DNA from: Natrinema longum
Lineage (GTDB): Archaea > Halobacteriota > Halobacteria > Halobacteriales > Natrialbaceae
DNA length: 64,000 nt
Reading direction: 5' to 3'
NCBI RefSeq assembly: GCF_017352095.1
Contig: NZ_CP071463.1
Location: forward strand, 3,348,001 to 3,412,000
Positions 1 through 64,000 of this stretch are shown in pieces. Made by a program: the position numbers and the translations under genes. Numbering within the stretch: the stretch's first letter is position 1; each line of letters starts with the position of its first letter. A model generated the notes under the pieces. It was not told the DNA's origin, searched no databases, and saw only the letters and a program-made list of their open reading frames with translations.

Positions 1-3
1 TCG

Positions 4-528
4 ATGCTTCCCCCGAAGACCGCCGGAATCGCGATCCGCGCCGAGTGTTCACCCGCTGCGAGTCTCGGCGATCCGGTCGAGATCCGGTCGACCGGGGATC
101 GGGACCGATTGATCGCGACCGGGACGCTTCGAACGGCCACCGGGTCGGTTGCGACCGTGCTCGTCGACGTCGATCGCGTCGACGACTTCGCCGTCGACGA
201 GCGCTATCGACTGGTCACCCGTCCCGACGAGCCAACCGACGGCTACGAGTTCGCGTCGACGCTCCGGACGGTCGACGAGACGGTGACGACGCTCTCGATC
301 GACTCCGACGGCCGGTTCGCCGGTGAGTTCGTCGGCTGGCTACCCGGACGAGTGCTCGTCCTCGACCGCGCGGACGAGTTGCGTCCCTTTCCCGAGGACA
401 GCGAGACGCTGCGAGCGGGCGACGACCTCTGGATACTCGCCCCGCCTGAGGACCTGACGATGGTCGATCCTGCGGACAGTACAAACTCACACAGCGACCT
501 CGACGATCAGACGCAGACACGGACATAG
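4..528 (+). CDS. Hypothetical protein with TrkA-C (RCK_C)-like C-terminus
   Basis: A 174-aa acidic protein from the first ATG; the true start may lie before the window. No membrane segment is visible. Residues of about 105-150 follow the TrkA-C/RCK_C pattern: a Gly-Arg-Val-Leu-Val-Leu strand, a Pro-rich turn, then Leu-Arg-Ala-Gly-Asp-Asp-Leu-Trp-Ile-Leu. That module binds ligands in potassium transport regulators, but no NAD-binding RCK_N half is present. The tail after residue 155 is hydrophilic and probably disordered. It ends 7 bases before the next gene, so it probably heads a three-gene transcript with the small unknown protein and the MinD-type ATPase. Function unknown. Confidence 0.6.
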   Translation: MLPPKTAGIAIRAECSPAASLGDPVEIRSTGDRDRLIATGTLRTATGSVATVLVDVDRVDDFAVDERYRLVTRPDEPTDGYEFASTLRTVDETVTTLSIDSDGRFAGEFVGWLPGRVLVLDRADELRPFPEDSETLRAGDDLWILAPPEDLTMVDPADSTNSHSDLDDQTQTRT

Positions 529-535
529 TCACTCC

Positions 536-901
536 ATGGTTACTCTCGAAACGAATTCGGAACGAACGAACGGCATCACGATGGTCCGGGTGACGGTCAC
601 GAACACGCGTTCGACTCCCCAGACCGTTCGTCTACAGCTCTTGCTCGACGGCCCGGTCTGGCCGCCGCGACACGACGGACTCGTCGATCCACACTGGAAC
701 GACGACGATCGCTGGGAGGCGACGGTCCGTCCGGGTCGGTGCCGAGGCATCGGTTTCGCGAGCCCCGCCGAGCCGACCGATCCCCTCGTCGAAGTCGTCT
801 CGAGCGAGCGCCACGAGGGCGAGAAAACCAGGCCTGCGGCGGTTCTCGGCGAACTCGACCGCTGGCAGCCGACGAACGAGGTGCTCGAACACGAGCGATG
901 A
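536..901 (+). CDS. Small haloarchaeal protein of unknown function (DUF7857-like?)
   Basis: A 121-aa protein. Residues 14-85 alternate hydrophobic and polar positions like a beta-sandwich, with aromatic and Pro residues (Trp42, Pro43-Pro44, Trp61). I recall relatives placed next to MinD-like genes in other haloarchaea under a DUF label near 7857, which I could not verify. The stop overlaps the start of the MinD-type gene in an ATGA arrangement at 898-901, so the two are almost certainly co-translated. No signal peptide or catalytic motif is seen. Confidence 0.65.
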   Translation: MVTLETNSERTNGITMVRVTVTNTRSTPQTVRLQLLLDGPVWPPRHDGLVDPHWNDDDRWEATVRPGRCRGIGFASPAEPTDPLVEVVSSERHEGEKTRPAAVLGELDRWQPTNEVLEHER

Positions 902-1596
902 TCGTCGCTGTCGCCGGGGGCAAGGGTGGCGTCGGGAAGTCGACGGTATCGCTGAATCTCGCCCACGAACTCGATGCCGTTGTCGTCGACGCCGACCTGA
1001 CCGGCGCGGATCTCCCGCCCGGGACCGGTCCCGACCTCCACGACGTCCTGGCTGGCCGGGCAAACCCGGTCGATGCGGTCGAGACGAGCGGTTCGGTCCC
1101 GGTCTTGCCCTGCGGTCGAACGCTGTCGGGGGCACGCGCGTCAGAGATTGCGGCCCTCGAACGGGTGCTGGAACGCGTCGAACGAGGCTGGGGGCGCGTC
1201 GTCGTCGACTGTCCTAGCGGGCTCGCCCGCGATGTCGGGTTCGAACTTCGGGCCGCCGATCTCGCGGTACTCGTCACGAGTCCCGACAAAGCGGCGCTAG
1301 TCGACGCTCTCCGGACCCACGACCTCGCTGTCACTCTCGAGACCCCGGTCGCCGCTGTCGTCCTCAACATGGCCGATCGGGAGGGGCACGGCTCGCTCGC
1401 CGGCCGACTGGGTCGGACGCTCGGCGTCGACGTCACACTCGTCGAACGACAGGACGCGGTCGCCGATGCCCAGGCGCGGTGGGTTCCAGTCCACGACCAC
1501 GATGCCGACGCACAGGCCCTCGAGGCGTACCACTCGGTCGCCGAGCGGGTCGGCCAGGCGCAAACGCGCTGTGCCGACCGTTCCGACTCCGTCTGA
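898..1596 (+). CDS. MinD/ParA-type P-loop ATPase
   Basis: A 232-aa protein starting at the ATG that overlaps the upstream stop; translation begins directly with the deviant Walker A motif GGKGGVGKST (residues 7-16), as in MinD/ParA/Mrp ATPases. A switch region VVDADLTGADLP follows at about 30-41, and a VVDCPSG Walker B-like strand at about 101-107. At 232 aa it is a minimal single-domain form. No amphipathic membrane-targeting tail like bacterial MinD is obvious at the C-terminus. Haloarchaeal MinD paralogues position pili, archaella and chemosensory arrays, and a pilus locus starts 1.1 kb downstream; a role in placing that machine is inference only. Confidence 0.85.
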   Translation: MIVAVAGGKGGVGKSTVSLNLAHELDAVVVDADLTGADLPPGTGPDLHDVLAGRANPVDAVETSGSVPVLPCGRTLSGARASEIAALERVLERVERGWGRVVVDCPSGLARDVGFELRAADLAVLVTSPDKAALVDALRTHDLAVTLETPVAAVVLNMADREGHGSLAGRLGRTLGVDVTLVERQDAVADAQARWVPVHDHDADAQALEAYHSVAERVGQAQTRCADRSDSV

Positions 1597-2184
1597 GTCG
1601 TCAGGAGACCGATCTTTTGCGTCTCCGATTCCGTCAGTTTTGGCTCCGTCCCACCGCTCTCGATCGTGGGTCGGGGCACGTCAGTAACTGTCCGCTCGTT
1701 CCAACGAGTCTCGGCCGAGGGCCTGGAAACGAACGCCGTCGGCAGTTCCGTGAGGAACTCGAGCGGAGCGACGCATCGATCGTACTGTCGAACGGAAATC
1801 ACTGCGCATTCGACGCGGAGTTGCAGCCGTTTCGAAGCGACCGGCCGCCGATCGTTCCAACCGTTCGGCTCGGTGGTGTCGACTTCGTCCTCGAGGACGG
1901 TGCAGGCCTCGAGGGGGTCGGTCATCGTCCGCATCGTCTCGACGTCCGCAGTGACGGACGGGATTCTTCAGTCGTCCCCGTGAAATCGTGGAGATCCGTG
2001 GTGTCGTCGAACGCACTCGGGAACGAGCAGTCCGACGTCGTCGTGATCGCCCGTCGTCGAGGATAAATGGCTCACCCGTACTGGCAATAGCTTACAATAA
2101 AACAACAAACGCGCACGGACACAACAAACGGGGACGACCAGTAGTCGAAATCGAAACCACACCTCCCGGCGTGGCCACCAGGCC
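1597..2184. other. 588-bp gap without a confident gene; coding-like minus-strand stretch
   Basis: No open frame here has convincing boundaries. The most coding-like stretch is on the minus strand from an ATG at 1934 to about 1600: it is GC-rich at third positions and acidic near its start. The frame does not stop until it has run antisense through the whole MinD-type gene, so it cannot be intact as read. It may be a decayed or frameshifted gene. The part from 2070 to 2130 is AT-richer and probably holds the 3' untranslated end of the minus-strand pilin-like gene. Confidence 0.35.
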
Positions 2185-2685
2185 TTAGCCGTCAGTAACG
2201 ACGGTCAACTCATTGTTTGGTTCGCCGTCTTCCCAATCCGAGTCCGTCGGGGGTTCGATTTCGAACTCGATACTACCGGTGTCGGCATCCGGCGGAAGTT
2301 CGACATCCTCGAAATCGAAATCCGCTTCGCCGTCGTCACCGGTCTCTCCGATGACCGCATCCATCCGGGCACTGCCAGCGGTTGCGATCACCGTCGCTTC
2401 AGGAACTCCCTCGTCGTTTTCGTCGACTACTTTCACCGTGAAACTGTCCGTGTCTCCTTCCGAAATATAGTTCTCGTCTTGGAACTCCAGGTCGACTTCG
2501 GTCTTCGTTCCGAAATCACCGATCCCGCCGAGCATCTGTAGCATGATTCCCAGCGACATCACGCCGACGATGAGTGCGATTACGAGTCTGATCGGTAGCC
2601 CCTCTATCGCCCGGTCGTCGTCGACGAACGAGCGCGTGGGACTCGAGAGTGATAGCGTGGGTATCGGTCGTTGTTTCGAACCCAT
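2185..2685 (-). CDS. Pilin-like protein with extracytoplasmic beta domain (DUF7382-like?)
   Basis: A 166-aa protein. Residues 23-50 resemble an archaeal type IV pilin N-terminus: Asp-Asp-Arg-Ala-Ile-Glu-Gly-Leu-Pro, then a hydrophobic helix of about 20 residues, preceded by a positively charged stretch. After it comes an acidic domain (55-166) with the look of a carboxypeptidase-regulatory or Ig-like beta fold. This suggests export and anchoring or assembly through the type IV pilus pathway (inference). It is transcribed divergently from the HerA-like ATPase. A TATA-like box on its strand at 2708-2717 lies about 27 bases before the start, predicting a leaderless mRNA. Confidence 0.7.
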   Translation of the reverse strand: MGSKQRPIPTLSLSSPTRSFVDDDRAIEGLPIRLVIALIVGVMSLGIMLQMLGGIGDFGTKTEVDLEFQDENYISEGDTDSFTVKVVDENDEGVPEATVIATAGSARMDAVIGETGDDGEADFDFEDVELPPDADTGSIEFEIEPPTDSDWEDGEPNNELTVVTDG

Positions 2686-2707
2686 ACCCTGGTTGGCCGC
2701 CCCTTTC

Positions 2708-2740
2708 CATTTAAACCCAAGATCGAAACTTCAAATATGA
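2708..2740. promoter_or_regulatory. Divergent promoter pair between the pilin-like gene and HerA-like ATPase
   Basis: A TTTAAA-containing box at 2708-2717 (read on the minus strand) sits about 27 bases upstream of the ATG at 2685. A CAAATATGA box at 2732-2740 sits about 25 bases upstream of the ATG at 2759. The spacing matches archaeal TATA boxes driving leaderless transcripts. No Shine-Dalgarno sequence is seen before either gene. Confidence 0.55.
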
Positions 2741-2758
2741 TAGGGGCTGAGACGGACT

Positions 2759-3814
2759 ATGGGTTTCGTCATCGGACGCGGCGCTGACGCTGCAACGGAG
2801 CAGGCCGGTCACGTGGGTCGGTATCGGGCACTCGACGGTAGTCAGGGAACCAAGCTTTACCTCGACCTCGATGGTCCCCACGCGACGTTGATCGTCGGAA
2901 AGCGCGGCTACGGAAAGTCGTTCACGATGGGCGTCGTCGCCGAGGAACTCGCCCGCGCGGCGGGGGTCACACCGGTAGTTATCGACCCGATGGGGGTCTT
3001 TTCGACGCTCGCAGAACCCGCCGACGGCGAGGCGGTCCCCGTCGAAGTGGTCGACGAGCCGGCAGTTTCAGCCGACGTGCTCGGCCCGCGGTCGTGGTGT
3101 TCATTGCTCGGGCTCTCCGCCGAGACCGGTGCCGGCGCACTCGTCTGGGAAGCCGCCCAGCAGCACCCGACGCTCGCGGACATGCGCCGCCACGTCGAGC
3201 AAAGCGACGCGCCGGACACCGACAGACGGTCCGCAGTCAACCACATCGATCTCGCGGATACGTGGGGCGTGTTCGACCCAGACGGACTCGACGCCAGCAC
3301 CCTCGCCAGCACCGAGATCACGGTGGTAGACGTTTCCGGGCTCGACTCCGCACCGATGAACGCCGTCTGCCGGGGGATCGCCGAGGCGCTCTACCGGGCA
3401 CGCGTCGACGACCGCATCGATCGCCTCCCGTGGCTGTTGATCGACGAGGCACACACCTTCTTCGACGGCATCGCGGAGGACGCCCTGCACACGGTGCTCA
3501 CGCGTGGGCGAGCACCGGGCGTCAGTCTCGTACTGGCGACCCAGCGTCCGAGCGCCGTCTCGGAAATCGCGATCTCTCAGTCCGATGTCCTGGTGTCACA
3601 CCGACTGACCGCAGGGGCGGATCTCGAGGCGTTGAACGCCGCCCAGCCGACGTACATGAACGACTCGTTCGACGAGCGGCTCCCGACCGACCCCGGCGAA
3701 GTGGTCGTGATCGACGACGCGACCGAAACGATCCACGCTGCCCAGATCCGGGCCCGTGATACGCCACACGGCGGCGGGAGCCCGAGCGCACGCGAACTCG
3801 CCGATCACGAGTGA
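2759..3814 (+). CDS. HerA/FtsK-like P-loop ATPase
   Basis: A 351-aa protein with Walker A GKRGYGKS (residues 47-54) and Walker B LLIDEAH (about 226-232), followed by an ATQRPSAVS motif near 260, an arrangement typical of HerA/VirB4-type ATPases (DUF87-like). It lacks the N-terminal HAS barrel of full HerA. Haloarchaeal relatives are annotated simply as ATP-binding proteins and often stand at the head of pilus/secretion clusters. It precedes the coiled-coil gene by 91 bases, and that gene has its own TATA box, so this one is probably a separate transcript. A motor role in macromolecule transport is inferred from family and context. Confidence 0.85.
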   Translation: MGFVIGRGADAATEQAGHVGRYRALDGSQGTKLYLDLDGPHATLIVGKRGYGKSFTMGVVAEELARAAGVTPVVIDPMGVFSTLAEPADGEAVPVEVVDEPAVSADVLGPRSWCSLLGLSAETGAGALVWEAAQQHPTLADMRRHVEQSDAPDTDRRSAVNHIDLADTWGVFDPDGLDASTLASTEITVVDVSGLDSAPMNAVCRGIAEALYRARVDDRIDRLPWLLIDEAHTFFDGIAEDALHTVLTRGRAPGVSLVLATQRPSAVSEIAISQSDVLVSHRLTAGADLEALNAAQPTYMNDSFDERLPTDPGEVVVIDDATETIHAAQIRARDTPHGGGSPSARELADHE

Positions 3815-3875
3815 TCGATCGGTGGTCGGATAGCGTGTCGGTACCGATCGAGTGGTGCAGTTTCGACCGTCCGAA

Positions 3876-3883
3876 TTTAAATA
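3876..3883 (+). promoter_or_regulatory. TATA box for the coiled-coil/ATPase genes
   Basis: TTTAAATA lies 23-30 bases before the ATG at 3906. This supports that start over an in-frame ATG at 3852, which lies upstream of the box. A leaderless mRNA is predicted. Confidence 0.6.
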
Positions 3884-3905
3884 TGATACTGCGGGAAGGA
3901 CGGCC

Positions 3906-4577
3906 ATGACGGACATCGAGCGACTCGAGCAGCGCCTGTCGGCCGTCGAGCGCGTCGTCGTCGACGGCGACGTAACGTTCGCGGAACTGTCGGAACTGAC
4001 CTCGCTGGCGGAAACCGTCGCCGAACTCGAAACGCGTCTCGAGGAACAGGACCGACGGATCGCCGACCTCGAAGCGACCGTTCAGTCGATCGAAGGGTAC
4101 GTTGGGAACGTGGAGTCGATCAACGACGACGTCGAACGCCACGCCGCGTCGGCGGTTGCGACGGTCGACCGATTCGAACGCCGAATGGATAAACTCGAGG
4201 TCGAACTCGACGATCTCCAGGGTGGGCTACTCGATACGGAACCGGAAGCTCCCGAGAGAGACGAGGATGTAACCGATGGAACGGCCACCGAGACTACCAA
4301 CGCGGACGGCGAACCGACGGTCTTCACGTTCGGTGAGAGCGGACTCGAGGAACCCGACGACGCCGAAGGAGAGCCGGAACGATCGGTCGAAGGGATCGTC
4401 GACGGGACTGGCACGTCGCGGTCGATCGTCGACGATGGTGCGGACCGACCGGCCTCATCCGCGAATCAGTCGACCGTCGATTCGGCGCTCGGTGAGAGTG
4501 ACTCGGCCACGAACGGACCCGCGACGGACGAGGACGACGGCGGATTGGTGGGGTCGCTGCGGTCACGGCTCCTATGA
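3906..4577 (+). CDS. Coiled-coil protein of the pilus/secretion locus (DUF7310-like)
   Basis: A 223-aa very acidic protein. Residues 1-115 form heptad-like coiled coils rich in Leu, Glu and Val; 120-210 is an acidic low-complexity linker; the extreme C-terminus (GGLVGSLRSRLL) is short and partly basic. I recall similar proteins just upstream of type II/IV secretion ATPases in haloarchaea with a DUF7310 label (unverified). Its stop overlaps the next start (ATGA at 4574-4577), so the two are translationally coupled. It probably acts as a structural or adaptor part of the apparatus; no enzyme motif is seen. Confidence 0.75.
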   Translation: MTDIERLEQRLSAVERVVVDGDVTFAELSELTSLAETVAELETRLEEQDRRIADLEATVQSIEGYVGNVESINDDVERHAASAVATVDRFERRMDKLEVELDDLQGGLLDTEPEAPERDEDVTDGTATETTNADGEPTVFTFGESGLEEPDDAEGEPERSVEGIVDGTGTSRSIVDDGADRPASSANQSTVDSALGESDSATNGPATDEDDGGLVGSLRSRLL

Positions 4578-5050
4578 TTCGGTACGTAGTAGCAGTGTTG
4601 CTGGCGGTGGCAGTCCTGAGCGTTGCGGGAGTCGCACTCGAGGACGGCGCAGACGACAATACGGACCGCCAGCTACAGACCGGGATTTCCGACATCGAAG
4701 GGGCAGCGGTCGACCTGACGGAGAACGAAGAACTCTCACCGGCTGGCCATCCCGATCCACGGCGTGTCGTCGAGGTAACCGTCCCGGCCGGTTCGCTCAC
4801 GGCAACGGGCGTCACACACTTCGAGATCGAACCGGTACGCAAAGCAGACATGAGTATCGCGCGATACGTCCTGGACGACGGAACGAGAAAGCAGGAATTC
4901 ATCGACGAACCGATCGTCTACCATGATCCGACCGACAACCGAACGACCGCGATCGGCGGGAGCGGGAAACGGACGCTCAGACTAGCGCTTTTGCCCGACG
5001 AGAACGGCGATCCGGTCGTCGTCGCAGCGCCGCCGGACTGGGAGAAGTAG
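4574..5050 (+). CDS. Small secreted or membrane-anchored protein (DUF7311-like)
   Basis: A 158-aa protein. Residues 2-22 form an uninterrupted hydrophobic segment starting at Ile2, either a signal peptide or a single anchor. The remaining 130 residues look like a soluble extracytoplasmic beta-rich domain without Cys. It is coupled by ATGA to the coiled-coil gene and lies 91 bases before the secretion ATPase, which has its own TATA box. I recall the same order in other haloarchaeal pilus loci, where it is labelled DUF7311 (unverified). Likely an accessory part of the machine; function unknown. Confidence 0.75.
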   Translation: MIRYVVAVLLAVAVLSVAGVALEDGADDNTDRQLQTGISDIEGAAVDLTENEELSPAGHPDPRRVVEVTVPAGSLTATGVTHFEIEPVRKADMSIARYVLDDGTRKQEFIDEPIVYHDPTDNRTTAIGGSGKRTLRLALLPDENGDPVVVAAPPDWEK

Positions 5051-5111
5051 CGATCGAGCGTCAGTTTCGAACCCGTGTGAGGCCGTGAGCGATCCCGCGG
5101 GAGAGTTGTGG

Positions 5112-5117
5112 TTTAAA
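5112..5117 (+). promoter_or_regulatory. TATA box of the secretion ATPase operon
   Basis: TTTAAA within GGTTTAAATGAG lies about 25-30 bases before the ATG at 5142, with no ribosome binding site in between. A leaderless start is predicted. Confidence 0.55.
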
Positions 5118-5141
5118 TGAGAAGGCGAGTCCAAACGGGGT

Positions 5142-7058
5142 ATGTCTACGGACGACTCCGGCCGACTGGTGCGGACGTTCCTCCCGGGGATCGGGTTCGA
5201 GAGACTGTTCGGGGACGCGGCGGCTCGAGGTCGATGCGACTGCGAGATGGCGTTCGACGACCGGACGATCCACGTCGACGCGTCGGAGTGCAGCGGCAAT
5301 CTCGTCGAGTCACCTGATTGCCGCCACTCGGTCGTCGAGATGCTATCGGAACGAGAGATGGAGTCGATCGTCGTCAGTTCGGACGGATTGAAATACCGGT
5401 ACGACCGGGACGAGACGGACTTTCTGGGAGCGGCCGGACGGTTCATCGAGTTACTCGGATCACGCGACGAGGTGCTCGCACGCGATGTCGCCCGGGATCC
5501 ACTCGGTGCTGCCGCGGGGCTCGATAGTCGGGTCGACGAGATCGGTGATGTGGCCCTCGAGTCCGGGCTGCTGGAGGTCGTTGCGGGGGTCGACGGATAC
5601 ACGGACGTGTTGTCTCCCCGCGTCGGGGTCGGGATCGCGAACTACTTTATCGATCGGACGATCGACGAGACGGCCCGACTCGTCGATATCAGGGAGCTCG
5701 AGACCGGGAGTACGACCCGAATTTACGAGCGAGCGGACCGACTCCCGCTGTACGAGCTCGATGTCGTCGACCTCTCGCTGTCGCCGGAGGAACGCGAGTT
5801 GGTGATCGATGGCTACGAGGCGATCGCCGAAGGATGGGTGGACGGCGACCGCGCACCCTCGCGGGCGATCGAGTTCGTCTCGGAGGAACCGGTCGATCCG
5901 ACGTTGACGACGGTATTGGAGAAACACACCGAAGGGTACGGTATTCTTGAGGACCTGTTCGCCGATTCGGCGGTGACCGACGTCTACGTCACGTCGCCGG
6001 TGACCGCGAACCCGCTTCGGGTCGAACTCGATGGGGAAGCCATGGAGACGAACGTCCACCTCACCGAGACGGGTGCGAAAGCGCTGGCATCGCGGGTCAG
6101 GCGAACGAGCGGGCGAGCCTTCTCGCGTGCGAAACCGACCGTCGACGCGACGGCGTCGCTGGCGAACGGTCGCGGACTCCGGATCGCAGGCGTCACCGAT
6201 CCCGTCGCGGACGGGACCGCCTTCGCCTTCCGCGAACAGTCCGACGACAGGTTTACACTGCCGGGATTAGTGGCGAACGGAACGATGCCGGCGGCAGCCG
6301 CGGGCTTTCTCTCGACGGCGATCGAACGGAACGCCGCGACGTTGATCGCCGGGACCCGCGGGGCCGGGAAGACGACGCTGCTCGGGACGTTGCTCTACGA
6401 GGTAACGCCGGATACACGCACGGTGATTATCGAAGATACCCCCGAACTGCCCGTCAGTCCGTTGCAATCGGTCGGCCGGGACGTTCAGGCGCTCCGGACC
6501 GGTACCAGCCGCGGGCCGGAGATTTCACCAGCCGACGCGCTCCGGACGGCGCTCCGGCTTGGTGACGGTGCGCTGGTAGTCGGGGAGATCCGCGGTGAAG
6601 AGGCCCGCGTTCTTTACGAAGCGATGCGAGTCGGGGCAAACGCGAACGCCGTCCTCGGAACGATCCACGGGGACGGCGCTGACGACGTCTACGAGCGTGT
6701 CGTCTCAGATCTCGATGTCGAACCCTCCTCGTTCGGTGCGACGGACCTGGTAGTCACGGTCCAGGCCTATCGGACACCCGAAGGACGGAGTCGACGGATC
6801 GCTCGTATTGAGGAGGTGCTCGGCACTGGCGACGACATTCGGTTCGAATCCCTCTACGAACTCGACGGAACCGAGACGGCATCGACCGGTCGAATCGACC
6901 GAGGGAAGAGTCGCTACGTCCAGGCGATGAGTGGGCCGACCGAGGAATACGCCGATGTCAGACGAGCCATTGTCGAGCGGGAAGAACTGATGAGGGAACT
7001 CGCAGAAGACGGGCGAGTTTCGCCGTCGGAAGTGGCCGCCGCGTACGCTACCCGATAG
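5142..7058 (+). CDS. Type II/IV secretion system (VirB11/GspE/PilB-type) ATPase
   Basis: A 638-aa assembly ATPase. The C-terminal motor has Walker A GTRGAGKT (residues 404-411), an Asp-box-like stretch VIIEDTPELP (about 427-436), Walker B ALVVGEIRGEEA (about 476-487) and a His-box GTIHGDGADD (about 506-515). The N-terminal 260 residues carry a small Cys/His-containing region (Cys28 and Cys30 near the start, further Cys/His around 48-60) and a helical domain, as in haloarchaeal PilB proteins. It powers assembly of type IV pilus-like filaments together with the PilC/GspF-type protein 15 bases downstream, which is the usual archaeal pair. Which Haloferax PilB class it belongs to cannot be settled by eye. 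Confidence 0.93.
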   Translation: MSTDDSGRLVRTFLPGIGFERLFGDAAARGRCDCEMAFDDRTIHVDASECSGNLVESPDCRHSVVEMLSEREMESIVVSSDGLKYRYDRDETDFLGAAGRFIELLGSRDEVLARDVARDPLGAAAGLDSRVDEIGDVALESGLLEVVAGVDGYTDVLSPRVGVGIANYFIDRTIDETARLVDIRELETGSTTRIYERADRLPLYELDVVDLSLSPEERELVIDGYEAIAEGWVDGDRAPSRAIEFVSEEPVDPTLTTVLEKHTEGYGILEDLFADSAVTDVYVTSPVTANPLRVELDGEAMETNVHLTETGAKALASRVRRTSGRAFSRAKPTVDATASLANGRGLRIAGVTDPVADGTAFAFREQSDDRFTLPGLVANGTMPAAAAGFLSTAIERNAATLIAGTRGAGKTTLLGTLLYEVTPDTRTVIIEDTPELPVSPLQSVGRDVQALRTGTSRGPEISPADALRTALRLGDGALVVGEIRGEEARVLYEAMRVGANANAVLGTIHGDGADDVYERVVSDLDVEPSSFGATDLVVTVQAYRTPEGRSRRIARIEEVLGTGDDIRFESLYELDGTETASTGRIDRGKSRYVQAMSGPTEEYADVRRAIVEREELMRELAEDGRVSPSEVAAAYATR

Positions 7059-7073
7059 TAACGAGGTGAGAGA

Positions 7074-8810
7074 ATGACGATACTGATGACGGCGATGGTC
7101 GTTCGCGTGCTCGCCGGTCTCTACCCTTACGACGTCGAGGCGAGCAGGGAACTCATCGACTCGATTCGATTCGTCGGTGCCCCATACGACGCCGAGACGG
7201 TCGTCAAGGCCGGATACGGTGCGGGATTCGCTGCTGCGTTCGTGCCAGTCCCGCTCCTACTCGTAAACGTGTCGATACCGTTCATCGCTGTCTTCGTACT
7301 CACGGCGTCGTTCGGGTCGGCCCACGCGATCCACTCCTGGCCACACCTCCAGGCGGCGTTCCGGCGGACGGAGGCGCTGGGCGAGACGCCGAATCTCATC
7401 GGGCGAGCGGTGTTGCGGATGCAGATCCAACCCTCGCTCGAGAACGCGGTCAGGTTCGCCGCTGAAACCGGTGACGGACCGCTGGCGCGGAGCCTCGGCG
7501 TACACGTCAACCGGTCGAAAGGGACGCCGTACGCCGGGTTGCTGTCGTTCGCCGACGAGTGGGCCGAACACTTCCCGGCGCTTCGACGCTCGTCGACGCT
7601 GCTCGCGACCGCACAGGACGCCCCGGAAGGGGAGCGCGCGCGCACGCTCGATCGCTCCCTGTCTGCCATTCTCGATGGGACTCGAAACCGGATGGCGGAG
7701 TTCACGGCGTCGATCAGGGCACCGACTACCATGCTCTTTGCTTTCGGTATTCTGCTTCCGATGGCGCTGATCGCGATCGTTCCCGTGGCACCGATGGCCG
7801 GTGTCGATCTCAACATCTGGATGTTCGTGCTCCTGTACAACGTGGTGTTGCCGGCCGTACTGATCGCTGCGTCGTTGTGGTTACTCGTGCGCCGACCCGT
7901 TGCGTTTCCGCCGCCGAAAATCGATCACGATCATCCCGACCTCCCCGACCACCTCTGGCTCCGAGCCGGTTGGGGGCTCGTCGCCGGCGGGGTAGTCTAT
8001 ACCGCCATCGAACTATTCGGACCCGCGTACCTCTCCGCGGTCGTCGCGGGGGGAGTCGGTATCGGCGTTGCCCTGCTGGCAGTCTACCGGCCGACCCTCG
8101 AGATTCGGACCCACGTTCGTGACGTCGAAACGCATCTGACCGACGCACTGTACATCGTTGGCCGACAGGTCGCCGAGGGTGAGTCCGTCGAGTCCGCGAT
8201 CGAACTCGCCGCCGATCGGGTCCCCGCGGAAACCGGCGACGTGTTCGAACACGCCGCTGGCGTTCAGCGTCGTCTTCACACGGGCGTCGAAGAGGCGTTC
8301 CTCGGACCCTACGGTGCGTTGCGAAACGTTCCGAGTCAGCGTGCACGCAGCATGGCCGCGTTGCTCGCGATCGCCGGCGAAGAAGGGAAGCCGGCCGGTC
8401 GCGCCATCGTTTCGATGGCCGACCACCTCGAGGAACTCGAGAACGTCGAAGCCGAGACGAAGCGGTCACTCATTAAGGTCACCAGTACGCTCGACAACAC
8501 CGCGGCGTACTTCGGTCCAATGGTCGGCGGTGCCACGGTCGGCATGGCGGGGATGCTCACGACGGAGGACTTCGCGACCAGCGACAGACTCGGCGACGCG
8601 ACCACGATACCGGTCGAACAACTCGGAGTCGTCATCGCGATCTATCTGATCATGCTGGTGGTCATTCTGACGCCGCTGTCGTACGCACTCCGCCACGGGA
8701 TGGACCGAACGCTGTTCGGATACCACGTCGGCCGTGCGCTGCTCTCGTCGATGCTACTGTTCGTGGTGACCGTTTCGATGATCGATGTCGTGTTGCTCGA
8801 TCCCGTCTGA
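7074..8810 (+). CDS. Type II secretion F / TadC-like pilus platform membrane protein
   Basis: A 578-aa membrane protein with two T2SSF-like halves. Hydrophobic segments lie near residues 40-90, 215-270, 285-345 and 515-578. The cytoplasmic stretches carry the helical GspF pattern (for example QPSLENAVRFAAETGDGPLA at about 124-143, then a second copy around 365-470 with the REVAEG/AIELA type of residues). It is the inner-membrane partner of the upstream ATPase, with a 15-base gap between the genes; together they form the PilB/PilC core. The length and fused double domain are normal for archaeal PilC. Confidence 0.9.
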   Translation: MTILMTAMVVRVLAGLYPYDVEASRELIDSIRFVGAPYDAETVVKAGYGAGFAAAFVPVPLLLVNVSIPFIAVFVLTASFGSAHAIHSWPHLQAAFRRTEALGETPNLIGRAVLRMQIQPSLENAVRFAAETGDGPLARSLGVHVNRSKGTPYAGLLSFADEWAEHFPALRRSSTLLATAQDAPEGERARTLDRSLSAILDGTRNRMAEFTASIRAPTTMLFAFGILLPMALIAIVPVAPMAGVDLNIWMFVLLYNVVLPAVLIAASLWLLVRRPVAFPPPKIDHDHPDLPDHLWLRAGWGLVAGGVVYTAIELFGPAYLSAVVAGGVGIGVALLAVYRPTLEIRTHVRDVETHLTDALYIVGRQVAEGESVESAIELAADRVPAETGDVFEHAAGVQRRLHTGVEEAFLGPYGALRNVPSQRARSMAALLAIAGEEGKPAGRAIVSMADHLEELENVEAETKRSLIKVTSTLDNTAAYFGPMVGGATVGMAGMLTTEDFATSDRLGDATTIPVEQLGVVIAIYLIMLVVILTPLSYALRHGMDRTLFGYHVGRALLSSMLLFVVTVSMIDVVLLDPV

Positions 8811-8854
8811 GCGTGCCCTCACCCGCGATCGGCTCGACTCGAGTTTCGGCTTTA

Positions 8855-8885
8855 TTGTACTCTTGTACAAACTCGATTTTAAATA
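8855..8885 (+). promoter_or_regulatory. Promoter with small inverted repeat before the pilin-like operon
   Basis: TTTTAAATA at 8877-8885 is a good TATA box 23-31 bases before the ATG at 8908. Just upstream an inverted repeat TTGTAC-N4-GTACAA spans 8855-8870, overlapping the place where BRE/TFB or a regulator would bind. The repeat is directly visible; its use as an operator is inference. Confidence 0.5.
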
Positions 8886-8907
8886 AGAAGGGGCGAGCAG
8901 AGGGAGT

Positions 8908-9978
8908 ATGGATTTCGAAGCCCCGGTCGACGGGTGGTACGTCCACGTCGCCATGGTCATCGCCAGCATCACGTTCGCGGGAATCGCGCTCGGTATCCCG
9001 TCGATGCCACCGCCGGACGCACAGCGGGGAGCGAACACGATCGAGGGGGTGACAGGGAGCGAGTACGCCGCCAGCGCATCGTACGAGCACGACGCGGCGG
9101 TGGTGACGATCGATCACGAGACCATCACGATGGAAAACGAGTACGGAAGTTCCCACGCGAGGTTCGCGTACGGAACCGTCGTCCCGGTCAACGGATACGA
9201 CCGACTCGAGAACGTCACGCACGGCCGATCGTTCGAGGACGAATTCGGGGCCGAACTCGAGGATCCACACACCGATGCGACGGGCGAGTTCTTCGCCCTG
9301 GTCGAGGCTGCCGATGTCGAAAACACGGGCACGGAGCTAGCTGCCAACGGGGAGATCGTCACTCGGAGGGTGGCTGTCGAAGAGGACTCGACAGTCGGGA
9401 TCGAGGCGAAAGCGACGAACAACGATGCTCTCGCGCAGGACCTCGCAGACGAGGACGACGATCTCGACGAGGAGGACATCGAGATCCCCGGAACCGTCCG
9501 CGTCAGGGTCGACGGCACCGCCGATAGCGACACCAACGTTCAGGTCGATGGGACGGAGCTAACGGAAACGATCGACGTCGACGATTCGGAGGGGTGGTTC
9601 AAAGCGACGGTAACTGGGTTCACGTGCAACCGGGGTGGGTTCTGGTGTGACGATACCCCAGACATCGACGCGATCGACTACGACTTTGCGCCGTTTCCCG
9701 GACTCGAAGAGGGCGATACCGAGACCGTGACGCTTGTCGACGGCGATCTCGATGCTGTCACCGATAGCGACGAGGACGAAGTGACGATCTGGACCGGCAC
9801 GTACGATCTCGAGATCACCGTCGTCGGGGCGGACTTCGAGGATTGCCACGGAACGATCGACGAAGCGGGCGAGTGGACCGAAATCTGCGGTCCCAGCCTG
9901 ACTTCAGAGGAGTTCGACGACCCACACTGGCACGAGAATCGTGGAGGTGTTCGGTATGTCACGCTCGTCACCGTCTAG
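8908..9978 (+). CDS. Anchored extracytoplasmic protein of the pilus locus (DUF7283-like?)
   Basis: A 356-aa protein. Residues 11-33 form one hydrophobic segment near the N-terminus; the rest is acidic, beta-rich and exported in appearance. Four Cys in the second half (FTCNRGGFWC at about 232-241; FEDC near 312 and EICG near 330) could form two disulfides, unusual for a cytoplasmic haloarchaeal protein. It starts a run of overlapping genes, the next start lying 23 bases inside this gene. I recall such proteins in haloarchaeal pilus loci under DUF numbers around 7283. Candidate pilus-associated surface protein. Confidence 0.75.
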   Translation: MDFEAPVDGWYVHVAMVIASITFAGIALGIPSMPPPDAQRGANTIEGVTGSEYAASASYEHDAAVVTIDHETITMENEYGSSHARFAYGTVVPVNGYDRLENVTHGRSFEDEFGAELEDPHTDATGEFFALVEAADVENTGTELAANGEIVTRRVAVEEDSTVGIEAKATNNDALAQDLADEDDDLDEEDIEIPGTVRVRVDGTADSDTNVQVDGTELTETIDVDDSEGWFKATVTGFTCNRGGFWCDDTPDIDAIDYDFAPFPGLEEGDTETVTLVDGDLDAVTDSDEDEVTIWTGTYDLEITVVGADFEDCHGTIDEAGEWTEICGPSLTSEEFDDPHWHENRGGVRYVTLVTV

Positions 9979-10450
9979 GGCACAGACCGAACCGCTCGCG
10001 GCGATCTGTGCCGTCTCGATATTCGCCATCGCCCTCGGCCTCTACGCCGTGGCGGCCCACCCGATCCTCCCAGGATCGAGCGAGCAGGCGACAGCGGATC
10101 GGACGATCGACTACGTCTGGGACGACATCGAGGAGGACGGCGTGTTCAACGCCGCCGATAGCGCCGACGACATCGACGATCACATCGCGGGCAGCTCGCT
10201 CCCGGCAGGGTCGACGGTGTCCGTGACCGTGACCGTGATCGACCACGGCGGCGAACAGCGGATCGCCGGGACAACGTTCCCGTCGGGATATCCGGACGAG
10301 ACGGATGCGTCCGACATCGCCGAACTCGAACGATACATCGACGAAGAGGGTGTCCCCGATCGTGCGAGCGTCGCGACCAGGTCGATCCCGGTTGCGGTGG
10401 TCAGTCGGGCAGACATCCGCTCCGGAACGCTCCGGGTGAGCGTATGGTAA
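9956..10450 (+). CDS. Pilin-like/TadE-like small protein (DUF7285-like?)
   Basis: A 164-aa protein. The N-terminus reads RAQTEPLAAICAVSIFAIAL (residues 8-27), a class III-like prepilin signal with Glu five positions past a charged Arg/Gln pair and a hydrophobic helix behind it. An acidic exported domain of about 120 residues follows, with no Cys after the helix. I chose the ATG at 9956, inside the previous gene, because an upstream in-frame ATG at 9941 would add only five residues. It overlaps the next gene by 7 bases. Probably a minor pilin or pseudopilin of this locus. Confidence 0.75.
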   Translation: MSRSSPSRAQTEPLAAICAVSIFAIALGLYAVAAHPILPGSSEQATADRTIDYVWDDIEEDGVFNAADSADDIDDHIAGSSLPAGSTVSVTVTVIDHGGEQRIAGTTFPSGYPDETDASDIAELERYIDEEGVPDRASVATRSIPVAVVSRADIRSGTLRVSVW

Positions 10451-11502
10451 ATCGCGATCGGGGGATTTCGACGGTGATGGACGTATCGCTGGCGCTTCTG
10501 ATCATCAGCGCGACCGTGTTGCTGATCGGACTCTACCTGCAGAGTGACGACGACCCGATCGACGGAGATCGTGGTGACCAGGCGTTGCAAACCCTGTCCG
10601 GATCGACAGTGACGATCACGTACGACGTAAGCGAAGAAAACGAGTCAGGGTATGCAGCCACTGACAGTGACCACTACGACACTCCGGACGACCTCGAACC
10701 GGACGACGTGAACGAACTGTACGAGATCACGACGTACGGTTCGGCAACGGATCTCCTCGGCGAGGCAGCGATGACGAATCTCCAGATCGAGGGAACTGAA
10801 TTATTCGCGTACGGACACGATGTCGAACGGTCGGTGGACGGAGCGATTCGCGGACGGTTGGTCGGAAGCGAGGGGACGGTCTATGCAGTCGCCACCTGGG
10901 AGCCCTACGACGGTGCCTCGATCAACGGCACGGCGACCGCCGGTGAGCGACCACCCCGAACCGAGGACGTCTCGAGTTCGACGACGGAGGTTTCGGCGAC
11001 CGTTCGATCGGTCGACTCCGAGCGGTTGGCAACCCTGTTCGAGCAGGGGGAGGAGGCTTCTCCCCACCGCAGTGAGATCGACGATGGCTTCGACCTCGTC
11101 GGCGAGGAAATCGCTTCCGCGATGGTCGAGGGCTACTTCCCGCCCGAGCAGACTCAATATACGCTCGAGTCGTCGTTGATGGAGCATGCAGTGACGCTGT
11201 ACAACTATCGGCGAATAGCCGATGCCGCGGCTGTCGATATCGAGGACGATATAACGGGGACGAAGCCGGATGCAATCGATGCAAACGACCACCTCGTGAA
11301 CGGCGATCGCGGTGCCGAAACGGGACTCGCGAGGATTATTGCCGACGATCTTCGTACCAGTCCGGCTGGCGAAGAGATTCGAACGACCTACGACGAATTC
11401 GGCGACGAGCTGACCCCCGCCGAGGAAACGGCACTCGAGGAAACGTTCGAGGAGGAAGTATCGACCGGAACGATCGAGATCACCGTCCAAACGTGGGAAT
11501 GA
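10444..11502 (+). CDS. Pilin-like protein with large extracytoplasmic domain (DUF7284-like?)
   Basis: A 352-aa protein. Residues 3-30 (RDRGISTVMDVSLALLIISA and onward) look like an archaeal pilin N-terminus: charged residues, a small-residue turn, then about 20 hydrophobic residues. The remaining 320 residues are acidic and largely hydrophilic, with helical stretches toward the end. It is translationally coupled on both sides (7-base overlap upstream, ATGA at 11499-11502 downstream). The size is far above a major pilin, so a tip, adhesin or minor-pilin role is more likely (inference). Confidence 0.75.
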   Translation: MVNRDRGISTVMDVSLALLIISATVLLIGLYLQSDDDPIDGDRGDQALQTLSGSTVTITYDVSEENESGYAATDSDHYDTPDDLEPDDVNELYEITTYGSATDLLGEAAMTNLQIEGTELFAYGHDVERSVDGAIRGRLVGSEGTVYAVATWEPYDGASINGTATAGERPPRTEDVSSSTTEVSATVRSVDSERLATLFEQGEEASPHRSEIDDGFDLVGEEIASAMVEGYFPPEQTQYTLESSLMEHAVTLYNYRRIADAAAVDIEDDITGTKPDAIDANDHLVNGDRGAETGLARIIADDLRTSPAGEEIRTTYDEFGDELTPAEETALEETFEEEVSTGTIEITVQTWE

Positions 11503-14500
11503 TGACAGGAGCGGATCAACGAAAACGGGATGCAACGGTTACGATCGCGGAGCGTGGACACGTTCCGTTTGCGGTAATCGCGGTCCTGTTGCTCGTCGTG
11601 AGCGTCGCGACCATCGTGATGCTCGAACGGCGATCCGAACCGAGGATCGACCGCGACGCCGAACTCGTCATGGATCGGACCGAAACCGCAGCACAGGCTG
11701 AATTTCGAGCCGCCGTCCTCGAGGCGACCCATCAGGCCGGTGGGGCACCGATCAACACGACCACTGGAAGCAACGTGGACGGGATTTCGTCCGCGTCAGA
11801 CCAATCCGGGGCGTTTCGTGAGTACGTGAAACTACTGATCTATCTGCGAGCTGTCGAGCGAATACCCGCGGCTGATCAGTCCGTCGGTCCGGATTCTCGC
11901 TCGACGGTTGCTCTGGAGCCAGTCGCTGCCGATCCGGACGACGGAGAACTCAGCCCCGACGAGGCCATCGAGAAGGTCGAACTCGAGATCGGCTCCTTCG
12001 ACGACGACGTCGAACAGGGGACGGTCACCGCGACGATTCACGATGTCGAATTCGGCGGCCACGTCGATGGTGAAGAGCTCCCAGCTGAAACACGATCGAT
12101 CAGCGTCAGCGTCGGAACGCCGGTGTTCGAACTGAACGAGAAGATGAACGAATACGAATCGAAACTCAACAAGGGATTCTTCGAGTCCGAGGAAGACGGG
12201 ATGCCGGACCCGACCACCCTCGACGGGCTCGGGCAGGAGATGGCTGCTCGACAGTATCCGATCGCATACATGAAAGCGAGTTGGAACCGGTTCGGGAACA
12301 AGACGGTAACGCCTGAAGACCACGACTTTACGGAGACGATCGGGACGGACCACACCGAGGTACTCACCAACCACGCGATCTACTCGGTCCAGGAGGACAC
12401 CTTCGGGACGCGCGACCCTGACGCCGATCGAGCGATGCGCCCGCAGTACCTGTGTATGTCACTTGATTTCACGACGACGATCAGCGGCGTCGATCCCGAG
12501 ATCGACATGAACGATGTCGTTCCGAGTAACAATACCACGTTCTCCGAGGACCTCAATGATCACATGGAGCAGCTGAATGAAACCGGTCCCGACGGCGAGA
12601 TGCCGGACAATATGACAATCCCGGTGAACCAAAACGTCAACTTCAGAGAGGAGCTGTGTAACGAAGGCGGGGTTCTCAACGACTGGATCTTCGGCGACGA
12701 GGCAACTGGTGAGCTTCCAGAGGTGCCACCGCTTTCGGAACTGATCAAGGACGGTACCGACAGCATGGGTGTGGCCGAGCAGGAGATCGAACTGCCGGTC
12801 GAGTCGGTCGCCGAAGCCACGTATATCGAGTACAAACTCGAGAGCCCCCGGGATCCCGCCTCGTATCTCGAGGGGAAATCGTCGGACATGAAATCCGACA
12901 TACGGAGCGCAGGAGGTGATGTAGATCACGACGTCTCGAGTAGTCTTCCCATCGAGGAGTCCGAGGAGTACGACGGGAGTGTCCACGACATTCGTGACGA
13001 ACTCTACGAACTGGACATCATAGTCGATCGAGAGGCCACGGCCGGTTCGGTACCGGAACCGGATCCGCCCAGCGGAGACTGGCATCGATCCAGAAGCGAG
13101 GACGAGGAGCGCGTTACCGACATCACCGTCGACAGCGTCTCCCACACCCCGCAACCCGACGGCAAGACGTACGACCGAGAGATTCACAGTATCACGGCTG
13201 ATGCGACGGTCGACGTCGCAGTCACCCGCGGGTACGAGAAAACGGAAAACAACGAAACCGTGACGACGACGGTGACGGAAAGCGACAGCGTCGACGTCGA
13301 CGCAACGGTGACGATCGACGCCGCGTACGGCTTCCGGGCCGGTGGCGTATACTACGAAGCCTACGACGACTTCCAGGTCGAACCGGATCCGATCGCAACC
13401 GACTACGGGACCCACGAAAACGTCACCTTCCGGACCGGCTTCGAGAACGCACTCGTCGAGGTCACGAGCGCGAGTGAGTACAGTACTGCAGAAACCGAGA
13501 TTGCGACCCAACTCGAGTCGGACCTCGGAAACAGTGATCCGAACGCACTCGAGCAGACGGCCAAAGACAGCATCGGGGAAGAGCACGACAGAGTGCTCGA
13601 TTCCAGCGACGTCATTCCGGACGAACGGGAGAGGATCTCCGAAACGCTCGACGAGGAACTCGAGGACGTCCACGAGAACTTCACGGCCGACTGGAAGGCA
13701 GATCCGCTTCGGATCAAGATCAACGAGCTGGCCGACGACGAGTCACCGCCGGAGAAGGTAAAGGAACACATCAAAGCGGAGTACGAGGACGAGTACGTCG
13801 ACGATGGACCCTACGAGACGCCCGAATCGATGGCAAAACAACAGATTCGAAAAGCGTACTTCGATCGGCTCTACTACTGGCTCGAGCAGTTCGACGGCGA
13901 GTACAGCGGCCAGATGGAGGAGTTCAACGACAAAATCGACGACAACACCGAGGGGCAGGTCGACGATTTGAACGAGGTCCTGGGTTACGTGCAGGGACTG
14001 GCGAACGCGGACTACGACCCCGATCCGGCCGACCTCGAGGGGTCGCCGGTTCACGACGACGCCCAGTACGAGATATCGGGATCGCCGACGTATTTGACCG
14101 CGACGGAAGTCGAACGCGACCACGTCTCAGCCGTTCGCGCGAGCAACGAATCGATCATGGACACCGACAGTGACGCCCACCATCACCCGATGGCGATCCA
14201 GACGCACAACCGCGCCCCCTGGCCGGGCATCCCCGCCCTCTTTTACATGCCGGACAAGTGGTACATCACGATTAACTTCTGGCGCGTCGACGTCGCGGGT
14301 GAGTACGCCCGTCTCGAGGTAAGTTCGACGATCGGCGATCCGTCCGACAGCAACCGGTTGACCTACGTCGCCGAGGAGAGCCCCGTCGAAGTCGAACTCT
14401 CCGACGGCTCGAGCGTTCAGGTCGGCAGAAACGAGGCGGTCGACTTCGAGACCGGCACGGAGGTAATCGTGGTTATGCCGGGTGCGATCGTGAAAAAGGG

Positions 14501-14609
14501 TGGGCCGATTCCTGCTGTTGCTGATGGGGATTTTCATTCCCAAGGAACAACCTATTGTACGGAAACTTGGAGGGAGGTTGGGCCAGAAGCAAATACCCAA
14601 TCTTGCTAG
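11499..14609 (+). CDS. Very large pilin-like/extracytoplasmic protein (DUF7286-like?)
   Basis: A 1036-aa acidic protein that starts at the ATG overlapping the upstream stop. After a charged N-terminus, residues of about 23-45 form one hydrophobic segment (HVPFAVIAVLLLVVSVATIV); nearly 1000 exported residues follow, with coiled-coil-prone Glu/Asp stretches around 630-830. Few Cys occur until the end, where two lie in the last 20 residues. The final 40 or so codons shift to AT-rich third positions unlike the rest, running into an AT-rich gap, so the 3' end may be recombinant. It is the last gene of the pilus operon and probably its largest surface component. Confidence 0.78.
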   Translation: MMTGADQRKRDATVTIAERGHVPFAVIAVLLLVVSVATIVMLERRSEPRIDRDAELVMDRTETAAQAEFRAAVLEATHQAGGAPINTTTGSNVDGISSASDQSGAFREYVKLLIYLRAVERIPAADQSVGPDSRSTVALEPVAADPDDGELSPDEAIEKVELEIGSFDDDVEQGTVTATIHDVEFGGHVDGEELPAETRSISVSVGTPVFELNEKMNEYESKLNKGFFESEEDGMPDPTTLDGLGQEMAARQYPIAYMKASWNRFGNKTVTPEDHDFTETIGTDHTEVLTNHAIYSVQEDTFGTRDPDADRAMRPQYLCMSLDFTTTISGVDPEIDMNDVVPSNNTTFSEDLNDHMEQLNETGPDGEMPDNMTIPVNQNVNFREELCNEGGVLNDWIFGDEATGELPEVPPLSELIKDGTDSMGVAEQEIELPVESVAEATYIEYKLESPRDPASYLEGKSSDMKSDIRSAGGDVDHDVSSSLPIEESEEYDGSVHDIRDELYELDIIVDREATAGSVPEPDPPSGDWHRSRSEDEERVTDITVDSVSHTPQPDGKTYDREIHSITADATVDVAVTRGYEKTENNETVTTTVTESDSVDVDATVTIDAAYGFRAGGVYYEAYDDFQVEPDPIATDYGTHENVTFRTGFENALVEVTSASEYSTAETEIATQLESDLGNSDPNALEQTAKDSIGEEHDRVLDSSDVIPDERERISETLDEELEDVHENFTADWKADPLRIKINELADDESPPEKVKEHIKAEYEDEYVDDGPYETPESMAKQQIRKAYFDRLYYWLEQFDGEYSGQMEEFNDKIDDNTEGQVDDLNEVLGYVQGLANADYDPDPADLEGSPVHDDAQYEISGSPTYLTATEVERDHVSAVRASNESIMDTDSDAHHHPMAIQTHNRAPWPGIPALFYMPDKWYITINFWRVDVAGEYARLEVSSTIGDPSDSNRLTYVAEESPVEVELSDGSSVQVGRNEAVDFETGTEVIVVMPGAIVKKGGPIPAVADGDFHSQGTTYCTETWREVGPEANTQSC

Positions 14610-14839
14610 TTTTTCACATTTATGTAATTTTTATAATATATTATATATACTAGAGTAAATTAGTTTGATATTATTAAATAACAGGGCCAAACTCTTCGCT
14701 TTCTATATTAAATCCAAATAACACCTAATAGATCAACATACAACACATACCGAAATACAACTAATGGGGGATTATTTACGTAGATGGTTGAATCCTGCAA
14801 ATGCAAAATATGATTTATTATTTTTGATTTATTTTTAGA
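14610..14839. other. AT-rich convergent intergenic region
   Basis: This stretch is strikingly AT-rich compared with the window, with runs such as AATATATTATATAT near 14635-14650, and lies between two convergent genes. No transposase, terminal repeat or RNA gene was recognised. It probably holds both 3' ends and marks the edge of acquired DNA. Confidence 0.5.
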
Positions 14840-16057
14840 TCAACCATATCCGACTAGTTTGTGTGAATCCTGAACAGAATCCTGCATAATAACTATCATT
14901 TCGTTTAAAACAATCGGAATATGAAAACCTAGTTGTTCTGAAGCCCGTTTTTCCCAGATCATTTCACCAGATTTAGGATCGACTGCAATTAACTTGTGCG
15001 GGTCCGTGACACCAGCGGAATCGATCGTATAGCCCGTCCCATCAGCGACGACGAGCGGTGTATCAGAACTCACTTCGGGATCCCATTCGTTCGGGGGTTC
15101 TCCCGTTTCAAGGTCGTACGCCATCGCGCCCCGTTCTAGATAGGCAGTATTATCGTAAATAGCGGGTCTCGTCCAAGATGACTGATCCAACTCAGTGACT
15201 TTTTGTCGGTTACCATTATCGGAATCTATTGAAATAATCGCGTCATTAGTCACAGTATATACATTCTTATCGATAACTGGGAACGTTTTTGTGAGCCGAT
15301 CATCGCTCCACTGCTCAGCATGAGATATTTCATGATCCCAGCGTCTCTTACCGGATTTTCGATCATAGCCAGCAATTATAAAATCATTTTTGTCTTCATT
15401 TGGCTGGGCCCGAACATAGATATACTTCTCATCAATTGCAAGTGATTGTATTGTTGCAGCAGTTTCGAACTCGAGTTGTTCGTCACCTTTACTGTCTATA
15501 GCGACGACATGATTTCCAATTCCCGCATAGACAATGTCGTCGTAGATCCGTAACGTCTCGACAGAATCATCATGGTCAGTCGTCCAGAGAACATCTGCAT
15601 TCTTGTGATTGAGTGCCTCGATACCATCTCCACTGACAAAGACTGCCGTTTCGGAGACAGCAGGTGTTACCCACCCATCAGATTCGTACTCCCAGACGAT
15701 ACCGCTATCCTCAAGATCGATTGCAGTATACGCGCCACGGCTTTCGCTGACATATGCGGTATCCTCGTAGACAACCGGTGGTAGAATGTCCCCGGGAGAG
15801 TCGAACTCCACCGTCCAGAGTACTTCCGGTTCACCATCGAGACCGCTGTGTGGCACTGACAGTCGGTTTCTCGCATTGTACCGTTCCATCGGCCATGACC
15901 CGTAACTCCCGTCACCCGAGACGACACCGGGATCGTTCTCTGCAGTCGGCGCATCGCCGTCAGTGTTACTGCTACACCCAGCCAGCGCTGCCATCCCAAG
16001 TGACGTACCCGCACACGTGGCGAGCCATCTTCGCCGTGTTCGTCTGTATTCAGCCAT
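14840..16057 (-). CDS. PQQ-type beta-propeller lipoprotein
   Basis: A 405-aa protein from the ATG at 16057, which gives a Tat signal (RRTRRRWLATCAG, about residues 4-16) and a lipobox LAGC with Cys near 27; an upstream in-frame ATG at 16084 would spoil the signal. Seven or so repeats of the form VYVG-IDS-G--W-(Y/F) mark a PQQ/BamB-like eight-bladed propeller, for example IVWEYESDGWVTPAV and MIWEKRAS. It should sit outside the membrane as a lipid-anchored protein. Base composition and codon use are clearly AT-richer than its neighbours, suggesting recent transfer. A TATA-like TTAATTAG (minus strand, about 16084-16093) lies roughly 30 bases upstream. Substrate unknown. Confidence 0.82.
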   Translation of the reverse strand: MAEYRRTRRRWLATCAGTSLGMAALAGCSSNTDGDAPTAENDPGVVSGDGSYGSWPMERYNARNRLSVPHSGLDGEPEVLWTVEFDSPGDILPPVVYEDTAYVSESRGAYTAIDLEDSGIVWEYESDGWVTPAVSETAVFVSGDGIEALNHKNADVLWTTDHDDSVETLRIYDDIVYAGIGNHVVAIDSKGDEQLEFETAATIQSLAIDEKYIYVRAQPNEDKNDFIIAGYDRKSGKRRWDHEISHAEQWSDDRLTKTFPVIDKNVYTVTNDAIISIDSDNGNRQKVTELDQSSWTRPAIYDNTAYLERGAMAYDLETGEPPNEWDPEVSSDTPLVVADGTGYTIDSAGVTDPHKLIAVDPKSGEMIWEKRASEQLGFHIPIVLNEMIVIMQDSVQDSHKLVGYG

Positions 16058-16084
16058 TTGGTTAGTTATAGCTTTCCCTACCAC

Positions 16085-16427
16085 TAATTAATTTTGCTTA
16101 TCATAGAGATAGAAAACTACCGCTCAATCGACCCGCTTCCTCCGTCCGGACGAATCTGCCCGCTCTTGGTTGCGATACGCTCGAGGTCGCGTTCCTCGAG
16201 TACTTCCAACCGGTCGCGGTTCGATCGCACCGAGTCACAGGGGATGCCCGGCCACGAATAGCGCTGGGCCGATTCTATCGAGTCCCGCGAACGAGTTATC
16301 TATGCGTTACTTCGCCGGAGAAATTAAACCAATGTTGTGTATGGGAAACGTAGCTTGTATTAGGGTGGGAGAATATGGTCTCTCTCGTGAGCGTTCGAAC
16401 TAGATGGAATCGGTACGGAGGGAGGCA
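16085..16427. other. Upstream region of the cobalamin operon; no gene seen
   Basis: It contains the promoter of the minus-strand propeller gene and the leader of the cobalamin operon. A weak TATA-like AAATTAAAC lies near 16322-16330. I looked for a cobalamin riboswitch core and did not find it. An open frame from 16170 has poor codon usage and is not called. A GGAGGGAGG purine run at about 16418-16426 precedes the ATG at 16428 and is a plausible ribosome binding site. Confidence 0.4.
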
Positions 16428-17393
16428 ATGAGTTCCGAGACAGACGACGACGGAGGTCACTGTTCGACGGCGGATTCGGACGGCGAAGTCGCCGAGGAGA
16501 TCGCGATCATCTCCTTCGGGCGGAAGATGGACACTGCCGAGGAGATCAAAGCCGAGATCGGCGATCGCTACGAGGCGATCGACATCATCGAGTATCACGG
16601 CGACGTCTTCGAGGAGTACTGGGGCGAGTACGACTGTTTCATCGGCCTGATGGCGTCGGGGATCGCGATGCGGAAGACGGCCCACCTGCTCGACGACAAG
16701 TGGGAAGACCCCGCGATCTGCGTGGTCGACGAGGAGTTGACGTGGGCCATTCCGATCACGGGTGGCCACCACGGCGCGAATCAGGTCGCACAGGACCTGG
16801 CGACGATGGGTGCCGTCCCGGCGATGACCACCGCCTCGGAGGCGGCCGGCAAGCAAGGCGTCGAGTCCCGCGCGAAGGCGATGGACACCCACGTCGTCAA
16901 CGGCGACTCGACTGTCAAGACGAACCTCGCCGTCCTCGACGAGAACCTCGGTCCCGTCGCCCGGCTCGACGGCCCCAAAGCGGTCCTCGTCGACGACGAC
17001 GTGACGGTTCTCAAGCGCAACAAAGCGGACGGCGTCGTGCTCGGTACCGGCAGCGTCTCCGGTGCGAGCAAAGAGGCCTTCCTCGCAGCCTGGGAGGAGG
17101 CCCTCGAGCAAACCGATTACGACGTCGACGACGTCGAGTTCGTCGGGACTGCGACCCGGAAGGAAGACGAAGAAGGGCTGCTCGAGGCGGCTCAGGAACT
17201 CGACCTCGGCGTGGTCGCCTTCGACAAGGAGACCCTGCTCGAACACGAGGGGCCGACGCCCTCGAAGTCGAAGGAGCTGATCGGCTGGCCCGGCGTCTCC
17301 GAGGCCTCCGCGATCGCGGGCGGTTCCGAACAGGAACTGCTCCTCGAGAAGATCAGTTACGAAAACGAGGTCACGGTGGCGATCGGTCGATGA
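16428..17393 (+). CDS. cbiG: Cobalt-precorrin 5A hydrolase CbiG
   Basis: A 321-aa protein from the ATG at 16428, chosen because a purine-rich GGAGG element precedes it; an ATG at 16404 would add eight residues. The N-terminal half carries ISFGRKMDTAEEIKAE and GLMASGIAMR (about 55-85), the central part ITGGHHGAN (about 107-115), and the C-terminal half GTGSVSGASKEAFL and GTATRKEDEEGL, all standard CbiG features. CbiG opens the delta-lactone of cobalt-precorrin 5A and releases acetaldehyde in the anaerobic cobalamin route. The stop overlaps the start of the first CbiH (ATGA at 17390-17393). Confidence 0.93.
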   Translation: MSSETDDDGGHCSTADSDGEVAEEIAIISFGRKMDTAEEIKAEIGDRYEAIDIIEYHGDVFEEYWGEYDCFIGLMASGIAMRKTAHLLDDKWEDPAICVVDEELTWAIPITGGHHGANQVAQDLATMGAVPAMTTASEAAGKQGVESRAKAMDTHVVNGDSTVKTNLAVLDENLGPVARLDGPKAVLVDDDVTVLKRNKADGVVLGTGSVSGASKEAFLAAWEEALEQTDYDVDDVEFVGTATRKEDEEGLLEAAQELDLGVVAFDKETLLEHEGPTPSKSKELIGWPGVSEASAIAGGSEQELLLEKISYENEVTVAIGR

Positions 17394-18280
17394 GTTCGGA
17401 CGCCGAGTCCGCCGAGACGAACGCGGACGCGACGGCCGATGGTACCCCCGACGATCACGGCACGCTCTACGTCGTCGGCATCGGCCCCGGGCTGCCGGAA
17501 CACATGACCAAGCGAGCCAAGGAGGTCATCGAATCCTCGGAGGTCGTCATCGCCTCGAGCCTCTACCAGGAGTTCCTGCGCGACGACGGCACCCTGCTGC
17601 CGGAGGCGGAAACCGACGAGGACGGCATTGCAACCCGCGAGGACGGCTTCGAGCAGGAGATCGTCCGCTCGACGATGGGCCGCCAGATCGAACTCGCCCG
17701 CGCGGCGTTCGACCACGTCCGGGAGGGAAAGGACGTGGCCCACGTCTCCGGCGGCGATCCGTCGGTCTACGGCAAGTCCGACCTCATCTTCAAGATGGCC
17801 GAGGAGGACGACGCGACCGATATCCCGATCGAGATCGTCCCCGGCTTGACGGCAGCACTGGGCGGATCGGCGAACGTCGGCGCGCCGCTGTGCAACGACT
17901 TCTGTACGGTCTCGCTGTCGGACAAGTGGCGCGGCTGGGACGAGATCGAGGAGAAGCTGCGGGCGGCCGCGGTCTCGGACTTCGTGATCGTCCTCTACAA
18001 CTGCTGGCGGAATTACGAGAAAGCGGTCGAGATCGTCCGCGAGGAGCGGACCGACGACGCCTACGTGGCGATCGTCAACGACGCCGGCCGCGCGGACGCC
18101 GGCCGAAACGGCGAGAGCCAGTTCATCACTACCCTCGGCGAGGCCGCCGATCACGACGACAAGGTTTCCGGGATGGGCACCTCGCTGATCATCGGCAACC
18201 ACGAGACCGAGACCTGGCGCAACGACGACCGAACGTACCTCGTCACCCCGCGCGGCGGGCGTGACGTCGACGATTTCTGA
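17390..18280 (+). CDS. cbiH: Precorrin-3B C17-methyltransferase family protein (CbiH, copy 1)
   Basis: A 296-aa SAM-dependent tetrapyrrole methylase. An acidic tail of about 25 residues comes first, then LYVVGIGPGLPEHMT (about 27-41), the GGDPSVYGKSD site (about 122-132), VPGLTAALGGSANVGAPL (about 152-169) and a C-terminal GMGTSLIIGNHETE strand. These are the canonical CobJ/CbiH motifs. It acts on cobalt-precorrin-3, methylating C17 and contracting the ring. Two CbiH-type genes in tandem are usual in haloarchaea, and which one carries the classic reaction is not settled by sequence alone. It starts inside the cbiG stop and is followed after 18 bases by the second copy. Confidence 0.9.
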   Translation: MSSDAESAETNADATADGTPDDHGTLYVVGIGPGLPEHMTKRAKEVIESSEVVIASSLYQEFLRDDGTLLPEAETDEDGIATREDGFEQEIVRSTMGRQIELARAAFDHVREGKDVAHVSGGDPSVYGKSDLIFKMAEEDDATDIPIEIVPGLTAALGGSANVGAPLCNDFCTVSLSDKWRGWDEIEEKLRAAAVSDFVIVLYNCWRNYEKAVEIVREERTDDAYVAIVNDAGRADAGRNGESQFITTLGEAADHDDKVSGMGTSLIIGNHETETWRNDDRTYLVTPRGGRDVDDF

Positions 18281-18298
18281 ATCCAACACCAGACAACC

Positions 18299-19339
18299 AT
18301 GAGTACGGAGACCAACGCGGACGCTGACGACGAATCGACTTCCAAATGCGGAGCCTCGAGCACGGAGAGCAGTGCCAGCGGGGCGAGCACCGATAGCTCG
18401 AGTAGCTGCGGTGCTTCGGGCAGTACCGACGACTCCAGCGGTTCCAAGTGCGGTGCGAGTTCGTCGAGTTCCTCCTCGTCCTCGAGTAGCTGCGGGGCCT
18501 CGAGTTCCGACGACGGCGGTTCGAACGAGAAGGAGGTCGGCTCGACGGTCGACGACTTCGACGCCGAGCCCGGCAAACTGAGCGCCGTCGGCCTCGGTCC
18601 CGGCCACCCGGAAGGGATGACCGACCGCGCGAAGACGGCGCTGCTCGAGGCCGAGCACATCGTCGGCTACACGACCTACATCGACCTCATTCCGGACGAG
18701 ATCACCGAAGCGGCCGACGAGCTGTACGACACGCCGATGTGTGGCGAAGTGTCGCGAACGGAGGAGGCCATCGACCGCGCGCTGGCGGGTAACGACGTCG
18801 CTATCGTCGGCAGCGGCGACCCCAACGTCTACGCGCTGGGCGGGCTCGCACTCGAGATCCTCGAGTCCAAGGGCGCGACGGCGTCGATGGTCGACTTCGA
18901 GGCCGTGCCGGGCGTCCCGGCGGCCCAGTCCTGTGCGGCTCGGCTGGGTGCCCCCCTCGTGAACGACACCGTCTCGATCTCGCTGTCGGACCACCTCGTC
19001 CCGATGCCGGAAATCGAGTCACGGCTCCACTCTGCGGCCAAGGAGTCCTTCACGATCACGATCTACAACCCGTGGAGCCGCAAGCGCCGGGAGAACTTCG
19101 AGAAGGCCTGCGAGATCCTCCTCGCACATCGCGACGAGGACACGCCCGTCGGCATCGTCCACGGTGCCGGCCGCGAGGACGAACAGGTGATGATCACCGA
19201 ACTCGGCGAACTCGAGGAGCTCGGCGAGAGCGAGATCATCGACATGACGACGACGATCGTCGTCGGCAACGAGGACACCTACGTCTGGGACGACCGGATG
19301 GTCACGCCTCGGGGCTACGAGACGAAGTACGACTACTGA
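18299..19339 (+). CDS. cbiH: Precorrin-3B C17-methyltransferase family protein (CbiH, copy 2) with Cys/Ser-rich N-terminus
   Basis: A 346-aa protein. The first 80 residues are a low-complexity Ser-rich tail with four copies of a (K/S)CGAS motif (Cys near residues 17, 37, 51 and 65). The methylase proper runs from about residue 92: KLSAVGLGPGHPEGMT, GSGDPNVYALGG (about 177-188), VPGVPAAQSCAARLGAPLVND and TTTIVVGNEDTYVWDDRMVTPRGY. The catalytic domain is of normal length. The Cys repeats could bind metal, possibly cobalt, or an Fe-S cluster (inference). It lies between the first CbiH and the ferredoxin gene (8-base gap), which suggests a shared redox or metal step. Confidence 0.88.
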   Translation: MSTETNADADDESTSKCGASSTESSASGASTDSSSSCGASGSTDDSSGSKCGASSSSSSSSSSSCGASSSDDGGSNEKEVGSTVDDFDAEPGKLSAVGLGPGHPEGMTDRAKTALLEAEHIVGYTTYIDLIPDEITEAADELYDTPMCGEVSRTEEAIDRALAGNDVAIVGSGDPNVYALGGLALEILESKGATASMVDFEAVPGVPAAQSCAARLGAPLVNDTVSISLSDHLVPMPEIESRLHSAAKESFTITIYNPWSRKRRENFEKACEILLAHRDEDTPVGIVHGAGREDEQVMITELGELEELGESEIIDMTTTIVVGNEDTYVWDDRMVTPRGYETKYDY

Positions 19340-19346
19340 GACTAGC

Positions 19347-19613
19347 ATGTCACGATACGAAGTCACCATCGAGAAGGACGCCTGCGACGGCATCTTCGCC
19401 TGCCTGACCCGCGACCCGCGATTCGTCGAGGGCGAGGACGGCCTCGCGACGATCGATCCCGGCGCGGATCCGGTCTACGACTGCGAGGGCGAAGTCACCG
19501 ACACCGAAGACCGGGTCGTCGCGACGTTCGACGACGACCGCATCGACGAAGCCCAGCAGGCCGCTGCGGCGTGCCCGACGGACGCGATCGTCGTCGAGGA
19601 GGTGGGCGAATGA
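19347..19613 (+). CDS. Small ferredoxin of the cobalamin cluster (probably 3Fe-4S)
   Basis: An 88-aa ferredoxin-like protein. The cluster motif reads CDGIFAC (residues 13-19), that is Cys-x2-Ile-x2-Cys, with the partner CPTDAI near 75. The middle Cys of the usual C-x2-C-x2-C is replaced by Ile, which in ferredoxins generally means a [3Fe-4S] cluster. One further Cys (YDCEGE, near 47) is not in a standard position. It probably feeds or takes electrons in corrin ring modification, perhaps with the adjacent CbiH (inference). Its stop overlaps the start of the next gene (ATGA at 19610-19613). Confidence 0.82.
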   Translation: MSRYEVTIEKDACDGIFACLTRDPRFVEGEDGLATIDPGADPVYDCEGEVTDTEDRVVATFDDDRIDEAQQAAAACPTDAIVVEEVGE

Positions 19614-20323
19614 GCGACGCGGAATCCGCGACCGAGATCGAGGTTCCGTCGGATCCGCTCGCCGGCCACGCCGCGACGGCGTACTTCTGGGGCCACGTCG
19701 CCGGTAGCGGGGACGTTTCAGATGATAGCATCGAGGTCGTCACCAACGACGAGGCGTCAGCACAGGTGCTCGCCGCGATCGCGGGCGGCGACCTCGAGCA
19801 CGACACGACCAGCCGCGAGTACGCCCACGACACGTCCATTACGCGAACCGAGGACGAGTACACGCTCTCGATCGGCACTGACGGAGGCGAAAGCGGCGAG
19901 AACGAGGATGGCGGTCTGCTCGGTCGCAGCGGCGCGCTCGGGCTCCCCGTCGACGGCCGCGGCAACTACCGCTTCGGCGCGTTCTCGAACTACGATCGGG
20001 AACTGCTCCGGGGGCTGCTCGAGGGCTGTGGCACCATCTGTTTCAAATCCTCGAGTGGCACGGTCGGCATCTCCTTCGTCCACGACGACGCGGACCTGCT
20101 CGACCTCGCGCAGGACCTGATCGCGGAGTGCCCCGTCGATGCTCCGATGGGTGAGCTCTCGGAGACGTCCTCGGGTGGCTACTGGTTCGGCGTCGACGAC
20201 GCCGCCGCGCCCGCCTTCGGCACGTGGCTCTACGAGAACTGCGAGGAGACGGGCCTGTTCGCGCCGAGTCGCCGCCGCAAGCTCGAGCGGAGCCTCGAGC
20301 AGGCCGAGGCATACGACGAGTAG
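19610..20323 (+). CDS. Haloarchaeal cobalamin-cluster protein with LAGLIDADG-like C-terminal half
   Basis: A 237-aa acidic protein. The C-terminal half (about 125-237) looks like a homing-endonuclease LAGLIDADG fold: LLRGLLEGCGTICFKSSSG resembles the first helix-turn-strand (L-A-G-L-hydrophobic-D-G-D-G-S-I), then FVHDDADLLDLAQDLI and a closing basic helix SRRRKLERSLEQAEAY. The acidic residues of a nuclease active site are not preserved (Glu-Gly-Cys-Gly in place of Asp-Gly-Asp-Gly), so catalysis on DNA is unlikely. Relatives in haloarchaea are listed as cobalamin biosynthesis proteins by location only. It begins in the ferredoxin stop and ends 30 bases before cbiX. Confidence 0.8.
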   Translation: MSDAESATEIEVPSDPLAGHAATAYFWGHVAGSGDVSDDSIEVVTNDEASAQVLAAIAGGDLEHDTTSREYAHDTSITRTEDEYTLSIGTDGGESGENEDGGLLGRSGALGLPVDGRGNYRFGAFSNYDRELLRGLLEGCGTICFKSSSGTVGISFVHDDADLLDLAQDLIAECPVDAPMGELSETSSGGYWFGVDDAAAPAFGTWLYENCEETGLFAPSRRRKLERSLEQAEAYDE

Positions 20324-20353
20324 CCAACCGAACGATCGAGACATCCGATACAG

Positions 20354-21586
20354 ATGAGTACACCCGACCAGACCACACACGCATCCACAGCCGGGTTCGA
20401 CGACGAGGCCGTCCTCCTGATCGGCCACGGTTCCCGGCGCGAGAAGTCCAACGAACAGGTCCGCGAACTGGCCGCCGACCTCGAGTCGCGGCTGGGAATC
20501 CCCGTCGACGCCGCGTTCCTCGAGCTCGCGGAGCCGGCGCTCGACGAGGCCTTCGCCCAGCTCGCACCCGTCACCTCGCAGGTGACGGTCGTCCACTGTG
20601 CGCTGTTCGCCGCGAGCCACGTCAAGAACGACGTGCCCCTGGCGATCGAGCAGGCCCGCGCCGAACACGACCTCGAGATCAACAACGGCGCACACCTCGG
20701 CGTCCACCCCGCGATCCTCGATCTGCTCGACGATCGCGCCGCAGCCGTCGAGGGCAAACTGGGCGTCGACCGCGAGGAGAGCGAGGTCGCGGTCGTGGTC
20801 TGTGGCCGCGGCTCGAGCGATCCGGACGCCAACGGCGACGTGCACAAGCTGGCCCGCCTGCTGTTCGAGGGTCGCGAGTTCGACCGCGTGGAGGCCTCCT
20901 TTATCGGCGTCACGGAGCCGACGCTCGAAGACACCTTACACGGACTCTCGAAGCACCGCCCCGACGCGGTCGTCGTCCTGCCGTACATGCTCGGCGACGG
21001 CGTCCTCACCCAGCGGGTTCGGGACTGGACGGCCGAATTCGACGACGAGTACCCCTACGTCGACGCGCTGGCCGGGGATCCGCTCGGGACCGACTCCCGA
21101 CTGCTCGACGTCTTCGCCGACCGCTGGCAGGAGGCGCGGACTGACAGCGTCTCCATGTCCTGTGACACGTGCAAGTACAAGGTCGACCTCGAGGGCTACG
21201 AGGAGGACGTCGGCGGCGCGCGGGCCATGCTCCGCGCGCTGGCCCACCAGGAGGCCCACGCCGACCGCGACGATATCGACGAGGAACCCGACAGCCACGA
21301 CGCGCCGGAAAAACACGTCGCGGTCTGTACCAACCAGACGTGTGCCAAGATGGGGTCGCCGGCGGTCCTCGAGCGTCTGCGCCAGGAGGTGCGGGACTCC
21401 GAGCACTGCGACGCCCGCATCACGCGCTCGTCCTGTCTGGGTCGCTGTGGCGACGGCCCGATGGTCGCGGTCTACCCCGACGGGGTCTGGTACGGCGGCG
21501 TCGAGGACGACGACGCGGAACGGATCGTGGGCGACCACCTCGATCGGGACCGCATCGTCAGCGAACTCGTCGATCAGACGCTGTAA
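20354..21586 (+). CDS. cbiX: Sirohydrochlorin cobaltochelatase CbiX with C-terminal 2Fe-2S ferredoxin-like domain
   Basis: A 410-aa protein of three parts. Two tandem CbiX halves: residues 16-140 with VLLIGHGSRREKSNEQVREL, and 145-260 with VVVCGRGSSDPDANGDVHKL and LPYMLGDGVLTQRVRDW. The catalytic His of GHGS is kept in the first half and is Arg in the second (GRGS). Next comes SCDTCKYKVDLEGYE (near 265-280) with a C-x2-C pair. The C-terminal domain (about 318-410) has CTNQTC and CLGRC spaced like thioredoxin-fold [2Fe-2S] ferredoxins. CbiX inserts Co2+ into sirohydrochlorin at the start of the anaerobic pathway; the fused cluster may sense redox or iron (inference). Confidence 0.9.
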   Translation: MSTPDQTTHASTAGFDDEAVLLIGHGSRREKSNEQVRELAADLESRLGIPVDAAFLELAEPALDEAFAQLAPVTSQVTVVHCALFAASHVKNDVPLAIEQARAEHDLEINNGAHLGVHPAILDLLDDRAAAVEGKLGVDREESEVAVVVCGRGSSDPDANGDVHKLARLLFEGREFDRVEASFIGVTEPTLEDTLHGLSKHRPDAVVVLPYMLGDGVLTQRVRDWTAEFDDEYPYVDALAGDPLGTDSRLLDVFADRWQEARTDSVSMSCDTCKYKVDLEGYEEDVGGARAMLRALAHQEAHADRDDIDEEPDSHDAPEKHVAVCTNQTCAKMGSPAVLERLRQEVRDSEHCDARITRSSCLGRCGDGPMVAVYPDGVWYGGVEDDDAERIVGDHLDRDRIVSELVDQTL

Positions 21587-21629
21587 CGCCGCTCCGAAAC
21601 ACACGAACGAAAAATCACTACATCCAACC

Positions 21630-22001
21630 ATGAGCTGCTACGAAATCGAAGCGCTACGACTCGGATTGATGACCGTCCTCGGCGTCGGGGACGATAGCAC
21701 CCGCGATCACGCGGAGAAGGAACTCGAGGGCCATCTCGACGGCCCGATCAAGGGCCTCGCGGAGGCCGACAGCCTCGCGGCGATCGAGCGCCACCTCGAT
21801 GCCGCGCTAGTCGACCTCGAGGAGGAGGTCGCCGCGATGGACAGCGACGACCCCGAGTACGACTACACGCGGGGACGGCTGTTGGCGGTCCGCGACGCCG
21901 AGCGAGCGGTTCAGCGATTGAGCGTGCAGGGCGAGAGCATCGTCGACGGACTCGGCGACGCCCACGACACCCTCCACGAGACCTTCCCAGTAGAGGAGTA
22001 A
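21630..22001 (+). CDS. DUF3209 family protein
   Basis: A 123-aa, mostly helical acidic protein. The N-terminus SCYEIEALRLGLMTVLGV (residues 2-19) with its Cys and His/Glu-rich helices is typical of DUF3209, a haloarchaeal family regularly found beside cobalamin genes. No catalytic motif is clear. It lies 43 bases after cbiX and 2 bases before the beta-propeller gene, so it is probably part of the same transcript. A helper role in cobalt handling is inference from context. Confidence 0.8.
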   Translation: MSCYEIEALRLGLMTVLGVGDDSTRDHAEKELEGHLDGPIKGLAEADSLAAIERHLDAALVDLEEEVAAMDSDDPEYDYTRGRLLAVRDAERAVQRLSVQGESIVDGLGDAHDTLHETFPVEE

Positions 22002-22003
22002 CC

Positions 22004-23287
22004 ATGGTCGACACTGCCGATACCGAACGCGACCGGCCCCTCGAGTTCCGGTCGGTCCCGCTCGGCGAGATCGAAACGGCCCGCAGCCGCCATATGTGGA
22101 CCCGATCGGCGGTCGAGGTGGCGGAGTCCGGAAATCTCGTCGTGACCGGCGAGTGGGACGGCACCGTCACCGCCCGCGATGCCGACTCGCTCGAGGCCCG
22201 GTGGACGGTCGAGCATCCGGATCACGCGGTCGGCATCGCGTCGCTCGAGGGAGGGTCGAGTGACGACGGCGATGAAACGATCGTCGTCGCCGGCCGGGGC
22301 GAGTCCGGGACGATCGCTGCCTACGACGCCGCGACGGGCGACCGGCGCTGGCGGTACGACACCGTCGAGGACCTCGGCGAGGCGGTCAAAGACACCGTCT
22401 TCTACCTGCCCTACGTCGTCGCCCTCGAGAGCGGAGCGGATGGCCGTCTGTACGCTGCGGCGCGACGGTACGAACGCGACGGCGAGATCCGACGGTGGCA
22501 CAGCACGGTCTACGCGTTCGCCGCCGACGGCTCGGTCCGCTGGACTGCCGAGACCGACGCCTCGCCGATCGCGCTCGATCTCGACGCCGACGGCGAGCGC
22601 CTCGCGGTCGGCTACAACCGCTGTATGGGCGATCACGACACCGGGCTCGTCGTTCTCGAGGCCGCATCGGGCGATCCGCTGTGGAGCTGGGATCCCGGAA
22701 CGGAAGGCGACCGCCGCGTCGGCGACGTCTCCTTCGACGGGGAGTCGATCGCGGTCTCGAGTCACGGCGACAAACGCGGCTACCTGCTGGGGCCCGGCGG
22801 TGCCGAGCGCTGGCGCGTCGACCTCGCGGTCGAGACCGAACTCGAGGACGAGACGCTGTACGCCTACCCGAACCACGCCTACGCGGACGACGGTCGCGTG
22901 GCGTTCGTGACCGGCAACACCTACGCGGTCGAGAGCCGCGAGACGGAGCGTCGTCATCCGAACGAACACCGGATCGCCGCGTTCGACGCCGACGGTGCCC
23001 TCCTGTGGGACGATGAGGTTCGCGGCTTCGTCCACGGCCTCGCCGCCGACGGGGGGCGACTCGTCGCTCCCTGTGCCCAGAACTTCCGCGTTCGCGACCC
23101 GGATACCCACGCCGTCCGCTGGTTCGACCTCGAGTCCGGTGCGAGCGCCACCGAGCGCCTCGACGGAATCGCGACGGCGGCCGCTGTCGAGGGCGAAACG
23201 GTCGCAGCCATCGAGGAACCCGTCGCATACCACGACGAGGGCGAGACGCGCGGCGAGTACGCACTTCGGGTCGGGTCGCTCGAGTAG
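22004..23287 (+). CDS. PQQ/BamB-like beta-propeller protein of the cobalamin cluster
   Basis: A 427-aa protein without signal peptide or lipobox, so probably cytoplasmic. Propeller blades recur at intervals of about 45-50 residues: VTGEWDGTVTARDADSLEAR (about 48-67), VVAGRGESGTIAAYDAATGD (about 104-123), VYAFAADGSVRWTAE and IAAFDADGALLWDDE. The final repeats end in an acidic closing strand. Only 2 bases separate it from the DUF3209 gene. In other haloarchaea propellers of this kind also accompany cob/cbi genes, but I know of no defined function; a scaffold is possible. Confidence 0.8.
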   Translation: MVDTADTERDRPLEFRSVPLGEIETARSRHMWTRSAVEVAESGNLVVTGEWDGTVTARDADSLEARWTVEHPDHAVGIASLEGGSSDDGDETIVVAGRGESGTIAAYDAATGDRRWRYDTVEDLGEAVKDTVFYLPYVVALESGADGRLYAAARRYERDGEIRRWHSTVYAFAADGSVRWTAETDASPIALDLDADGERLAVGYNRCMGDHDTGLVVLEAASGDPLWSWDPGTEGDRRVGDVSFDGESIAVSSHGDKRGYLLGPGGAERWRVDLAVETELEDETLYAYPNHAYADDGRVAFVTGNTYAVESRETERRHPNEHRIAAFDADGALLWDDEVRGFVHGLAADGGRLVAPCAQNFRVRDPDTHAVRWFDLESGASATERLDGIATAAAVEGETVAAIEEPVAYHDEGETRGEYALRVGSLE

Positions 23288-23390
23288 CGCCGTCGATCGG
23301 TCGTTTTCGCGGACGATCCCCGGCGAGTTGGCTAGTCGCATACGCAAGGCCAACCCCCACAACGCTCACGAGCGTCCGTGTTCCCGTATA

Positions 23391-24455
23391 ATGACCGAGA
23401 GTTCTGCACGCGACGGCCGCGAGGTGCGTTCCGATCCGGGGCGGGTCGAACGCTCCTCGAGCCGTCTCGACGAAACCGAGCGGACGACGGGACCGCCACG
23501 CCGGGTGATGACCGACGGCGGACGGGCGGAGATGGCGGAGTCCGACGACCAGCCCGAGGACGCGAGCGACGCCGACGTGGCCCCCGAGGAAGCGGACGCC
23601 GACGCCGAGGAAGGGGTGGCAGACCCTGCCGAAAGCGAGGAGACCCAGGGAGGGGAAGACGAATCCGAAGGCGCAGTCGAAAGCGAAGACGAGGACGAAA
23701 AGGAGGATACCGAGGAAGAAACCGGGGCCACGGAAGGAGAAGACGAAACGGAAGCCGAGGAGGAGGGCGAAGAAGCTGAAACGGAAGAAGAGGACGCCGA
23801 CGGCGAGGAAGACGAGTACCACGTCGAAGACGCCGAAGACGTCTACCAGGACGACGAAACGGCCGGCGTCCTCCACCTCGACCTCGACGGCCTCTTCCTG
23901 GATCTGCTCGGCCTCGAGGTGAACCTGAATCCGGTCACGCTCGACGTCTCGGCACGACCCGGCGGAAACAACCTGCTCGGGAACTTGCTATCGGCAGTCA
24001 CGGGACTTCTCGACGGTCCCAGCGCCCTGCTGGACAAGGTCCAGTCGCTACTGGGCAAGCCAAAAGAGTTGTTCAGGTCCCTGGTTAGCAAGCCAAAAGA
24101 GCTGCTCAGCAACGCGCTTGGAAAGCCCAGAGAGTGGCTCAGTGGACTCTTTGGCGGTGACGCTGGCGAACCGTCGGAGACCGACAAACCGGACGCCGAG
24201 GAAGCGGAACCAGCAGCAGCCGACGACGAGGAAGCGGAACCGAGCGAGGGCGACGAGACGCCGGGTCGCATCTCCAGGGCAGCCAGCTGGCTCAGAGGGA
24301 CGCTGTCCGGGCTCGTTCCCAGCTTCCCGACCGAGGAGATCGTGGCGATGATCGTCAGCGAAGTGATCGAACAGCTAATCGAACGACTCGAGCCGGATCG
24401 TGAGGAAGAGGCCGGCGGACAGGCGGAGCCGTCACAGGCGGAGGCATCATCATGA
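23391..24455 (+). CDS. Acidic protein 1: LLG-x-VNL motif and three 11-residue amphipathic repeats
   Basis: A 354-aa protein; starts at 23508 or 23532 are also possible. Residues 48-155 are a low-complexity Glu/Asp tract. A hydrophobic block at about 160-215 reads LDLDGLFLDLLGLEVNLNPV and then GNNLLGNLLSAVTGLLDG, a motif I recall from many uncharacterised bacterial and haloarchaeal proteins. Then follow three tandem 11-mers (KPKELFRSLVS, KPKELLSNALG, KPREWLSGLFG) at 223-255, an amphipathic pattern like lipid-surface proteins. A second acidic linker and a helical C-terminal segment (about 290-345) end the protein. No signal peptide. It overlaps the next gene by 4 bases. Function unknown. Confidence 0.72.
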   Translation: MTESSARDGREVRSDPGRVERSSSRLDETERTTGPPRRVMTDGGRAEMAESDDQPEDASDADVAPEEADADAEEGVADPAESEETQGGEDESEGAVESEDEDEKEDTEEETGATEGEDETEAEEEGEEAETEEEDADGEEDEYHVEDAEDVYQDDETAGVLHLDLDGLFLDLLGLEVNLNPVTLDVSARPGGNNLLGNLLSAVTGLLDGPSALLDKVQSLLGKPKELFRSLVSKPKELLSNALGKPREWLSGLFGGDAGEPSETDKPDAEEAEPAAADDEEAEPSEGDETPGRISRAASWLRGTLSGLVPSFPTEEIVAMIVSEVIEQLIERLEPDREEEAGGQAEPSQAEASS

Positions 24456-24901
24456 GCGACGATTCAATCACACAGCGGATCGATACCGAAAAGATCACCG
24501 AAAACGTCGACGTCGACGAACTGGTCGAGGGCACCCAGTGGGAAGAGGAGATCGACGGGGACAAACCTCTCGGAGAGGCGCTTGGCGGACAGATCGGCGC
24601 GATTCTCGGACGAGCGATCGGCGAATCCCTCGGGCGAACGATCGGGAATATGGTCGTCGACGAACTCCTCAGTTCCGGCGACGAGGACGAGGAGGAAGGC
24701 GAGGAGGCCGCCGAGGAAGGCGAGGAAACGACTGAGGAAGGCGAGGGAGCGGACGAAGAGGCTACCGAAGCGGACGAGCCCGAGACCGAAGGGGACGACG
24801 AGAGCGGCGAAGGTGAGGCCCAAGACGACTCCCAACCGGGCGAGGAAGGCGAAGCATCGGCGGACGAAGAATCGGAGCAGGCGTCCGACGCCGAGGAGTA
24901 A
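24452..24901 (+). CDS. Acidic protein 2: regular glycine-zipper protein
   Basis: A 149-aa protein. Gly occurs at every fourth position from 41 to 65 (41, 45, 49, 53, 57, 61, 65) within LGEALGGQIGAILGRAIGES and the residues that follow, a textbook GxxxG zipper that packs helices tightly, often in or on membranes. Residues 77-149 are almost pure Glu/Asp/Gly/Ala low complexity. The start ATG overlaps the stop of acidic protein 1 (ATGA at 24452-24455), so the two are coupled. Function unknown; membrane-curving, pore-like or granule-coating roles all fit the pattern. Confidence 0.72.
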   Translation: MSDDSITQRIDTEKITENVDVDELVEGTQWEEEIDGDKPLGEALGGQIGAILGRAIGESLGRTIGNMVVDELLSSGDEDEEEGEEAAEEGEETTEEGEGADEEATEADEPETEGDDESGEGEAQDDSQPGEEGEASADEESEQASDAEE

Positions 24902-24945
24902 CACCGTGATGCAGCACACGCTCTCGCTCGACGACCCGGCTCGAG

Positions 24946-25713
24946 GTGGTTGCCGTGAGTGACGGATCCGGACTGAAGGGGATGGTGGCCAACGAGGTGA
25001 GCAATCAACTCGACGTCACCGATATGCTCGGCGACGGGCCTATCGAGGACAGCATCGACGGCGGCGAGGTCGGCGCAGCGGTCGGTCGACAGTTCGGCGA
25101 ACAGTTCGGCCGCGAGGTCGGGGCGGCGGTCGGCCGAGAAGTCCACGAGACGATCGCCGAAGGCGTCGACGAGGGGAAAGGACTCGGCGAGATCAGAACC
25201 GAAGTATCGGCGGCGATTCGGGACGCTCTCGAGGACTCGGTCTCGGAGATCACGGGTCGCGATTCGCTCGAGTCGGTAGCCAGGAGTGTGACCGACGGCA
25301 ACAGCGTCGAGGGACTTCTCGATAGCATCGGGGGCGACGGACGCGACGAACCTACGGAAGACGAGTCGGAGAGCGATTCGCAGGCGGCACCCGAGGAGGA
25401 CGTGTCCGAGAGCGACGCCGACGGTGAAGACGAGACGGCTGCAGCCGAGCAGGAAGCGACGGAAGCCGAGGCGTCCGACGAGGCCGAGGCGGAGCCGTCG
25501 ATGGACGACCTCGAGGGCCTCAGGACGGACACCCTCGAGGACTTCCTCGGGGTGATGTCCTACAGCGACTTGCAGTCGGTCGCGAAGGACGTCGGCGTGA
25601 AGGCGAACCTCAGCCGGGAGGAGATGACCGAGGCGATCATCGGTGCAGTGATCGACGAGGAGGGCGACGACGACTCGGACTCGGAGTCAGAAGCCGAGGC
25701 AACAGCCGAGTAG
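24946..25713 (+). CDS. Acidic protein 3: glycine zipper plus SAP/HeH-like C-terminal module
   Basis: A 255-aa protein with a GTG start at 24946 (an in-frame GTG at 24955 is also possible). Gly appears every four residues from 43 to 63 (VGAAVGRQFGEQFGREVGAA), matching the neighbour's zipper. Residues 80-115 continue as amphipathic helix; 125-185 is acidic low complexity. The C-terminus (about 187-238) has SYSDLQSVAKDVGVKANLSR and a following TEAII helix, close to SAP/HeH or Rho-N-like helix-extension-helix modules that bind nucleic acid. This joins a membrane-type zipper to a possible DNA- or RNA-binding tail. Function unknown. Confidence 0.7.
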   Translation: MVAVSDGSGLKGMVANEVSNQLDVTDMLGDGPIEDSIDGGEVGAAVGRQFGEQFGREVGAAVGREVHETIAEGVDEGKGLGEIRTEVSAAIRDALEDSVSEITGRDSLESVARSVTDGNSVEGLLDSIGGDGRDEPTEDESESDSQAAPEEDVSESDADGEDETAAAEQEATEAEASDEAEAEPSMDDLEGLRTDTLEDFLGVMSYSDLQSVAKDVGVKANLSREEMTEAIIGAVIDEEGDDDSDSESEAEATAE

Positions 25714-25783
25714 TCGACCGACAGGTCCCTCCCCATCACGGGTAGCGGGACCGACGCTGGTGTAGTCATACCACGAGACAGCT

Positions 25784-26617
25784 ATGAACGACTCACGACT
25801 ACGGGATCGAGTGGACGAGGTGTTGAACCGGGCCGCCGCGTCGAGCAACTCGATCGTCGCCGACGACGGCTCGGCTGGCGAGGACGAGGCTCCCGAGATG
25901 ACCCTGCTCGAGACCGCCCAGGAAGCAAACGAGCTACTCGAAACCGCCGACCCCGCCGACCTGCTCGCCGCGGTGGGACTGGACACGCTCGCGGACGGAA
26001 CCGAACCGGCGTCGATTCCGGAGGCCATCGCACGGGGCGACCAGGAGACCCTCGAGGACCTGCAGCGGTTGCTCCACCTCGCGAAACTTGCCGGCCGGGC
26101 GGACGACGGGACTCTCGATGCGACCGCCGACGGCCTTCGGGAGACGATCGGTGACCGGGAGGAATCCGCGAAGCCGGACGCGGACACCACAGCGGATGCG
26201 GACACGGAGGCAACCGGAGGCGACACGGCGGACGAGACGTCCGACGACCTCGGGGATCGACTCCGCTCGTCGATGCGGTCCTCCTTCGAGCAGTTCGGCG
26301 GCGATGTCGCACAACTCAGAGAGCGACTCGAATCCGCGAGTGACGGGACCGCCCGCAGCGACGCGTCGGCGGCCGACGAGACGGCTATCGACGCTGGGTC
26401 CGCGGACGAGGGTGGGACCGAAGAAGCGGCGCATAAAGCGGAAGCGACGGACGAGGAGGCAGACGAGGGTGTTCTCGGATCGGGGCTCGGCGGTGACCGG
26501 ACTCGCGGAACGTCGGGCGGTGCGAGTCGCCATTCGACGATGCCACCGCCCCCGTCCGAACGGGCGGACATGCGCGGAGTCACGCGTCACTCGACGATGC
26601 CGGACAAGCACGGCTAG
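25784..26617 (+). CDS. Acidic protein 4 with duplicated RHSTMP tail motif
   Basis: A 277-aa acidic, mostly helical protein. Residues 40-135 contain several short amphipathic helices (for example LLETAQEANELLETADPADL and LEDLQRLLHLAKLAGRAD). Around 165-186 a helix RSSMRSSFEQFGGDVAQLRE is phasin-like in appearance. The last 30 residues are basic and carry (S/T)RHSTMP twice (near 248 and 268), ending four residues after the second copy. It ends in a TAG after which the same frame continues coding-like for 134 codons. It follows acidic protein 3 by 70 bases. Function unknown. Confidence 0.7.
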   Translation: MNDSRLRDRVDEVLNRAAASSNSIVADDGSAGEDEAPEMTLLETAQEANELLETADPADLLAAVGLDTLADGTEPASIPEAIARGDQETLEDLQRLLHLAKLAGRADDGTLDATADGLRETIGDREESAKPDADTTADADTEATGGDTADETSDDLGDRLRSSMRSSFEQFGGDVAQLRERLESASDGTARSDASAADETAIDAGSADEGGTEEAAHKAEATDEEADEGVLGSGLGGDRTRGTSGGASRHSTMPPPPSERADMRGVTRHSTMPDKHG

Positions 26618-27022
26618 CCGATCGGCTCGCCCTCGAGCGAGGTCGAACTCTCACCGTTTCCGGTCCACGTCATCGAGGAAGACGAGTTCGGGCCGGTTCG
26701 AATCGTCGGTCGAAGCGGATTCGACACCGAACGAGTCAGAACCTCGCTTCGCGACGATCAGCGACGCGGCGAGTTACTCGAATGCGTCGGCCCGATGCCG
26801 GCGGCGACGCCGGGATTCTACACGTTCCTCGACGAGGACGGCGCGTCCTGCCAGTTGCGCGAGGCGGAGACGGGACAGGTGGAGTATCGGATCTATCCCG
26901 ACGGTGTCACCCAACAGGTACTGATGGACGGGAGCATGGCGATCGCGACGAGTATGCGGTACGTCCAGCACGTCGTGGTCGCGGTGGCGCGTAACCGGAT
27001 CTCATTACGCGTTCGCCCGTAG
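26618..27022 (+). pseudogene. Start-less open frame continuing acidic protein 4 past a TAG codon
   Basis: In the same frame as acidic protein 4, right after its TAG (26615-26617), 134 sense codons follow with typical haloarchaeal codon use and protein-like content (ELSPFPVHVIEEDEFGPVRI and onward), ending at TAG 27020-27022. No ATG, GTG or TTG occurs before the ATG at 26795, which would give only 75 aa and discard a convincing N-terminal half. Explanations: a fused gene interrupted by an amber mutation, stop-codon readthrough, an unusual start (ATC at 26621), or a sequencing error. The protein has one Cys in each half and a small beta-rich look. Not recognised. Confidence 0.5.
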
Positions 27023-27072
27023 TGGGTCATCGAGAGCGATCCGTAACCACCGACGGGTTCCTCGAGCGGTAC

Positions 27073-27114
27073 GTTTATACCACTGTATTCCATCGTTGTT
27101 CCATAGATGGAATA
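27073..27114 (+). promoter_or_regulatory. tupA promoter with inverted-repeat operator
   Basis: TTTATA at 27073-27078 is a TATA box placing transcription start near 27100-27105, a few bases before the ATG at 27107. An inverted repeat TATTCCATC (27086-27094) / GATGGAATA (27106-27114) straddles the start site and overlaps the start codon, where a bound repressor would block initiation. The ModE-like gene three places downstream is the obvious candidate regulator (inference). Confidence 0.55.
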
Positions 27115-28030
27115 TCGACGTCGTGAGATGCTCGGGGCGGGTGTAGCCGGGATCGCTGCGGCCGTTTCCGGGTGTCTCGGAGGGCGGAACGCCGAGAGCG
27201 ACGGATCGATCACCGGCGAAGAACTCGCGCTCGCGACGACGACCAGTACGTACGATACGGGGCTGCTCGACGAGGTCAACGAGGCGTTCCAGGAACGGTT
27301 CGGGACGCCCGTCGCGGCCAACGCACAGGGGACGGGGAAAGCGATCGAATCCGCCCGCAACGGCAACGCGGACGTCATCCTCGTCCACGCCCGCTCACAG
27401 GAAGACGAGTTCATGCGAGACGGCTACGGCGTCAACCGACGAGATCTGATGTTCAACGACTTCGTGGTGGTCGGTCCGAGCGACGATCCCGCTGGCGTTA
27501 GCGAGACGGAACAGGCGACCGCCGCGTTCGACGCCATCGCCAGCGCTCGAGCGACCTTTACCTCTCGCGGCGACGACTCCGGGACACACACCAAGGAGCG
27601 CGTGGTCTGGAACGAAGCCGGCCTCGAGCCCGGCGGCGAGTGGTATCAGGAAACCGGCAGCGGGATGGGCGACACGCTGACGGTCGCGAGCGAGTCGCGC
27701 GCCTACACGCTGGCCGACCGCGGAACCTACCTCTCGATGCAGGACAACGTCGACCTCGAGCTCCTGCTCCAGGGACCGATCGAGGGCGGGCCGGCGCTCC
27801 TCGCGAACCCCTACGGCATCATGGCGATCAACCCCGAGATCCACTCGAACGTCAACTACCAGCTCGCGATGGCCTACATCGGCTTCGTCACGAGTCCCGA
27901 CGGGCAGGCGGTGATCGAAGAGTTCACCGCCAACGACCAACAGTTGTTCTACCCCGAAGCGCTGGCCGAGGATCCGGACTTCCAGCAGTACGTTCCCGAG
28001 GGATGGCAATCGAACGCCGACGAGGACTGA
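27107..28030 (+). CDS. tupA: Tungstate ABC transporter substrate-binding lipoprotein TupA
   Basis: A 307-aa protein with a Tat-type start RRREMLGAG (residues 4-12) and lipobox VSGC (Cys near 24), so exported folded and lipid-anchored. The mature domain has [13 protein letters not shown] (about 43-55) and [12 protein letters not shown] (about 150-161), the two oxyanion-binding signatures of the TupA/PstS-like family that bind tungstate with high affinity. It heads an operon with permease and ATPase genes (gaps of 43 and 2 bases). A TATA box and overlapping inverted repeat lie at its start. Molybdate is a less likely ligand. Confidence 0.92.
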
Positions 28031-28073
28031 TCGGTACGAACAGAACCCATCGACACGAACCGACCACCACCAG

Positions 28074-28745
28074 ATGCCACTCGAGTCCATCGCCGAACCC
28101 AACTATCTCCGGAGCATTATCCGGATCTCGCTGACGGTCAGCCTGACTGCCGTCGCGCTGAGCACGCTGTTGAGCCTGCCGATCGCATTCCTCGTAGGCT
28201 TTGCCGACTTTCGGGGGAAGCGTCTCGTCACGGCCGTCATCAACACGGGAATGGGGTTCCCCAGCGTCGTCGTCGGACTACTCGTCCTGCTGGCGATCTC
28301 GAACAACGGCCCACTGGGATCGCTGAATCTCGTCTATACGCCCGAGGCGATGATCATCTCCCAGTGTATCCTCGCCGCGCCGGTCATCACCGGCGTCGCG
28401 CTGTCGGCCGTCGAGAGCGTCGACGACACCGTCCGGAACGCGGCCTACGGGATCGGCGGGACCCGAACGGATGTCGCCCTCATCACGCTCAAAGAGGCTC
28501 GATACGGCGTTATTACGGGTATCCTCGCCGGGTTCGGGCGCGCAGTCAGCGAGGTCGGCTCCGTCCTGATCGTCGGCGGCAACATTGCCTACGCCGACGG
28601 AACCTCGAAGACGCGAACGATCACGACCGCGATCACGTTTGAGACGAGACGGGGCGAGTTCGAGACGGCGCTGGTACTCGGTGCGGTGTTGCTCGTCCTC
28701 GTCTTGCTCGTCAACGGACTCGTCTTGCGACTCGGAGGGCGATAA
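28074..28745 (+). CDS. tupB: Tungstate ABC transporter permease TupB
   Basis: A 223-aa membrane protein with about five or six hydrophobic segments (near 15-40, 50-75, 85-110, 165-185, 195-220). The EAA loop that touches the ATPase reads [20 protein letters not shown] (about 122-141), followed by [10 protein letters not shown]. It forms the membrane channel with TupA outside and TupC inside. Only 2 bases separate it from tupC. Confidence 0.92.
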
Positions 28746-28747
28746 TC

Positions 28748-29551
28748 ATGCATCTCGAACTCGAGGGCGTTTCCTACGGCGTCGACGGGACCCGAATTCT
28801 GTCGGACGTCTCGCTCGCCGTCGAACCCGGCGAGGTCGTGACGATCATCGGCCCCTCGGGGGCCGGCAAGACCACCCTGTTGCGGCTGGCGTCGCTGTTC
28901 GAACGGCCGACCGACGGCGCGGTCCGGAGTGACGGGACGGATCCGTGGTCGCTCCCTCGAGACGAGCGACTCACACTCCGCCGGCGGATCGGGGTCGTCT
29001 TCCAGCAGGCGAGCCTGTTTGCGACCTCGGTGGCGCGCAACGTCGACGCCGGCAGGCGGATTCGTCGGCCGTGGTCCAGCCGGGTCCGGGACTTCGCCGA
29101 GCGACTCGCGAGCCGCTGGATTCACGGGTCGCCGACGGTCGACGATCGAACGCTCGAGGCCCTCGAACTCGTCGGGCTCCGGGAGGAGTGGGATCGGGCG
29201 GCGAGTTCGCTGTCGGGCGGGGAGGCCCAGCGGGTGTCCTTCGCTCGCGCGCTCGCTCCGCGACCCGATCTGCTCGTCCTCGACGAGCCGACCTCGGACC
29301 TCGACCCGCGGAACACGGCCATTCTCGAGCGCGCGATCGAGCGGGCCCGCGGCCACGATCACGGCGTCTTGCTCGCGACCCACGACATGCACCAGGCCGA
29401 GCGGATTTCCGATCGCGTTGCGTTCCTGCTCGAGGGCGAACTGATCGAAGTCGGCTCGCCCGAGCGGGTGTTCGATACCCCTCGCGACGAACGGACCGCA
29501 CGCTTCGTTCGCGGTGATCTCCTGTACGATGAAAACGAACTTCTCGCCTGA
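28748..29551 (+). CDS. tupC: Tungstate ABC transporter ATP-binding protein TupC
   Basis: A 267-aa ABC ATPase with Walker A GPSGAGKTT (about 36-44), Q-loop GVVFQQA, signature LSGGEAQR (about 156-163), Walker B LLVLDEPTSDLD and H-loop THDM. Between the Q-loop and signature lies an extra helical stretch (AGRRIRRPWSSRVRDFAERL, about 99-118), common in this family. A GGAGGG purine run 8-13 bases before its ATG gives a likely ribosome binding site, fitting its internal operon position. It energises tungstate import. Confidence 0.92.
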   Translation: MHLELEGVSYGVDGTRILSDVSLAVEPGEVVTIIGPSGAGKTTLLRLASLFERPTDGAVRSDGTDPWSLPRDERLTLRRRIGVVFQQASLFATSVARNVDAGRRIRRPWSSRVRDFAERLASRWIHGSPTVDDRTLEALELVGLREEWDRAASSLSGGEAQRVSFARALAPRPDLLVLDEPTSDLDPRNTAILERAIERARGHDHGVLLATHDMHQAERISDRVAFLLEGELIEVGSPERVFDTPRDERTARFVRGDLLYDENELLA

Positions 29552-29620
29552 GCGCGAACGGGGACTCGAGCGGCGTCGATCGCCAGCCGAATCGCGGCTG
29601 AGAGAGTGCCGTAAGTACCG

Positions 29621-30328
29621 ATGACCATGGAAAAGGAGTTCGACCCCTATCTGCGAATCGACGACGTAGCCGTCGACCGCAGCGACGTCGAGATGCTGCA
29701 TGCGATCGACGACTGTGGCTCGCTGTCGGGTGCCGCCGACGCCCTCGAGCGGTCCTATCCCAGGCTCCAGCAGCGGGTGGTCACGCTCGAGGAAGCGATC
29801 GGGCCGCTGGTCGAGCGAACGCGCGGCGGTGCCGACGGCGGCGGCAGTTCCCTGACGGGAACGGCCAGGGATCTCCTGTCGCGATTCGACCGGCTGGTCG
29901 CGGCTTACGAGGGTGTCGCCCGCGTCGACGAGACGGTGCTCACGGGCCCGGTCGTCGACCGCGATGGCGAACTGGCGACCGTCGAGACCGATGTCGGAGC
30001 GATTCTGGCGGTCGTTCCGGCCGACGCCGTGACTGCGTCCGTGACGATTCGATCCGACGCCGTCAGTCTCCACGCGCCGAGCGACGTCCCGCGGGCCGAG
30101 GGAACGAGCGTTCGCAACCGCTTTTCGGGGACCGTCTCGTGGCTCGAGGCCGGCGACGCTGTCGCGCGTGTCGGAATCGAACTCGAGGCAGACGCAGACG
30201 ACGGGGGCACCGAACTCGTCGCCCTGGTCACCCGGCGCAGCGTCGACGCCCTGAGCCTCGAGCCCGGCCGATCGATCGTCGCCTCGGTGAAGGCAACGGC
30301 GGCACGTGGCGTCGGCGTGACGGAGTAG
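29621..30328 (+). CDS. ModE-like transcriptional regulator with TOBE domain
   Basis: A 235-aa protein. Residues 20-95 are a ModE/LysR-type winged HTH: CGSLSGAADALERSYPRLQQ then RVVTLEEAIGPLVERTRGG, with SLTGTARDLL at the end. A TOBE-type oxyanion-binding domain follows (about 155-232, NRFSGTVSWLEAGDAVARVG). TOBE binds molybdate or tungstate, so the protein can sense its metal and control the adjacent tup genes. An ATG six bases further in is an equal start candidate. It follows tupC by 69 bases and precedes cysteine synthase. Confidence 0.87.
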   Translation: MTMEKEFDPYLRIDDVAVDRSDVEMLHAIDDCGSLSGAADALERSYPRLQQRVVTLEEAIGPLVERTRGGADGGGSSLTGTARDLLSRFDRLVAAYEGVARVDETVLTGPVVDRDGELATVETDVGAILAVVPADAVTASVTIRSDAVSLHAPSDVPRAEGTSVRNRFSGTVSWLEAGDAVARVGIELEADADDGGTELVALVTRRSVDALSLEPGRSIVASVKATAARGVGVTE

Positions 30329-30387
30329 CCGGCAGATCCTGTCGAGGTCCAACACGGGTTTACCGCTGGAACGCCTACGAAATCCGC

Positions 30388-31371
<984 letters not shown>

Positions 31372-31393
31372 GACGGTTTGCTGTACCGGTTTC

Positions 31394-31429
31394 CCGGCGC
31401 ACCCGCAGGATGGGTCGCGGGTGCGCCGG
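31394..31429 (+). terminator. Strong hairpin downstream of cysK
   Basis: CCGGCGCACCCGC (31394-31406) and GCGGGTGCGCCGG (31417-31429) form a perfect 13-bp stem with a 10-base loop, starting 23 bases after the cysK stop. No long T-run follows immediately, so it may be a processing or stability hairpin rather than a classical intrinsic terminator. Confidence 0.5.
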
Positions 31430-31555
31430 CACTGACTGACAGTCGTCCGTATGAGACGCCGTCGCCGGACGCTCGACCGCGGATCGGGACGACCAAAAAG
31501 CGTGTTTTAGCTAGCCGAACTACCTTTAGTCACCCTCGTGTATGGTCAGATAGCG

Positions 31556-32308
31556 ATGACAAGTCCCTCCAGACGAACGTTATTGGGTGCAACCGCCTCT
31601 CTGTGTGCGATCTCGGCCGGCTGTCTCGGCGATGGTCTCGGAAGCGAGTCCGACGGTAACGGTGACGGCAACGGTTCGCCCGATACCGACGACGAGACGG
31701 GTACCGAAACCGACGACGGCTCGGATGACAGTACCGATAGTTCGGGCAACGAGACTGACGACTCGGGCGAAACCGACGACGCCTCGGACGACACACCCAC
31801 CGAACTGGTGGACCACGAAACCCACGCCTACCGGTATCCGAAACGGTCGACATCGCCGAACGTGGCGCTGTTGCAGAATCGCGACCGTGCCCAAGAGTGG
31901 CTCGCCGAACGAGAGCCAACGCCGGAGGAGGTCGCCGACGTTGTCGACGACACGGACTTCGAGACGTCGATCCTGGTCCCGATCGAAGCCGGCGCACCGA
32001 ACCCCTGCCACGAGCTGGTCCTCGAGTCGATCGAGATCGACGACAGCGACGGCGAGGACACGCTCGCCCTCGAGGCGGCAGTACAGGAGCAAGAATCCAC
32101 CGGCGAGGAAGAAGAGGCCTGTATCGCCCAGGAAACCACCGTCGGACGGCTCGTTCGGGCGACGTTCGAGCCCGAGCCCCTGACGCGGATTTCGGCCAGC
32201 GTCGTCGATCGACACGGTCAGGTCCACGGGATGGGGATGGCGAGCGAGAGCGCGTCCGCAAGCGAGAGTGCGAGCTCGTCGCACGATCAAACGGAGAGCG
32301 ATTCCTAA
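31556..32308 (+). CDS. Tat-type lipoprotein of unknown function
   Basis: A 250-aa protein from the ATG at 31556, which opens directly into a Tat signal SPSRRTLLGATASL and a lipobox SAGC (Cys near 21); an in-frame ATG at 31538 would add six residues. A low-complexity Asp/Ser/Thr linker follows (about 25-80), then a globular domain (85-230) with one Cys in NPCHEL and one in EEACIAQ, possibly a disulfide. The last 20 residues are Ser/Ala/Glu-rich. It is probably anchored outside the membrane. No recognised family. Confidence 0.7.
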   Translation: MTSPSRRTLLGATASLCAISAGCLGDGLGSESDGNGDGNGSPDTDDETGTETDDGSDDSTDSSGNETDDSGETDDASDDTPTELVDHETHAYRYPKRSTSPNVALLQNRDRAQEWLAEREPTPEEVADVVDDTDFETSILVPIEAGAPNPCHELVLESIEIDDSDGEDTLALEAAVQEQESTGEEEEACIAQETTVGRLVRATFEPEPLTRISASVVDRHGQVHGMGMASESASASESASSSHDQTESDS

Positions 32309-32388
32309 ACGGCGTCGGTTGTCCCGGGTACGGATCTGACGGCGGAACGGTGGTCAGCACGGACCTGATAGCCGGGCGGTCGACCGCA

Positions 32389-32865
32389 CTACTCCTCCCA
32401 GTAGGCCGTCTCGTCGTCGATGTAGTAGTAGCCCTCGAGCGATCGGTCGTCGCGACCGCCCGGGGGCGACCCGACGTACACGCCGAACTTCCCCATCTCC
32501 GGATAGACGGTGACGTCGGGCTCGTTCATCGTCGACATCGCCAGATAGCGGAGCGCGCCCTCGCTGTCGTTGACGACGCGGTGGCCCCCGCTCTCGTCCG
32601 CCGGAAGGGTCACGTAGTCGCCCGCCGTCAGCGACTCGAGGCCGGTCTCGGTTTCGAGCTGGCCGTCGCCGGCCAGTACGTAGATCGCTTCCTCGTTGGC
32701 CGTGTGGTAGTGGTAGGGCCACGATCGCATCCCGGAGGGAAGTTCGTAGAGGCTACAGCCGAGCCCGGACGCGTCGACGGCGTTCGAGAGTTCTTTGCGG
32801 CGGAACGCGGTCTCCTCGCGGTCGTACTCTTTCCAGTCGATCTCGGCTTCGTTCGTCTTGTCCAT
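32389..32865 (-). CDS. Cupin domain protein
   Basis: A 158-aa protein from the ATG at 32865 (an ATG at 32877 would add four residues). Residues 35-115 form a single conserved beta-barrel: PYHYHTANEEAIYVLAGDGQ (motif 1, about 49-68) and LPADESGGHRVVNDS (motif 2, about 87-101), with His51 and His53, Glu57 and His95 as likely metal ligands. Similar haloarchaeal cupins are unassigned; sugar-phosphate isomerase or dioxygenase chemistry are both possible. It is convergent with the lipoprotein gene. Confidence 0.82.
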   Translation of the reverse strand: MDKTNEAEIDWKEYDREETAFRRKELSNAVDASGLGCSLYELPSGMRSWPYHYHTANEEAIYVLAGDGQLETETGLESLTAGDYVTLPADESGGHRVVNDSEGALRYLAMSTMNEPDVTVYPEMGKFGVYVGSPPGGRDDRSLEGYYYIDDETAYWEE

Positions 32866-33076
32866 ACGATAGCCCACTCACGTCAATCACTTACAATTTC
32901 GCGTCGCACTCGAACGCGTCGTCCCGCCCGGTTCCGCCATGCGTCCGGAACGACTGGCTCCGAGTCGGAGCGAGACGGGGACCGCCGATCCTGAGCACAC
33001 CCACGATTCCGAACACGCTCAGCCACGACCCATGGAAAACGAAACCCCCTAACCTCCGCCGAGAGTGAGTTCGGAC

Positions 33077-33643
33077 ATGCACGACGATAGCGAGGTCGCC
33101 GTCCTTCGACTCGGTCACCGACCCGGTCGGGACGACCGGATGACGACCCACGTCGGACTGACCGCGCGGGCACTGGGGGCCGACCGCGTCGTCTTTCCCG
33201 ACAACGCCGGCCAGTCACTCGAGACAGTGGCGGACATCACCGAGCGCTTCGGCGGCCCCTTCGCGGCCGAACTCACCGGCTCCCCGCAGGGACTCATCCG
33301 AAACTGGACGGGGCGAGTCGTCCACCTCACGATGTACGGCGAGCGCGTTCAGGACGTCGAAGACGAGATCCGAACGGCACACGGAAGCGACGGCGAGGCG
33401 CTGTTGCTCGTCGTCGGCTCCGAAAAAGTCCCCTTCGACGTCTACGAGGAAGCCGACTGGAACGTCGGCGTGACTAATCAGCCCCACTCCGAAGTCGCCG
33501 GGCTCGCGGTCTTTCTGGATCGCCTCTTCGAGGGACGAGAACTCGAGCAGGAGTGGGACGACGCCGATCGGCGGGTGATCCCGATGGAGACGGGCAAGCG
33601 CGTCGAATCGGCGGATTCGGACGCGAACTCGGAACGGGAGTAA
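33077..33643 (+). CDS. tRNA (cytidine(56)-2'-O)-methyltransferase Trm56
   Basis: A 188-aa SPOUT methyltransferase. It begins with VAVLRLGHRPGRDDRMTTHV (residues 7-26), the hallmark of archaeal Trm56, followed by a trefoil-knot core with LLLVVGSEKVPFDVYEEADW (about 115-134) and NVGVTNQPHSEVAGLAVFLD (about 135-154). Trm56 methylates the ribose of C56 in the tRNA T-loop using SAM. The acidic C-terminal tail is short. The ATG at 33077 fits the conserved N-terminus; a GTG at 33065 is possible. Confidence 0.92.
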   Translation: MHDDSEVAVLRLGHRPGRDDRMTTHVGLTARALGADRVVFPDNAGQSLETVADITERFGGPFAAELTGSPQGLIRNWTGRVVHLTMYGERVQDVEDEIRTAHGSDGEALLLVVGSEKVPFDVYEEADWNVGVTNQPHSEVAGLAVFLDRLFEGRELEQEWDDADRRVIPMETGKRVESADSDANSERE

Positions 33644-33969
33644 GATCGTTGCGGGGGCGAATATCGGCTTGCGGACGCGAACGGAATCGACGGCGGCTAC
33701 TGCGATCGAGACGCGGACGGAGCCGTCGCGCGACGATGCTTTGGAGGCCGAAATGTCCCCGCTGGCGAGCACCGTTCTACGAAGGGAAACCGTTGGAATA
33801 CCTCGACGTCTTCTCGCCTCCCGTAGAACACGAGCATCGCGGCTGAGAGACCGCCCGTCGATAGTGTGAGAACGGCTCGATGCCACCCGTAGCGGGAGAC
33901 GATTGTCGGGCGCGTTCTTTCCGATGTCACTACACTTATAGAGGCCACTCCGGGACCCAATAGACAGGA
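33644..33969. other. Intergenic region between trm56 and the MFS gene
   Basis: No gene is seen in 326 bases. A CTTATA box at 33935-33940 lies about 30 bases before the ATG at 33970 and is the likely promoter of the MFS gene. The rest holds the 3' end of the trm56 transcript; no repeat was noticed. Confidence 0.45.
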
Positions 33970-35142
33970 ATGCGCTGGCAGTACCGAACGACTGTTCTCG
34001 TGCTTTGTCTGCTCGCGTTTTTCGTCACGTACTTCGCCCGGATGGCGATCAGTCCGGTCATTCCGTTCATCGTCGCGGAGTTCGACGTCTCGAACACGCG
34101 GATCGGGCTCGCGCTGACGGGGATGTGGCTCGCGTACGGCCTCTCGCAGTTCCCGAGTGGTGTCCTCAGCGATCGGTACGGGGAAAAGCAGATCATACTC
34201 GTCGCCGTCGGCGGGACGGTGATCGCGAGCCTCTTGCTCGCGTTCGCGCCGATCTTTGCCGTGTTCGTCGTGGTCGCCTTCCTCCTGGGATCGGTCGCAG
34301 GACTGCACTACTCCGTGGCGACGACGCTGCTGTCGCGGACGTACGACGAACTCGGCCGTGCGGTGGGGATCCACTCGATGGGTGCCCCGATCGCGGGACT
34401 GGTCGCGCCCGTCGCGTCGGCTTGGGTCGGCGTCCGGTACGGCTGGCGGCCGGCGCTCGCGCTCGCGCTGGTCGTCGGCCTCCCGGTTTTCGTCCTCTTC
34501 GCCTGGCGAATCGACCCCACGGAGCCCCGGCGGCCGGAGCAGCTGATGCGCGATCGGTTCGAACTCACCGTGCTGTTCGACCTCGTCTCGCGGCCGGCAG
34601 TCGCGTTTACCCTCGTGGTCGCGATGCTCGGCACGTTTATCGTCCAGGGGTTGCTCACGTTTCTGCCGACGTTTTTCGTCGACTACCACCGCTACTCGGC
34701 GACCCTCGCCGGCACGGCTTTTTCCGCGTTTTTCATCGTTCGCACCGTCGGCCAGCTCCTGCTCGGCGAACTCTCCGATCGGTACGGGCGCGACCTCGCC
34801 ATCGCCGGCTCGATGTTCGCCGGTGCCATCGGACTCTTCGGACTGGTCGTCGGCCGGTCCCCCGTGACACTCGGTGCCGCCGTGGTGTTGGCGGGACTGG
34901 GCTCGAGTTTCTTCGCCGCGATCGATCCCCGGTTTCTCGATCAGTTCGACACCAGTGAACGCGGTGCCGGCTTCGGACTCGTCCGGACGTGTTACACTGT
35001 CGTCGGCTCTGCGGGTTCGGCCGGCGTCGGACTGTTCGCCGACCTGTTCAGTTGGGGGACGGCGTTTCTCATCCTCGCCGGACTGTTTTCGGTGACGTTC
35101 CTCGCGCTCGCGGTCAACTGGCTGTTCGATCTCGGATACTGA
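33970..35142 (+). CDS. MFS family transporter
   Basis: A 390-aa membrane protein with 12 predicted helices in two halves. The first loop 2-3 contains a GVLSDRYGEKQIIL version of MFS motif A (about 60-73), and a second copy GELSDRYGRDLAIA occurs in the other half (about 264-277). An Arg in helix 1 (YFARMAISPVIPF) is typical of organic-anion and sugar-phosphate type MFS. The substrate cannot be inferred. A CTTATA box about 30 bases upstream suggests leaderless expression as a single gene. Confidence 0.88.
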   Translation: MRWQYRTTVLVLCLLAFFVTYFARMAISPVIPFIVAEFDVSNTRIGLALTGMWLAYGLSQFPSGVLSDRYGEKQIILVAVGGTVIASLLLAFAPIFAVFVVVAFLLGSVAGLHYSVATTLLSRTYDELGRAVGIHSMGAPIAGLVAPVASAWVGVRYGWRPALALALVVGLPVFVLFAWRIDPTEPRRPEQLMRDRFELTVLFDLVSRPAVAFTLVVAMLGTFIVQGLLTFLPTFFVDYHRYSATLAGTAFSAFFIVRTVGQLLLGELSDRYGRDLAIAGSMFAGAIGLFGLVVGRSPVTLGAAVVLAGLGSSFFAAIDPRFLDQFDTSERGAGFGLVRTCYTVVGSAGSAGVGLFADLFSWGTAFLILAGLFSVTFLALAVNWLFDLGY

Positions 35143-35368
35143 CCCCTGAGGCCGTCTCGAAAACCGCAGTTCCGATCCTCGAGGATCGCCTCCGAGGCCC
35201 CGTCTCACCGGTGACGATCTCTCAGGGTCGACGAGCGGCACAGTCGGCGACAGCAGGGACGGCGGCAGACCGTTCGGGTCCCCCACCTGCCACGCGTTCG
35301 CCGATCTCGAGATCGTGAATCGTATCTCTATAACTTATCAGTAACCACGAAATAGAATATCAAATAGA

Positions 35369-35410
35369 TTTATATAGTATCCTATCCTTCTAGGAAGTAG
35401 GAAGTTTCCT
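35369..35410 (+). promoter_or_regulatory. doxX promoter with GGAA/TTCC repeat cluster
   Basis: TTTATATA at 35369-35376 within an AT-rich tract is a strong TATA box. Downstream, around the expected start site, CCTTC-TA-GGAAG-TA-GGAAG-TT-TCCTTCC elements follow one another; an exact inverted repeat AGGAA-N2-TTCCT lies at 35399-35410. This leaves a leader of about 20 bases before the ATG at 35420. The clustering suggests a regulator binding site. Confidence 0.5.
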
Positions 35411-35419
35411 TCCTTCATC

Positions 35420-35995
35420 ATGACTTCATCCACGATTTCCGCAGACGCGCGTAACACCTTCGAAAGCACCATCGGCGGCTACACGGTCGGCGGCCGCGCC
35501 CACAGCCTCTCGGCCTGGTTCGTCCTCTCGCTCCGGCTCATGATGGGCTGGGCCTTCGCCTACTCCGGGTTCACGAAGATCGTCGCGGCCGAACCGTTCA
35601 GCGCCGGCGGCTACCTGACCAACGTCGCAGCGACCAACGGCAACCCGCTCGCGGGTCTCTTCGCCTGGATGGGCGCGACGCCCTGGTTCGTCGAGTTCGC
35701 GAACGTGGCCGTCCCGTGGGGCGAACTCCTGATCGGCCTCGGCCTGCTCGTCGGCGCGCTCGTCCGCCTCGCGGCGTTCTTCGGCGCGCTGATGATGCTC
35801 ATGTTCTACTTCGGGAACTGGGACATCGCCCACGGGGTCATCAACGGGGACTTCGCGTACATGCTCGTCTTCCTCGCCGTCGCCGCCTTCGGTGCCGGCC
35901 GGATCCTCGGCCTCGACGCCTCCATCGAGACCTACGACCTCGGCGGCCAGACGCTCCTCGAGCGCTACCCCCGCCTCGAGTACGTCCTCGGGTAG
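35420..35995 (+). CDS. DoxX family membrane protein
   Basis: A 191-aa membrane protein with four hydrophobic helices (about 35-60, 90-115, 118-140, 143-165). RLMMGWAFAYSGFTKI (about 41-56) with the FTK turn and PWGELLIGLGLLVGALVRLA (about 99-118) are DoxX features. The family includes subunits of thiosulfate:quinone oxidoreductase and partners in redox or thiol stress defence. No DoxD partner is nearby, so the partner is unknown. Unusually, the promoter region carries a cluster of GGAA/TTCC repeats. Confidence 0.85.
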   Translation: MTSSTISADARNTFESTIGGYTVGGRAHSLSAWFVLSLRLMMGWAFAYSGFTKIVAAEPFSAGGYLTNVAATNGNPLAGLFAWMGATPWFVEFANVAVPWGELLIGLGLLVGALVRLAAFFGALMMLMFYFGNWDIAHGVINGDFAYMLVFLAVAAFGAGRILGLDASIETYDLGGQTLLERYPRLEYVLG

Positions 35996-36023
35996 GCGGC
36001 TCCGTTCTTTTCTCTCGGGCAGT

Positions 36024-36057
36024 AGCACAGATATCTGTGCTGTGAGGAAGATATATG
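36024..36057 (+). promoter_or_regulatory. Perfect 18-bp palindrome and TATA box before the HTH gene
   Basis: AGCACAGATATCTGTGCT (36024-36041) is a perfect 18-bp palindrome. It stands 9 bases before a TATA box ATATATG (36051-36057), itself 24-30 bases before the ATG at 36081. A homodimeric winged-HTH protein, probably the product of the gene itself, could bind there. Alternatively it could serve as the 3' hairpin of the doxX mRNA, 29 bases after that stop. Confidence 0.6.
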
Positions 36058-36080
36058 ATCTCGCCGCTCGAAGGGAGACT

Positions 36081-36605
36081 ATGACGGATCGTTTCGGATC
36101 CGCTGAAACCCCGCCTGAGGATCGAAGCGGGAATCGAACGACGTTCCAACGAGTCTACGACTGCCTCGTCGGTACCACCGATCCCGCCTCCGCGGGGGAG
36201 TTCGCGTCGCGGGCGGACTGTTCCGAAAACGGCGCTCGACGAGCGCTCGAGCAACTCGTCGAGATGGGGATCGCGGACCGATCGAACGAGCGGCCAGCAC
36301 TGTACCGGCGGAATCAGTCGTACTTTCGGTGGAAACGCGTCGAAACGCTGGTCCGTGACCACAGCGCGAGCGAACTTCACACCCGCCTCGAGGAACTCAT
36401 CGACGCGGATCGAGAGCGACAGGAACGATACGGCGTCCCCGAACCGGACGCCGTCGTCCCGGACGACTCGATCGCGGACCACGAGACCCTCCACGATCGC
36501 TGGGAGGATCTCACGGAGTGGCGGACGATTCGGCGGGACATCACGCTCCTGAAACGAGCCGTCCAGCGGGCGGAATCGTCAGCCGACGAACGGGCACGGG
36601 TCTGA
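36081..36605 (+). CDS. Winged-HTH transcriptional regulator (DUF7342-like)
   Basis: A 174-aa protein. Residues 22-75 form a winged HTH: FQRVYDCLVGTTDPASAGEF, then SENGARRALEQLVEMGIADR (recognition helix and wing). A C-terminal helical region (about 85-170) resembles a dimerising coiled coil with RWEDLTEWRTIRRDITLLKR. Relatives in haloarchaea are annotated as ArsR/TrmB-type or DUF7342 and often precede a small protein as here. The next gene begins 3 bases after its stop. It likely represses its own operon through the palindrome just upstream (inference). Confidence 0.8.
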   Translation: MTDRFGSAETPPEDRSGNRTTFQRVYDCLVGTTDPASAGEFASRADCSENGARRALEQLVEMGIADRSNERPALYRRNQSYFRWKRVETLVRDHSASELHTRLEELIDADRERQERYGVPEPDAVVPDDSIADHETLHDRWEDLTEWRTIRRDITLLKRAVQRAESSADERARV

Positions 36606-36608
36606 ACC

Positions 36609-37040
36609 GTGACCGCTCGAGAAGAGGGACCGAGCGGGCCGCTCGACGTGCCGACGCTCGAGGTACTCGCACGGCGTGCGACCACGCGGTCGCTCGTTTC
36701 GAACTGGGAGTTTCGACCCGATTCGATCTCTCCGAGAGTCCTCGAACTCCGACTCGACGAGAAACGGTACCCGGCAAGCGTGAACGGGAGTCGACTCGAC
36801 GTTCGCTGGTTCGTCGGCGGCGACTACACGATTCACTACCTCGAAGCCAGCGACGACCGGACCTGGCAGTGTCGGTGGGATCGCCATCCGAAACCGACCG
36901 CCCCTCGCGAGCATTTTCATCCGCCGCCGAACGCGTCGTCGTCTGCCGCACCCTCACCGCTCGAGTCCGATCACCACCTCGGCGTCCTCTTCGACGTCTT
37001 GGAGTACGTCGAAACCCGACTTCGAGAGCGACACGAGTGA
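36609..37040 (+). CDS. Small partner protein of the HTH regulator (DUF6516-like?)
   Basis: A 143-aa protein with GTG start 3 bases after the HTH stop. The pattern VLELRLDEKRYPASVNGSRL (about 45-64), WFVGGDYTIHYLEASDD (about 67-83), CRWDRHPKP and a closing helix (HLGVLFDVLEYVETRLRERH) resembles the DUF6516-type proteins that pair with HTH regulators in haloarchaea, sometimes discussed as toxin-antitoxin-like. His residues cluster near 105-125. That it is a toxin is speculation; the pair could equally be a regulator and a sensor. Confidence 0.68.
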   Translation: MTAREEGPSGPLDVPTLEVLARRATTRSLVSNWEFRPDSISPRVLELRLDEKRYPASVNGSRLDVRWFVGGDYTIHYLEASDDRTWQCRWDRHPKPTAPREHFHPPPNASSSAAPSPLESDHHLGVLFDVLEYVETRLRERHE

Positions 37041-37101
37041 TCCGACGACGGAGTTCGAACCCGGTCGCAACGTCCGGACGAAAAAGCCCAGTCGACTCGC
37101 C

Positions 37102-38244
37102 TCAGGGCAACTCGAACTCGATCGCCGCACCCTGGCCGAAGCCGACACACTCCGTCGCGATGCCTCGTTCGACGCCCTCGCGGTTCATCTCGTGGACGAG
37201 CGTCACCGGCAGTCGCGCGCCGGAACAACCCAGCGGGTGCCCGATCGAAATCGCGCCGCCGTTGACGTTCAACTGGTCGTCCGGAATGCCCAGTTCCCGC
37301 TGGGAGTACAGCGTCTGGCTGGCGAACGCCTCGTTGATCTCGACGAGTCCGTAGTCGTCGATCTCGCGGCCGGCGCGCTCGAGGAGTCCCTCGGTCGCCG
37401 GCACGGGGCCGACGCCCATGATGGTCGGATCGACGCCCGCGACGTAGCTGGTGCCGACTTCCGCCAGCACCTCGAGGTCGTTCTCGTCCGCGAACTCGCG
37501 GCTGGTCAGCATGACGCCAGCCGCGCCGTCGGCGATCTGGGAGGCGTTGCCGGGCGTGACCGTGCCGTCTTCCTTGAACACCGTCGGCAGTTCGGCGAGT
37601 TTCTCGGGCGTCGTCCCCGGTCGGAGGCCCTCGTCCTCGTCGTGGACGCCGTCCTCGGTCTCGATGGGAACGATCTCGTCGTCGAACTTGCCCTCCTCGG
37701 TGGCCTCGACCGCACGCTGCTGGCTGCGCGCGCCGTACTCGTCCTGTTCCTCGCGGCTGATGTCGTACTTCTCGGCGACCTTCTCGGCGGTCATCCCCAT
37801 CTGGAGGTTTCGCATTCCGTACGTCTCGTCGAGTGGGGGATACATGTCGTCGCTATCGCCGCCGCCCATCTTGACGCGGCTCATACTCTCGACGCCGCCG
37901 GCGATGACCGCGTCGTGGCGACCCGCGGCGATCGAGTCCGCGGCGCTGATGATCGCCTGTGCGGAGGAGGCACACTGTCGGTCGATAGTCGTTGCGGGAA
38001 CCGACTCGCCGAGTTCCGAGAAGAGCGCGATCTGGCGCGCGATGTTCGTCCGCTGCTCCGAGCGCTGCTGTGCACAGCCCCACATCAGGTCGTCGACGGC
38101 CTCGCCCTCGACGCCCGTCTCGGCGAGCATCTCGTCGACCAGCGGGATCGAGAGGTCCTCGCTGCGGATATCCGCGAGCGCACCGTCTTCTTTCCCCTGT
38201 GCAGTTCTAACAGCGCTAACGATTACCGGCGTATTGGCTGACAT
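37102..38244 (-). CDS. Thiolase family acetyl-CoA C-acyltransferase
   Basis: A 380-aa thiolase. The acylated nucleophile is Cys91 in DRQCASSAQA. NEAF near 325, GGAISIGHPLGCSGAR (about 341-356) and CVGFGQGAA near 370 supply the remaining active-site loops. It runs beta-oxidation or its reverse, joining or cleaving acyl-CoA units. A TATA-like CTATTTAT (minus strand, 38269-38276) lies about 25-32 bases before the ATG, predicting a leaderless mRNA. An acyl-CoA dehydrogenase is encoded 21 kb away, not in the same operon. Confidence 0.92.
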   Translation of the reverse strand: MSANTPVIVSAVRTAQGKEDGALADIRSEDLSIPLVDEMLAETGVEGEAVDDLMWGCAQQRSEQRTNIARQIALFSELGESVPATTIDRQCASSAQAIISAADSIAAGRHDAVIAGGVESMSRVKMGGGDSDDMYPPLDETYGMRNLQMGMTAEKVAEKYDISREEQDEYGARSQQRAVEATEEGKFDDEIVPIETEDGVHDEDEGLRPGTTPEKLAELPTVFKEDGTVTPGNASQIADGAAGVMLTSREFADENDLEVLAEVGTSYVAGVDPTIMGVGPVPATEGLLERAGREIDDYGLVEINEAFASQTLYSQRELGIPDDQLNVNGGAISIGHPLGCSGARLPVTLVHEMNREGVERGIATECVGFGQGAAIEFELP

Positions 38245-38517
38245 TGTATACCATCATTTTTCGTGGACATAAATAGCTATCTTTGTCGGAAGTACGCGAG
38301 CCGTTCGTCGAGAGGGAGGCCGTCAGGGAGGGTGGTTCCCAAGACCACACACGATCCGCGAGCGAGCAACCAGTGTCAGTTGTGGCCTACGACCATCGAT
38401 CGGCCGGACGGACGCGACGTGAGCCTCCTGAGTTGTGAGTGTCTCACTGGCAATCGCTTCCAGAACGGACGGACTATCGATCGGTTCACCGTCGCGTGTT
38501 TTCCGTCGGTTCGGGGA

Positions 38518-39816
38518 CTAGTCCCGTCGCTCCAGTTCCACACCCAACTCCTCGAGCAGCCCGAAGAAGCCGGGGAACGAGACATCGACGTGGTCGGCAC
38601 CTTCGATGGTGGTCTCGCCGTCGGCGACCAGCCCCGCGAGTGCCAGCGCCATGATGATGCGGTGGTCGGCCCGCCCCTGGACGGTCGCGCCCTCGAGCGT
38701 CGATGCACCGCCGTGGACCGTCAGCGAATCCCGCTCTTCGGTCGTTTCGACCCCCATCGTTCCTAACTCGTCGGCCATCGCGCTCACGCGGTCGGTCTCC
38801 TTGTACCGGACGTGCTCGGCGTTCGTAATCCGCGTGTCGCCGTCCGCGACCGCACCCAGCGTCGCGATCGTCGGCAGCAGATCCGGGGTGTCCTCGACGT
38901 CGACCTCGATCCCGGAGAGCGGAGCCGTCGAGACGTCGATCGTCCCTGCGTCTCGATCCCAGTCGACGTCGGCACCCATTCGCTCGACGATGTCGACGAT
39001 GGCGCTGTCACCCTGCGCACTGGGGTGTGCGCCCTCGATGCGGACGCTCTCACCCGCATTGCCGGCGATCGCGCCCGCGGCAAGCGGGTAGGAAATCGAC
39101 GAGAAATCGCCGGGAACCGCGTACTCGCCGCCCGCCGGCGCGTACGATTGCCCGCCATCGACGTGAAAGCCCGTCTCCGTCTTCCGGGCCTCGACGCCGA
39201 ACGCCGCGAGCACCTCGAGCGTGATGTCGACGTACGGCGCGGACTTGAGTTCGGTCTCGAGGTCGATGGTGACTCCCTCCTCGGTGATCGCACCGGCCAT
39301 CAGCAAGGCGGTGATGTATTGAGAGGAGACGTCGCCGGGGATCGACACGTCGCCGCCCGCGAGGGGGCCGGTGACGACCAGCGGGGCCTGTCCGTTCCCG
39401 CGGGTGCTGTACGCCTCGGCCCCGAGGTCGGCGAGCGCCTCGAGGAGCGGGCCCTGCGGGCGCGAGCGCAGCGATTCGTCGCCGGTCAGCACCGAGGTCC
39501 CGTCCGCGAGTGCGGCCGCCGCCGTGACGAGACGCATCGTCGTCCCGCTGTTCGCGCAGTCGATGACGTCCGCCGGCACCTCGGGACGGCCGTCGAAGCC
39601 GTCGATCTCGAGGATCCCGTCGTCGTATCGGTCGACGTCGCCACCGAACAGTCCCACCGCCCGGGCGGTCGCCTGCGTGTCCGCGCTCCAGAGCGCGTCG
39701 TGGACGGTCGCCTCGTCGGCGTAGCCCGCCGCGAGGATCGCCCGGTGGGTATAACTCTTCGAAGGCGGTGCCTGCGCCGTCCCCTCGACGCTCGAGGGCC
39801 TGATCGTGACGTTCAT
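38518..39816 (-). CDS. aroA: 3-phosphoshikimate 1-carboxyvinyltransferase (EPSP synthase) AroA
   Basis: A 432-aa enzyme from the ATG at 39816; upstream in-frame codons are not conserved-looking. Diagnostic motifs are [10 protein letters not shown] (about 17-26, phosphate binding), [10 protein letters not shown] (about 85-94), [10 protein letters not shown] near 120, and RYKETDR (about 335-341). The GTTMR loop with Gly and Thr is the normal EPSPS phosphoenolpyruvate site. It makes EPSP from shikimate-3-phosphate and PEP in aromatic amino acid synthesis. No other shikimate genes are in the window. Confidence 0.93.
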
Positions 39817-40023
39817 GCTCGGGGTGTCGTACGGTCTACCTATGACGGTACCGATTGCGGGCGTTTCTCGATCCGCGACGGACCGGGACCGATACCGGTA
39901 TCGAACGGAACCTGGCTTCGGGACCTCGTACCGTTCCACCCGTCGACTGCAGGGTCGAACCCGGCGGTCTGATCCCCGCCGACCCTGCGGTACAGGCGTA
40001 CCGCCACTAGTGATACAGCCCGC

Positions 40024-41178
40024 TCAGGAACAGTCGATCGACGATGCGATCTCGAGCAGCGGCGTCTCCGCTCGCAGACTCGAGACTTCGTAGGACAGGT
40101 CGGCACAGTTCCAGAAGATGGTCCGGACCCCCTCGTCGCGACGGTATGCGGTTCGGCCGTCGAGATCGATCTCCTCGAGGGCCGGCGAGGTCGGCCTGAA
40201 CCGCTGGGACTCCCGGACGGTCACGTAGAGTTCGCGCGCGATCACGTTCGGATCGTTGTACCACAGCGTCGTAGTCAGTCCACCGTACTGGTCGCCCATC
40301 TCGACGACGGTGATCCGATCGAGTACGTACGGGCCAGGCACGTCCGGGTCCGGCAAGTCGTATGGGAGTCCCGTCGCGGCGGCCGACCGGGAGTCGAAGA
40401 CGCCGTCGGGTTCGGGACCGTCGGTGACGACTGTCGCGTCCGCCGGCGGCAGGAACGTAAACGTATCCTCCTCGATCCCCTCGTCGATCGCGAGGTCCTG
40501 GTACGTGACGGTCAGTTCGTAGCGCGTCTCCTCGTCGTCAGCGATGGTGGTTCGCTCCTTGATCGGATACCGGTACTCGTCGTCGATCCATACTGTTCGA
40601 TTCGCCGAGATTTCCTCGCCGTCCTCGGCCGCGTCCAGCGGGATGACGAACTCCGTATCACCGACGACGAGGTTGATCGATCGATCGATGTCCTCGACCG
40701 GCGGTCGCGTCTCGATGACGTGGGCCGTGCGATCACCGACGGTCCCGGTCCCCCCGTAGTCGAGCCGGTACGCCGATCGCAGTTCCTCGAGTTCGCGTTT
40801 CGTCCCGTCGGTGTCGACCTTGTTCGGATGATACTGCCTGTCCGCGACGTTCGTCGCCGGGTTATACTCCCAGGTCGTCGTCCGGTTCGTCACGATGACC
40901 GAGCCGACCGGAACGTCCGGATCGGTCGACTCGACGACCTCGATACGCTGCTTGGCCGGCGGCTCTCGAGCGATTTCCTCGGTCCGCTGGAACGCGTCCT
41001 CGGTGGTTTCGACTCGGATGGTTCGGCGCGCTTCGAGATCGGTCATGCCGCGCCGCTGCTCGATTGCCTCCCGGATGAGTGTCTCGCTCGAGGGGGATAC
41101 ATCGGTGTCGCCCGCATAGCTGACACAGCCGGCGAGTGCGACTGCAGCCCCCGTTGCCAGGAGCCGGCGACGTTTCAT
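40024..41178 (-). CDS. LolA/RseB-like outer lipoprotein
   Basis: A 384-aa protein starting MKRRRLLATGAAVALAGC, a short positively charged signal with lipobox LAGC at Cys18; the open frame extends far upstream but is antisense to the M24 gene. The mature part is a LolA/RseB/DUF2092-like beta sheet (about 45-240: TWEYNPATNVADRQYHPN, DRTAHVIETRPP, RTVWIDDEYRYPIKERTT), followed by a second domain (about 250-384) with one Cys in WNCADLSY. Such haloarchaeal proteins are exported and lipid-anchored. The cargo is unknown. TATA-like AACTTATCAAT lies about 25 bases upstream on its strand, divergent from the M24 gene. Confidence 0.8.
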   Translation of the reverse strand: MKRRRLLATGAAVALAGCVSYAGDTDVSPSSETLIREAIEQRRGMTDLEARRTIRVETTEDAFQRTEEIAREPPAKQRIEVVESTDPDVPVGSVIVTNRTTTWEYNPATNVADRQYHPNKVDTDGTKRELEELRSAYRLDYGGTGTVGDRTAHVIETRPPVEDIDRSINLVVGDTEFVIPLDAAEDGEEISANRTVWIDDEYRYPIKERTTIADDEETRYELTVTYQDLAIDEGIEEDTFTFLPPADATVVTDGPEPDGVFDSRSAAATGLPYDLPDPDVPGPYVLDRITVVEMGDQYGGLTTTLWYNDPNVIARELYVTVRESQRFRPTSPALEEIDLDGRTAYRRDEGVRTIFWNCADLSYEVSSLRAETPLLEIASSIDCS

Positions 41179-41280
41179 ACGCGTGATACAGTATCCTCTA
41201 TTGATAAGTTTGTGGATTCGGATCGGTCCGGAACGGCCGGGAACCCCGAGATTATGTAGTCGGCACTCCCAGAATCGTCC

Positions 41281-42477
41281 ATGAACGTCGATGTCGATCT
41301 CGCCGCGCTTCGCGAGTACCTCGCGGCCGAGGGGTTGGACGGCTACCTGATCGATGACGATGCCTCGGATTCGGACCAGCGATACGTTTCCGGCTTTACC
41401 GCACCGGACCCCTACCAGACGCTGGTGACCCAGGACGGCGTCCACCTGCTCGTCTCCGGCCTCGAGTACGGTCGTGCGAGTGCGGACGCGAACGCGGAGT
41501 CCGTGACTCGGCGAGCAGCGTACGACTACCAGCAACTGGTCGGGGAATACGGCCAGTACGAGGGGAAGATCCGCACGCTCGCGGCCTTTCTCGAGGACCA
41601 CGAGGTGGCGTCGGTCGCGGTCCCCCGAAACTTCCCGACGGGAACGGCGGACGGGCTCCGCGAGGAGGGACACACGGTGACGGTCGAACGCGAGAACATC
41701 GTGACGGACATCCGCGCGACGAAAACCGACTGGGAGGTCGACCAGATTCGGGCGAGCCAACGGGCTAACGAGGCCGCGATGGCGACCGCCGAGGAACTGA
41801 TCGCGACCGCGGACGTCGAAGACGGAATCCTCGTCCACGACGGCGAGGCACTCACCAGCGAGCGCGTCACGGAGGAAATCGAGGTCACACTGCTCCGACA
41901 CGGCTGCGCGCTCGACGAGACCATCGTCGCCTGCGGGGCCGACGGCGCGGACCCCCACGATCGGGGCAGCGGCCCGCTCGAGTCCGACGAGTTGATCGTG
42001 ATCGACATCTTCCCGCGGGACAAGGAGACGGGCTACTTCGCCGACATGACCCGGACGTTCGCTCGCGGTGACCCCGGCGAGGAAGCCCGACGGCGCTACG
42101 AGGTCACGCGAAGGGCCTACCAGGCCGGCCTCGAGACGGTCGCAGCGGGTGTAACGGGGGCCGAGGTTCACGACGCAGTCTGTGACGTGATCGAAGCGGC
42201 GGGCTACGAGACGCTGCGGAGTGACCCAACCACCGAGACGGGATTCATCCACAGCACCGGCCACGGCGTCGGCCTCGACATCCACGAACAGCCCAGCGTC
42301 TCGCCCTCGGGCGGCGAACTGAAACCGGGCCACGTGATCTCGATCGAACCCGGCATCTACGACCCCGCGGTCGGCGGCGTCCGCATCGAGGACCTCGTGG
42401 TCGTCACCGCGGACGGGCACGAGAACCTGACGGAGTACCGAATCGGGCTCGAGCCGACGGCTAGCGGTCGACAGTAA
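41281..42477 (+). CDS. M24 family metallopeptidase (Xaa-Pro peptidase-like)
   Basis: A 398-aa protein. The N-terminal creatinase-like domain (1-140) precedes the pita-bread catalytic domain (145-390). The dinuclear metal ligands are visible: Asp in VIDIFPRD, Asp in GYFADMTRTF, His in TGHGVGLDIHE, Glu in IEPGIYD and Glu in GGVRIEDLV. It should remove N-terminal residues before proline or hydrolyse proline dipeptides. A GATTATGTAG element about 25 bases upstream may be its TATA box, back to back with that of the LolA-like gene. Confidence 0.92.
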   Translation: MNVDVDLAALREYLAAEGLDGYLIDDDASDSDQRYVSGFTAPDPYQTLVTQDGVHLLVSGLEYGRASADANAESVTRRAAYDYQQLVGEYGQYEGKIRTLAAFLEDHEVASVAVPRNFPTGTADGLREEGHTVTVERENIVTDIRATKTDWEVDQIRASQRANEAAMATAEELIATADVEDGILVHDGEALTSERVTEEIEVTLLRHGCALDETIVACGADGADPHDRGSGPLESDELIVIDIFPRDKETGYFADMTRTFARGDPGEEARRRYEVTRRAYQAGLETVAAGVTGAEVHDAVCDVIEAAGYETLRSDPTTETGFIHSTGHGVGLDIHEQPSVSPSGGELKPGHVISIEPGIYDPAVGGVRIEDLVVVTADGHENLTEYRIGLEPTASGRQ

Positions 42478-42613
42478 GGAGGGACGGACAGGCGAGACGG
42501 GGACCGTTGGAGACAGAGCAAGTCCTGTCCCCGAACGAGGTCCGTCGAAACGGCCCCGTCGTTCGGCGGCACGCAACCGTCTCGCGTTCGCTATCTATCG
42601 CGTCGCGACTGTG

Positions 42614-43120
42614 CTATTCGACTTGAATATCGGCGACCATCGTCGTCGGATGGACCTCGCAGATGTACGTGACCATCTCGCTGCTGGCCTCGAACTCGAG
42701 CCACTGATCGTCGCCAGGCTCGGTCACCTGTTCGGTCTGGAGGTCGTCGACGACGTCGTCGTTTTCGTCGTAGATCGCGATGTTGTGCGGTGCGCCGTCA
42801 CCGGTCGTCCAGCCGATCTCGTAGGTTTCCCCCTCTTGGAGGGTGATCGTCGGGTTCTCCGCGTCCGCGATCGAGTCGGGCGCGATGCCGAGCCAGCCGG
42901 ACGTCTGCCCGTCGAACTCGATCTGCGTCCCGGGCTCGAGCACTTCTCCGCTCCCCCCGTTCCCGCCGTTACCGCCGTTACCACCGTCACCGTCGGTCCC
43001 ACCGTTACCGCCGTTACCGTTACCGCTGCCACCGCAGCCGGCGATGAACGCCGTCGACGCTGCGACACCTGTTAGCTCGAGCATCCGTCGTCGGGACATG
43101 CCCCTCTCTCGTGTCATCAC
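42614..43120 (-). CDS. Halocyanin-like blue copper lipoprotein
   Basis: A 168-aa protein with Tat signal (RERGMSRRRMLELTG) and lipobox IAGC (Cys near 29). A Gly/Asn/Asp-rich linker (about 30-58) tethers a cupredoxin domain. Type 1 copper ligands are His in GDGAPHNIAIY and Cys-x2-His-x4-Met in YICEVHPTTM, as in halocyanin and plastocyanin. It probably shuttles electrons on the outer membrane face. A TATA-like AATAAAC (read on the minus strand, 43143-43149) lies 25 bases before the first ATG at 43120, favouring that start over the ATG at 43099. Confidence 0.9.
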   Translation of the reverse strand: MMTRERGMSRRRMLELTGVAASTAFIAGCGGSGNGNGGNGGTDGDGGNGGNGGNGGSGEVLEPGTQIEFDGQTSGWLGIAPDSIADAENPTITLQEGETYEIGWTTGDGAPHNIAIYDENDDVVDDLQTEQVTEPGDDQWLEFEASSEMVTYICEVHPTTMVADIQVE

Positions 43121-43202
43121 GTTCGCTTAGGGCCCAAACAGCAATAAACGTCTGTAGAAATCCGACCGAATGGGAACGTCACCCCAGCGACGAGCGGCGA
43201 GC

Positions 43203-44219
43203 TCAGCGATAGTCGCCGTCGTCCGCGCCACGCGCCGCGTCGATCCGCTCGAATTGCGCGGCGGACAGCTCGAGGTCGACCGCGCCGACGTTCTCCTCGA
43301 GCTGGTCGGCCGTCCGTGCGCCGACGATCGGCACGCAGGTGAACCGATCCTGCGCCATCAACCACCGCAGCGACACCTGTGCCGGCGTGGCGTCGATCTC
43401 GTCGGCGACGGACTCGACGGCCTCGAGCACCTCCCAGGCGGTGTCGCTGGTGTAGCGGTCCTCGAACAGATCGGTGAGGCTGCCGCGGGCACCGTCGGGC
43501 GCAATGACGGTTCCGTCATCTGCGCGCTCGTACTTCCCGGTCAAAAACCCGCCGGCAAGCGGCGAGTACGGACAGACGGCGATATCCCGATCCGCACAGA
43601 CGTCGAGGTAGTCGCTCACGTCGTCCGTATCGGCGGCGTTGAACATCGGCTGGGTCACGTCGAAGCGCTCGAGGCCCTCGACGTCGCTGGTCCACAGCGC
43701 CTTGGTGAGCTTCCAGGCGGCCATGCTCGAGGCCCCCAGGTAGTGGACCTTGCCCTCGCGGACGAGTTCGGTCAGCGTCCGCATCGTCTCCTCGATCGGC
43801 GTGTCATCGTCCCAGCGGTGGATGTAGTAGAGGTCGAGGTAGTCGGTCCCCAATCGCTCGAGGGTGCCCTCGATCTGGGCGCGGATGTGCTTGCGGCCGA
43901 GTCCGGAGTCGTTCGGCCCGGGTTCACCCCGGCCGTCGAAGGGGAAGTAGACCTTCGATGCGAGGACGAGGTCCTCCCGGTGGTGGCCCCGGTCCTCGAG
44001 CCACTCGCCGATCCAGCGCTCGCTCTTGCCGTTGGGATCGCCGTAGACGTTCGCGGTGTCGATGAAGTTGATGCCGTGCTCCCAGCAGGCGTCGAGCAGT
44101 TCGTGCGCTTCCTCGCGGTCGGTCTCGACGGTGCCGTCGCTTTGCTTGCCAAAGCGCCACGTTCCGAAGCAGAGCTTCGATACTGTCGTACCCGTATTTC
44201 CGAGCGTCGTATACTCCAT
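43203..44219 (-). CDS. Aldo/keto reductase
   Basis: A 338-aa (beta/alpha)8-barrel protein. The catalytic tetrad is complete: Asp54 and Tyr59 in FIDTANVYG, Lys in LASKVYFPF (near 89) and His in YYIHRWDDD (near 132). PYSPLAGGFLTGKY and VPIVGARTADQLEENVGA match the NADPH-binding end of the potassium-channel-beta-like AKRs. It reduces aldehydes or ketones; substrate unknown. Confidence 0.9.
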   Translation of the reverse strand: MEYTTLGNTGTTVSKLCFGTWRFGKQSDGTVETDREEAHELLDACWEHGINFIDTANVYGDPNGKSERWIGEWLEDRGHHREDLVLASKVYFPFDGRGEPGPNDSGLGRKHIRAQIEGTLERLGTDYLDLYYIHRWDDDTPIEETMRTLTELVREGKVHYLGASSMAAWKLTKALWTSDVEGLERFDVTQPMFNAADTDDVSDYLDVCADRDIAVCPYSPLAGGFLTGKYERADDGTVIAPDGARGSLTDLFEDRYTSDTAWEVLEAVESVADEIDATPAQVSLRWLMAQDRFTCVPIVGARTADQLEENVGAVDLELSAAQFERIDAARGADDGDYR

Positions 44220-44358
44220 GGGGAGCGTTCAGCGGCGAGCGTCAAAACGAGTGGGGAAGCGGTGATTGCCCGACGGCGGTCAGTAGGTGTGAATTTCGAG
44301 GGCGTCTATCTGCTCGAAGTTCCGAAGCTACAAACCACTCGATAGTCACGTACGGATA

Positions 44359-45984
44359 ATGAACCACTGGTGGCGGCGGATCGCCCTCTCGCTGGTCGCC
44401 GTCCTCGTTCTCGTCCTCGTTTACGCGGGGCTCTATCAGTTGGGAATGGCCGCGTTCGAGGGGGAGACCAAAACGTACGTACAGTCGATTCAGGCCGTCA
44501 TCGAGTCGCTCACGACGGCTGGTTTCGGCGGCGACGCCCCCTGGGAGAGCACCGCGATGAACCTCTTCGTGATCGGGATGAACCTCACCGGCGTCCTGCT
44601 GGTCTTTCTCGCCTTGCCGTTGATCGTCGTTCCGCTTTTTCAGCAGGCCCTCGAGGACCGGCCGCCGAAGTCGACCGACCTCTCCGACCACGTCGTCATC
44701 TGCTCGTACACACCGCGCTCGGACGTCCTCGCGGGGGAACTCGAGGCGGCGAACGTCCCCTACGTCTTCATCGACGACGACGCCGAACTCGTCGTCGACC
44801 TCAACAACGAGGGGACGAACGCCATCCACGGCGAACTCGACCAGGAGGAAACGCTCCACGCGGCAAACGCTGAGCAGGCTACTGCTCTCGTCACCGACAT
44901 CGACGACGAAACCAACGCGATGGTGATCCTCACGGCTCGCGAACTCTCGAGCGACCTCGAAATCGTCAGCGTGGTCGAAGACGCCGAGGTCGCGAGCTAT
45001 CACCGCTACGCCGGGGCCGACGAGATCGTCCGGCCGCGGCACGTACTCGGCCAGAGCCTCGCGACGAAAGCGACGACGACCGTCTCGGCCGAACTCCGGG
45101 ACACGATCGAACTCAGCGAGGATCTCGCGGTGACCGAACTGCTCGTCCAGGACCACAGCGATCTGGTCGGCCAGACGATCCCCGAGTCGGGCATCCGCGA
45201 CCGGATGGGGATCACCGTCATCGGCGCGTGGTTCAACGGCGAGTTCGTCCCCGTTCCCGGCTCCGAAAACGTGATCGACGGGAACACGATCCTGCTCGTT
45301 GCGGGCCGTCGAGACGACCTCACGGAGCTGAAATCGCGGACGGTGTCGGCGCTGCGGCACAACCCGGACCGCGTCGTCGTCGGCGGCTACGGCGTCGTCG
45401 GCCGAACCGCCGTCGAAACGCTCGCATCCGGGGGCGTCTCGACCTGCGTCGTCGACCTCGAGGACGTTCCCGGCGTCGACGTCGTCGGTAACGTCACCGA
45501 CGAGTCAGTCCTCGAGGCCGCCGATGTCGACGACTCCCGGGCGATCATCCTCACCCTCGACGACGACGCGACGACGATCTACGCGACGCTGGTCCTCGAA
45601 CAGGTCGCGCCCGACGTCGAAATCATCGCACGAGCGAACGAGACCGAGAACATTCCGAAGTTCTACCGGGCCGGAGCCGAGTACGTCCTGTCGCTGTCGA
45701 CGGTGACCGGCCGGATGCTCGGCTCCATCCTGATCGAGGACGAGGAGATCCTCACGCCGGAGACGCAGTTCGAACTCGTCAGGACGACCGCGCCGCGGAT
45801 CGCCGGGCGGAGCCTCGGCGACGTGGACCTGCGAGCGCGGACCGGCTGTACCGTCGTCGCGGTCGAACGCAACGGGGACCTGCTGACCGACCTCGGCCCG
45901 GAGTTCGTCGTCCGCGAGGACGACATGCTGATCGTTGCGGGAAGTGACGAGGCGGTCAACCAGTTCGTCGCACTCGCGTGCTGA
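44359..45984 (+). CDS. Potassium channel with two RCK/TrkA regulatory modules
   Basis: A 541-aa protein. Two transmembrane helices (about 8-30 and 68-93) flank a pore loop with TTAGFGGD (about 53-60), a variant of the potassium filter T-x-G-Y-G-D. The cytoplasmic part has RCK1 (about 107-230, DHVVICSYTPRSDVL; its GxGxxG is altered), TrkA-C (about 250-335), RCK2 with intact GGYGVVGRTAVETL (about 342-355) and a final TrkA-C domain. This matches haloarchaeal Pch channels gated by nucleotide or ions. It lies divergent from the aldo/keto reductase gene. Confidence 0.88.
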   Translation: MNHWWRRIALSLVAVLVLVLVYAGLYQLGMAAFEGETKTYVQSIQAVIESLTTAGFGGDAPWESTAMNLFVIGMNLTGVLLVFLALPLIVVPLFQQALEDRPPKSTDLSDHVVICSYTPRSDVLAGELEAANVPYVFIDDDAELVVDLNNEGTNAIHGELDQEETLHAANAEQATALVTDIDDETNAMVILTARELSSDLEIVSVVEDAEVASYHRYAGADEIVRPRHVLGQSLATKATTTVSAELRDTIELSEDLAVTELLVQDHSDLVGQTIPESGIRDRMGITVIGAWFNGEFVPVPGSENVIDGNTILLVAGRRDDLTELKSRTVSALRHNPDRVVVGGYGVVGRTAVETLASGGVSTCVVDLEDVPGVDVVGNVTDESVLEAADVDDSRAIILTLDDDATTIYATLVLEQVAPDVEIIARANETENIPKFYRAGAEYVLSLSTVTGRMLGSILIEDEEILTPETQFELVRTTAPRIAGRSLGDVDLRARTGCTVVAVERNGDLLTDLGPEFVVREDDMLIVAGSDEAVNQFVALAC

Positions 45985-46047
45985 GACCCCTCGCCTCGAG
46001 CACGCAGCCGTGAAACGGGCGACCGCCCCGAGCGCCCGTCGCGGGGC

Positions 46048-47004
46048 TCACTCGAACGACGGCAGCACCTCTTCCTCGTAGAACTCGATCGCCCGCTCCT
46101 GTTCGTCCCCGATCTGGTGGAAGTAAACGTGGTCGTAGCCGGCGTCGATCGCCTCCTCGATGCTATCGATGTGGGCCTGCGGGTTGGGTTCGGTGGTCGT
46201 GCCGGCCTCGGCGATGTCTTCGTTCTCGACCATCCCCGCGGCCTGCTCGAAGTGAGCCGGCGTCGGCAACTCCTGGCCGAGTTCGCCCGGAATCGAGCCG
46301 TTGGGCCACTGCTCGAGGACCGTTTCGATCGCTTCCGCCTCGCTGTCGGCGTAGCAGCCGTGCAGTTGCGTGTACTTGGGGCCGTCGCCGCCGGCGTCCT
46401 CGTAGGCCGCGACCGGCTCGGATTTCGGGCCGGAACACCAGAGCCCGTCCGCGTTCTCGGCCACCCATTCGGCCGTCTGCGGGCCGAACGCGCTCCCGAT
46501 CGTCGTCGGCTGCTCGTCGGGACAGGTGTAGAGCCGCGCGTTCTCGACCGTGTAGTACTCGCCGTGGTGGCTCGTCGTCTCGCCGGTCCACAGCGAGCGC
46601 ATGACGTCTATCGCTTCGTCTACCATCTCGAGGCGCACGTCGTGTTCGGGCCAGCGCTCGCCGGTGACGTGTTCGTTGAGGTTCTCACCGGTACCGACGC
46701 CGAAGGTGAAGCGATCGCCGAGCATCTCGTCGACGGTGGCGACCGCGTGGGCGACGTTGACCGGATGGATCCGGACCGTCGGGCAGGTGACGCCGACGCC
46801 GACCTCGATGTCGTCGGTCACCGTCGCGATGCCGCCGAGCGTCGACCAGACGAACGGTGACTCCCCCTGGGCGGACACCCACGGATGGAAGTGATCCGAG
46901 ATCGAGAGGAAATCGAAACCGGCCGTCTCGGCGCGACGGGCGATGTCGACCAGTTCCGTCGGCCCGTGCTCCTCGCTCGAGAGGGTGTACCCGAGTTGGG
47001 TCAT
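46048..47004 (-). CDS. LLM-class F420-dependent oxidoreductase (TIGR03557-like)
   Basis: A 318-aa luciferase-like barrel from the ATG at 47004; the longer frame upstream is unlikely coding. MTQLGYTLSSEEHGP at the start, FDFLSISDHFHPWV (about 29-42), RIHPVNVAHAVATVDEML, and FGVGTGENLNEHVTG (about 99-113) are typical of F420-dependent glucose-6-phosphate dehydrogenase-like LLM proteins. F420 is the expected cofactor in a haloarchaeon. The substrate is unknown. The gene is divergent from the ABC exporter genes. Confidence 0.9.
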   Translation of the reverse strand: MTQLGYTLSSEEHGPTELVDIARRAETAGFDFLSISDHFHPWVSAQGESPFVWSTLGGIATVTDDIEVGVGVTCPTVRIHPVNVAHAVATVDEMLGDRFTFGVGTGENLNEHVTGERWPEHDVRLEMVDEAIDVMRSLWTGETTSHHGEYYTVENARLYTCPDEQPTTIGSAFGPQTAEWVAENADGLWCSGPKSEPVAAYEDAGGDGPKYTQLHGCYADSEAEAIETVLEQWPNGSIPGELGQELPTPAHFEQAAGMVENEDIAEAGTTTEPNPQAHIDSIEEAIDAGYDHVYFHQIGDEQERAIEFYEEEVLPSFE

Positions 47005-47371
47005 TCTCCGCCAGCTACCACGGACCGTCGGGTAACGGTTGCACCTGCGAGGGCAAGAGCGAGCGCGGCCGTGTCCGGTGACGCGATCTCGACGCCAGTT
47101 ATTGCGCCTCGAGTATCTGACCTGCGGTGGCGCGCGCTGAACTGTGCCGAACGGAAGTGAGGGACAGTTCGACATCGTGCGAGGGATGAGCGAGCGACTC
47201 CGGAGCGAGCGAATCGGTTGGGGAGGGCGTGGTTACTCCGCGTTGCCACGGTAGCAGGACGCTCTCTTTCCGTCGGACGTGCTGAAGCCACTTTCAGCGG
47301 CGGCGCGATCCACGACTCCACGTGAACCCCGAACCGAACCCCTTACCCACGCCGCGCCGGAACCGACCCGT
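47005..47371. other. 367-bp divergent intergenic region
   Basis: The region lies between an LLM oxidoreductase (left) and an ABC exporter (right). A CCCTTACCC element near 47339-47347 is a weak TATA candidate for the ABC gene. No gene, repeat or RNA was recognised. Confidence 0.35.
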
Positions 47372-48361
47372 ATGGAAGCCGTAGTCGAAGCGACGGACCT
47401 CGAGAAGGCCTACGGCGAGACCGTCGCCCTGTCCGGGGCCTCGCTGTCGGTCCAGGGCGGCGAAGTCTTCGGCCTGATCGGCCCGAACGGGGCCGGCAAG
47501 ACGACGCTCGTCCGCGCGCTGACGGGGACGACCGACCCCGATAGCGGGACGGCCCGGATCCTCGACGACTCGCCGACGGCCGTCGACCGCGACCGCCTTG
47601 GCGTGTTGCCACAGGAGTTCTCGCCGCCGGGGCGACTCAGCGCTCGCGAACTCCTGTCCTACTACGCGGGGCTGTACGACGACCCGCGCGATCCAGACGC
47701 CGTCCTCGCCGACGTCGGCCTCGTCGACGCCGGCGACACCTGGTACGAAGACCTCTCGGGCGGGCAGCAACGACGGGTCTGCGTCGGCTCCGCGCTGGTC
47801 AACGACCCCGATCTGCTCTTCCTCGACGAGCCGACGACCGGCATCGACCCCGCCGGCCGCCGGACCGTCTGGCGGCTGATCGAGGACCTCGCGGCCGGCG
47901 GAACGACCGTCGTGCTCACGACACACGACATGGCCGAGGCCGAGCGCCTCGCCGACCGTGTCGGCCTGCTGGCCGACGGCTCGCTCGTCGCACAGGGTCC
48001 CCCCGAACGCCTGGTCCGCGACCACGGCGGCTCGAGCCGGCTGACCGTCGAAACCGCGGCCGATCCGGCGGCCTTCGCCGACCTCGAGTATCCGGTCGAC
48101 CGCCCGGAGCGCGGTCGACGCCGAAGCACGGACGGCGCGATCGTCGTCCGCGACATCGAGCCCGCAGCGATCGGGACGGTGGTCGACTACCTCGAGGCAC
48201 GCGACGTCGAGTACACCCAGCTTTCGTGGGCCGAACCCGACCTCGAGGACGTCTATCTCGAACTGGCCGACGCGACCGAGCAGGCGCGGACGGATCGCCT
48301 CGAGAGCGACGACGGTGGAGCAGGGGAGTCGGATCTCGCACGGGCGGGTGAGACGGCGTGA
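47372..48361 (+). CDS. ABC transporter ATP-binding protein (export type)
   Basis: A 329-aa ATPase from the ATG at 47372. Walker A GPNGAGKTT (about 39-47), Q-loop LPQEFSPP, signature LSGGQQRR (about 126-133), Walker B LLFLDEPTTGIDP and H-loop TTHDM are intact. A C-terminal extension (about 230-329) is typical of ABC-2 drug or polysaccharide exporters (DrrA-like). Its stop overlaps the permease GTG start (48358-48361), so the two form one exporter. Confidence 0.92.
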   Translation: MEAVVEATDLEKAYGETVALSGASLSVQGGEVFGLIGPNGAGKTTLVRALTGTTDPDSGTARILDDSPTAVDRDRLGVLPQEFSPPGRLSARELLSYYAGLYDDPRDPDAVLADVGLVDAGDTWYEDLSGGQQRRVCVGSALVNDPDLLFLDEPTTGIDPAGRRTVWRLIEDLAAGGTTVVLTTHDMAEAERLADRVGLLADGSLVAQGPPERLVRDHGGSSRLTVETAADPAAFADLEYPVDRPERGRRRSTDGAIVVRDIEPAAIGTVVDYLEARDVEYTQLSWAEPDLEDVYLELADATEQARTDRLESDDGGAGESDLARAGETA

Positions 48362-49131
48362 GCCGGATGGGACGCGTCCGGTCCGAGACGAGTGCCGGCT
48401 GGCGGTCGTTCGTCCGCCGGCGGACGGCGGTTTTCTTTACGTTCTTCTTCCCCGTGATCCTGATCGTCATCTTCGGGGCGCTGATCCGCACCGATCCCAC
48501 GGGTGGCGGGCTGTTCACCGAACCCCCGGCGTTCTACGTGCCTGGCTATCTCGCCGTCGTCGTCCTCTTTACGCCCCTCTCGCGGATGGGCAGCGAGGTC
48601 GCGCGACACCGCGAGGGGAGCCGCTTCGAGAAGCTCGCGACGACGCCGCTCGGTCGGGGAGAGTGGCTGCTCGCCCAGACCGTCGTCAACGCGGCGATCA
48701 TCGGACTGGCGAGCCTGCTCATCCTCGGACTAGTTATCGTGCTGACCGGTGCGTCGATCGTCTTCTCGCCGCTGTTGGTCCCCTACGTCCTCGTCGGCGT
48801 CGTTTGCTTCTGTGGCGTCGGGGCGATGCTCGGCAGCTACACCGATTCACAGGACGGTGCGGTCGCCGCCAGCAACGGGATCGGTCTTCCCCTCCTGTTC
48901 CTCTCGGAGACGTTCGTCCCGCTGTCCCAGCTACCGGGCTGGTTCGAGCCGCTCGTGAACCTCTCGCCGCTGACGTACTTCGCACGCGGCGTACGAGCCG
49001 CGACGTATTCGGGTGCGGAGACGGCCGCAGTCGCCGGCGTCGATCCCGCGATCGCGAATCTCGCGATTCTCGCTGTCCTCGCAGTCCTCGCGTTCGCCCT
49101 CGGTGCGCGGTCGATCCCACAGACGGACTGA
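48358..49131 (+). CDS. ABC-2 type transporter permease
   Basis: A 257-aa membrane protein with GTG start inside the ATPase stop; an in-frame ATG lies three codons later. About six hydrophobic segments occur (near 25-45, 60-80, 105-130, 135-160, 175-195, 230-250). SETSAGWRSFVRRRTAVFFT at the N-terminus and LSETFVPLSQLPGWFEPLVN (about 180-199) are standard for ABC-2 permeases. It pairs with the upstream ATPase to export a drug, lipid or glycan, which cannot be told from sequence. Confidence 0.9.
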   Translation: MSRMGRVRSETSAGWRSFVRRRTAVFFTFFFPVILIVIFGALIRTDPTGGGLFTEPPAFYVPGYLAVVVLFTPLSRMGSEVARHREGSRFEKLATTPLGRGEWLLAQTVVNAAIIGLASLLILGLVIVLTGASIVFSPLLVPYVLVGVVCFCGVGAMLGSYTDSQDGAVAASNGIGLPLLFLSETFVPLSQLPGWFEPLVNLSPLTYFARGVRAATYSGAETAAVAGVDPAIANLAILAVLAVLAFALGARSIPQTD

Positions 49132-49215
49132 CCGCGGCTCACGGGTAACGCCGCGATCGACCGCCTGCGAGAACGAACCGATTTACGCGCGGCACTCGAA
49201 TCGTCGCCAATCAGT

Positions 49216-50583
49216 ATGCGCCCAGGCCACCCCACCGAGCAGGCTGTCGGGATGGAGTACTACGTCAGCGACACCGACGGCGTCGGCGGCCGTCTCCGCG
49301 AGGACGACGCCGATTTCCGGGTCCGCGAACTCGAGCGCTTCGACACCGAACCCGTCGACGCGCCGACGGACGCCTACCCCCACCTCGTCTTTCGAGCGAC
49401 GCTGCGAGGGTGGGATACCAACGATTTCGCCTCGCGGCTCTCGGACGCGCTCGGCATCTCTCGCGAGCGGGTCAACTGGGCCGGGACGAAGGACAAGTAC
49501 GCCGTGACGACGCAACTGTTCTCTGTCTACGGGGCCGATCCCGAGGACCTGCCCGAGATCGACGACGTCGAGATCGAAGTACTGGGCAAGGCCGGCCGAA
49601 ACCTCGAGTTCGGCGACCTCGCGGGTAACGCGTTCGAACTGGTGGTCACCGATCCCGAGCGCCCCGACAACGCTGGGGCGATCACCGACGAACTGTGCAA
49701 CTTCGGCGGGCTCGAGACCGACGGCGATGGCGTCGACGCCGACGACTCGGCCGTCTCGATCGGCGTTCCGAACTTCTTCGGCCAGCAGCGCTTCGGCAGC
49801 CGTCGGCCGGTCACCCACGAAGTGGGCCTCGCGATCGCCCGCGACGACTGGGAGGGCGCAGTGATGGCCTACCTCGGGAACCCCACCGAAGCCGAACCCG
49901 AATCCACGCAGGAGGCCCGGGCCTTCGTCGAGGAGACCCGCGACTGGCAGGAAGCCCTCGAGCGAGTGCCACGTCGGCTCCGCTACGAGCGCTCGATGAT
50001 CCACGCCCTCGCGGAACACGACGGCGAGCCAGGCCCCGAGGCCTTTCGGGAGGCCCTCGAGCGGGTCCCCTCGAATCTCCAGCGGTTGTTCGTCCACGCG
50101 GCACAGTCCTACGCGTTCAACCTGATGCTCTCCGAACGGCTCGAGCGCGGGCTCCCGTTCGATCGCCCCGTCGCCGGCGATGTCGTCTGTTTTGCCGATA
50201 CCGACGCGCCCGACGGGCTCGAACTCCCCGACACCGACCGGCTCCAGCGCGTCGACGAGCGCCGGGTCGACTCGGTGACCCGCCACTGCGAGCGCGGCCG
50301 GGCGTTCGTCACCGCGCCGCTGGTCGGCACCGAAACGGAACTGGCCGACGGCGAACAGGGCGAGATCGAACGCGCCGTCCTCGACGAACTGGGCCTCGAG
50401 CCGGCGGACTTCGATCTGCCCGGCGAGTTCGGCTCGACGGGGGCCCGGCGCGCGATGCTCTTGCGGACGGATCTGCGCCTCGAGACGGAGCCGCTGACGC
50501 TCGCGTTCGCGCTGCCGAAGGGGTCGTACGCGACGGTCGTCTCGCGCGAGTATCTGAAGGTGGATCCCATCGACCTCGGCTGA
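49216..50583 (+). CDS. truD: tRNA pseudouridine(13) synthase TruD
   Basis: A 455-aa protein of the archaeal TruD length. The catalytic Asp lies in [14 protein letters not shown] (about 91-104). FRVRELERF at the start, [20 protein letters not shown] (about 181-200), then [20 protein letters not shown] (about 292-311) and [16 protein letters not shown] at the end are all TruD signatures. The insertion domain (about 200-340) is as in archaeal TruD. It converts U13 in tRNA to pseudouridine. Confidence 0.93.
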
Positions 50584-50641
50584 GATCGATTCACCGGAGA
50601 ACTAATACGTCGAGTGTCGTCACACCCACCAGTTGATCGGA

Positions 50642-50938
50642 ATGATCGGGACGGATGAGACCCGCGAGATCGTCGACTGGCAGAAGACGACCGTCGATGG
50701 AGCGACGGTGTACGAAATCGAGTACAGCGAGCCCGTCCCGGAGCCGACGGGACGCTCGCGGTCGCTGTTCCGTGCGAGCAGCGGCGGAACGGTTCCGGCC
50801 GGTGAGCAGTCCGTTCTCCTTCCGGACGGCGAGCGGATCCCCGCGACCGAGGCGGTGTTCGACGCCGCGGGAACCACGCTCCGCGTCCGTCACGAGCCGT
50901 CGCTGGTGGCTCGGGTTCGGCGCTATCTGCCGTGGTGA
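50642..50938 (+). CDS. Small haloarchaeal hypothetical protein
   Basis: A 98-aa protein from the ATG at 50642 (a TTG at 50633 would add three residues). Two or three beta strands (residues 17-28, 50-62, 72-90) with VLLPDGERIPATEAVFDAAG and a C-terminal LRVRHEPSLVARVRRYLPW segment suggest a small beta domain with a basic tail. No Cys and no membrane segment. Not recognised. It follows truD by 58 bases in the same direction. Confidence 0.5.
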   Translation: MIGTDETREIVDWQKTTVDGATVYEIEYSEPVPEPTGRSRSLFRASSGGTVPAGEQSVLLPDGERIPATEAVFDAAGTTLRVRHEPSLVARVRRYLPW

Positions 50939-51024
50939 CGCCGACGGCCCGCTCGGCCCTCGGCGGGACTGCTGGGAAGCAAGCGGCAAAATAGTTATAC
51001 GACTGTCACGAATAGCCAACCCGT

Positions 51025-51351
51025 ATGTTCGAACAGTTCTCGTTGGTTCTGTCCGCTCTGTACGTCGTTCAGGGGGTGCTGGGGCTGGCCGAACAGCGCA
51101 TCTACACCACCGCACAACGAGCGAGCGAACCGCTGCTCTCGAGGCTGCACCTCGTCAGTTCGATCGCGTTCACCGTCTGCGGTATCGCCAGCGCGTCGTG
51201 GGTCCACTGGAACGGCATCCCGACGACGTGGTATCCGACGATTCTCGCCTGCGGGATGCTCGTCTCGATTCTCGTGCAAGGGCGGATGTACCGCGCGATG
51301 GGCGTCTCGCACAGCCCGGTGATCGACCGGGTATCGGCGCTCCTGCAGTGA
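51025..51351 (+). CDS. Small integral membrane protein
   Basis: A 108-aa protein with about three hydrophobic helices (near 3-20, 43-62, 70-86) separated by short charged loops (AEQRIYTTAQRASEPLLSRL). A TTATAC element at 50995-51000 lies about 25-30 bases before the ATG, typical of a leaderless haloarchaeal promoter. No family recognised. It is convergent with the next membrane protein gene. Confidence 0.6.
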   Translation: MFEQFSLVLSALYVVQGVLGLAEQRIYTTAQRASEPLLSRLHLVSSIAFTVCGIASASWVHWNGIPTTWYPTILACGMLVSILVQGRMYRAMGVSHSPVIDRVSALLQ

Positions 51352-51361
51352 CCCCACGCTC

Positions 51362-51883
51362 TCACTCGAGTACGTCTCGAAGAACGGCACCGAAGCCGGC
51401 GGCACCGATACAGATCGCGAGAACGCCGCCGACGCCCGTGACTGCGAGCGCGCCGCTTATCGCCGCGGCGACCAGCAGTTGCGTGAGCCACTCGTCGTTG
51501 CGCCCGACGAGTCGATCGGCGACGGCGAGATACGCGATCGCGCCGCCGATCGCCCAGACGAGATACGCCAGCAGGAACAGCGGAATCGCCACGACGATCC
51601 CGACGATCGTGACGAGAAGGAGCAGTATCAGCAGGCCGATCCCGAGCAGCGACGCGATCCCGTAGAGGAACGAGCCGATCGGCTCCTCGAGAACGTCGCC
51701 CATCATCCGCTCGGTATACTCGGGACCGACGGCGACCAGGATCGCGCCGACGACCAGCGTGGTCAGAAAGGCCCCGATCGCGCCCCCGAGGAGTCCGCCG
51801 GTCGTGCCGATATCGATGTCCACGCCAGGGGCAGCCTGCGCGATCACCCCAACTGCGAGGCCCGCCTCCCCGAATCCGATCAT
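51362..51883 (-). CDS. Multi-TM membrane protein of unknown function
   Basis: A 173-aa protein from the ATG at 51883, chosen because a TATA-like CTATATG (minus strand, 51906-51911) lies about 26 bases upstream; an ATG at 51907 lies within the box itself. Four or five long hydrophobic stretches rich in Gly/Ala (about 29-50, 68-90, 92-120, 137-165) make up nearly the whole protein. GFGEAGLAVGVIAQAAPGVD near the start lacks charged residues. Not recognised. Confidence 0.65.
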   Translation of the reverse strand: MIGFGEAGLAVGVIAQAAPGVDIDIGTTGGLLGGAIGAFLTTLVVGAILVAVGPEYTERMMGDVLEEPIGSFLYGIASLLGIGLLILLLLVTIVGIVVAIPLFLLAYLVWAIGGAIAYLAVADRLVGRNDEWLTQLLVAAAISGALAVTGVGGVLAICIGAAGFGAVLRDVLE

Positions 51884-51944
51884 AGTCCCTGAACAGATGA
51901 CGAGCATATAGATAAGGGCGATGGCGGTCACCCGAGTTCGCTGA

Positions 51945-52520
51945 CAGCCTTTTGGCCGTTCGCGTCCTCTCACACGTATTCACAGCAAACACCTGCAGCG
52001 GGAGATCGACGACCTCGTGGTCCAGGGGTGGACGATCGAGGAGGAGACGCCGGATCGGGTCGTACTGGTCGATCGCAAGCTCGGGTCGGTACTCTCACAC
52101 GTCCAGGTCGCCGTCCCCACCGTCCGGTTCTCGATGGGGCTGGGCAACGTCGCCTGGGGTGCGTACAACTATAGTAGCCACTGAAACGATTGACACACTG
52201 ACCGCAACGCCATCATGCGGTCAGGTGTGCATTGACTTTCAGTGGCTACTATACGTCTCGAAATCCGAGTGTCGCGTTCTCCGGGACGACCCGACGGCAG
52301 TCCGTCGTGTGGCGCGGCCGTTCCGTCGTCGGCCGCGTACTGTCCGGCCTGTGGCGACGACCTCGAGACCGGTCCCGACCGAACCGAGGGCGTCGTCCGT
52401 CCCGACTGTGATGCGGTGGTCTCCGAGGGGGCACGGTACTGTTCGGCCTGTGGGACGAAATTCGCCGACGCAGCCGACACCCCCTCGTCCCGGACCCCAC
52501 GGAACCGAACCCATACGTAG
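51945..52520 (+). pseudogene. Zinc-ribbon membrane protein gene split by a MITE-like insertion
   Basis: Before the insertion, a frame without a start codon reads HLQREIDDLVVQGWTIEEET and continues to SMGLGNVAWGAYNY, typical of haloarchaeal proteins with a short domain, a membrane hairpin and C-terminal zinc ribbons. After the insertion the frame resumes with SCGAAVPSSAAYCPACG and ARYCSACGTKF. Damage seen: no initiating codon, an in-frame TGA inside the insertion, and one ribbon Cys apparently changed to Arg (VVRPDCDAVV where CPDC is expected). The element sits at 52170-52253. This is a decaying gene. Confidence 0.75.
52170..52253. mobile_element. 84-bp MITE-like element with 17-bp perfect terminal inverted repeats
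   Basis: TATAGTAGCCACTGAAA (52170-52186) and TTTCAGTGGCTACTATA (52237-52253) are perfect inverted copies. The interior continues as an imperfect hairpin: GACACACTGACCGCA (52192-52206) pairs with TGCGGTCAGGTGTGC (52216-52230), leaving a 9-base loop. The element is too short to encode a protein and interrupts a zinc-ribbon gene. If the outermost TATA is a target duplication, the true ends are GTAGCCACTG. The full-length parent insertion sequence is not in the window. Confidence 0.8.
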
Positions 52521-52546
52521 CTCGCCCGCTATCGAACGACTAGGCA

Positions 52547-53386
52547 ATGGAACTGGACTCGGACCCCCACATTCTCCTGACGAACGACGATGGGATCGAC
52601 GCGCCCGGTATCCGGGCGCTGCACGACGCGCTCTCGGCGGTCGGGACGGTCACGGTCGTCGCGCCCGACCGAAACCGCAGCGCGGTGGGTCGGTCGCTCT
52701 CTTATGGTCGGACGCGGTCGTCGACCGACGACGACCTCTCGCTGGACCTGGCAGCGGACTCGTTCACCGCGGCGGTCCCCCACACCGACCACGAACTCGG
52801 CTACGCGATCGATGGCACGCCCTGTGACTGTGCCATCGTCGGGGCCAAGGCCCTCGAGCCCACACCCGATATCGTCGTCTCGGGCTGTAACTCGGGTGCG
52901 AACCTCGGTGCCTACGTCTTCTCCCGATCGGGAACCGTCAGCGCCGCCATGGAGGCGGCCTTCCTCGGGACGCCGTCGATCGCCGTCTCGATGGATACGC
53001 TGGGCTACGACGCGGACCTCGAGCCGACGGACTTCGAGCGAGCGGGCGAGATCGCCGCCGCGCTCGTCGGTGGGGCGGCCGGGACCGGTCTGTTCGACCG
53101 CGTCGACTACCTGAACGTGAACGTCCCGCGGCCGGACTGCGAGCCAAACGGCGTCGCGATCACGCGCCCGACGGAGGTCTACGAGATGGACGCCGCGTTC
53201 GAGAACGGCGGGTTCGAGTTGACCAACCGGCTCTGGCAGCAGATGGCGAACCGGGACATTCCCGACGACGAGGACACCGATCGGCACGCCCTCCTCGAGG
53301 AGGCGGTGTCGATTTCCCCGCTCAGGGTCCCCTACGACGTCGTCGACACGGAGCCGGTTCGTCGGATTCTCGGCGACATTCTGTGA
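52547..53386 (+). CDS. surE: 5'/3'-nucleotidase SurE
   Basis: A 279-aa protein. Metal-binding NDDGIDAPGI (residues 10-19, Asp11-Asp12), the Ser loop PDRNRSAVGRSLSY (about 38-51) and Asn in VVSGCNSGANLGAYVFSRSG (about 106-125) form the SurE active site. The sequence after 125 (GTVSAAMEAAFLG) completes the family core, and the C-terminal region is longer than in bacteria, as usual for archaea. It removes phosphate from nucleoside monophosphates. It follows the pseudogene by 26 bases. Confidence 0.93.
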   Translation: MELDSDPHILLTNDDGIDAPGIRALHDALSAVGTVTVVAPDRNRSAVGRSLSYGRTRSSTDDDLSLDLAADSFTAAVPHTDHELGYAIDGTPCDCAIVGAKALEPTPDIVVSGCNSGANLGAYVFSRSGTVSAAMEAAFLGTPSIAVSMDTLGYDADLEPTDFERAGEIAAALVGGAAGTGLFDRVDYLNVNVPRPDCEPNGVAITRPTEVYEMDAAFENGGFELTNRLWQQMANRDIPDDEDTDRHALLEEAVSISPLRVPYDVVDTEPVRRILGDIL

Positions 53387-53561
53387 CGCGGACGGAAACG
53401 CCGGAACCGACGGACCGAGTGCCGCCGGGAGCGGCTACTCCGGACCCCGTATCGAGTCGACCGTCAGATCGAATTTCGGGAGATCCGACAGCCGAACGGT
53501 CTCGACTATCTGGTCCGGTCGAAAACAGGCCTGTTTTACATCCGTCCCGACAAGAACGGGT

Positions 53562-54308
53562 ATGGAGTGTCGTCACTGCGCATCGCCCCTCGAGAAACCC
53601 GGGGACTTCTGTCTGGTCTGCCGGGAGGAAAACACCGAGGCGATCGTCCTCGAGGCGGCACGCGACAGGGCGACCATCACGATGCTCGCCGGCGAACCCG
53701 ACGACCCCAGCGCTGATGCCGACGAGCAGGTTCTCGGTCGGACGACGATCACGACGACCCCGGAGGACGGCGAGAACGAGCCGATCGAACTCCGGAACTT
53801 CGCGGGCCTGATCGGCGACGAGATCCGGCGCAAGCGGCCCGAAGAGGTCTACGCCGGCGGGACGCGAGACGTGATTCGCGCGGTTCGGAAAGACGTCCAT
53901 TACCCGTTCTATCGCGTCGACGACGACGATCCCGTGATGGCGGTCCTCGAGCGCCGCGGGAATCGCGCGCTCGACGTCGTCGAGACGCCGCCGTCCGAGA
54001 AGATCAGCGGCAGTCACTCGACGCTCATCGGCGGCCGAACGGGGATGCGGGCCATCCACGCCGTCGCGGACCACCCCCACGTCAAGAAGGTGATTCCGGG
54101 CCCCATCGACGCCGGCGGGAAGGGATCCCAATCGGGAATGCGCGCGAAGGTGACCCGCGCTGACGACGGCGGCAACGTGCGCATGCTCCTCCGAGATGGC
54201 TCGAGCGTCCAGGAAAACCGCGTCGTGACGACCGCCCGCGACCGGGAGATGGGCGAACGGATCCGCGAGGATCTCAACGACGTGCTCGCGGACGCGGAAT
54301 TTCAGTGA
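53562..54308 (+). CDS. DUF2103 zinc-ribbon protein
   Basis: A 248-aa archaeal protein. It starts with a zinc ribbon CRHCASPLEKPGDFCLVC (Cys3, Cys6, Cys17, Cys20). The C-terminal two thirds (about 85-248) carry the DUF2103 pattern: KISGSHSTLIGGRTGMRAIH and KKVIPGPIDAGGKGSQSGMR, then AKVTRADDGGNVRMLLRDG. The family is a predicted metal- and probably RNA-binding group without a proven function. A TTTTACAT box about 25-32 bases upstream suggests a leaderless mRNA. Confidence 0.88.
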   Translation: MECRHCASPLEKPGDFCLVCREENTEAIVLEAARDRATITMLAGEPDDPSADADEQVLGRTTITTTPEDGENEPIELRNFAGLIGDEIRRKRPEEVYAGGTRDVIRAVRKDVHYPFYRVDDDDPVMAVLERRGNRALDVVETPPSEKISGSHSTLIGGRTGMRAIHAVADHPHVKKVIPGPIDAGGKGSQSGMRAKVTRADDGGNVRMLLRDGSSVQENRVVTTARDREMGERIREDLNDVLADAEFQ

Positions 54309-54439
54309 GGTCCGGTATCGGTGACGGTTTCGCGGTCGGGGGATTCTCGAGGCAAATATTGTGTCGGCCCGATGGAAGTGTCAGTTCCTGCTGGTTGTCC
54401 CGGGCTTAACGGGCCGGCTGTAATTAGATATAATTAGCC

Positions 54440-54646
54440 ATGCTCGATCGACCGGACGCCGTCCTGACGCTGATCCCGCTGTTGGCGGTCAGCGGTCTCC
54501 TCGTTCGGACGCTGATCGGGGTGACGGGTTTTGGGACGGGACTGCTCGCCGCACCGCTTGCGATCGCTGGATACCTCGCCGCGCTCGCCCTCGTCTTCGT
54601 GGAACTACTCGCGTGGCCGGTCGCCGCACGGATCGGCGGGTCGTGA
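54440..54646 (+). CDS. Small two- or three-helix membrane protein
   Basis: A 68-aa, almost entirely hydrophobic protein with helices near 8-26 and 33-60, joined by GVTGFGTGLLAAPL. Similar small proteins occur near the L37Ae gene in other haloarchaea (from memory, unverified). A short fragment of a TauE/SafE-type transporter is the alternative reading. AT-rich TAATTAGATATAATTAG lies just upstream, but too close to the ATG for a TATA box. Function unknown. Confidence 0.5.
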   Translation: MLDRPDAVLTLIPLLAVSGLLVRTLIGVTGFGTGLLAAPLAIAGYLAALALVFVELLAWPVAARIGGS

Positions 54647-54686
54647 CCGATGGGCGACCGGCTGGGAGACTGCCGTGACTCAACAG

Positions 54687-54694
54687 GTTTAAGA
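54687..54694 (+). promoter_or_regulatory. Promoter of the rpl37ae-rpoP cluster
   Basis: GTTTAAGA lies 27-34 bases before the ATG at 54721, allowing a leader of only a few bases. GGGGAG at 54711-54716 may add a weak ribosome binding site. Confidence 0.5.
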
Positions 54695-54720
54695 ATCCGC
54701 TGCCGATAGAGGGGAGTACT

Positions 54721-54984
54721 ATGGCCAAGAAAGGACAGGTCGGTAGCGCAGGCCGTTTCGGTGCTCGCTACGGCCGCGTCGCACGACGTCGCGTCAGCGA
54801 GATCGAAGACGACATGCAGAACGCCGAGGTCGACGGCGACGACGTGACACGCGTCGGGACCGGCATCTGGAAGAACGAGGAGACCGGCGAAGTCTTTACC
54901 GGCGGCGCGTACCGTCCGGAAACCCCCGCGGGCCGCACCGTCCAGCGCTCGATCCGCGCTGCCCTCTCAGAGGACGACGAATAA
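54721..54984 (+). CDS. rpl37ae: 50S ribosomal protein L37Ae, zinc-ligand-free form
   Basis: An 87-aa protein. [20 protein letters not shown] at residues 7-26 and [20 protein letters not shown] (about 49-68), then [13 protein letters not shown], identify archaeal/eukaryotic L37Ae (eL43). The four zinc-ligand Cys of the usual C-x2-C...C-x2-C ribbon are absent: no Cys occurs in the whole protein, and the ribbon region has charged residues instead. I recall such Cys-free forms in Natrialbales-like species. It starts the conserved cluster with RpoP and Pcc1. Confidence 0.92.
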
Positions 54985-55002
54985 CGCGTTCCGATACCCA
55001 GT

Positions 55003-55137
55003 ATGAGTTACAAATGTTCTCGCTGTAAACGCGACGTCCAGCTCGACGAGTACGGTGGCGTCCGCTGTCCCTACTGTGGTCACCGCGTACTCCTGAAAGA
55101 ACGCAGCCGCGACGTGAAGGAAGTCGACGTCCAGTAA
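55003..55137 (+). CDS. rpoP: DNA-directed RNA polymerase subunit P (Rpb12/RpoP)
   Basis: A 44-aa zinc-ribbon protein, [19 protein letters not shown] then [20 protein letters not shown]. The two C-x2-C pairs (Cys5/Cys8 and Cys22/Cys25) bind one zinc. RpoP bridges RpoD/L and RpoB in the archaeal polymerase assembly platform. It lies 18 bases after L37Ae and 5 bases before Pcc1, so a joint transcript is likely. Confidence 0.95.
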
Positions 55138-55142
55138 CCAGC

Positions 55143-55409
55143 GTGGCTTCTCACGACGCGACCCTCGAGTTCGACTACGAGACCGCGTCACGTGCCCGAC
55201 TCGTCGCCGCGAGCGTCGCCCGCGAAATCGGCGAAATCGACGACGAGCGCTCGCAAACGACTCTCGAGCGGGAGGGCACACGTGTGGTCGTCGAGATCGA
55301 CGCCGACGACGTGATCGCGCTGCGAGCGGCGCTGAACACCTGGTTTTCGCTGGTCGACGTCGCGGAGCGGACCGCCGACGTGGGTGTCGGTATTCTCGAT
55401 TCCCAGTAG
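55143..55409 (+). CDS. pcc1: KEOPS complex subunit Pcc1
   Basis: An 88-aa protein with GTG start, five bases after rpoP. The small alpha/beta fold FDYETASRARLVAASVAREI (about 10-29), then VVVEIDADDVIALRAALNTW (about 48-67) with ALNTWFSLVDVAERT match Pcc1, the dimerising subunit of KEOPS needed for the universal t6A37 tRNA modification. The position between RpoP and prefoldin genes is conserved in archaea, though here a DUF2243 gene intervenes before prefoldin. Confidence 0.88.
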   Translation: MASHDATLEFDYETASRARLVAASVAREIGEIDDERSQTTLEREGTRVVVEIDADDVIALRAALNTWFSLVDVAERTADVGVGILDSQ

Positions 55410-55477
55410 CGAGTGGCTCGAGCCAGCCCTGTACCGGCAGGCAACGCGGTCTTCGTCGTCGTCGCCGAATCCGCCGT

Positions 55478-56011
55478 ATGGCCGAACGGGACGGACCGTG
55501 GCTCGGACTGCGACGGGACGCGAAGCCGCTGGTGATCGCCGGCCTCGCACTCGGCGTCGGTCTCGGCGGCTTCTTCGACGGAATCGTCTTTCACCAGATC
55601 CTGCAGCTCCATCACATGCTCTCGTCCCATCCGGCGGCGAGCGTCGCGACCGACCTCGAACTCAACGTGGTGGCCGACGGGCTCTTTCACCTCGCGACGT
55701 ACCTGTTTACGATCATCGGCGTCGTGTTGCTCTCTCGAGCGTGGCGGTTCCACCCGGTTCCGAACTCCGGTCGGACGTTGCTGGGTGCAGTGATCATGGG
55801 GTGGGGCGTCTTCAACCTGGTCGAAGGACTGGTGAACCATCAGCTGCTCAGGATTCACCACGTCTGGCCTGCCGGCCCGGGACCGATCGTCCTCTGGGAC
55901 GTGCTCTTCTTGCTCTGGGGAGTGCTCTTCCTCGGTGGCGGATACCTCGTGATCCGAACCGACAGCGCGGTGACGCCGACGGCCAGTGACGAGGCGGTCA
56001 CGACGGACTGA
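55478..56011 (+). CDS. DUF2243 family membrane protein
   Basis: A 177-aa membrane protein with four hydrophobic helices (about 18-35, 68-88, 102-122, 140-162). [19 protein letters not shown] (about 29-47) with its paired His residues and [20 protein letters not shown] (about 111-130) are the DUF2243 signatures; the His pairs could bind heme or metal. The gene has no obvious link to its neighbours and interrupts the otherwise conserved pcc1-prefoldin order, hinting at insertion in this lineage. Function unknown. Confidence 0.85.
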
Positions 56012-56054
56012 CGCGATAGGAGTCCGACCGCCGGGGCGGAAGACAAAGCTTGGC

Positions 56055-56060
56055 TTTATC
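56055..56060 (+). promoter_or_regulatory. TATA box for prefoldin beta
   Basis: TTTATC lies 25-30 bases before the ATG at 56085. It supports that start against an in-frame upstream ATG at 55986 and shows that prefoldin has its own promoter here. Confidence 0.5.
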
Positions 56061-56084
56061 AGTCCGGAGGGCGACGGTCGAGAT

Positions 56085-56480
56085 ATGCAAGGAAACCTGC
56101 CGCCGGAAGCACAGGAGAAAATCGAGCAGCTACAGGACCTCCAGGAGACGGCACAGGAAGTCGCCGTCCAGAAACAGGAAGCAGAATCGAGTCTCACCGA
56201 GGCCCAGAACGCCCTCGACGAACTCGAGAACATCGACGAGGGAACGACCATGTACCGGAACGTCGGCGAACTCCTCGTCGAGACCGACTACGACCAGGCC
56301 GAGGAGGACCTCGAGGACAAGGTCGACTCCCTCGAGATCCGCCTCGAGACCCTCGAGAAACAGGAAGATCGCGTTCAGGACCAGTTCGAGAGCCTGCAGG
56401 ACGAGCTCGAGGACCTCCTCGGCGGCGGCATGGGCGGCGGCCCGGCCGGCCCAGGCGGCCCGGGCGCTGGCGGCGCATAA
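56085..56480 (+). CDS. pfdB: Prefoldin subunit beta
   Basis: A 131-aa protein. Two long coiled-coil helices (about 5-50 and 75-118) flank a short beta hairpin ([20 protein letters not shown], about 48-67), the standard prefoldin beta design; the C-terminus is a Gly/Pro/Ala tail. Prefoldin hexamers (alpha2 beta4) carry unfolded proteins to the thermosome. The start codon is fixed by the TATA box about 26 bases upstream. The next gene starts in the base after its stop codon. Confidence 0.93.
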
Positions 56481-56732
56481 ATGTCGACCGACGAGCCGTC
56501 GGACGAGACCGTCGTTCGGACGGCCGCCGACGCTGCTGAAGACGTTATTTTTTCACAGTACAAGCAGTCCGCCGTCCGCGATTACGACGTCACCGTCGTC
56601 TTCGAGGACGGCGTCCTCGAGGTCGACGTCTACCTCAACGCGCCCGAGGAGGACGACGCCGACCCCGAACGGGTCGCCGACGACGCTGCACTCGCGGCGC
56701 GACGCGCGGTCGACGACCTCTTCGAGGCCTAA
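56481..56732 (+). CDS. DUF3194 family protein
   Basis: An 83-aa protein beginning directly after the prefoldin stop. YDVTVVFEDGVLEVDVYLNA (about 35-54) and the closing helix DAALAARRAVDDLFEA (about 68-83) match DUF3194, an archaeal family that is nearly always placed next to prefoldin beta. Its function is not known; tight linkage suggests a role in the same folding path or in ribosome assembly. Confidence 0.87.
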   Translation: MSTDEPSDETVVRTAADAAEDVIFSQYKQSAVRDYDVTVVFEDGVLEVDVYLNAPEEDDADPERVADDAALAARRAVDDLFEA

Positions 56733-57102
56733 CGCGGGACTCGAGGGCGAACGGCACACGCTTCCTCCGGTCGTCGCGGACCGCTGATCGGTCGACGACC
56801 CAAGGGTTCCAGTCTCCCAGCCGACGCGTCGCGACCGCCGTTCCAATCGGCAGGAAAGGTGGCGAACCCTGACCGCCCGCGAGCCGAACGGTCGTCATCC
56901 TCGGCCTGTAGGGTGGCGTGTGTCATACGGTCTCCTGTCCGTCAGTGCCGGTGGGACCGGAACCACCCTGCGGTCCCACCGGGAAGTCGGGACACCAAAC
57001 CGTCTCAGCGGTCCCCGTGGCGCTCCGCGCCTGCCTTCGTCGTATCCTCCGGCGTCGGTTCCGTCCCCTCGCCGGCCCGCCCGTCCGTCGCGGTCGGCTC
57101 AC
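56733..57102. other. 370-bp intergenic region with a 12-bp stem hairpin
   Basis: No gene with acceptable codon use is seen. CCGGTGGGACCG (56948-56959) and CGGTCCCACCGG (56971-56982) form a perfect 12-bp stem with an 11-base loop. It lies between two convergent genes (DUF3194 and the kinase), some 215 bases after the first, so it may act as a terminator, as an RNA stability element or in a small RNA. Confidence 0.45.
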
Positions 57103-57912
57103 TTACTCCCCGCTCAGGTCGGCCACCTTCTCGAGTTCGCTGCGAAGCGTCGTCGAGTCGAACTCGTGGTCGGGGCGGAGCCGGACGAAATCGAGGAACT
57201 CCCGCGCCGAGAGCAAGTGTGAAGGGTTGTAGGCCGTCGCGGCCGCGTCGACGGCCTCCCGTGGCCCGATCCGGGGCTCGAGGACGGCGAGGGCACAGGC
57301 CAGGTCGTACGCGGTCGTTTCGTCGACCCGGTCGTCGTGGACGCTGGTCGCGTCGATGAAGTAGAACTCGTCGTTACAGAGCAGGATGTTCTCCGCCCGC
57401 AGGTCGCCGTGGGCCAGCCCGTGTTCGTGGAGCGTCGCGAGCATGGCGAACAACTCCGGGGCGCGCTGGACGACGACGTCGTCGGGCACGTCGTCGAGCG
57501 ATCGAAACTCCGGGAGGTACTCGAGGACGAGCACGCCGAGTCCGTTGACCTCGAAGGCGTCGATCGGCCGTGGCGCGTTGAGGCCGATCTCCTGCATGCG
57601 TTCGGTCGCCTCGTACTCGTGTTCGACCATCTCGCGGGGCGTGTCGAACCGATCGAAAAAGCCCTCGGTACCCGAGGAGAACGCGCCGACGTTCCGGCCG
57701 GTCGTCAACACCGCGTGGACCAGGGCGTTCTGTCGGGAGACGATCTTGACGAACCACTCGTCGTCGATCACACACGGCGTCGAGAGCCAGTTGTCGGCCT
57801 CGAGGAACTCGACGCGGACGCACTCGCGGTCGTAGCGATCCGCCAGCGTGCGGACCACACGCTCGATACGGCTCCACTCGACGGTCCCTCGTGCGAGCCG
57901 GCGGATGTCCAT
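57103..57912 (-). CDS. RIO-like serine/threonine protein kinase family protein
   Basis: A 269-aa protein. The start at 57912 is supported by a TATA-like ATTTAACG on the minus strand at 57934-57941. An N-terminal winged-helix-like region (1-60) precedes a kinase-like core: CVIDDEWFVKIVSRQNAL (about 48-65, putative ATP lysine in VKIV), HGDLRAENILL (about 182-192, catalytic Asp and Asn) and FIDATSVH (metal-binding Asp, about 198-205). This HGDLxxxN/xIDxxxx pattern fits the atypical RIO/APH-type kinases. Substrate unknown. Confidence 0.8.
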   Translation of the reverse strand: MDIRRLARGTVEWSRIERVVRTLADRYDRECVRVEFLEADNWLSTPCVIDDEWFVKIVSRQNALVHAVLTTGRNVGAFSSGTEGFFDRFDTPREMVEHEYEATERMQEIGLNAPRPIDAFEVNGLGVLVLEYLPEFRSLDDVPDDVVVQRAPELFAMLATLHEHGLAHGDLRAENILLCNDEFYFIDATSVHDDRVDETTAYDLACALAVLEPRIGPREAVDAAATAYNPSHLLSAREFLDFVRLRPDHEFDSTTLRSELEKVADLSGE

Positions 57913-58088
57913 ACCGAACCTGTCGCGGGTCGGCGTTAAATGTTCCACGAAGTGTTGCTGGGAGAAGGTGTCCGCCCAGGGTTTCAGTCGGGGCGTGATC
58001 GCTACGGAGCCGACCGACCTCGGTTCCCCAGTCGGGGGTTCGTCAAAACACCATCATTTTCACCGATGGGATAGAACTGTCGAGCAGT

Positions 58089-59249
58089 ATGGACGCCATC
58101 GACGACATCAGCGATGCGATAGACGTTACCCGAAATCGACTGACGCCGGTTCGGCGGGGCACCTGGCTCAGGCTCGCGCTCGTCGTCTTTTTCGTCAGTT
58201 CGCTGGGATTCGGTGCGCCGGGGTTTCCCGGTGGGAACACCGACACGGGACCCGAGGGTCCGACGGTCGACGGTGAGCAACCGACCGAGGAGGTTCTCAC
58301 CGAAGAGGTACTGTTCTGGGTCCTGGTGATTCTCGCGATCGTGCTGGTGCTCTGGCTCGTCTACGAGGCCATCGCTGCGGTCATGGAGTTCGTCTTCCTC
58401 GAGTCGCTTCGATCGTCCGAGGTCCACGTGCGGCGGTACTTCTCGGCGAACCTGGGGAAGGGGCTGTGGTTGTTCGCGTTCCGATTGGGGCTGCGAGTGG
58501 TGGTCGGCCTCTTCGCTATCGCCCCGGCCGTGTTGCTGTTCCTGTCGATGGACGCGGGATTCGGTGGGGCGACGATCGTGCTCTTGGTCCCCTATCTGTT
58601 GTACGCGCTCGCGCTGGGGCTGGTCTATGCCATCGTCATGCGATTTACCACCGACTTCGTCACGCCGGTCATGCTGCTCGAGGATCGTGGCGTCCTCGAC
58701 TCCTGGAGCCGGTTCTGGACGACGATAAAAGCGAACTGGGCCGAGTACGTCGTGTATCTCTTGCTAGTCTGGATCCTCCAGTTCGTCGTCGGAATCGCGG
58801 CGTCGTTCGTCATCGCGTTCGGCGGGCTGATACTGGCGATTCCGTTCGGGATCGTCGTTTTCCTGTTGGTCGTCACGCTCGATACCGTGGGCGCGATTCT
58901 GGCGATCCTCGTCGCCATCGTCGGTCTGCTCTTGTTTACGGTTCTGGCGTTGCTACTCGCCGTTCCGATCACGACGTACTTCCGCTATTACGCGCTGTTG
59001 GTCCTCGGCGATACGGAGGGCGACTTCGATCTCATTCCCGACCGACGCGAGGCGGTCCGTGATGGCGGCGGTGGCCCCATCGACCGAACTGGTCGCGGGG
59101 ACGAAAACGGCTCCAGCGGGTTCGACCCCGACGATGGTCCCGACTCGGATCGATCGAACGGGAGGGACGACCGAGACGATGATCGATGGGACGACGAGCC
59201 GGGGGATCGAAATCAAGGGGGCGACAGCGACGAGGACGACTGGCGATAG
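58089..59249 (+). CDS. Multi-TM membrane protein with acidic disordered tail (DUF7544-like?)
   Basis: A 386-aa protein with seven or eight hydrophobic helices (first near 25-42, others near 74-98, 135-160, 166-190, 220-250, 255-295). Residues 325-386 are a disordered Asp/Gly/Arg tail. RFTTDFVTPVMLLEDRGVLD (about 186-205) and SWSRFWTTIKANWAEYVVYL (about 206-225) are the most conserved-looking loops, as in a haloarchaeal family of uncharacterised membrane proteins. It lies between the kinase (divergent) and an acyl-CoA dehydrogenase. Confidence 0.72.
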   Translation: MDAIDDISDAIDVTRNRLTPVRRGTWLRLALVVFFVSSLGFGAPGFPGGNTDTGPEGPTVDGEQPTEEVLTEEVLFWVLVILAIVLVLWLVYEAIAAVMEFVFLESLRSSEVHVRRYFSANLGKGLWLFAFRLGLRVVVGLFAIAPAVLLFLSMDAGFGGATIVLLVPYLLYALALGLVYAIVMRFTTDFVTPVMLLEDRGVLDSWSRFWTTIKANWAEYVVYLLLVWILQFVVGIAASFVIAFGGLILAIPFGIVVFLLVVTLDTVGAILAILVAIVGLLLFTVLALLLAVPITTYFRYYALLVLGDTEGDFDLIPDRREAVRDGGGGPIDRTGRGDENGSSGFDPDDGPDSDRSNGRDDRDDDRWDDEPGDRNQGGDSDEDDWR

Positions 59250-59304
59250 GGCCTCGAGAGCGGTCCGTCGGTGCGCTTATCTCGAGCGCTAACAAGGACC
59301 ACGT

Positions 59305-60447
59305 ATGGAGTTCGACCTGCCCGACGAACACCGGATGATCCGGGAGACCGTCAGGGACTTCTGCGAGCGGGAGATCGAGCCGATCGCCCAGGAGATCGAG
59401 GACGACCACCGGTTCCCCGCGGAGATATTCGAGCAACTCGCCGAACTCGACATGATGGGTGTCCCGATCGACGAGGAGTACGGCGGTCTCGGCGGCGATA
59501 CGCTGATGTACGCGCTGGTCGCCGAGGAGCTCGGCCGCGTCTCGGGCGCGATCGGTCTCTCTTACGTCGCACATACGTCGCTCGCGTCGAAACCGATCGA
59601 ACTGTTCGGTACGGACGCCCAGAAGCGCCGCTGGCTCCGACCCCTCGCCGAGGGCGAGTACGTCGGCGGGTGGGCGCTGACCGAACCCGACAGCGGTTCG
59701 GACGCCTCGGACATGGACACCCGCGCTCGAAGGGAGGGCGACGAGTGGGTGGTAAACGGCACCAAGCAGTTCATCACGAACGCCTCCGAGGCGGGATCGA
59801 TCCTCGTGAAGGCGGTTACGGACCCCGACGCGGGCTACGACGGCATCTCGACGTTCATCGTGGATCCACGCGAGGACGACGGCTTCGAGGTGACCACCGT
59901 TTGGGACAAGATGGGACTCAACGCCTCGCCGACCTGCGAAATCACGCTCGAGAACGTACGCCTCCCCGAGGACCGCCTGCTGGGTGGGGAAGGAGAGGGC
60001 TGGGAGCAGACGAAAAAGACCCTCGACGGCGGCCGGATCTCGATCGCCGCGCTCTCGACCGGACTCGCACAGGGTGCCTACGAACACGCGAAAGACTACA
60101 GCAAAGAACGCGAGCAGTTCGGCCAGCCGATCTGTGAATTCGATGCGATCCGGGACACGATCGTCGACATGCACCGCAAGACCGAGCGGGCGCGCCTCCT
60201 CACCCACAGGGCCGCCCGAACGTACGACCGGCACGAGCCGGTCACCAGGGAATCCGCCCTCGCGAAACTGGACGCCAGCGAGGCCGCCCGCGAGGTCGCC
60301 GAGGACGCCGTCCAGGTTCTGGGTGGCTACGGCTACACGACCGATTTCGCCCCCCAGCGGTTCTACCGCGACGCGAAACTCATGGAGATCGGCGAAGGGA
60401 CGAGCGAAATCCAGCACCTCGTCATCGGCCGGGAACTCGGCCTCTGA
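59305..60447 (+). CDS. Acyl-CoA dehydrogenase
   Basis: A 380-aa flavoprotein. FAD- and substrate-binding WALTEPDSGSDASDMDTRAR (about 121-140) and WVVNGTKQFITNA (about 144-156), SKEREQFGQPICEFDAIRD (about 264-282), and GGYGYTTDFAPQRFYRDAKL (about 343-362) with the catalytic-region Glu in IGEGTSEIQ are intact. It oxidises acyl-CoA to enoyl-CoA and hands electrons to ETF. It probably works with the thiolase encoded elsewhere in the window. It starts 55 bases after the membrane protein gene. Confidence 0.93.
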   Translation: MEFDLPDEHRMIRETVRDFCEREIEPIAQEIEDDHRFPAEIFEQLAELDMMGVPIDEEYGGLGGDTLMYALVAEELGRVSGAIGLSYVAHTSLASKPIELFGTDAQKRRWLRPLAEGEYVGGWALTEPDSGSDASDMDTRARREGDEWVVNGTKQFITNASEAGSILVKAVTDPDAGYDGISTFIVDPREDDGFEVTTVWDKMGLNASPTCEITLENVRLPEDRLLGGEGEGWEQTKKTLDGGRISIAALSTGLAQGAYEHAKDYSKEREQFGQPICEFDAIRDTIVDMHRKTERARLLTHRAARTYDRHEPVTRESALAKLDASEAAREVAEDAVQVLGGYGYTTDFAPQRFYRDAKLMEIGEGTSEIQHLVIGRELGL

Positions 60448-60492
60448 GGGCGGTCGCTCGCCGAGGCTCCCGACGCGAACCGGCGAACGGAC

Positions 60493-61260
60493 TCAACCGA
60501 GGATTCCGTCGTCGCCGGTTTCGTTGGCCCCGCTCTCGTCGTCGCTGTCGGTTTCGGCGTCGCCGCTCTCCGTCTCGCTCCCGTCGGAGCCGGACCCGTC
60601 GGTTGAGGCCGCCTCGTCGACGCCGGTGGTCGCGGCTTCGACCAGCGAGACGATGTCGGCTTCCTCCTGGGGTCGGAGCTGCTGGGGGTAGACACCGATG
60701 GTCACGAGCAGATCGTCGTCGGCGTCGACCGCTTCGGTCACGTGAACGTCGACGTCCATGCTGTGTCCATCGAACTCGGCGTCGGCCGTAAACCGTGTTC
60801 GGGTCGTCGATTGCCCGAGGACCGTGATCTCGGCGTCCTCGTCGCGGGAAATGTTCTCGATGCCGTCGTAGTTGTTCCTGACGAGATCGACGAGTTCTCC
60901 GGTTGACATCTCCTCTAGGGGGTTGAGTTCCTGTCCGAGAACGGAGACCTGTGGCGACGTCACGACGTTGAAGGCGGCCGCGCGTTGGCGTTGCTCCAGG
61001 GGAGCGATATCCACTGCCTTCTCGTGGGTCGTCATGTAGTTCACGACGGAGACGGTCTCGCTTACTGGACCGACGCCGACGTCCCGGTCGACGGGGAGTT
61101 CCTCGATCGCGACCTGTTCGTACCCGGTCTCCTCGCGAGCGCCCCCCTCGACGCCTGCCGGCGAGGACTCGTGTTCGTCCATCCCGAGCAGGCCCAGACA
61201 CCCCGAGAGGCTCGCGATCGTACCGACGCCGGCTCCCGCGAGAACGCTTCGTCGTTTCAT
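60493..61260 (-). CDS. Lipoprotein of the DUF6517 type
   Basis: A 255-aa protein from the ATG at 61260: MKRRSVLAGAGVGTIASLSGC gives a Tat-like signal with lipobox SGC at Cys21. The mature part has VVNYMTTHEKAVDI (about 73-86), LGQELNPLEEMSTGELVDLV (about 107-126) and RTRFTADAEFDGHSMDVDVH (about 154-173), matching what I recall of the haloarchaeal DUF6517 family. The C-terminal 45 residues are Asp/Ser/Glu-rich and disordered. It should be anchored at the outer face of the membrane. Function unknown. Confidence 0.78.
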   Translation of the reverse strand: MKRRSVLAGAGVGTIASLSGCLGLLGMDEHESSPAGVEGGAREETGYEQVAIEELPVDRDVGVGPVSETVSVVNYMTTHEKAVDIAPLEQRQRAAAFNVVTSPQVSVLGQELNPLEEMSTGELVDLVRNNYDGIENISRDEDAEITVLGQSTTRTRFTADAEFDGHSMDVDVHVTEAVDADDDLLVTIGVYPQQLRPQEEADIVSLVEAATTGVDEAASTDGSGSDGSETESGDAETDSDDESGANETGDDGILG

Positions 61261-61372
61261 TTCCGTGCAGATGACGGTCCGGATGGTAAGTGCTTGTTGG
61301 AACACCGAACGTCTGTCAATCCGAAAGAGTGCGTCGGTTGACGTGAGAGCGACGATTCGTGACGACGATCCG

Positions 61373-62629
61373 TCAGGGCCAGCTTCCGGCTTCCTCGAAG
61401 GCGTCGGCGACCCGCTGAATCGCGACGACGTAGGCCGCGGTTCGGGGGTTCTCGAGGTCGTGTTCCTCGTAGGTGTCGACCAGCGCGTCGAAGGCGTCGA
61501 CGATGACGCCCTCGAGTTCCTCGTTGACGCGTTCTTCCGACCAGGAGAATCGCTGGCGGTTTTGCACCCACTCGAAGTAGGAGACGGTGACGCCGCCGGC
61601 GTTCGCGAGGATGTCCGGGATGACGAAGACGTCCTTGTCCTCGAGCACGGCGTCGGCGTTCGGGGTCAGTGGCCCGTTCGCGGCCTCCGAAATCACGTCC
61701 GCTTCGACCTCCTCGGCGAGGTCGGCGTCGATCGCGTTCTCGAGGGCGGCGGGAATCAGCAGGTCGACGTCGAGGGTGAGCACGTCCGCGTTCGTGACCG
61801 TTTCCTCGCTTCCCTCGAAACCGACGACGCTCCCGGTCTCGTTTTTGTGGTCTTTCGCCGCAACCGGGTCGAAGCCGTCGGGGTTGTAGATGCCGCCACT
61901 CGAGTCGCTGGCGGCGACGACGGTCGCCCCCATCTCGTCGATCAGTTTGGCGGCGATCCAGCCGGCGTTCCCGTAGCCCTGCACGGCGACGGTCGCGCCC
62001 TCGAGGTCCTTGTCGAGGTAGTCGAAGGCCTCGCGTGCCGCGAGGACCGTCGAACGGCCGGTCGCTTCGACGCGCCCCTCGCTCCCGCCGGAGTCGAGGG
62101 CCTTGCCCGTGATGACCCCCGGCTCGGTCGTGTTCTCGAGGGTTTCGTAGGTGTCTTTGATCCAGTTCATCTCCCGCTGGCCGGTGTTCACGTCGGGTGC
62201 GGGCACGTCGCGGTCCTCGCCGATCATGGGCCGGAGTTCCTTCGCGAACGACCGGGTGAGACGCTCGAGTTCGCTCTCGGAGTAGTCGTCGGGATCGATG
62301 ACGATGCCGCCCTTGCCGCCGCCGAGTGGGATGTCGACGATCGCGGTCTTGTAGGTCATCCAGCCCGACAGCGCTTTGACTTCGTCGCGGGAGACTTGCG
62401 GGTGGTAGCGAATGCCGCCCTTGTACGGCCCGCGGTCGCCGTTGAACTGCGACCGAAACGCTTTGAATCGCTCGAGGTCGCCGTCGTCGCGTTCGATCGT
62501 GAGGTTGGTCTCGAGAACTCGCTCGGGGTGTTTGAGTCGCTCGATGACGTCGTCGCCGACATCGAGGTACGCTGCAGCGTCGTCGATCTGCGATTGCAGG
62601 CTCTCGAACGGATTGGTATCCTCGCTCAT
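61373..62629 (-). CDS. gdhB: Glu/Leu/Phe/Val dehydrogenase (glutamate dehydrogenase family)
   Basis: A 418-aa enzyme of normal hexameric GDH size. The catalytic region shows [20 protein letters not shown] (about 67-86) and [17 protein letters not shown] (about 101-117). The Rossmann half has [20 protein letters not shown] (about 213-232) and ends with [18 protein letters not shown]. It interconverts glutamate and 2-oxoglutarate with ammonia. Several GDH paralogues occur in haloarchaea, so the gene symbol and NAD versus NADP preference are uncertain. Confidence 0.9.
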
Positions 62630-63075
62630 ACGCGGCTAGTTTCCCCGACCGATGGATAAACGTAGCGAATGTCTACCATGGAACGGGGGACTCAATCACA
62701 TTGATTGTAATAACGACCTTATATTCTAAACAATCGTTCAAATATCGTCGGCAACCTCGGCCGGATCCGCTCTGTGTGTGCGATCGGCGGCGCGTCGATC
62801 ATCACCCCGCGACCGCGAAGCCGCCCCGTCCCGCGGCATCGGCTTCGCGTTTCGCCTCGCGGACGCGGTCGGCCCACTCGCGTTCCGTAGCCGAGGACGT
62901 AAACACCTCGTTGATGGGGTCGACCTGATCGGGCTGCGAGGAACGGCGTCCCGAGGGCCCAGTCGATAGCGTCCCGACGATAGCTCGCTCACGTACGAGA
63001 CGGGGCCACCGACCAACCGACGAACCCCATCGTTGGGGTCGAACTTTTTCAAACTCCGACGCGAACGGCTCGAGT
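62630..63075. other. 446-bp region with a possible frameshifted small minus-strand gene
   Basis: No intact gene is confident. On the minus strand, an ATG at 63052 opens a frame with good codons to about 62960. A second frame, shifted by one base, then continues with DPINEVFTSSATEREWADRV and AKREADAAGRGGFAVAG to a TGA at 62802. Together they would make a protein of about 80 aa. The start would lie only 24 bases from the divergent PPOX-fold gene, leaving little room for promoters, so decay or chance is also possible. Confidence 0.3.
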
Positions 63076-63537
63076 ATGACCGACTTCCGTGGCGCTTGGA
63101 CTGAAGACGAGGTCGAGGCCTTTCTACAGGAGGCGACGATTCCGATCCGGATCGCCACGCACCGGCCCGACGGATCGCTGTGGGTCGTCACGCTGTGGTA
63201 TCGCTACCGAAACGGGTCGCTCGAGTGTGCGACGGGAGCGAACGCGGACATCGTCCGGTTCCTTCGTCACGATCCGGAGATCGCCTTCGACATCTCGACG
63301 AACCGTATTCCCTATCGGGGAATCAGAGGGAACGGAACCGTCGACATCGCTCCCGACGGCAAGCCGGTCCTGCGGGAGCTCGTCGAACGCTACCTCGGCG
63401 GGGCGGACTCGTCGCTCGCACAGTGGTTGCTCGCCGACGATCGTGAGGAGGTGGGGATTCGAATCGAGCCTCGAGAGATCTACAGCTGGGACTACGCCGA
63501 TCGAATGCGTGCGGACTCGGACGACGAATCGACCTGA
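63076..63537 (+). CDS. Pyridoxamine 5'-phosphate oxidase-fold protein
   Basis: A 153-aa split-barrel protein. PIRIATHRPDGSLWVVTLWY (about 23-42) and ADIVRFLRHDPEIAFDISTN (about 57-76), then PYRGIRGNGTVDIAPDG (about 79-95) follow the PPOX/flavin reductase-like pattern, and the C-terminal VGIRIEPREIYSWDYADRM completes the barrel. In archaea such proteins bind FMN or F420; the substrate is unknown. The ATG at 63076 is the only suitable start. Confidence 0.85.
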   Translation: MTDFRGAWTEDEVEAFLQEATIPIRIATHRPDGSLWVVTLWYRYRNGSLECATGANADIVRFLRHDPEIAFDISTNRIPYRGIRGNGTVDIAPDGKPVLRELVERYLGGADSSLAQWLLADDREEVGIRIEPREIYSWDYADRMRADSDDEST

Positions 63538-63611
63538 CGGGTAGAATCGCAGTCTCCGCTCCGGACAGCAGTTCTGGCGACGACTCCAGTCACTTGGGAG
63601 GGGTGACCGAA

Positions 63612-64000
63612 TCAGTCGTCAGCGCTGGGCGTCACCACTTTCGGATCGTCGGACTCGTCGGCACGCGGGAAGTTGTCGATCGTCTCCGACCTGAACGCCT
63701 CCTCGTCGAACTCGTACTCGCCGTCGAGGAACTCGAGCAGCGTGTGCGTATCCCGCATCGCGTTTTTGAGACACGTCGAGGCACCCGGCGACGGCGTGAT
63801 GTTGAAGATGACGTCGTCGCCGACGATCTTGGCCTCGCCCATGTCCAGGGACTTGTTCTTGGTGTCGACGATCTGTGGTCGGACGCCGCCGTAGCCTTTC
63901 GCGCGTTCGATGTCCTCGAGTTCGGCGCTCGGGACGACCTTCTGGACGTGGGGCAGGAACTGTTTCCGGCCGACCTCGGGGAGGTCGTAGACGAGGTTGC
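63612..64000 (-). CDS. FAD-dependent oxidoreductase, probably malate:quinone oxidoreductase (3' part)
   Basis: Only the last 129 codons, ending at the TGA at 63612, lie in the window; the 5' end is beyond the right edge. Visible are LPEVGRKQFLPHVQKVVPSA, then AKGYGGVRPQIVDTKNKSL and IFNITPSPGASTCLKNAMRD, the C-terminal signature of haloarchaeal MQO-type FAD enzymes (substrate and flavin contacts in GYGGVRPQ and GASTCL). The tail is short and acidic. It would oxidise malate and pass electrons to quinone; relatives with other substrates, such as 2-hydroxyglutarate, are possible. Confidence 0.75.
   Translation of the reverse strand, partial: NLVYDLPEVGRKQFLPHVQKVVPSAELEDIERAKGYGGVRPQIVDTKNKSLDMGEAKIVGDDVIFNITPSPGASTCLKNAMRDTHTLLEFLDGEYEFDEEAFRSETIDNFPRADESDDPKVVTPSADD

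Follow-up and report, generated by a model that had tools for sequence, protein, structure and literature searches.

Gas vesicles are protein balloons that give cells flotation. In haloarchaea, the gene set behind them has so far been read as a single compact cluster of 11-14 gvp genes, and GvpC is the usual protein that strengthens their shell. In Halobacterium, GvpC binds to other members of the Gvp set by its C-terminal part (PMC9372576). Vesicle length is set by GvpI, an assembly factor (PMC7688916), of which a long form, extended at the N-terminus, has been described from Natrialba magadii and Haloterrigena turkmenica (PMC3403918).

Here, we describe four genes of Natrinema longum, termed P1 to P4, which in all likelihood form a gas-vesicle module. 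From the comparison of sequences and genomes, we propose that they are probably an unlinked accessory module of those haloarchaeal gas vesicles whose gvp cluster lacks gvpC. This reading rests on the loss of the genes along with gvpA, on their adjacency to gvp genes in six families and on the placement of P4 in the GvpI family. The genes are genuine and conserved, and they span positions 23391-26617 of the 64,000-nucleotide stretch of DNA that was analysed (the window). The features of the locus are the following:

23337-23360, + strand: conserved block CGCAYACGCAAGGNNAAYNNCCAC, about 50 bases upstream of the P1 start; candidate promoter of the module
23391-24455, + strand: P1, 354 aa; start backed by orthologues
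23499-23522, + strand: P1 N-terminal motif RRVMTDGG; family consensus R-x-L-[TP]-D-G-G-E
23811-24017, + strand: P1 core domain, HLDLDGLFLDLLGLEVNLNPVTLDVSARPG..NLLGNLLSAVTGLLD; the part of P1 kept across families
24048-24146, + strand: three 11-residue amphipathic repeats of P1, x-L-x-K-P-[KR]-E-x-L-x-x (P ~0.0005)
24452-24901, + strand: P2, 149 aa; conserved N-terminus, glycine-zipper helix (24572-24646), acidic tail
24946-25713, + strand: P3, 255 aa, GTG start; glycine-zipper helix (25060-25170), acidic linker, SAP-like C-terminal domain (25501-25668)
25784-26617, + strand: P4, 277 aa, very probable GvpI-family paralogue; N-terminal helical region (25784-26173), acidic linker, two HSTMP motifs in the tail (26528-26614)
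26618-27022, + strand: 5'-truncated remnant of a DUF2299-like gene; outside the module and unrelated to P1-P4

As the preliminary description had it, all four genes lie on one strand and the first two are coupled, the P2 frame starting at 24452 and the P1 frame ending at 24455, which gives a 4-base overlap. Its count of "four or five" very acidic genes stands for four. The share of D+E is 30% in P1, 39% in P2, 29% in P3 and 24% in P4, to be compared with a median of 19.6% and a 95th percentile of 27% for the called proteins of the window; thus P1-P3 are extreme, and P4, which stays under the 95th percentile, is less so. The computed pI of the four products is ~4.1. The fifth candidate was rejected, as the frame at 26618-27022, which abuts the P4 stop codon, is a 5'-truncated remnant that lacks any start codon before 26795 and is not acidic. 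Its intact counterpart in relatives is a gene of ~155 aa that matches DUF2299 under the cut-off only, and this gene is absent or broken in several genomes that retain P1-P4. Scans of P1-P4 against Pfam and NCBIfam gave nothing above cut-off, a PDB sequence search with the P1 and P3 profiles gave no credible match, and the plasmid and viral collections contained no relatives of P1 or P4, with the plasmid search masking low-complexity sequence. The four-gene set is nameless in the family libraries and literature searched.

The expectation that these genes occur together was borne out, P1-P4 being found jointly across families. In a sample of 391 haloarchaeal genomes, where GvpA-type genes were defined by PF00741 matches, 162 are gvpA-positive and 130 carry P1; all of the latter (130/130) also carry GvpA-type genes (Fisher p 2e-73, with genomes counted without correction for kinship). 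Within Natrialbaceae, the co-occurrence of P1 and gvpA stands at 88/91 versus 0/10. Kinship was taken into account for the Natrinema tree only, all other co-occurrence counts being raw. This tree requires three separate losses of P1-P4, all in genomes devoid of gvpA (G027, G091 and G307), in which the locus retains cbiX, DUF3209 and the propeller gene, and P1-P4 are gone or leave remnants of P1 and P3 only. In another genome (G192), a truncated P1 is found together with an internally deleted gvpN. A wider P1 model detected no P1 in any of the 20 gvpA-negative genomes tested.

The physical linkage points the same way. P1 lies at most 5 kb from gvpA-type genes in 19 genomes belonging to six families, and in three loci (L076, L077 and L115) the P1-P2-P3-P4 series adjoins gvpO-gvpA and gvpF-M. 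The module is for the most part not linked to gvp in Natrialbaceae, and in this genome it sits ~455 kb away from the nearer gvp cluster. One could thus suppose that the module was recruited to another particle or function, its co-occurrence with gvp reflecting common ancestry and joint loss upon a change of lifestyle. The unlinked state in Natrialbaceae, the module's own conserved promoter block and the report that members of these genera lack gas vesicles (PMC4390858) would all suit such a scenario, but a single genus lost module and gvpA together three times independently and kept a neighbouring gene, the wider model finds no P1 in the gvpA-negative genomes searched, and the module is linked to gvp in six families, all of which makes it unlikely.

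The upstream block CGCAYACGCAAGGNNAAYNNCCAC is nearly unchanged across nine orthologous upstream regions whose surrounding bases diverge, and it has a single exact match genome-wide. A promoter common to the P1 module and gvpA was sought and none was found, the block being absent from the gvp clusters of this genome; that it is unshared with gvp promoters counts against the assignment of the module to gas vesicles.

Two other roles were considered and dropped. The neighbouring cbi genes would suggest cobalamin synthesis, but the module has other neighbours in other families, and the gvpA-negative Natrinema lose the module yet keep its neighbours. A replacement of GvpN was set aside since gvp cluster II of this genome has a GvpN variant.

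A tie to a known Gvp protein comes from P4, which, judging from its sequence, is very probably a paralogue of GvpI and as such a further, acidic protein of that family. Indeed, the alignment of P4 with GvpI-position proteins by hhalign reaches a probability of 99.4 (E 3e-21), and the homology includes the N-terminal helical region that P4 shares with the long form of GvpI. Both also share the repeated R-[HY]-S-T-[MV]-P tail: HST[MV]P is present in 35 copies across 41 GvpI/P4 proteins and absent from other called proteins (196,290 residues); GvpI from gvpC-type clusters bears this motif too. The RHSTMP tail already singled out in one of the four products is thus the tail motif of GvpI, and it is almost invariant among P4 orthologues. 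P4 differs from GvpI in that it is not basic and lacks the terminal RIYGRRF/RLYG motif, whose general form, [RH]-[LI]-Y-G-x-R, is found at the C-terminus of 23/23 GvpI-position proteins; because of this absence, we file it as a paralogue rather than as GvpI proper. It differs in location as well, since it is not sited between gvpH and gvpJ and is encoded here outside gvpFGHIJKLM; the distant nearer gvp cluster has its own GvpI, and P4 coexists with a GvpI gene in gvp cluster II.

P2 and P3 each carry a glycine zipper, as first described, and both zippers are kept in 9/9 orthologues. The SAP-like tail attributed to one of the proteins belongs to P3, where residues 190-240 are modelled by AlphaFold with a pLDDT of ~90 and the best Foldseek matches are SAP domains (1-2 A over ~42 residues, E above 1). 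The predicted helical fold resembles DEK, PIAS1, Tho1 and the Rho N-terminal region, again with E above 1 and so short of significance, and on this basis the module could be thought of as a nucleoid or DNA-tethering assembly. This is very unlikely: the context of the domain in P3 is very acidic, and the GvpC of this genome ends in a similar tail (suggestive only, with an hhalign probability of 56), and in Halobacterium it is the C-terminal part of GvpC that binds other Gvp proteins (PMC9372576). No similarity was found between the P3 tail and GvpO.

P1 comprises, from N to C, the N-terminal motif, a long Glu/Asp tract, a hydrophobic core, amphipathic repeats, an acidic stretch and an amphipathic helix; AlphaFold models it poorly (pLDDT 56). 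The N-terminal motif recurs near the GvpO N-terminus in L077 and L115 (L-L-T-D-G-G-E) and, as the variant RRVVRTDGG, in the GvpO of L076; beyond this motif, there is no homology to GvpO. The 11-residue repeats claimed at the outset are indeed non-random (13/40 period-11 matches, P ~0.0005, periods 7-15 considered), though they are a trait of Natrinema and Natronorubrum, the P1 of other families being repeat-free or having different amphipathic helices. In L081 and L082, a P2-like zipper is fused onto the P1 C-terminus. Together with the acidic tails, the amphipathic 11-residue repeats recall the general design of surface-coating proteins, and P1-P4 could be imagined as a phasin-like coat of the carbon-storage (PHA) granule. 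We regard this as extremely improbable, as P1-P4 match no phasin family, the P1 of other families is without these repeats, and both neighbours and co-occurrence indicate gvp.

Like GvpC, P1 combines helical repeats of amphipathic character with an acidic part, and it is present where GvpC is absent: GvpC is found in 1/128 P1-positive genomes tested against 15/32 of those with gvpA and no P1 (p 2e-11), and the sole exception is this very genome, which has a second, gvpC-containing gvp cluster. Unlike GvpC, P1 has no 32-40-residue repeats, is encoded away from gvpA in most genomes and shows no detectable homology to it; the GvpC sequence model A8, which finds GvpC in 16 genomes, matches none of P1-P4 in P1-positive genomes. 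The exclusivity may in part mark two vertically inherited cluster types, and gvpC-less clusters do not strictly require P1, since 17 gvpA-positive genomes lack it and GvpC alike. We hold it possible, rather than probable, that P1 or P1-P3 take over the shell role of GvpC. We give similar credence to P1-P4 being assembly or nucleation factors only, which would aid GvpI, GvpN and GvpO, stay outside the finished shell and have nothing to do with GvpC. The paralogy of P4 with GvpI, itself a length-setting assembly factor (PMC7688916), the P1 motif in GvpO and the 17 genomes above favor such a role, which is harder to reconcile with the near-exclusivity of P1 and GvpC, the string of amphipathic helices in P1 and the weak likeness of the P3 tail to that of GvpC.

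Within the accessory-module reading, the HSTMP tail would let P4 dock, in the manner of GvpI, on the assembly complex of GvpH, GvpF and GvpL, and P4 would contribute to setting vesicle length. P2 and P3 would be adaptors that self-assemble through their glycine-zipper helices, P3 bringing its SAP-like domain, and P1, in which a solubilising acidic tail carries a series of amphipathic helices, would take the place of GvpC in coating or shaping the GvpA shell as it grows. Tentatively, gas vesicles would then have a second architecture for their reinforcement: about one haloarchaeal species in three would use an unlinked four-protein coat instead of GvpC, with P1 bound to the GvpA shell, and P2, P3 and the GvpI paralogue P4 as its link to the assembly complex. 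According to a published report, Natrinema pellirubrum and comparable species whose clusters lack gvpC do not produce gas vesicles (PMC4390858); the system may thus be silent. The preliminary description was right in its direction, an intracellular coat or assembly for a particle, and that particle is very probably the gas vesicle; its granule, membrane-remodelling and DNA-tethering readings are unsupported in this analysis. Its statement that no described system could be recognised remains apt for P1-P3 themselves and fails for P4 and for the host system. It would have given way to gas-vesicle accessory proteins, and it is among these that P4 now falls by its paralogy with GvpI, and P1-P3 by gene order and co-occurrence.

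P1-P4 add to the haloarchaeal gas-vesicle genes four that are invisible to Pfam and NCBIfam and mostly unlinked, and that track gvpA in roughly one of three sampled species. Since gas vesicles already serve, in engineered form, as antigen carriers and ultrasound reporters, a second group of proteins associated with the shell would, if true, have practical value for such uses. In species with gvpC-less clusters, the gene set has been deemed sufficient, yet vesicles are absent for a cause left unexplained (PMC4390858). Such clusters may need P1-P4, and moving a gvp cluster alone to another host would leave them behind.

The four acidic genes P1 to P4, which we propose to form an unlinked gas-vesicle accessory module, are placed after a conserved beta-propeller gene (the propeller gene), where the cobalamin-synthesis region ends.

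23391-24455: P1, co-oriented with P2-P4
24452-24901: P2, co-oriented with P1, P3 and P4
24946-25713: P3, co-oriented with P1, P2 and P4
25784-26617: P4, co-oriented with P1-P3

The common orientation and the 4-base overlap between P1 and P2 are as first described. All four products are acidic, P1-P3 extremely so, but the "four or five very acidic proteins" of the preliminary description come down to four: the reading frame to 27022 was rejected as a fifth member, since it is not acidic and starts right behind the P4 stop codon. Relative to intact relatives (e.g. L001:8915-9373, a survey locus), 26618-27022 lacks its first ~40 codons, and several genomes retaining P1-P4 have the gene in broken form or have no copy of it. 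It is a 5'-truncated remnant of a ~155-aa gene with a below-threshold DUF2299 match, intact in L001:8915-9373, L003, L006 and L008; in several Natrinema genomes this DUF2299-like gene is undergoing decay that is not tied to the state of P1-P4. Elsewhere in the window, 18299-19339 encodes a CbiH/CobJ-like protein whose N-terminus carries a Ser-rich tract of repeated CGAS motifs, and 13000-16500 shows a local G+C drop (0.49-0.55 vs ~0.65), possibly a mobile island.

In a scan with one genome per species, eight loci were found in Natrinema and Natronorubrum, all eight with the order cbiX - DUF3209 - propeller - P1 - P2 - P3 - P4. A 24-base block ~50 bases upstream of P1 is nearly invariant. The acidic tracts differ between loci, both in how long they are and in their sequence; conservation lies in the N-terminal motif and hydrophobic core of P1, and in the features that had been noticed from the sequence alone, namely the glycine zippers of P2 and P3, the SAP-like tail of P3 and the RHSTMP tail of P4.

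The class-wide search connects these genes to gas vesicles. P1 was found in 130/391 haloarchaeal genomes, and GvpA-type genes (PF00741) in 162, including all 130 with P1 (p 2e-73 at class and 1e-11 at family level, kinship not being corrected for). The P4 model is positive in 129/391, a figure that includes some true GvpI genes. P1 lies <=5 kb from a GvpA-type gene in 19 genomes of six families, and among 20 diverse loci read for gene neighbourhood, P1-P3 homologues stand inside or adjoining gas-vesicle clusters in several families. The window's genome has two gvp clusters, and ~455 kb separate the module from the nearer one.

Losses follow the same association. gvpA is absent from three Natrinema genomes (G307, G027 and G091); at the propeller locus, the first two have no P1-P4 and only remnants of P1 and P3 are left in the third, while propeller, DUF3209 and cbiX are retained in all three. 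The adjacent propeller gene is a built-in control for the loss of P1-P4. These genomes are not sisters in a cbiX and propeller tree, which needs three separate losses; a single loss appears in 0/200 bootstrap trees, and well-supported branches force at least two. In another genome, G192, P1 is truncated and gvpN internally deleted. The module is very probably part of the gas-vesicle system.

In several families the P4 model picks up the protein encoded at the gvpI position (gvpF-G-H-[P4-like]-J-K-L-M), which carries C-terminal tandem R-[HY]-S-T-[MV]-P motifs and, after them, R-I-Y-G-R-R-F; P4 shares the motif repeats but not this terminus. GvpI from gvpC-type clusters has the same tail motif, whose core occurs in 35 copies in 41 GvpI and P4 proteins and is absent from the remaining called proteins (196,290 residues). 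With a P4-GvpI profile comparison giving a probability of 99.4 (E 3e-21) over most of the length, P4 is, judging by sequence, very probably a GvpI paralogue. The long GvpI seen here is consistent with an earlier description of an extended GvpI in Natrialba magadii (PMC3403918). In Halobacterium, vesicles become very long when GvpI, a binding partner of GvpH, F and L, is lost (PMC7688916); by analogy, we infer that P4 would have a related role.

For P1, a helix string with no confident fold is predicted. At loci L081 and L082 a P2-like zipper is found at the C-terminus of P1, which suggests that P1 and P2 act together. P1 homologues of L081, L082 and L086 (589-782 aa, two families) have repeated Ig-like or carboxypeptidase-regulatory-like segments (xxLTVxVEDxxGxPVxGAxVTV) preceding the core, and second, more distant P1-core proteins of ~210-280 aa occur in some gvpA-positive genomes (G254:C1:2187870, G247:C13:488811, G336:C2:238696, G358:C4:30926, G256:C2:335305, G351:C1:923653). 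P3 is predicted to be a long zipper helix with the SAP-like tail, which resembles the tail of the GvpC of the window's genome at an hhalign probability of 56, no more than suggestive. Halobacterium GvpC uses its C-terminal part to bind several Gvp proteins (PMC9372576), so the P3 tail need not imply DNA binding. Natrialbaceae GvpC (L101:2655-3677, L107:10684-11934) ends in a SAP-like tail, QYxKLKxAANxxGYDGNLNAAxKDELV.

GvpC, the shell-strengthening protein, is matched in 15/32 P1-negative gvpA-positive genomes vs 1/128 P1-positive ones (p 2e-11), the exception being the window's genome. The latter has one gvpC-containing cluster (gvpA-C-N-O and gvpF-M) and one gvpC-less cluster; its close relative G202 has the gvpC-less type only. 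The distribution of P1 and GvpC could in part mirror two cluster types passed on by descent. As 17 gvpA-positive genomes have neither P1 nor GvpC, replacement of GvpC in its shell role by P1 or P1-P3 is attractive as a candidate reading only, and a tentative one. The clusters of the window's genome are at L100 and L101 (G000:C1:2314000-2340000) and L102 (2904000-2923000); the gvpC-containing one has a canonical short GvpI, the gvpC-less one a long GvpI. In two gvpA-positive genomes of one family, f6 (L112:7756-8880, L116:9613-10554), the gvp cluster includes, in divergent placement, a second GvpO-like gene together with a protein that weakly resembles P2/P3.

A review describes clusters without gvpC and gvpDE in Natrinema pellirubrum and others as sufficient for vesicles, none being formed (PMC4390858); the table of a later review lists gvpACNO for the same species (PMC9501494). 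P1-P4 are not mentioned in the open-licence papers found by our literature search, and the P1-P4 module is new to the gas-vesicle system.
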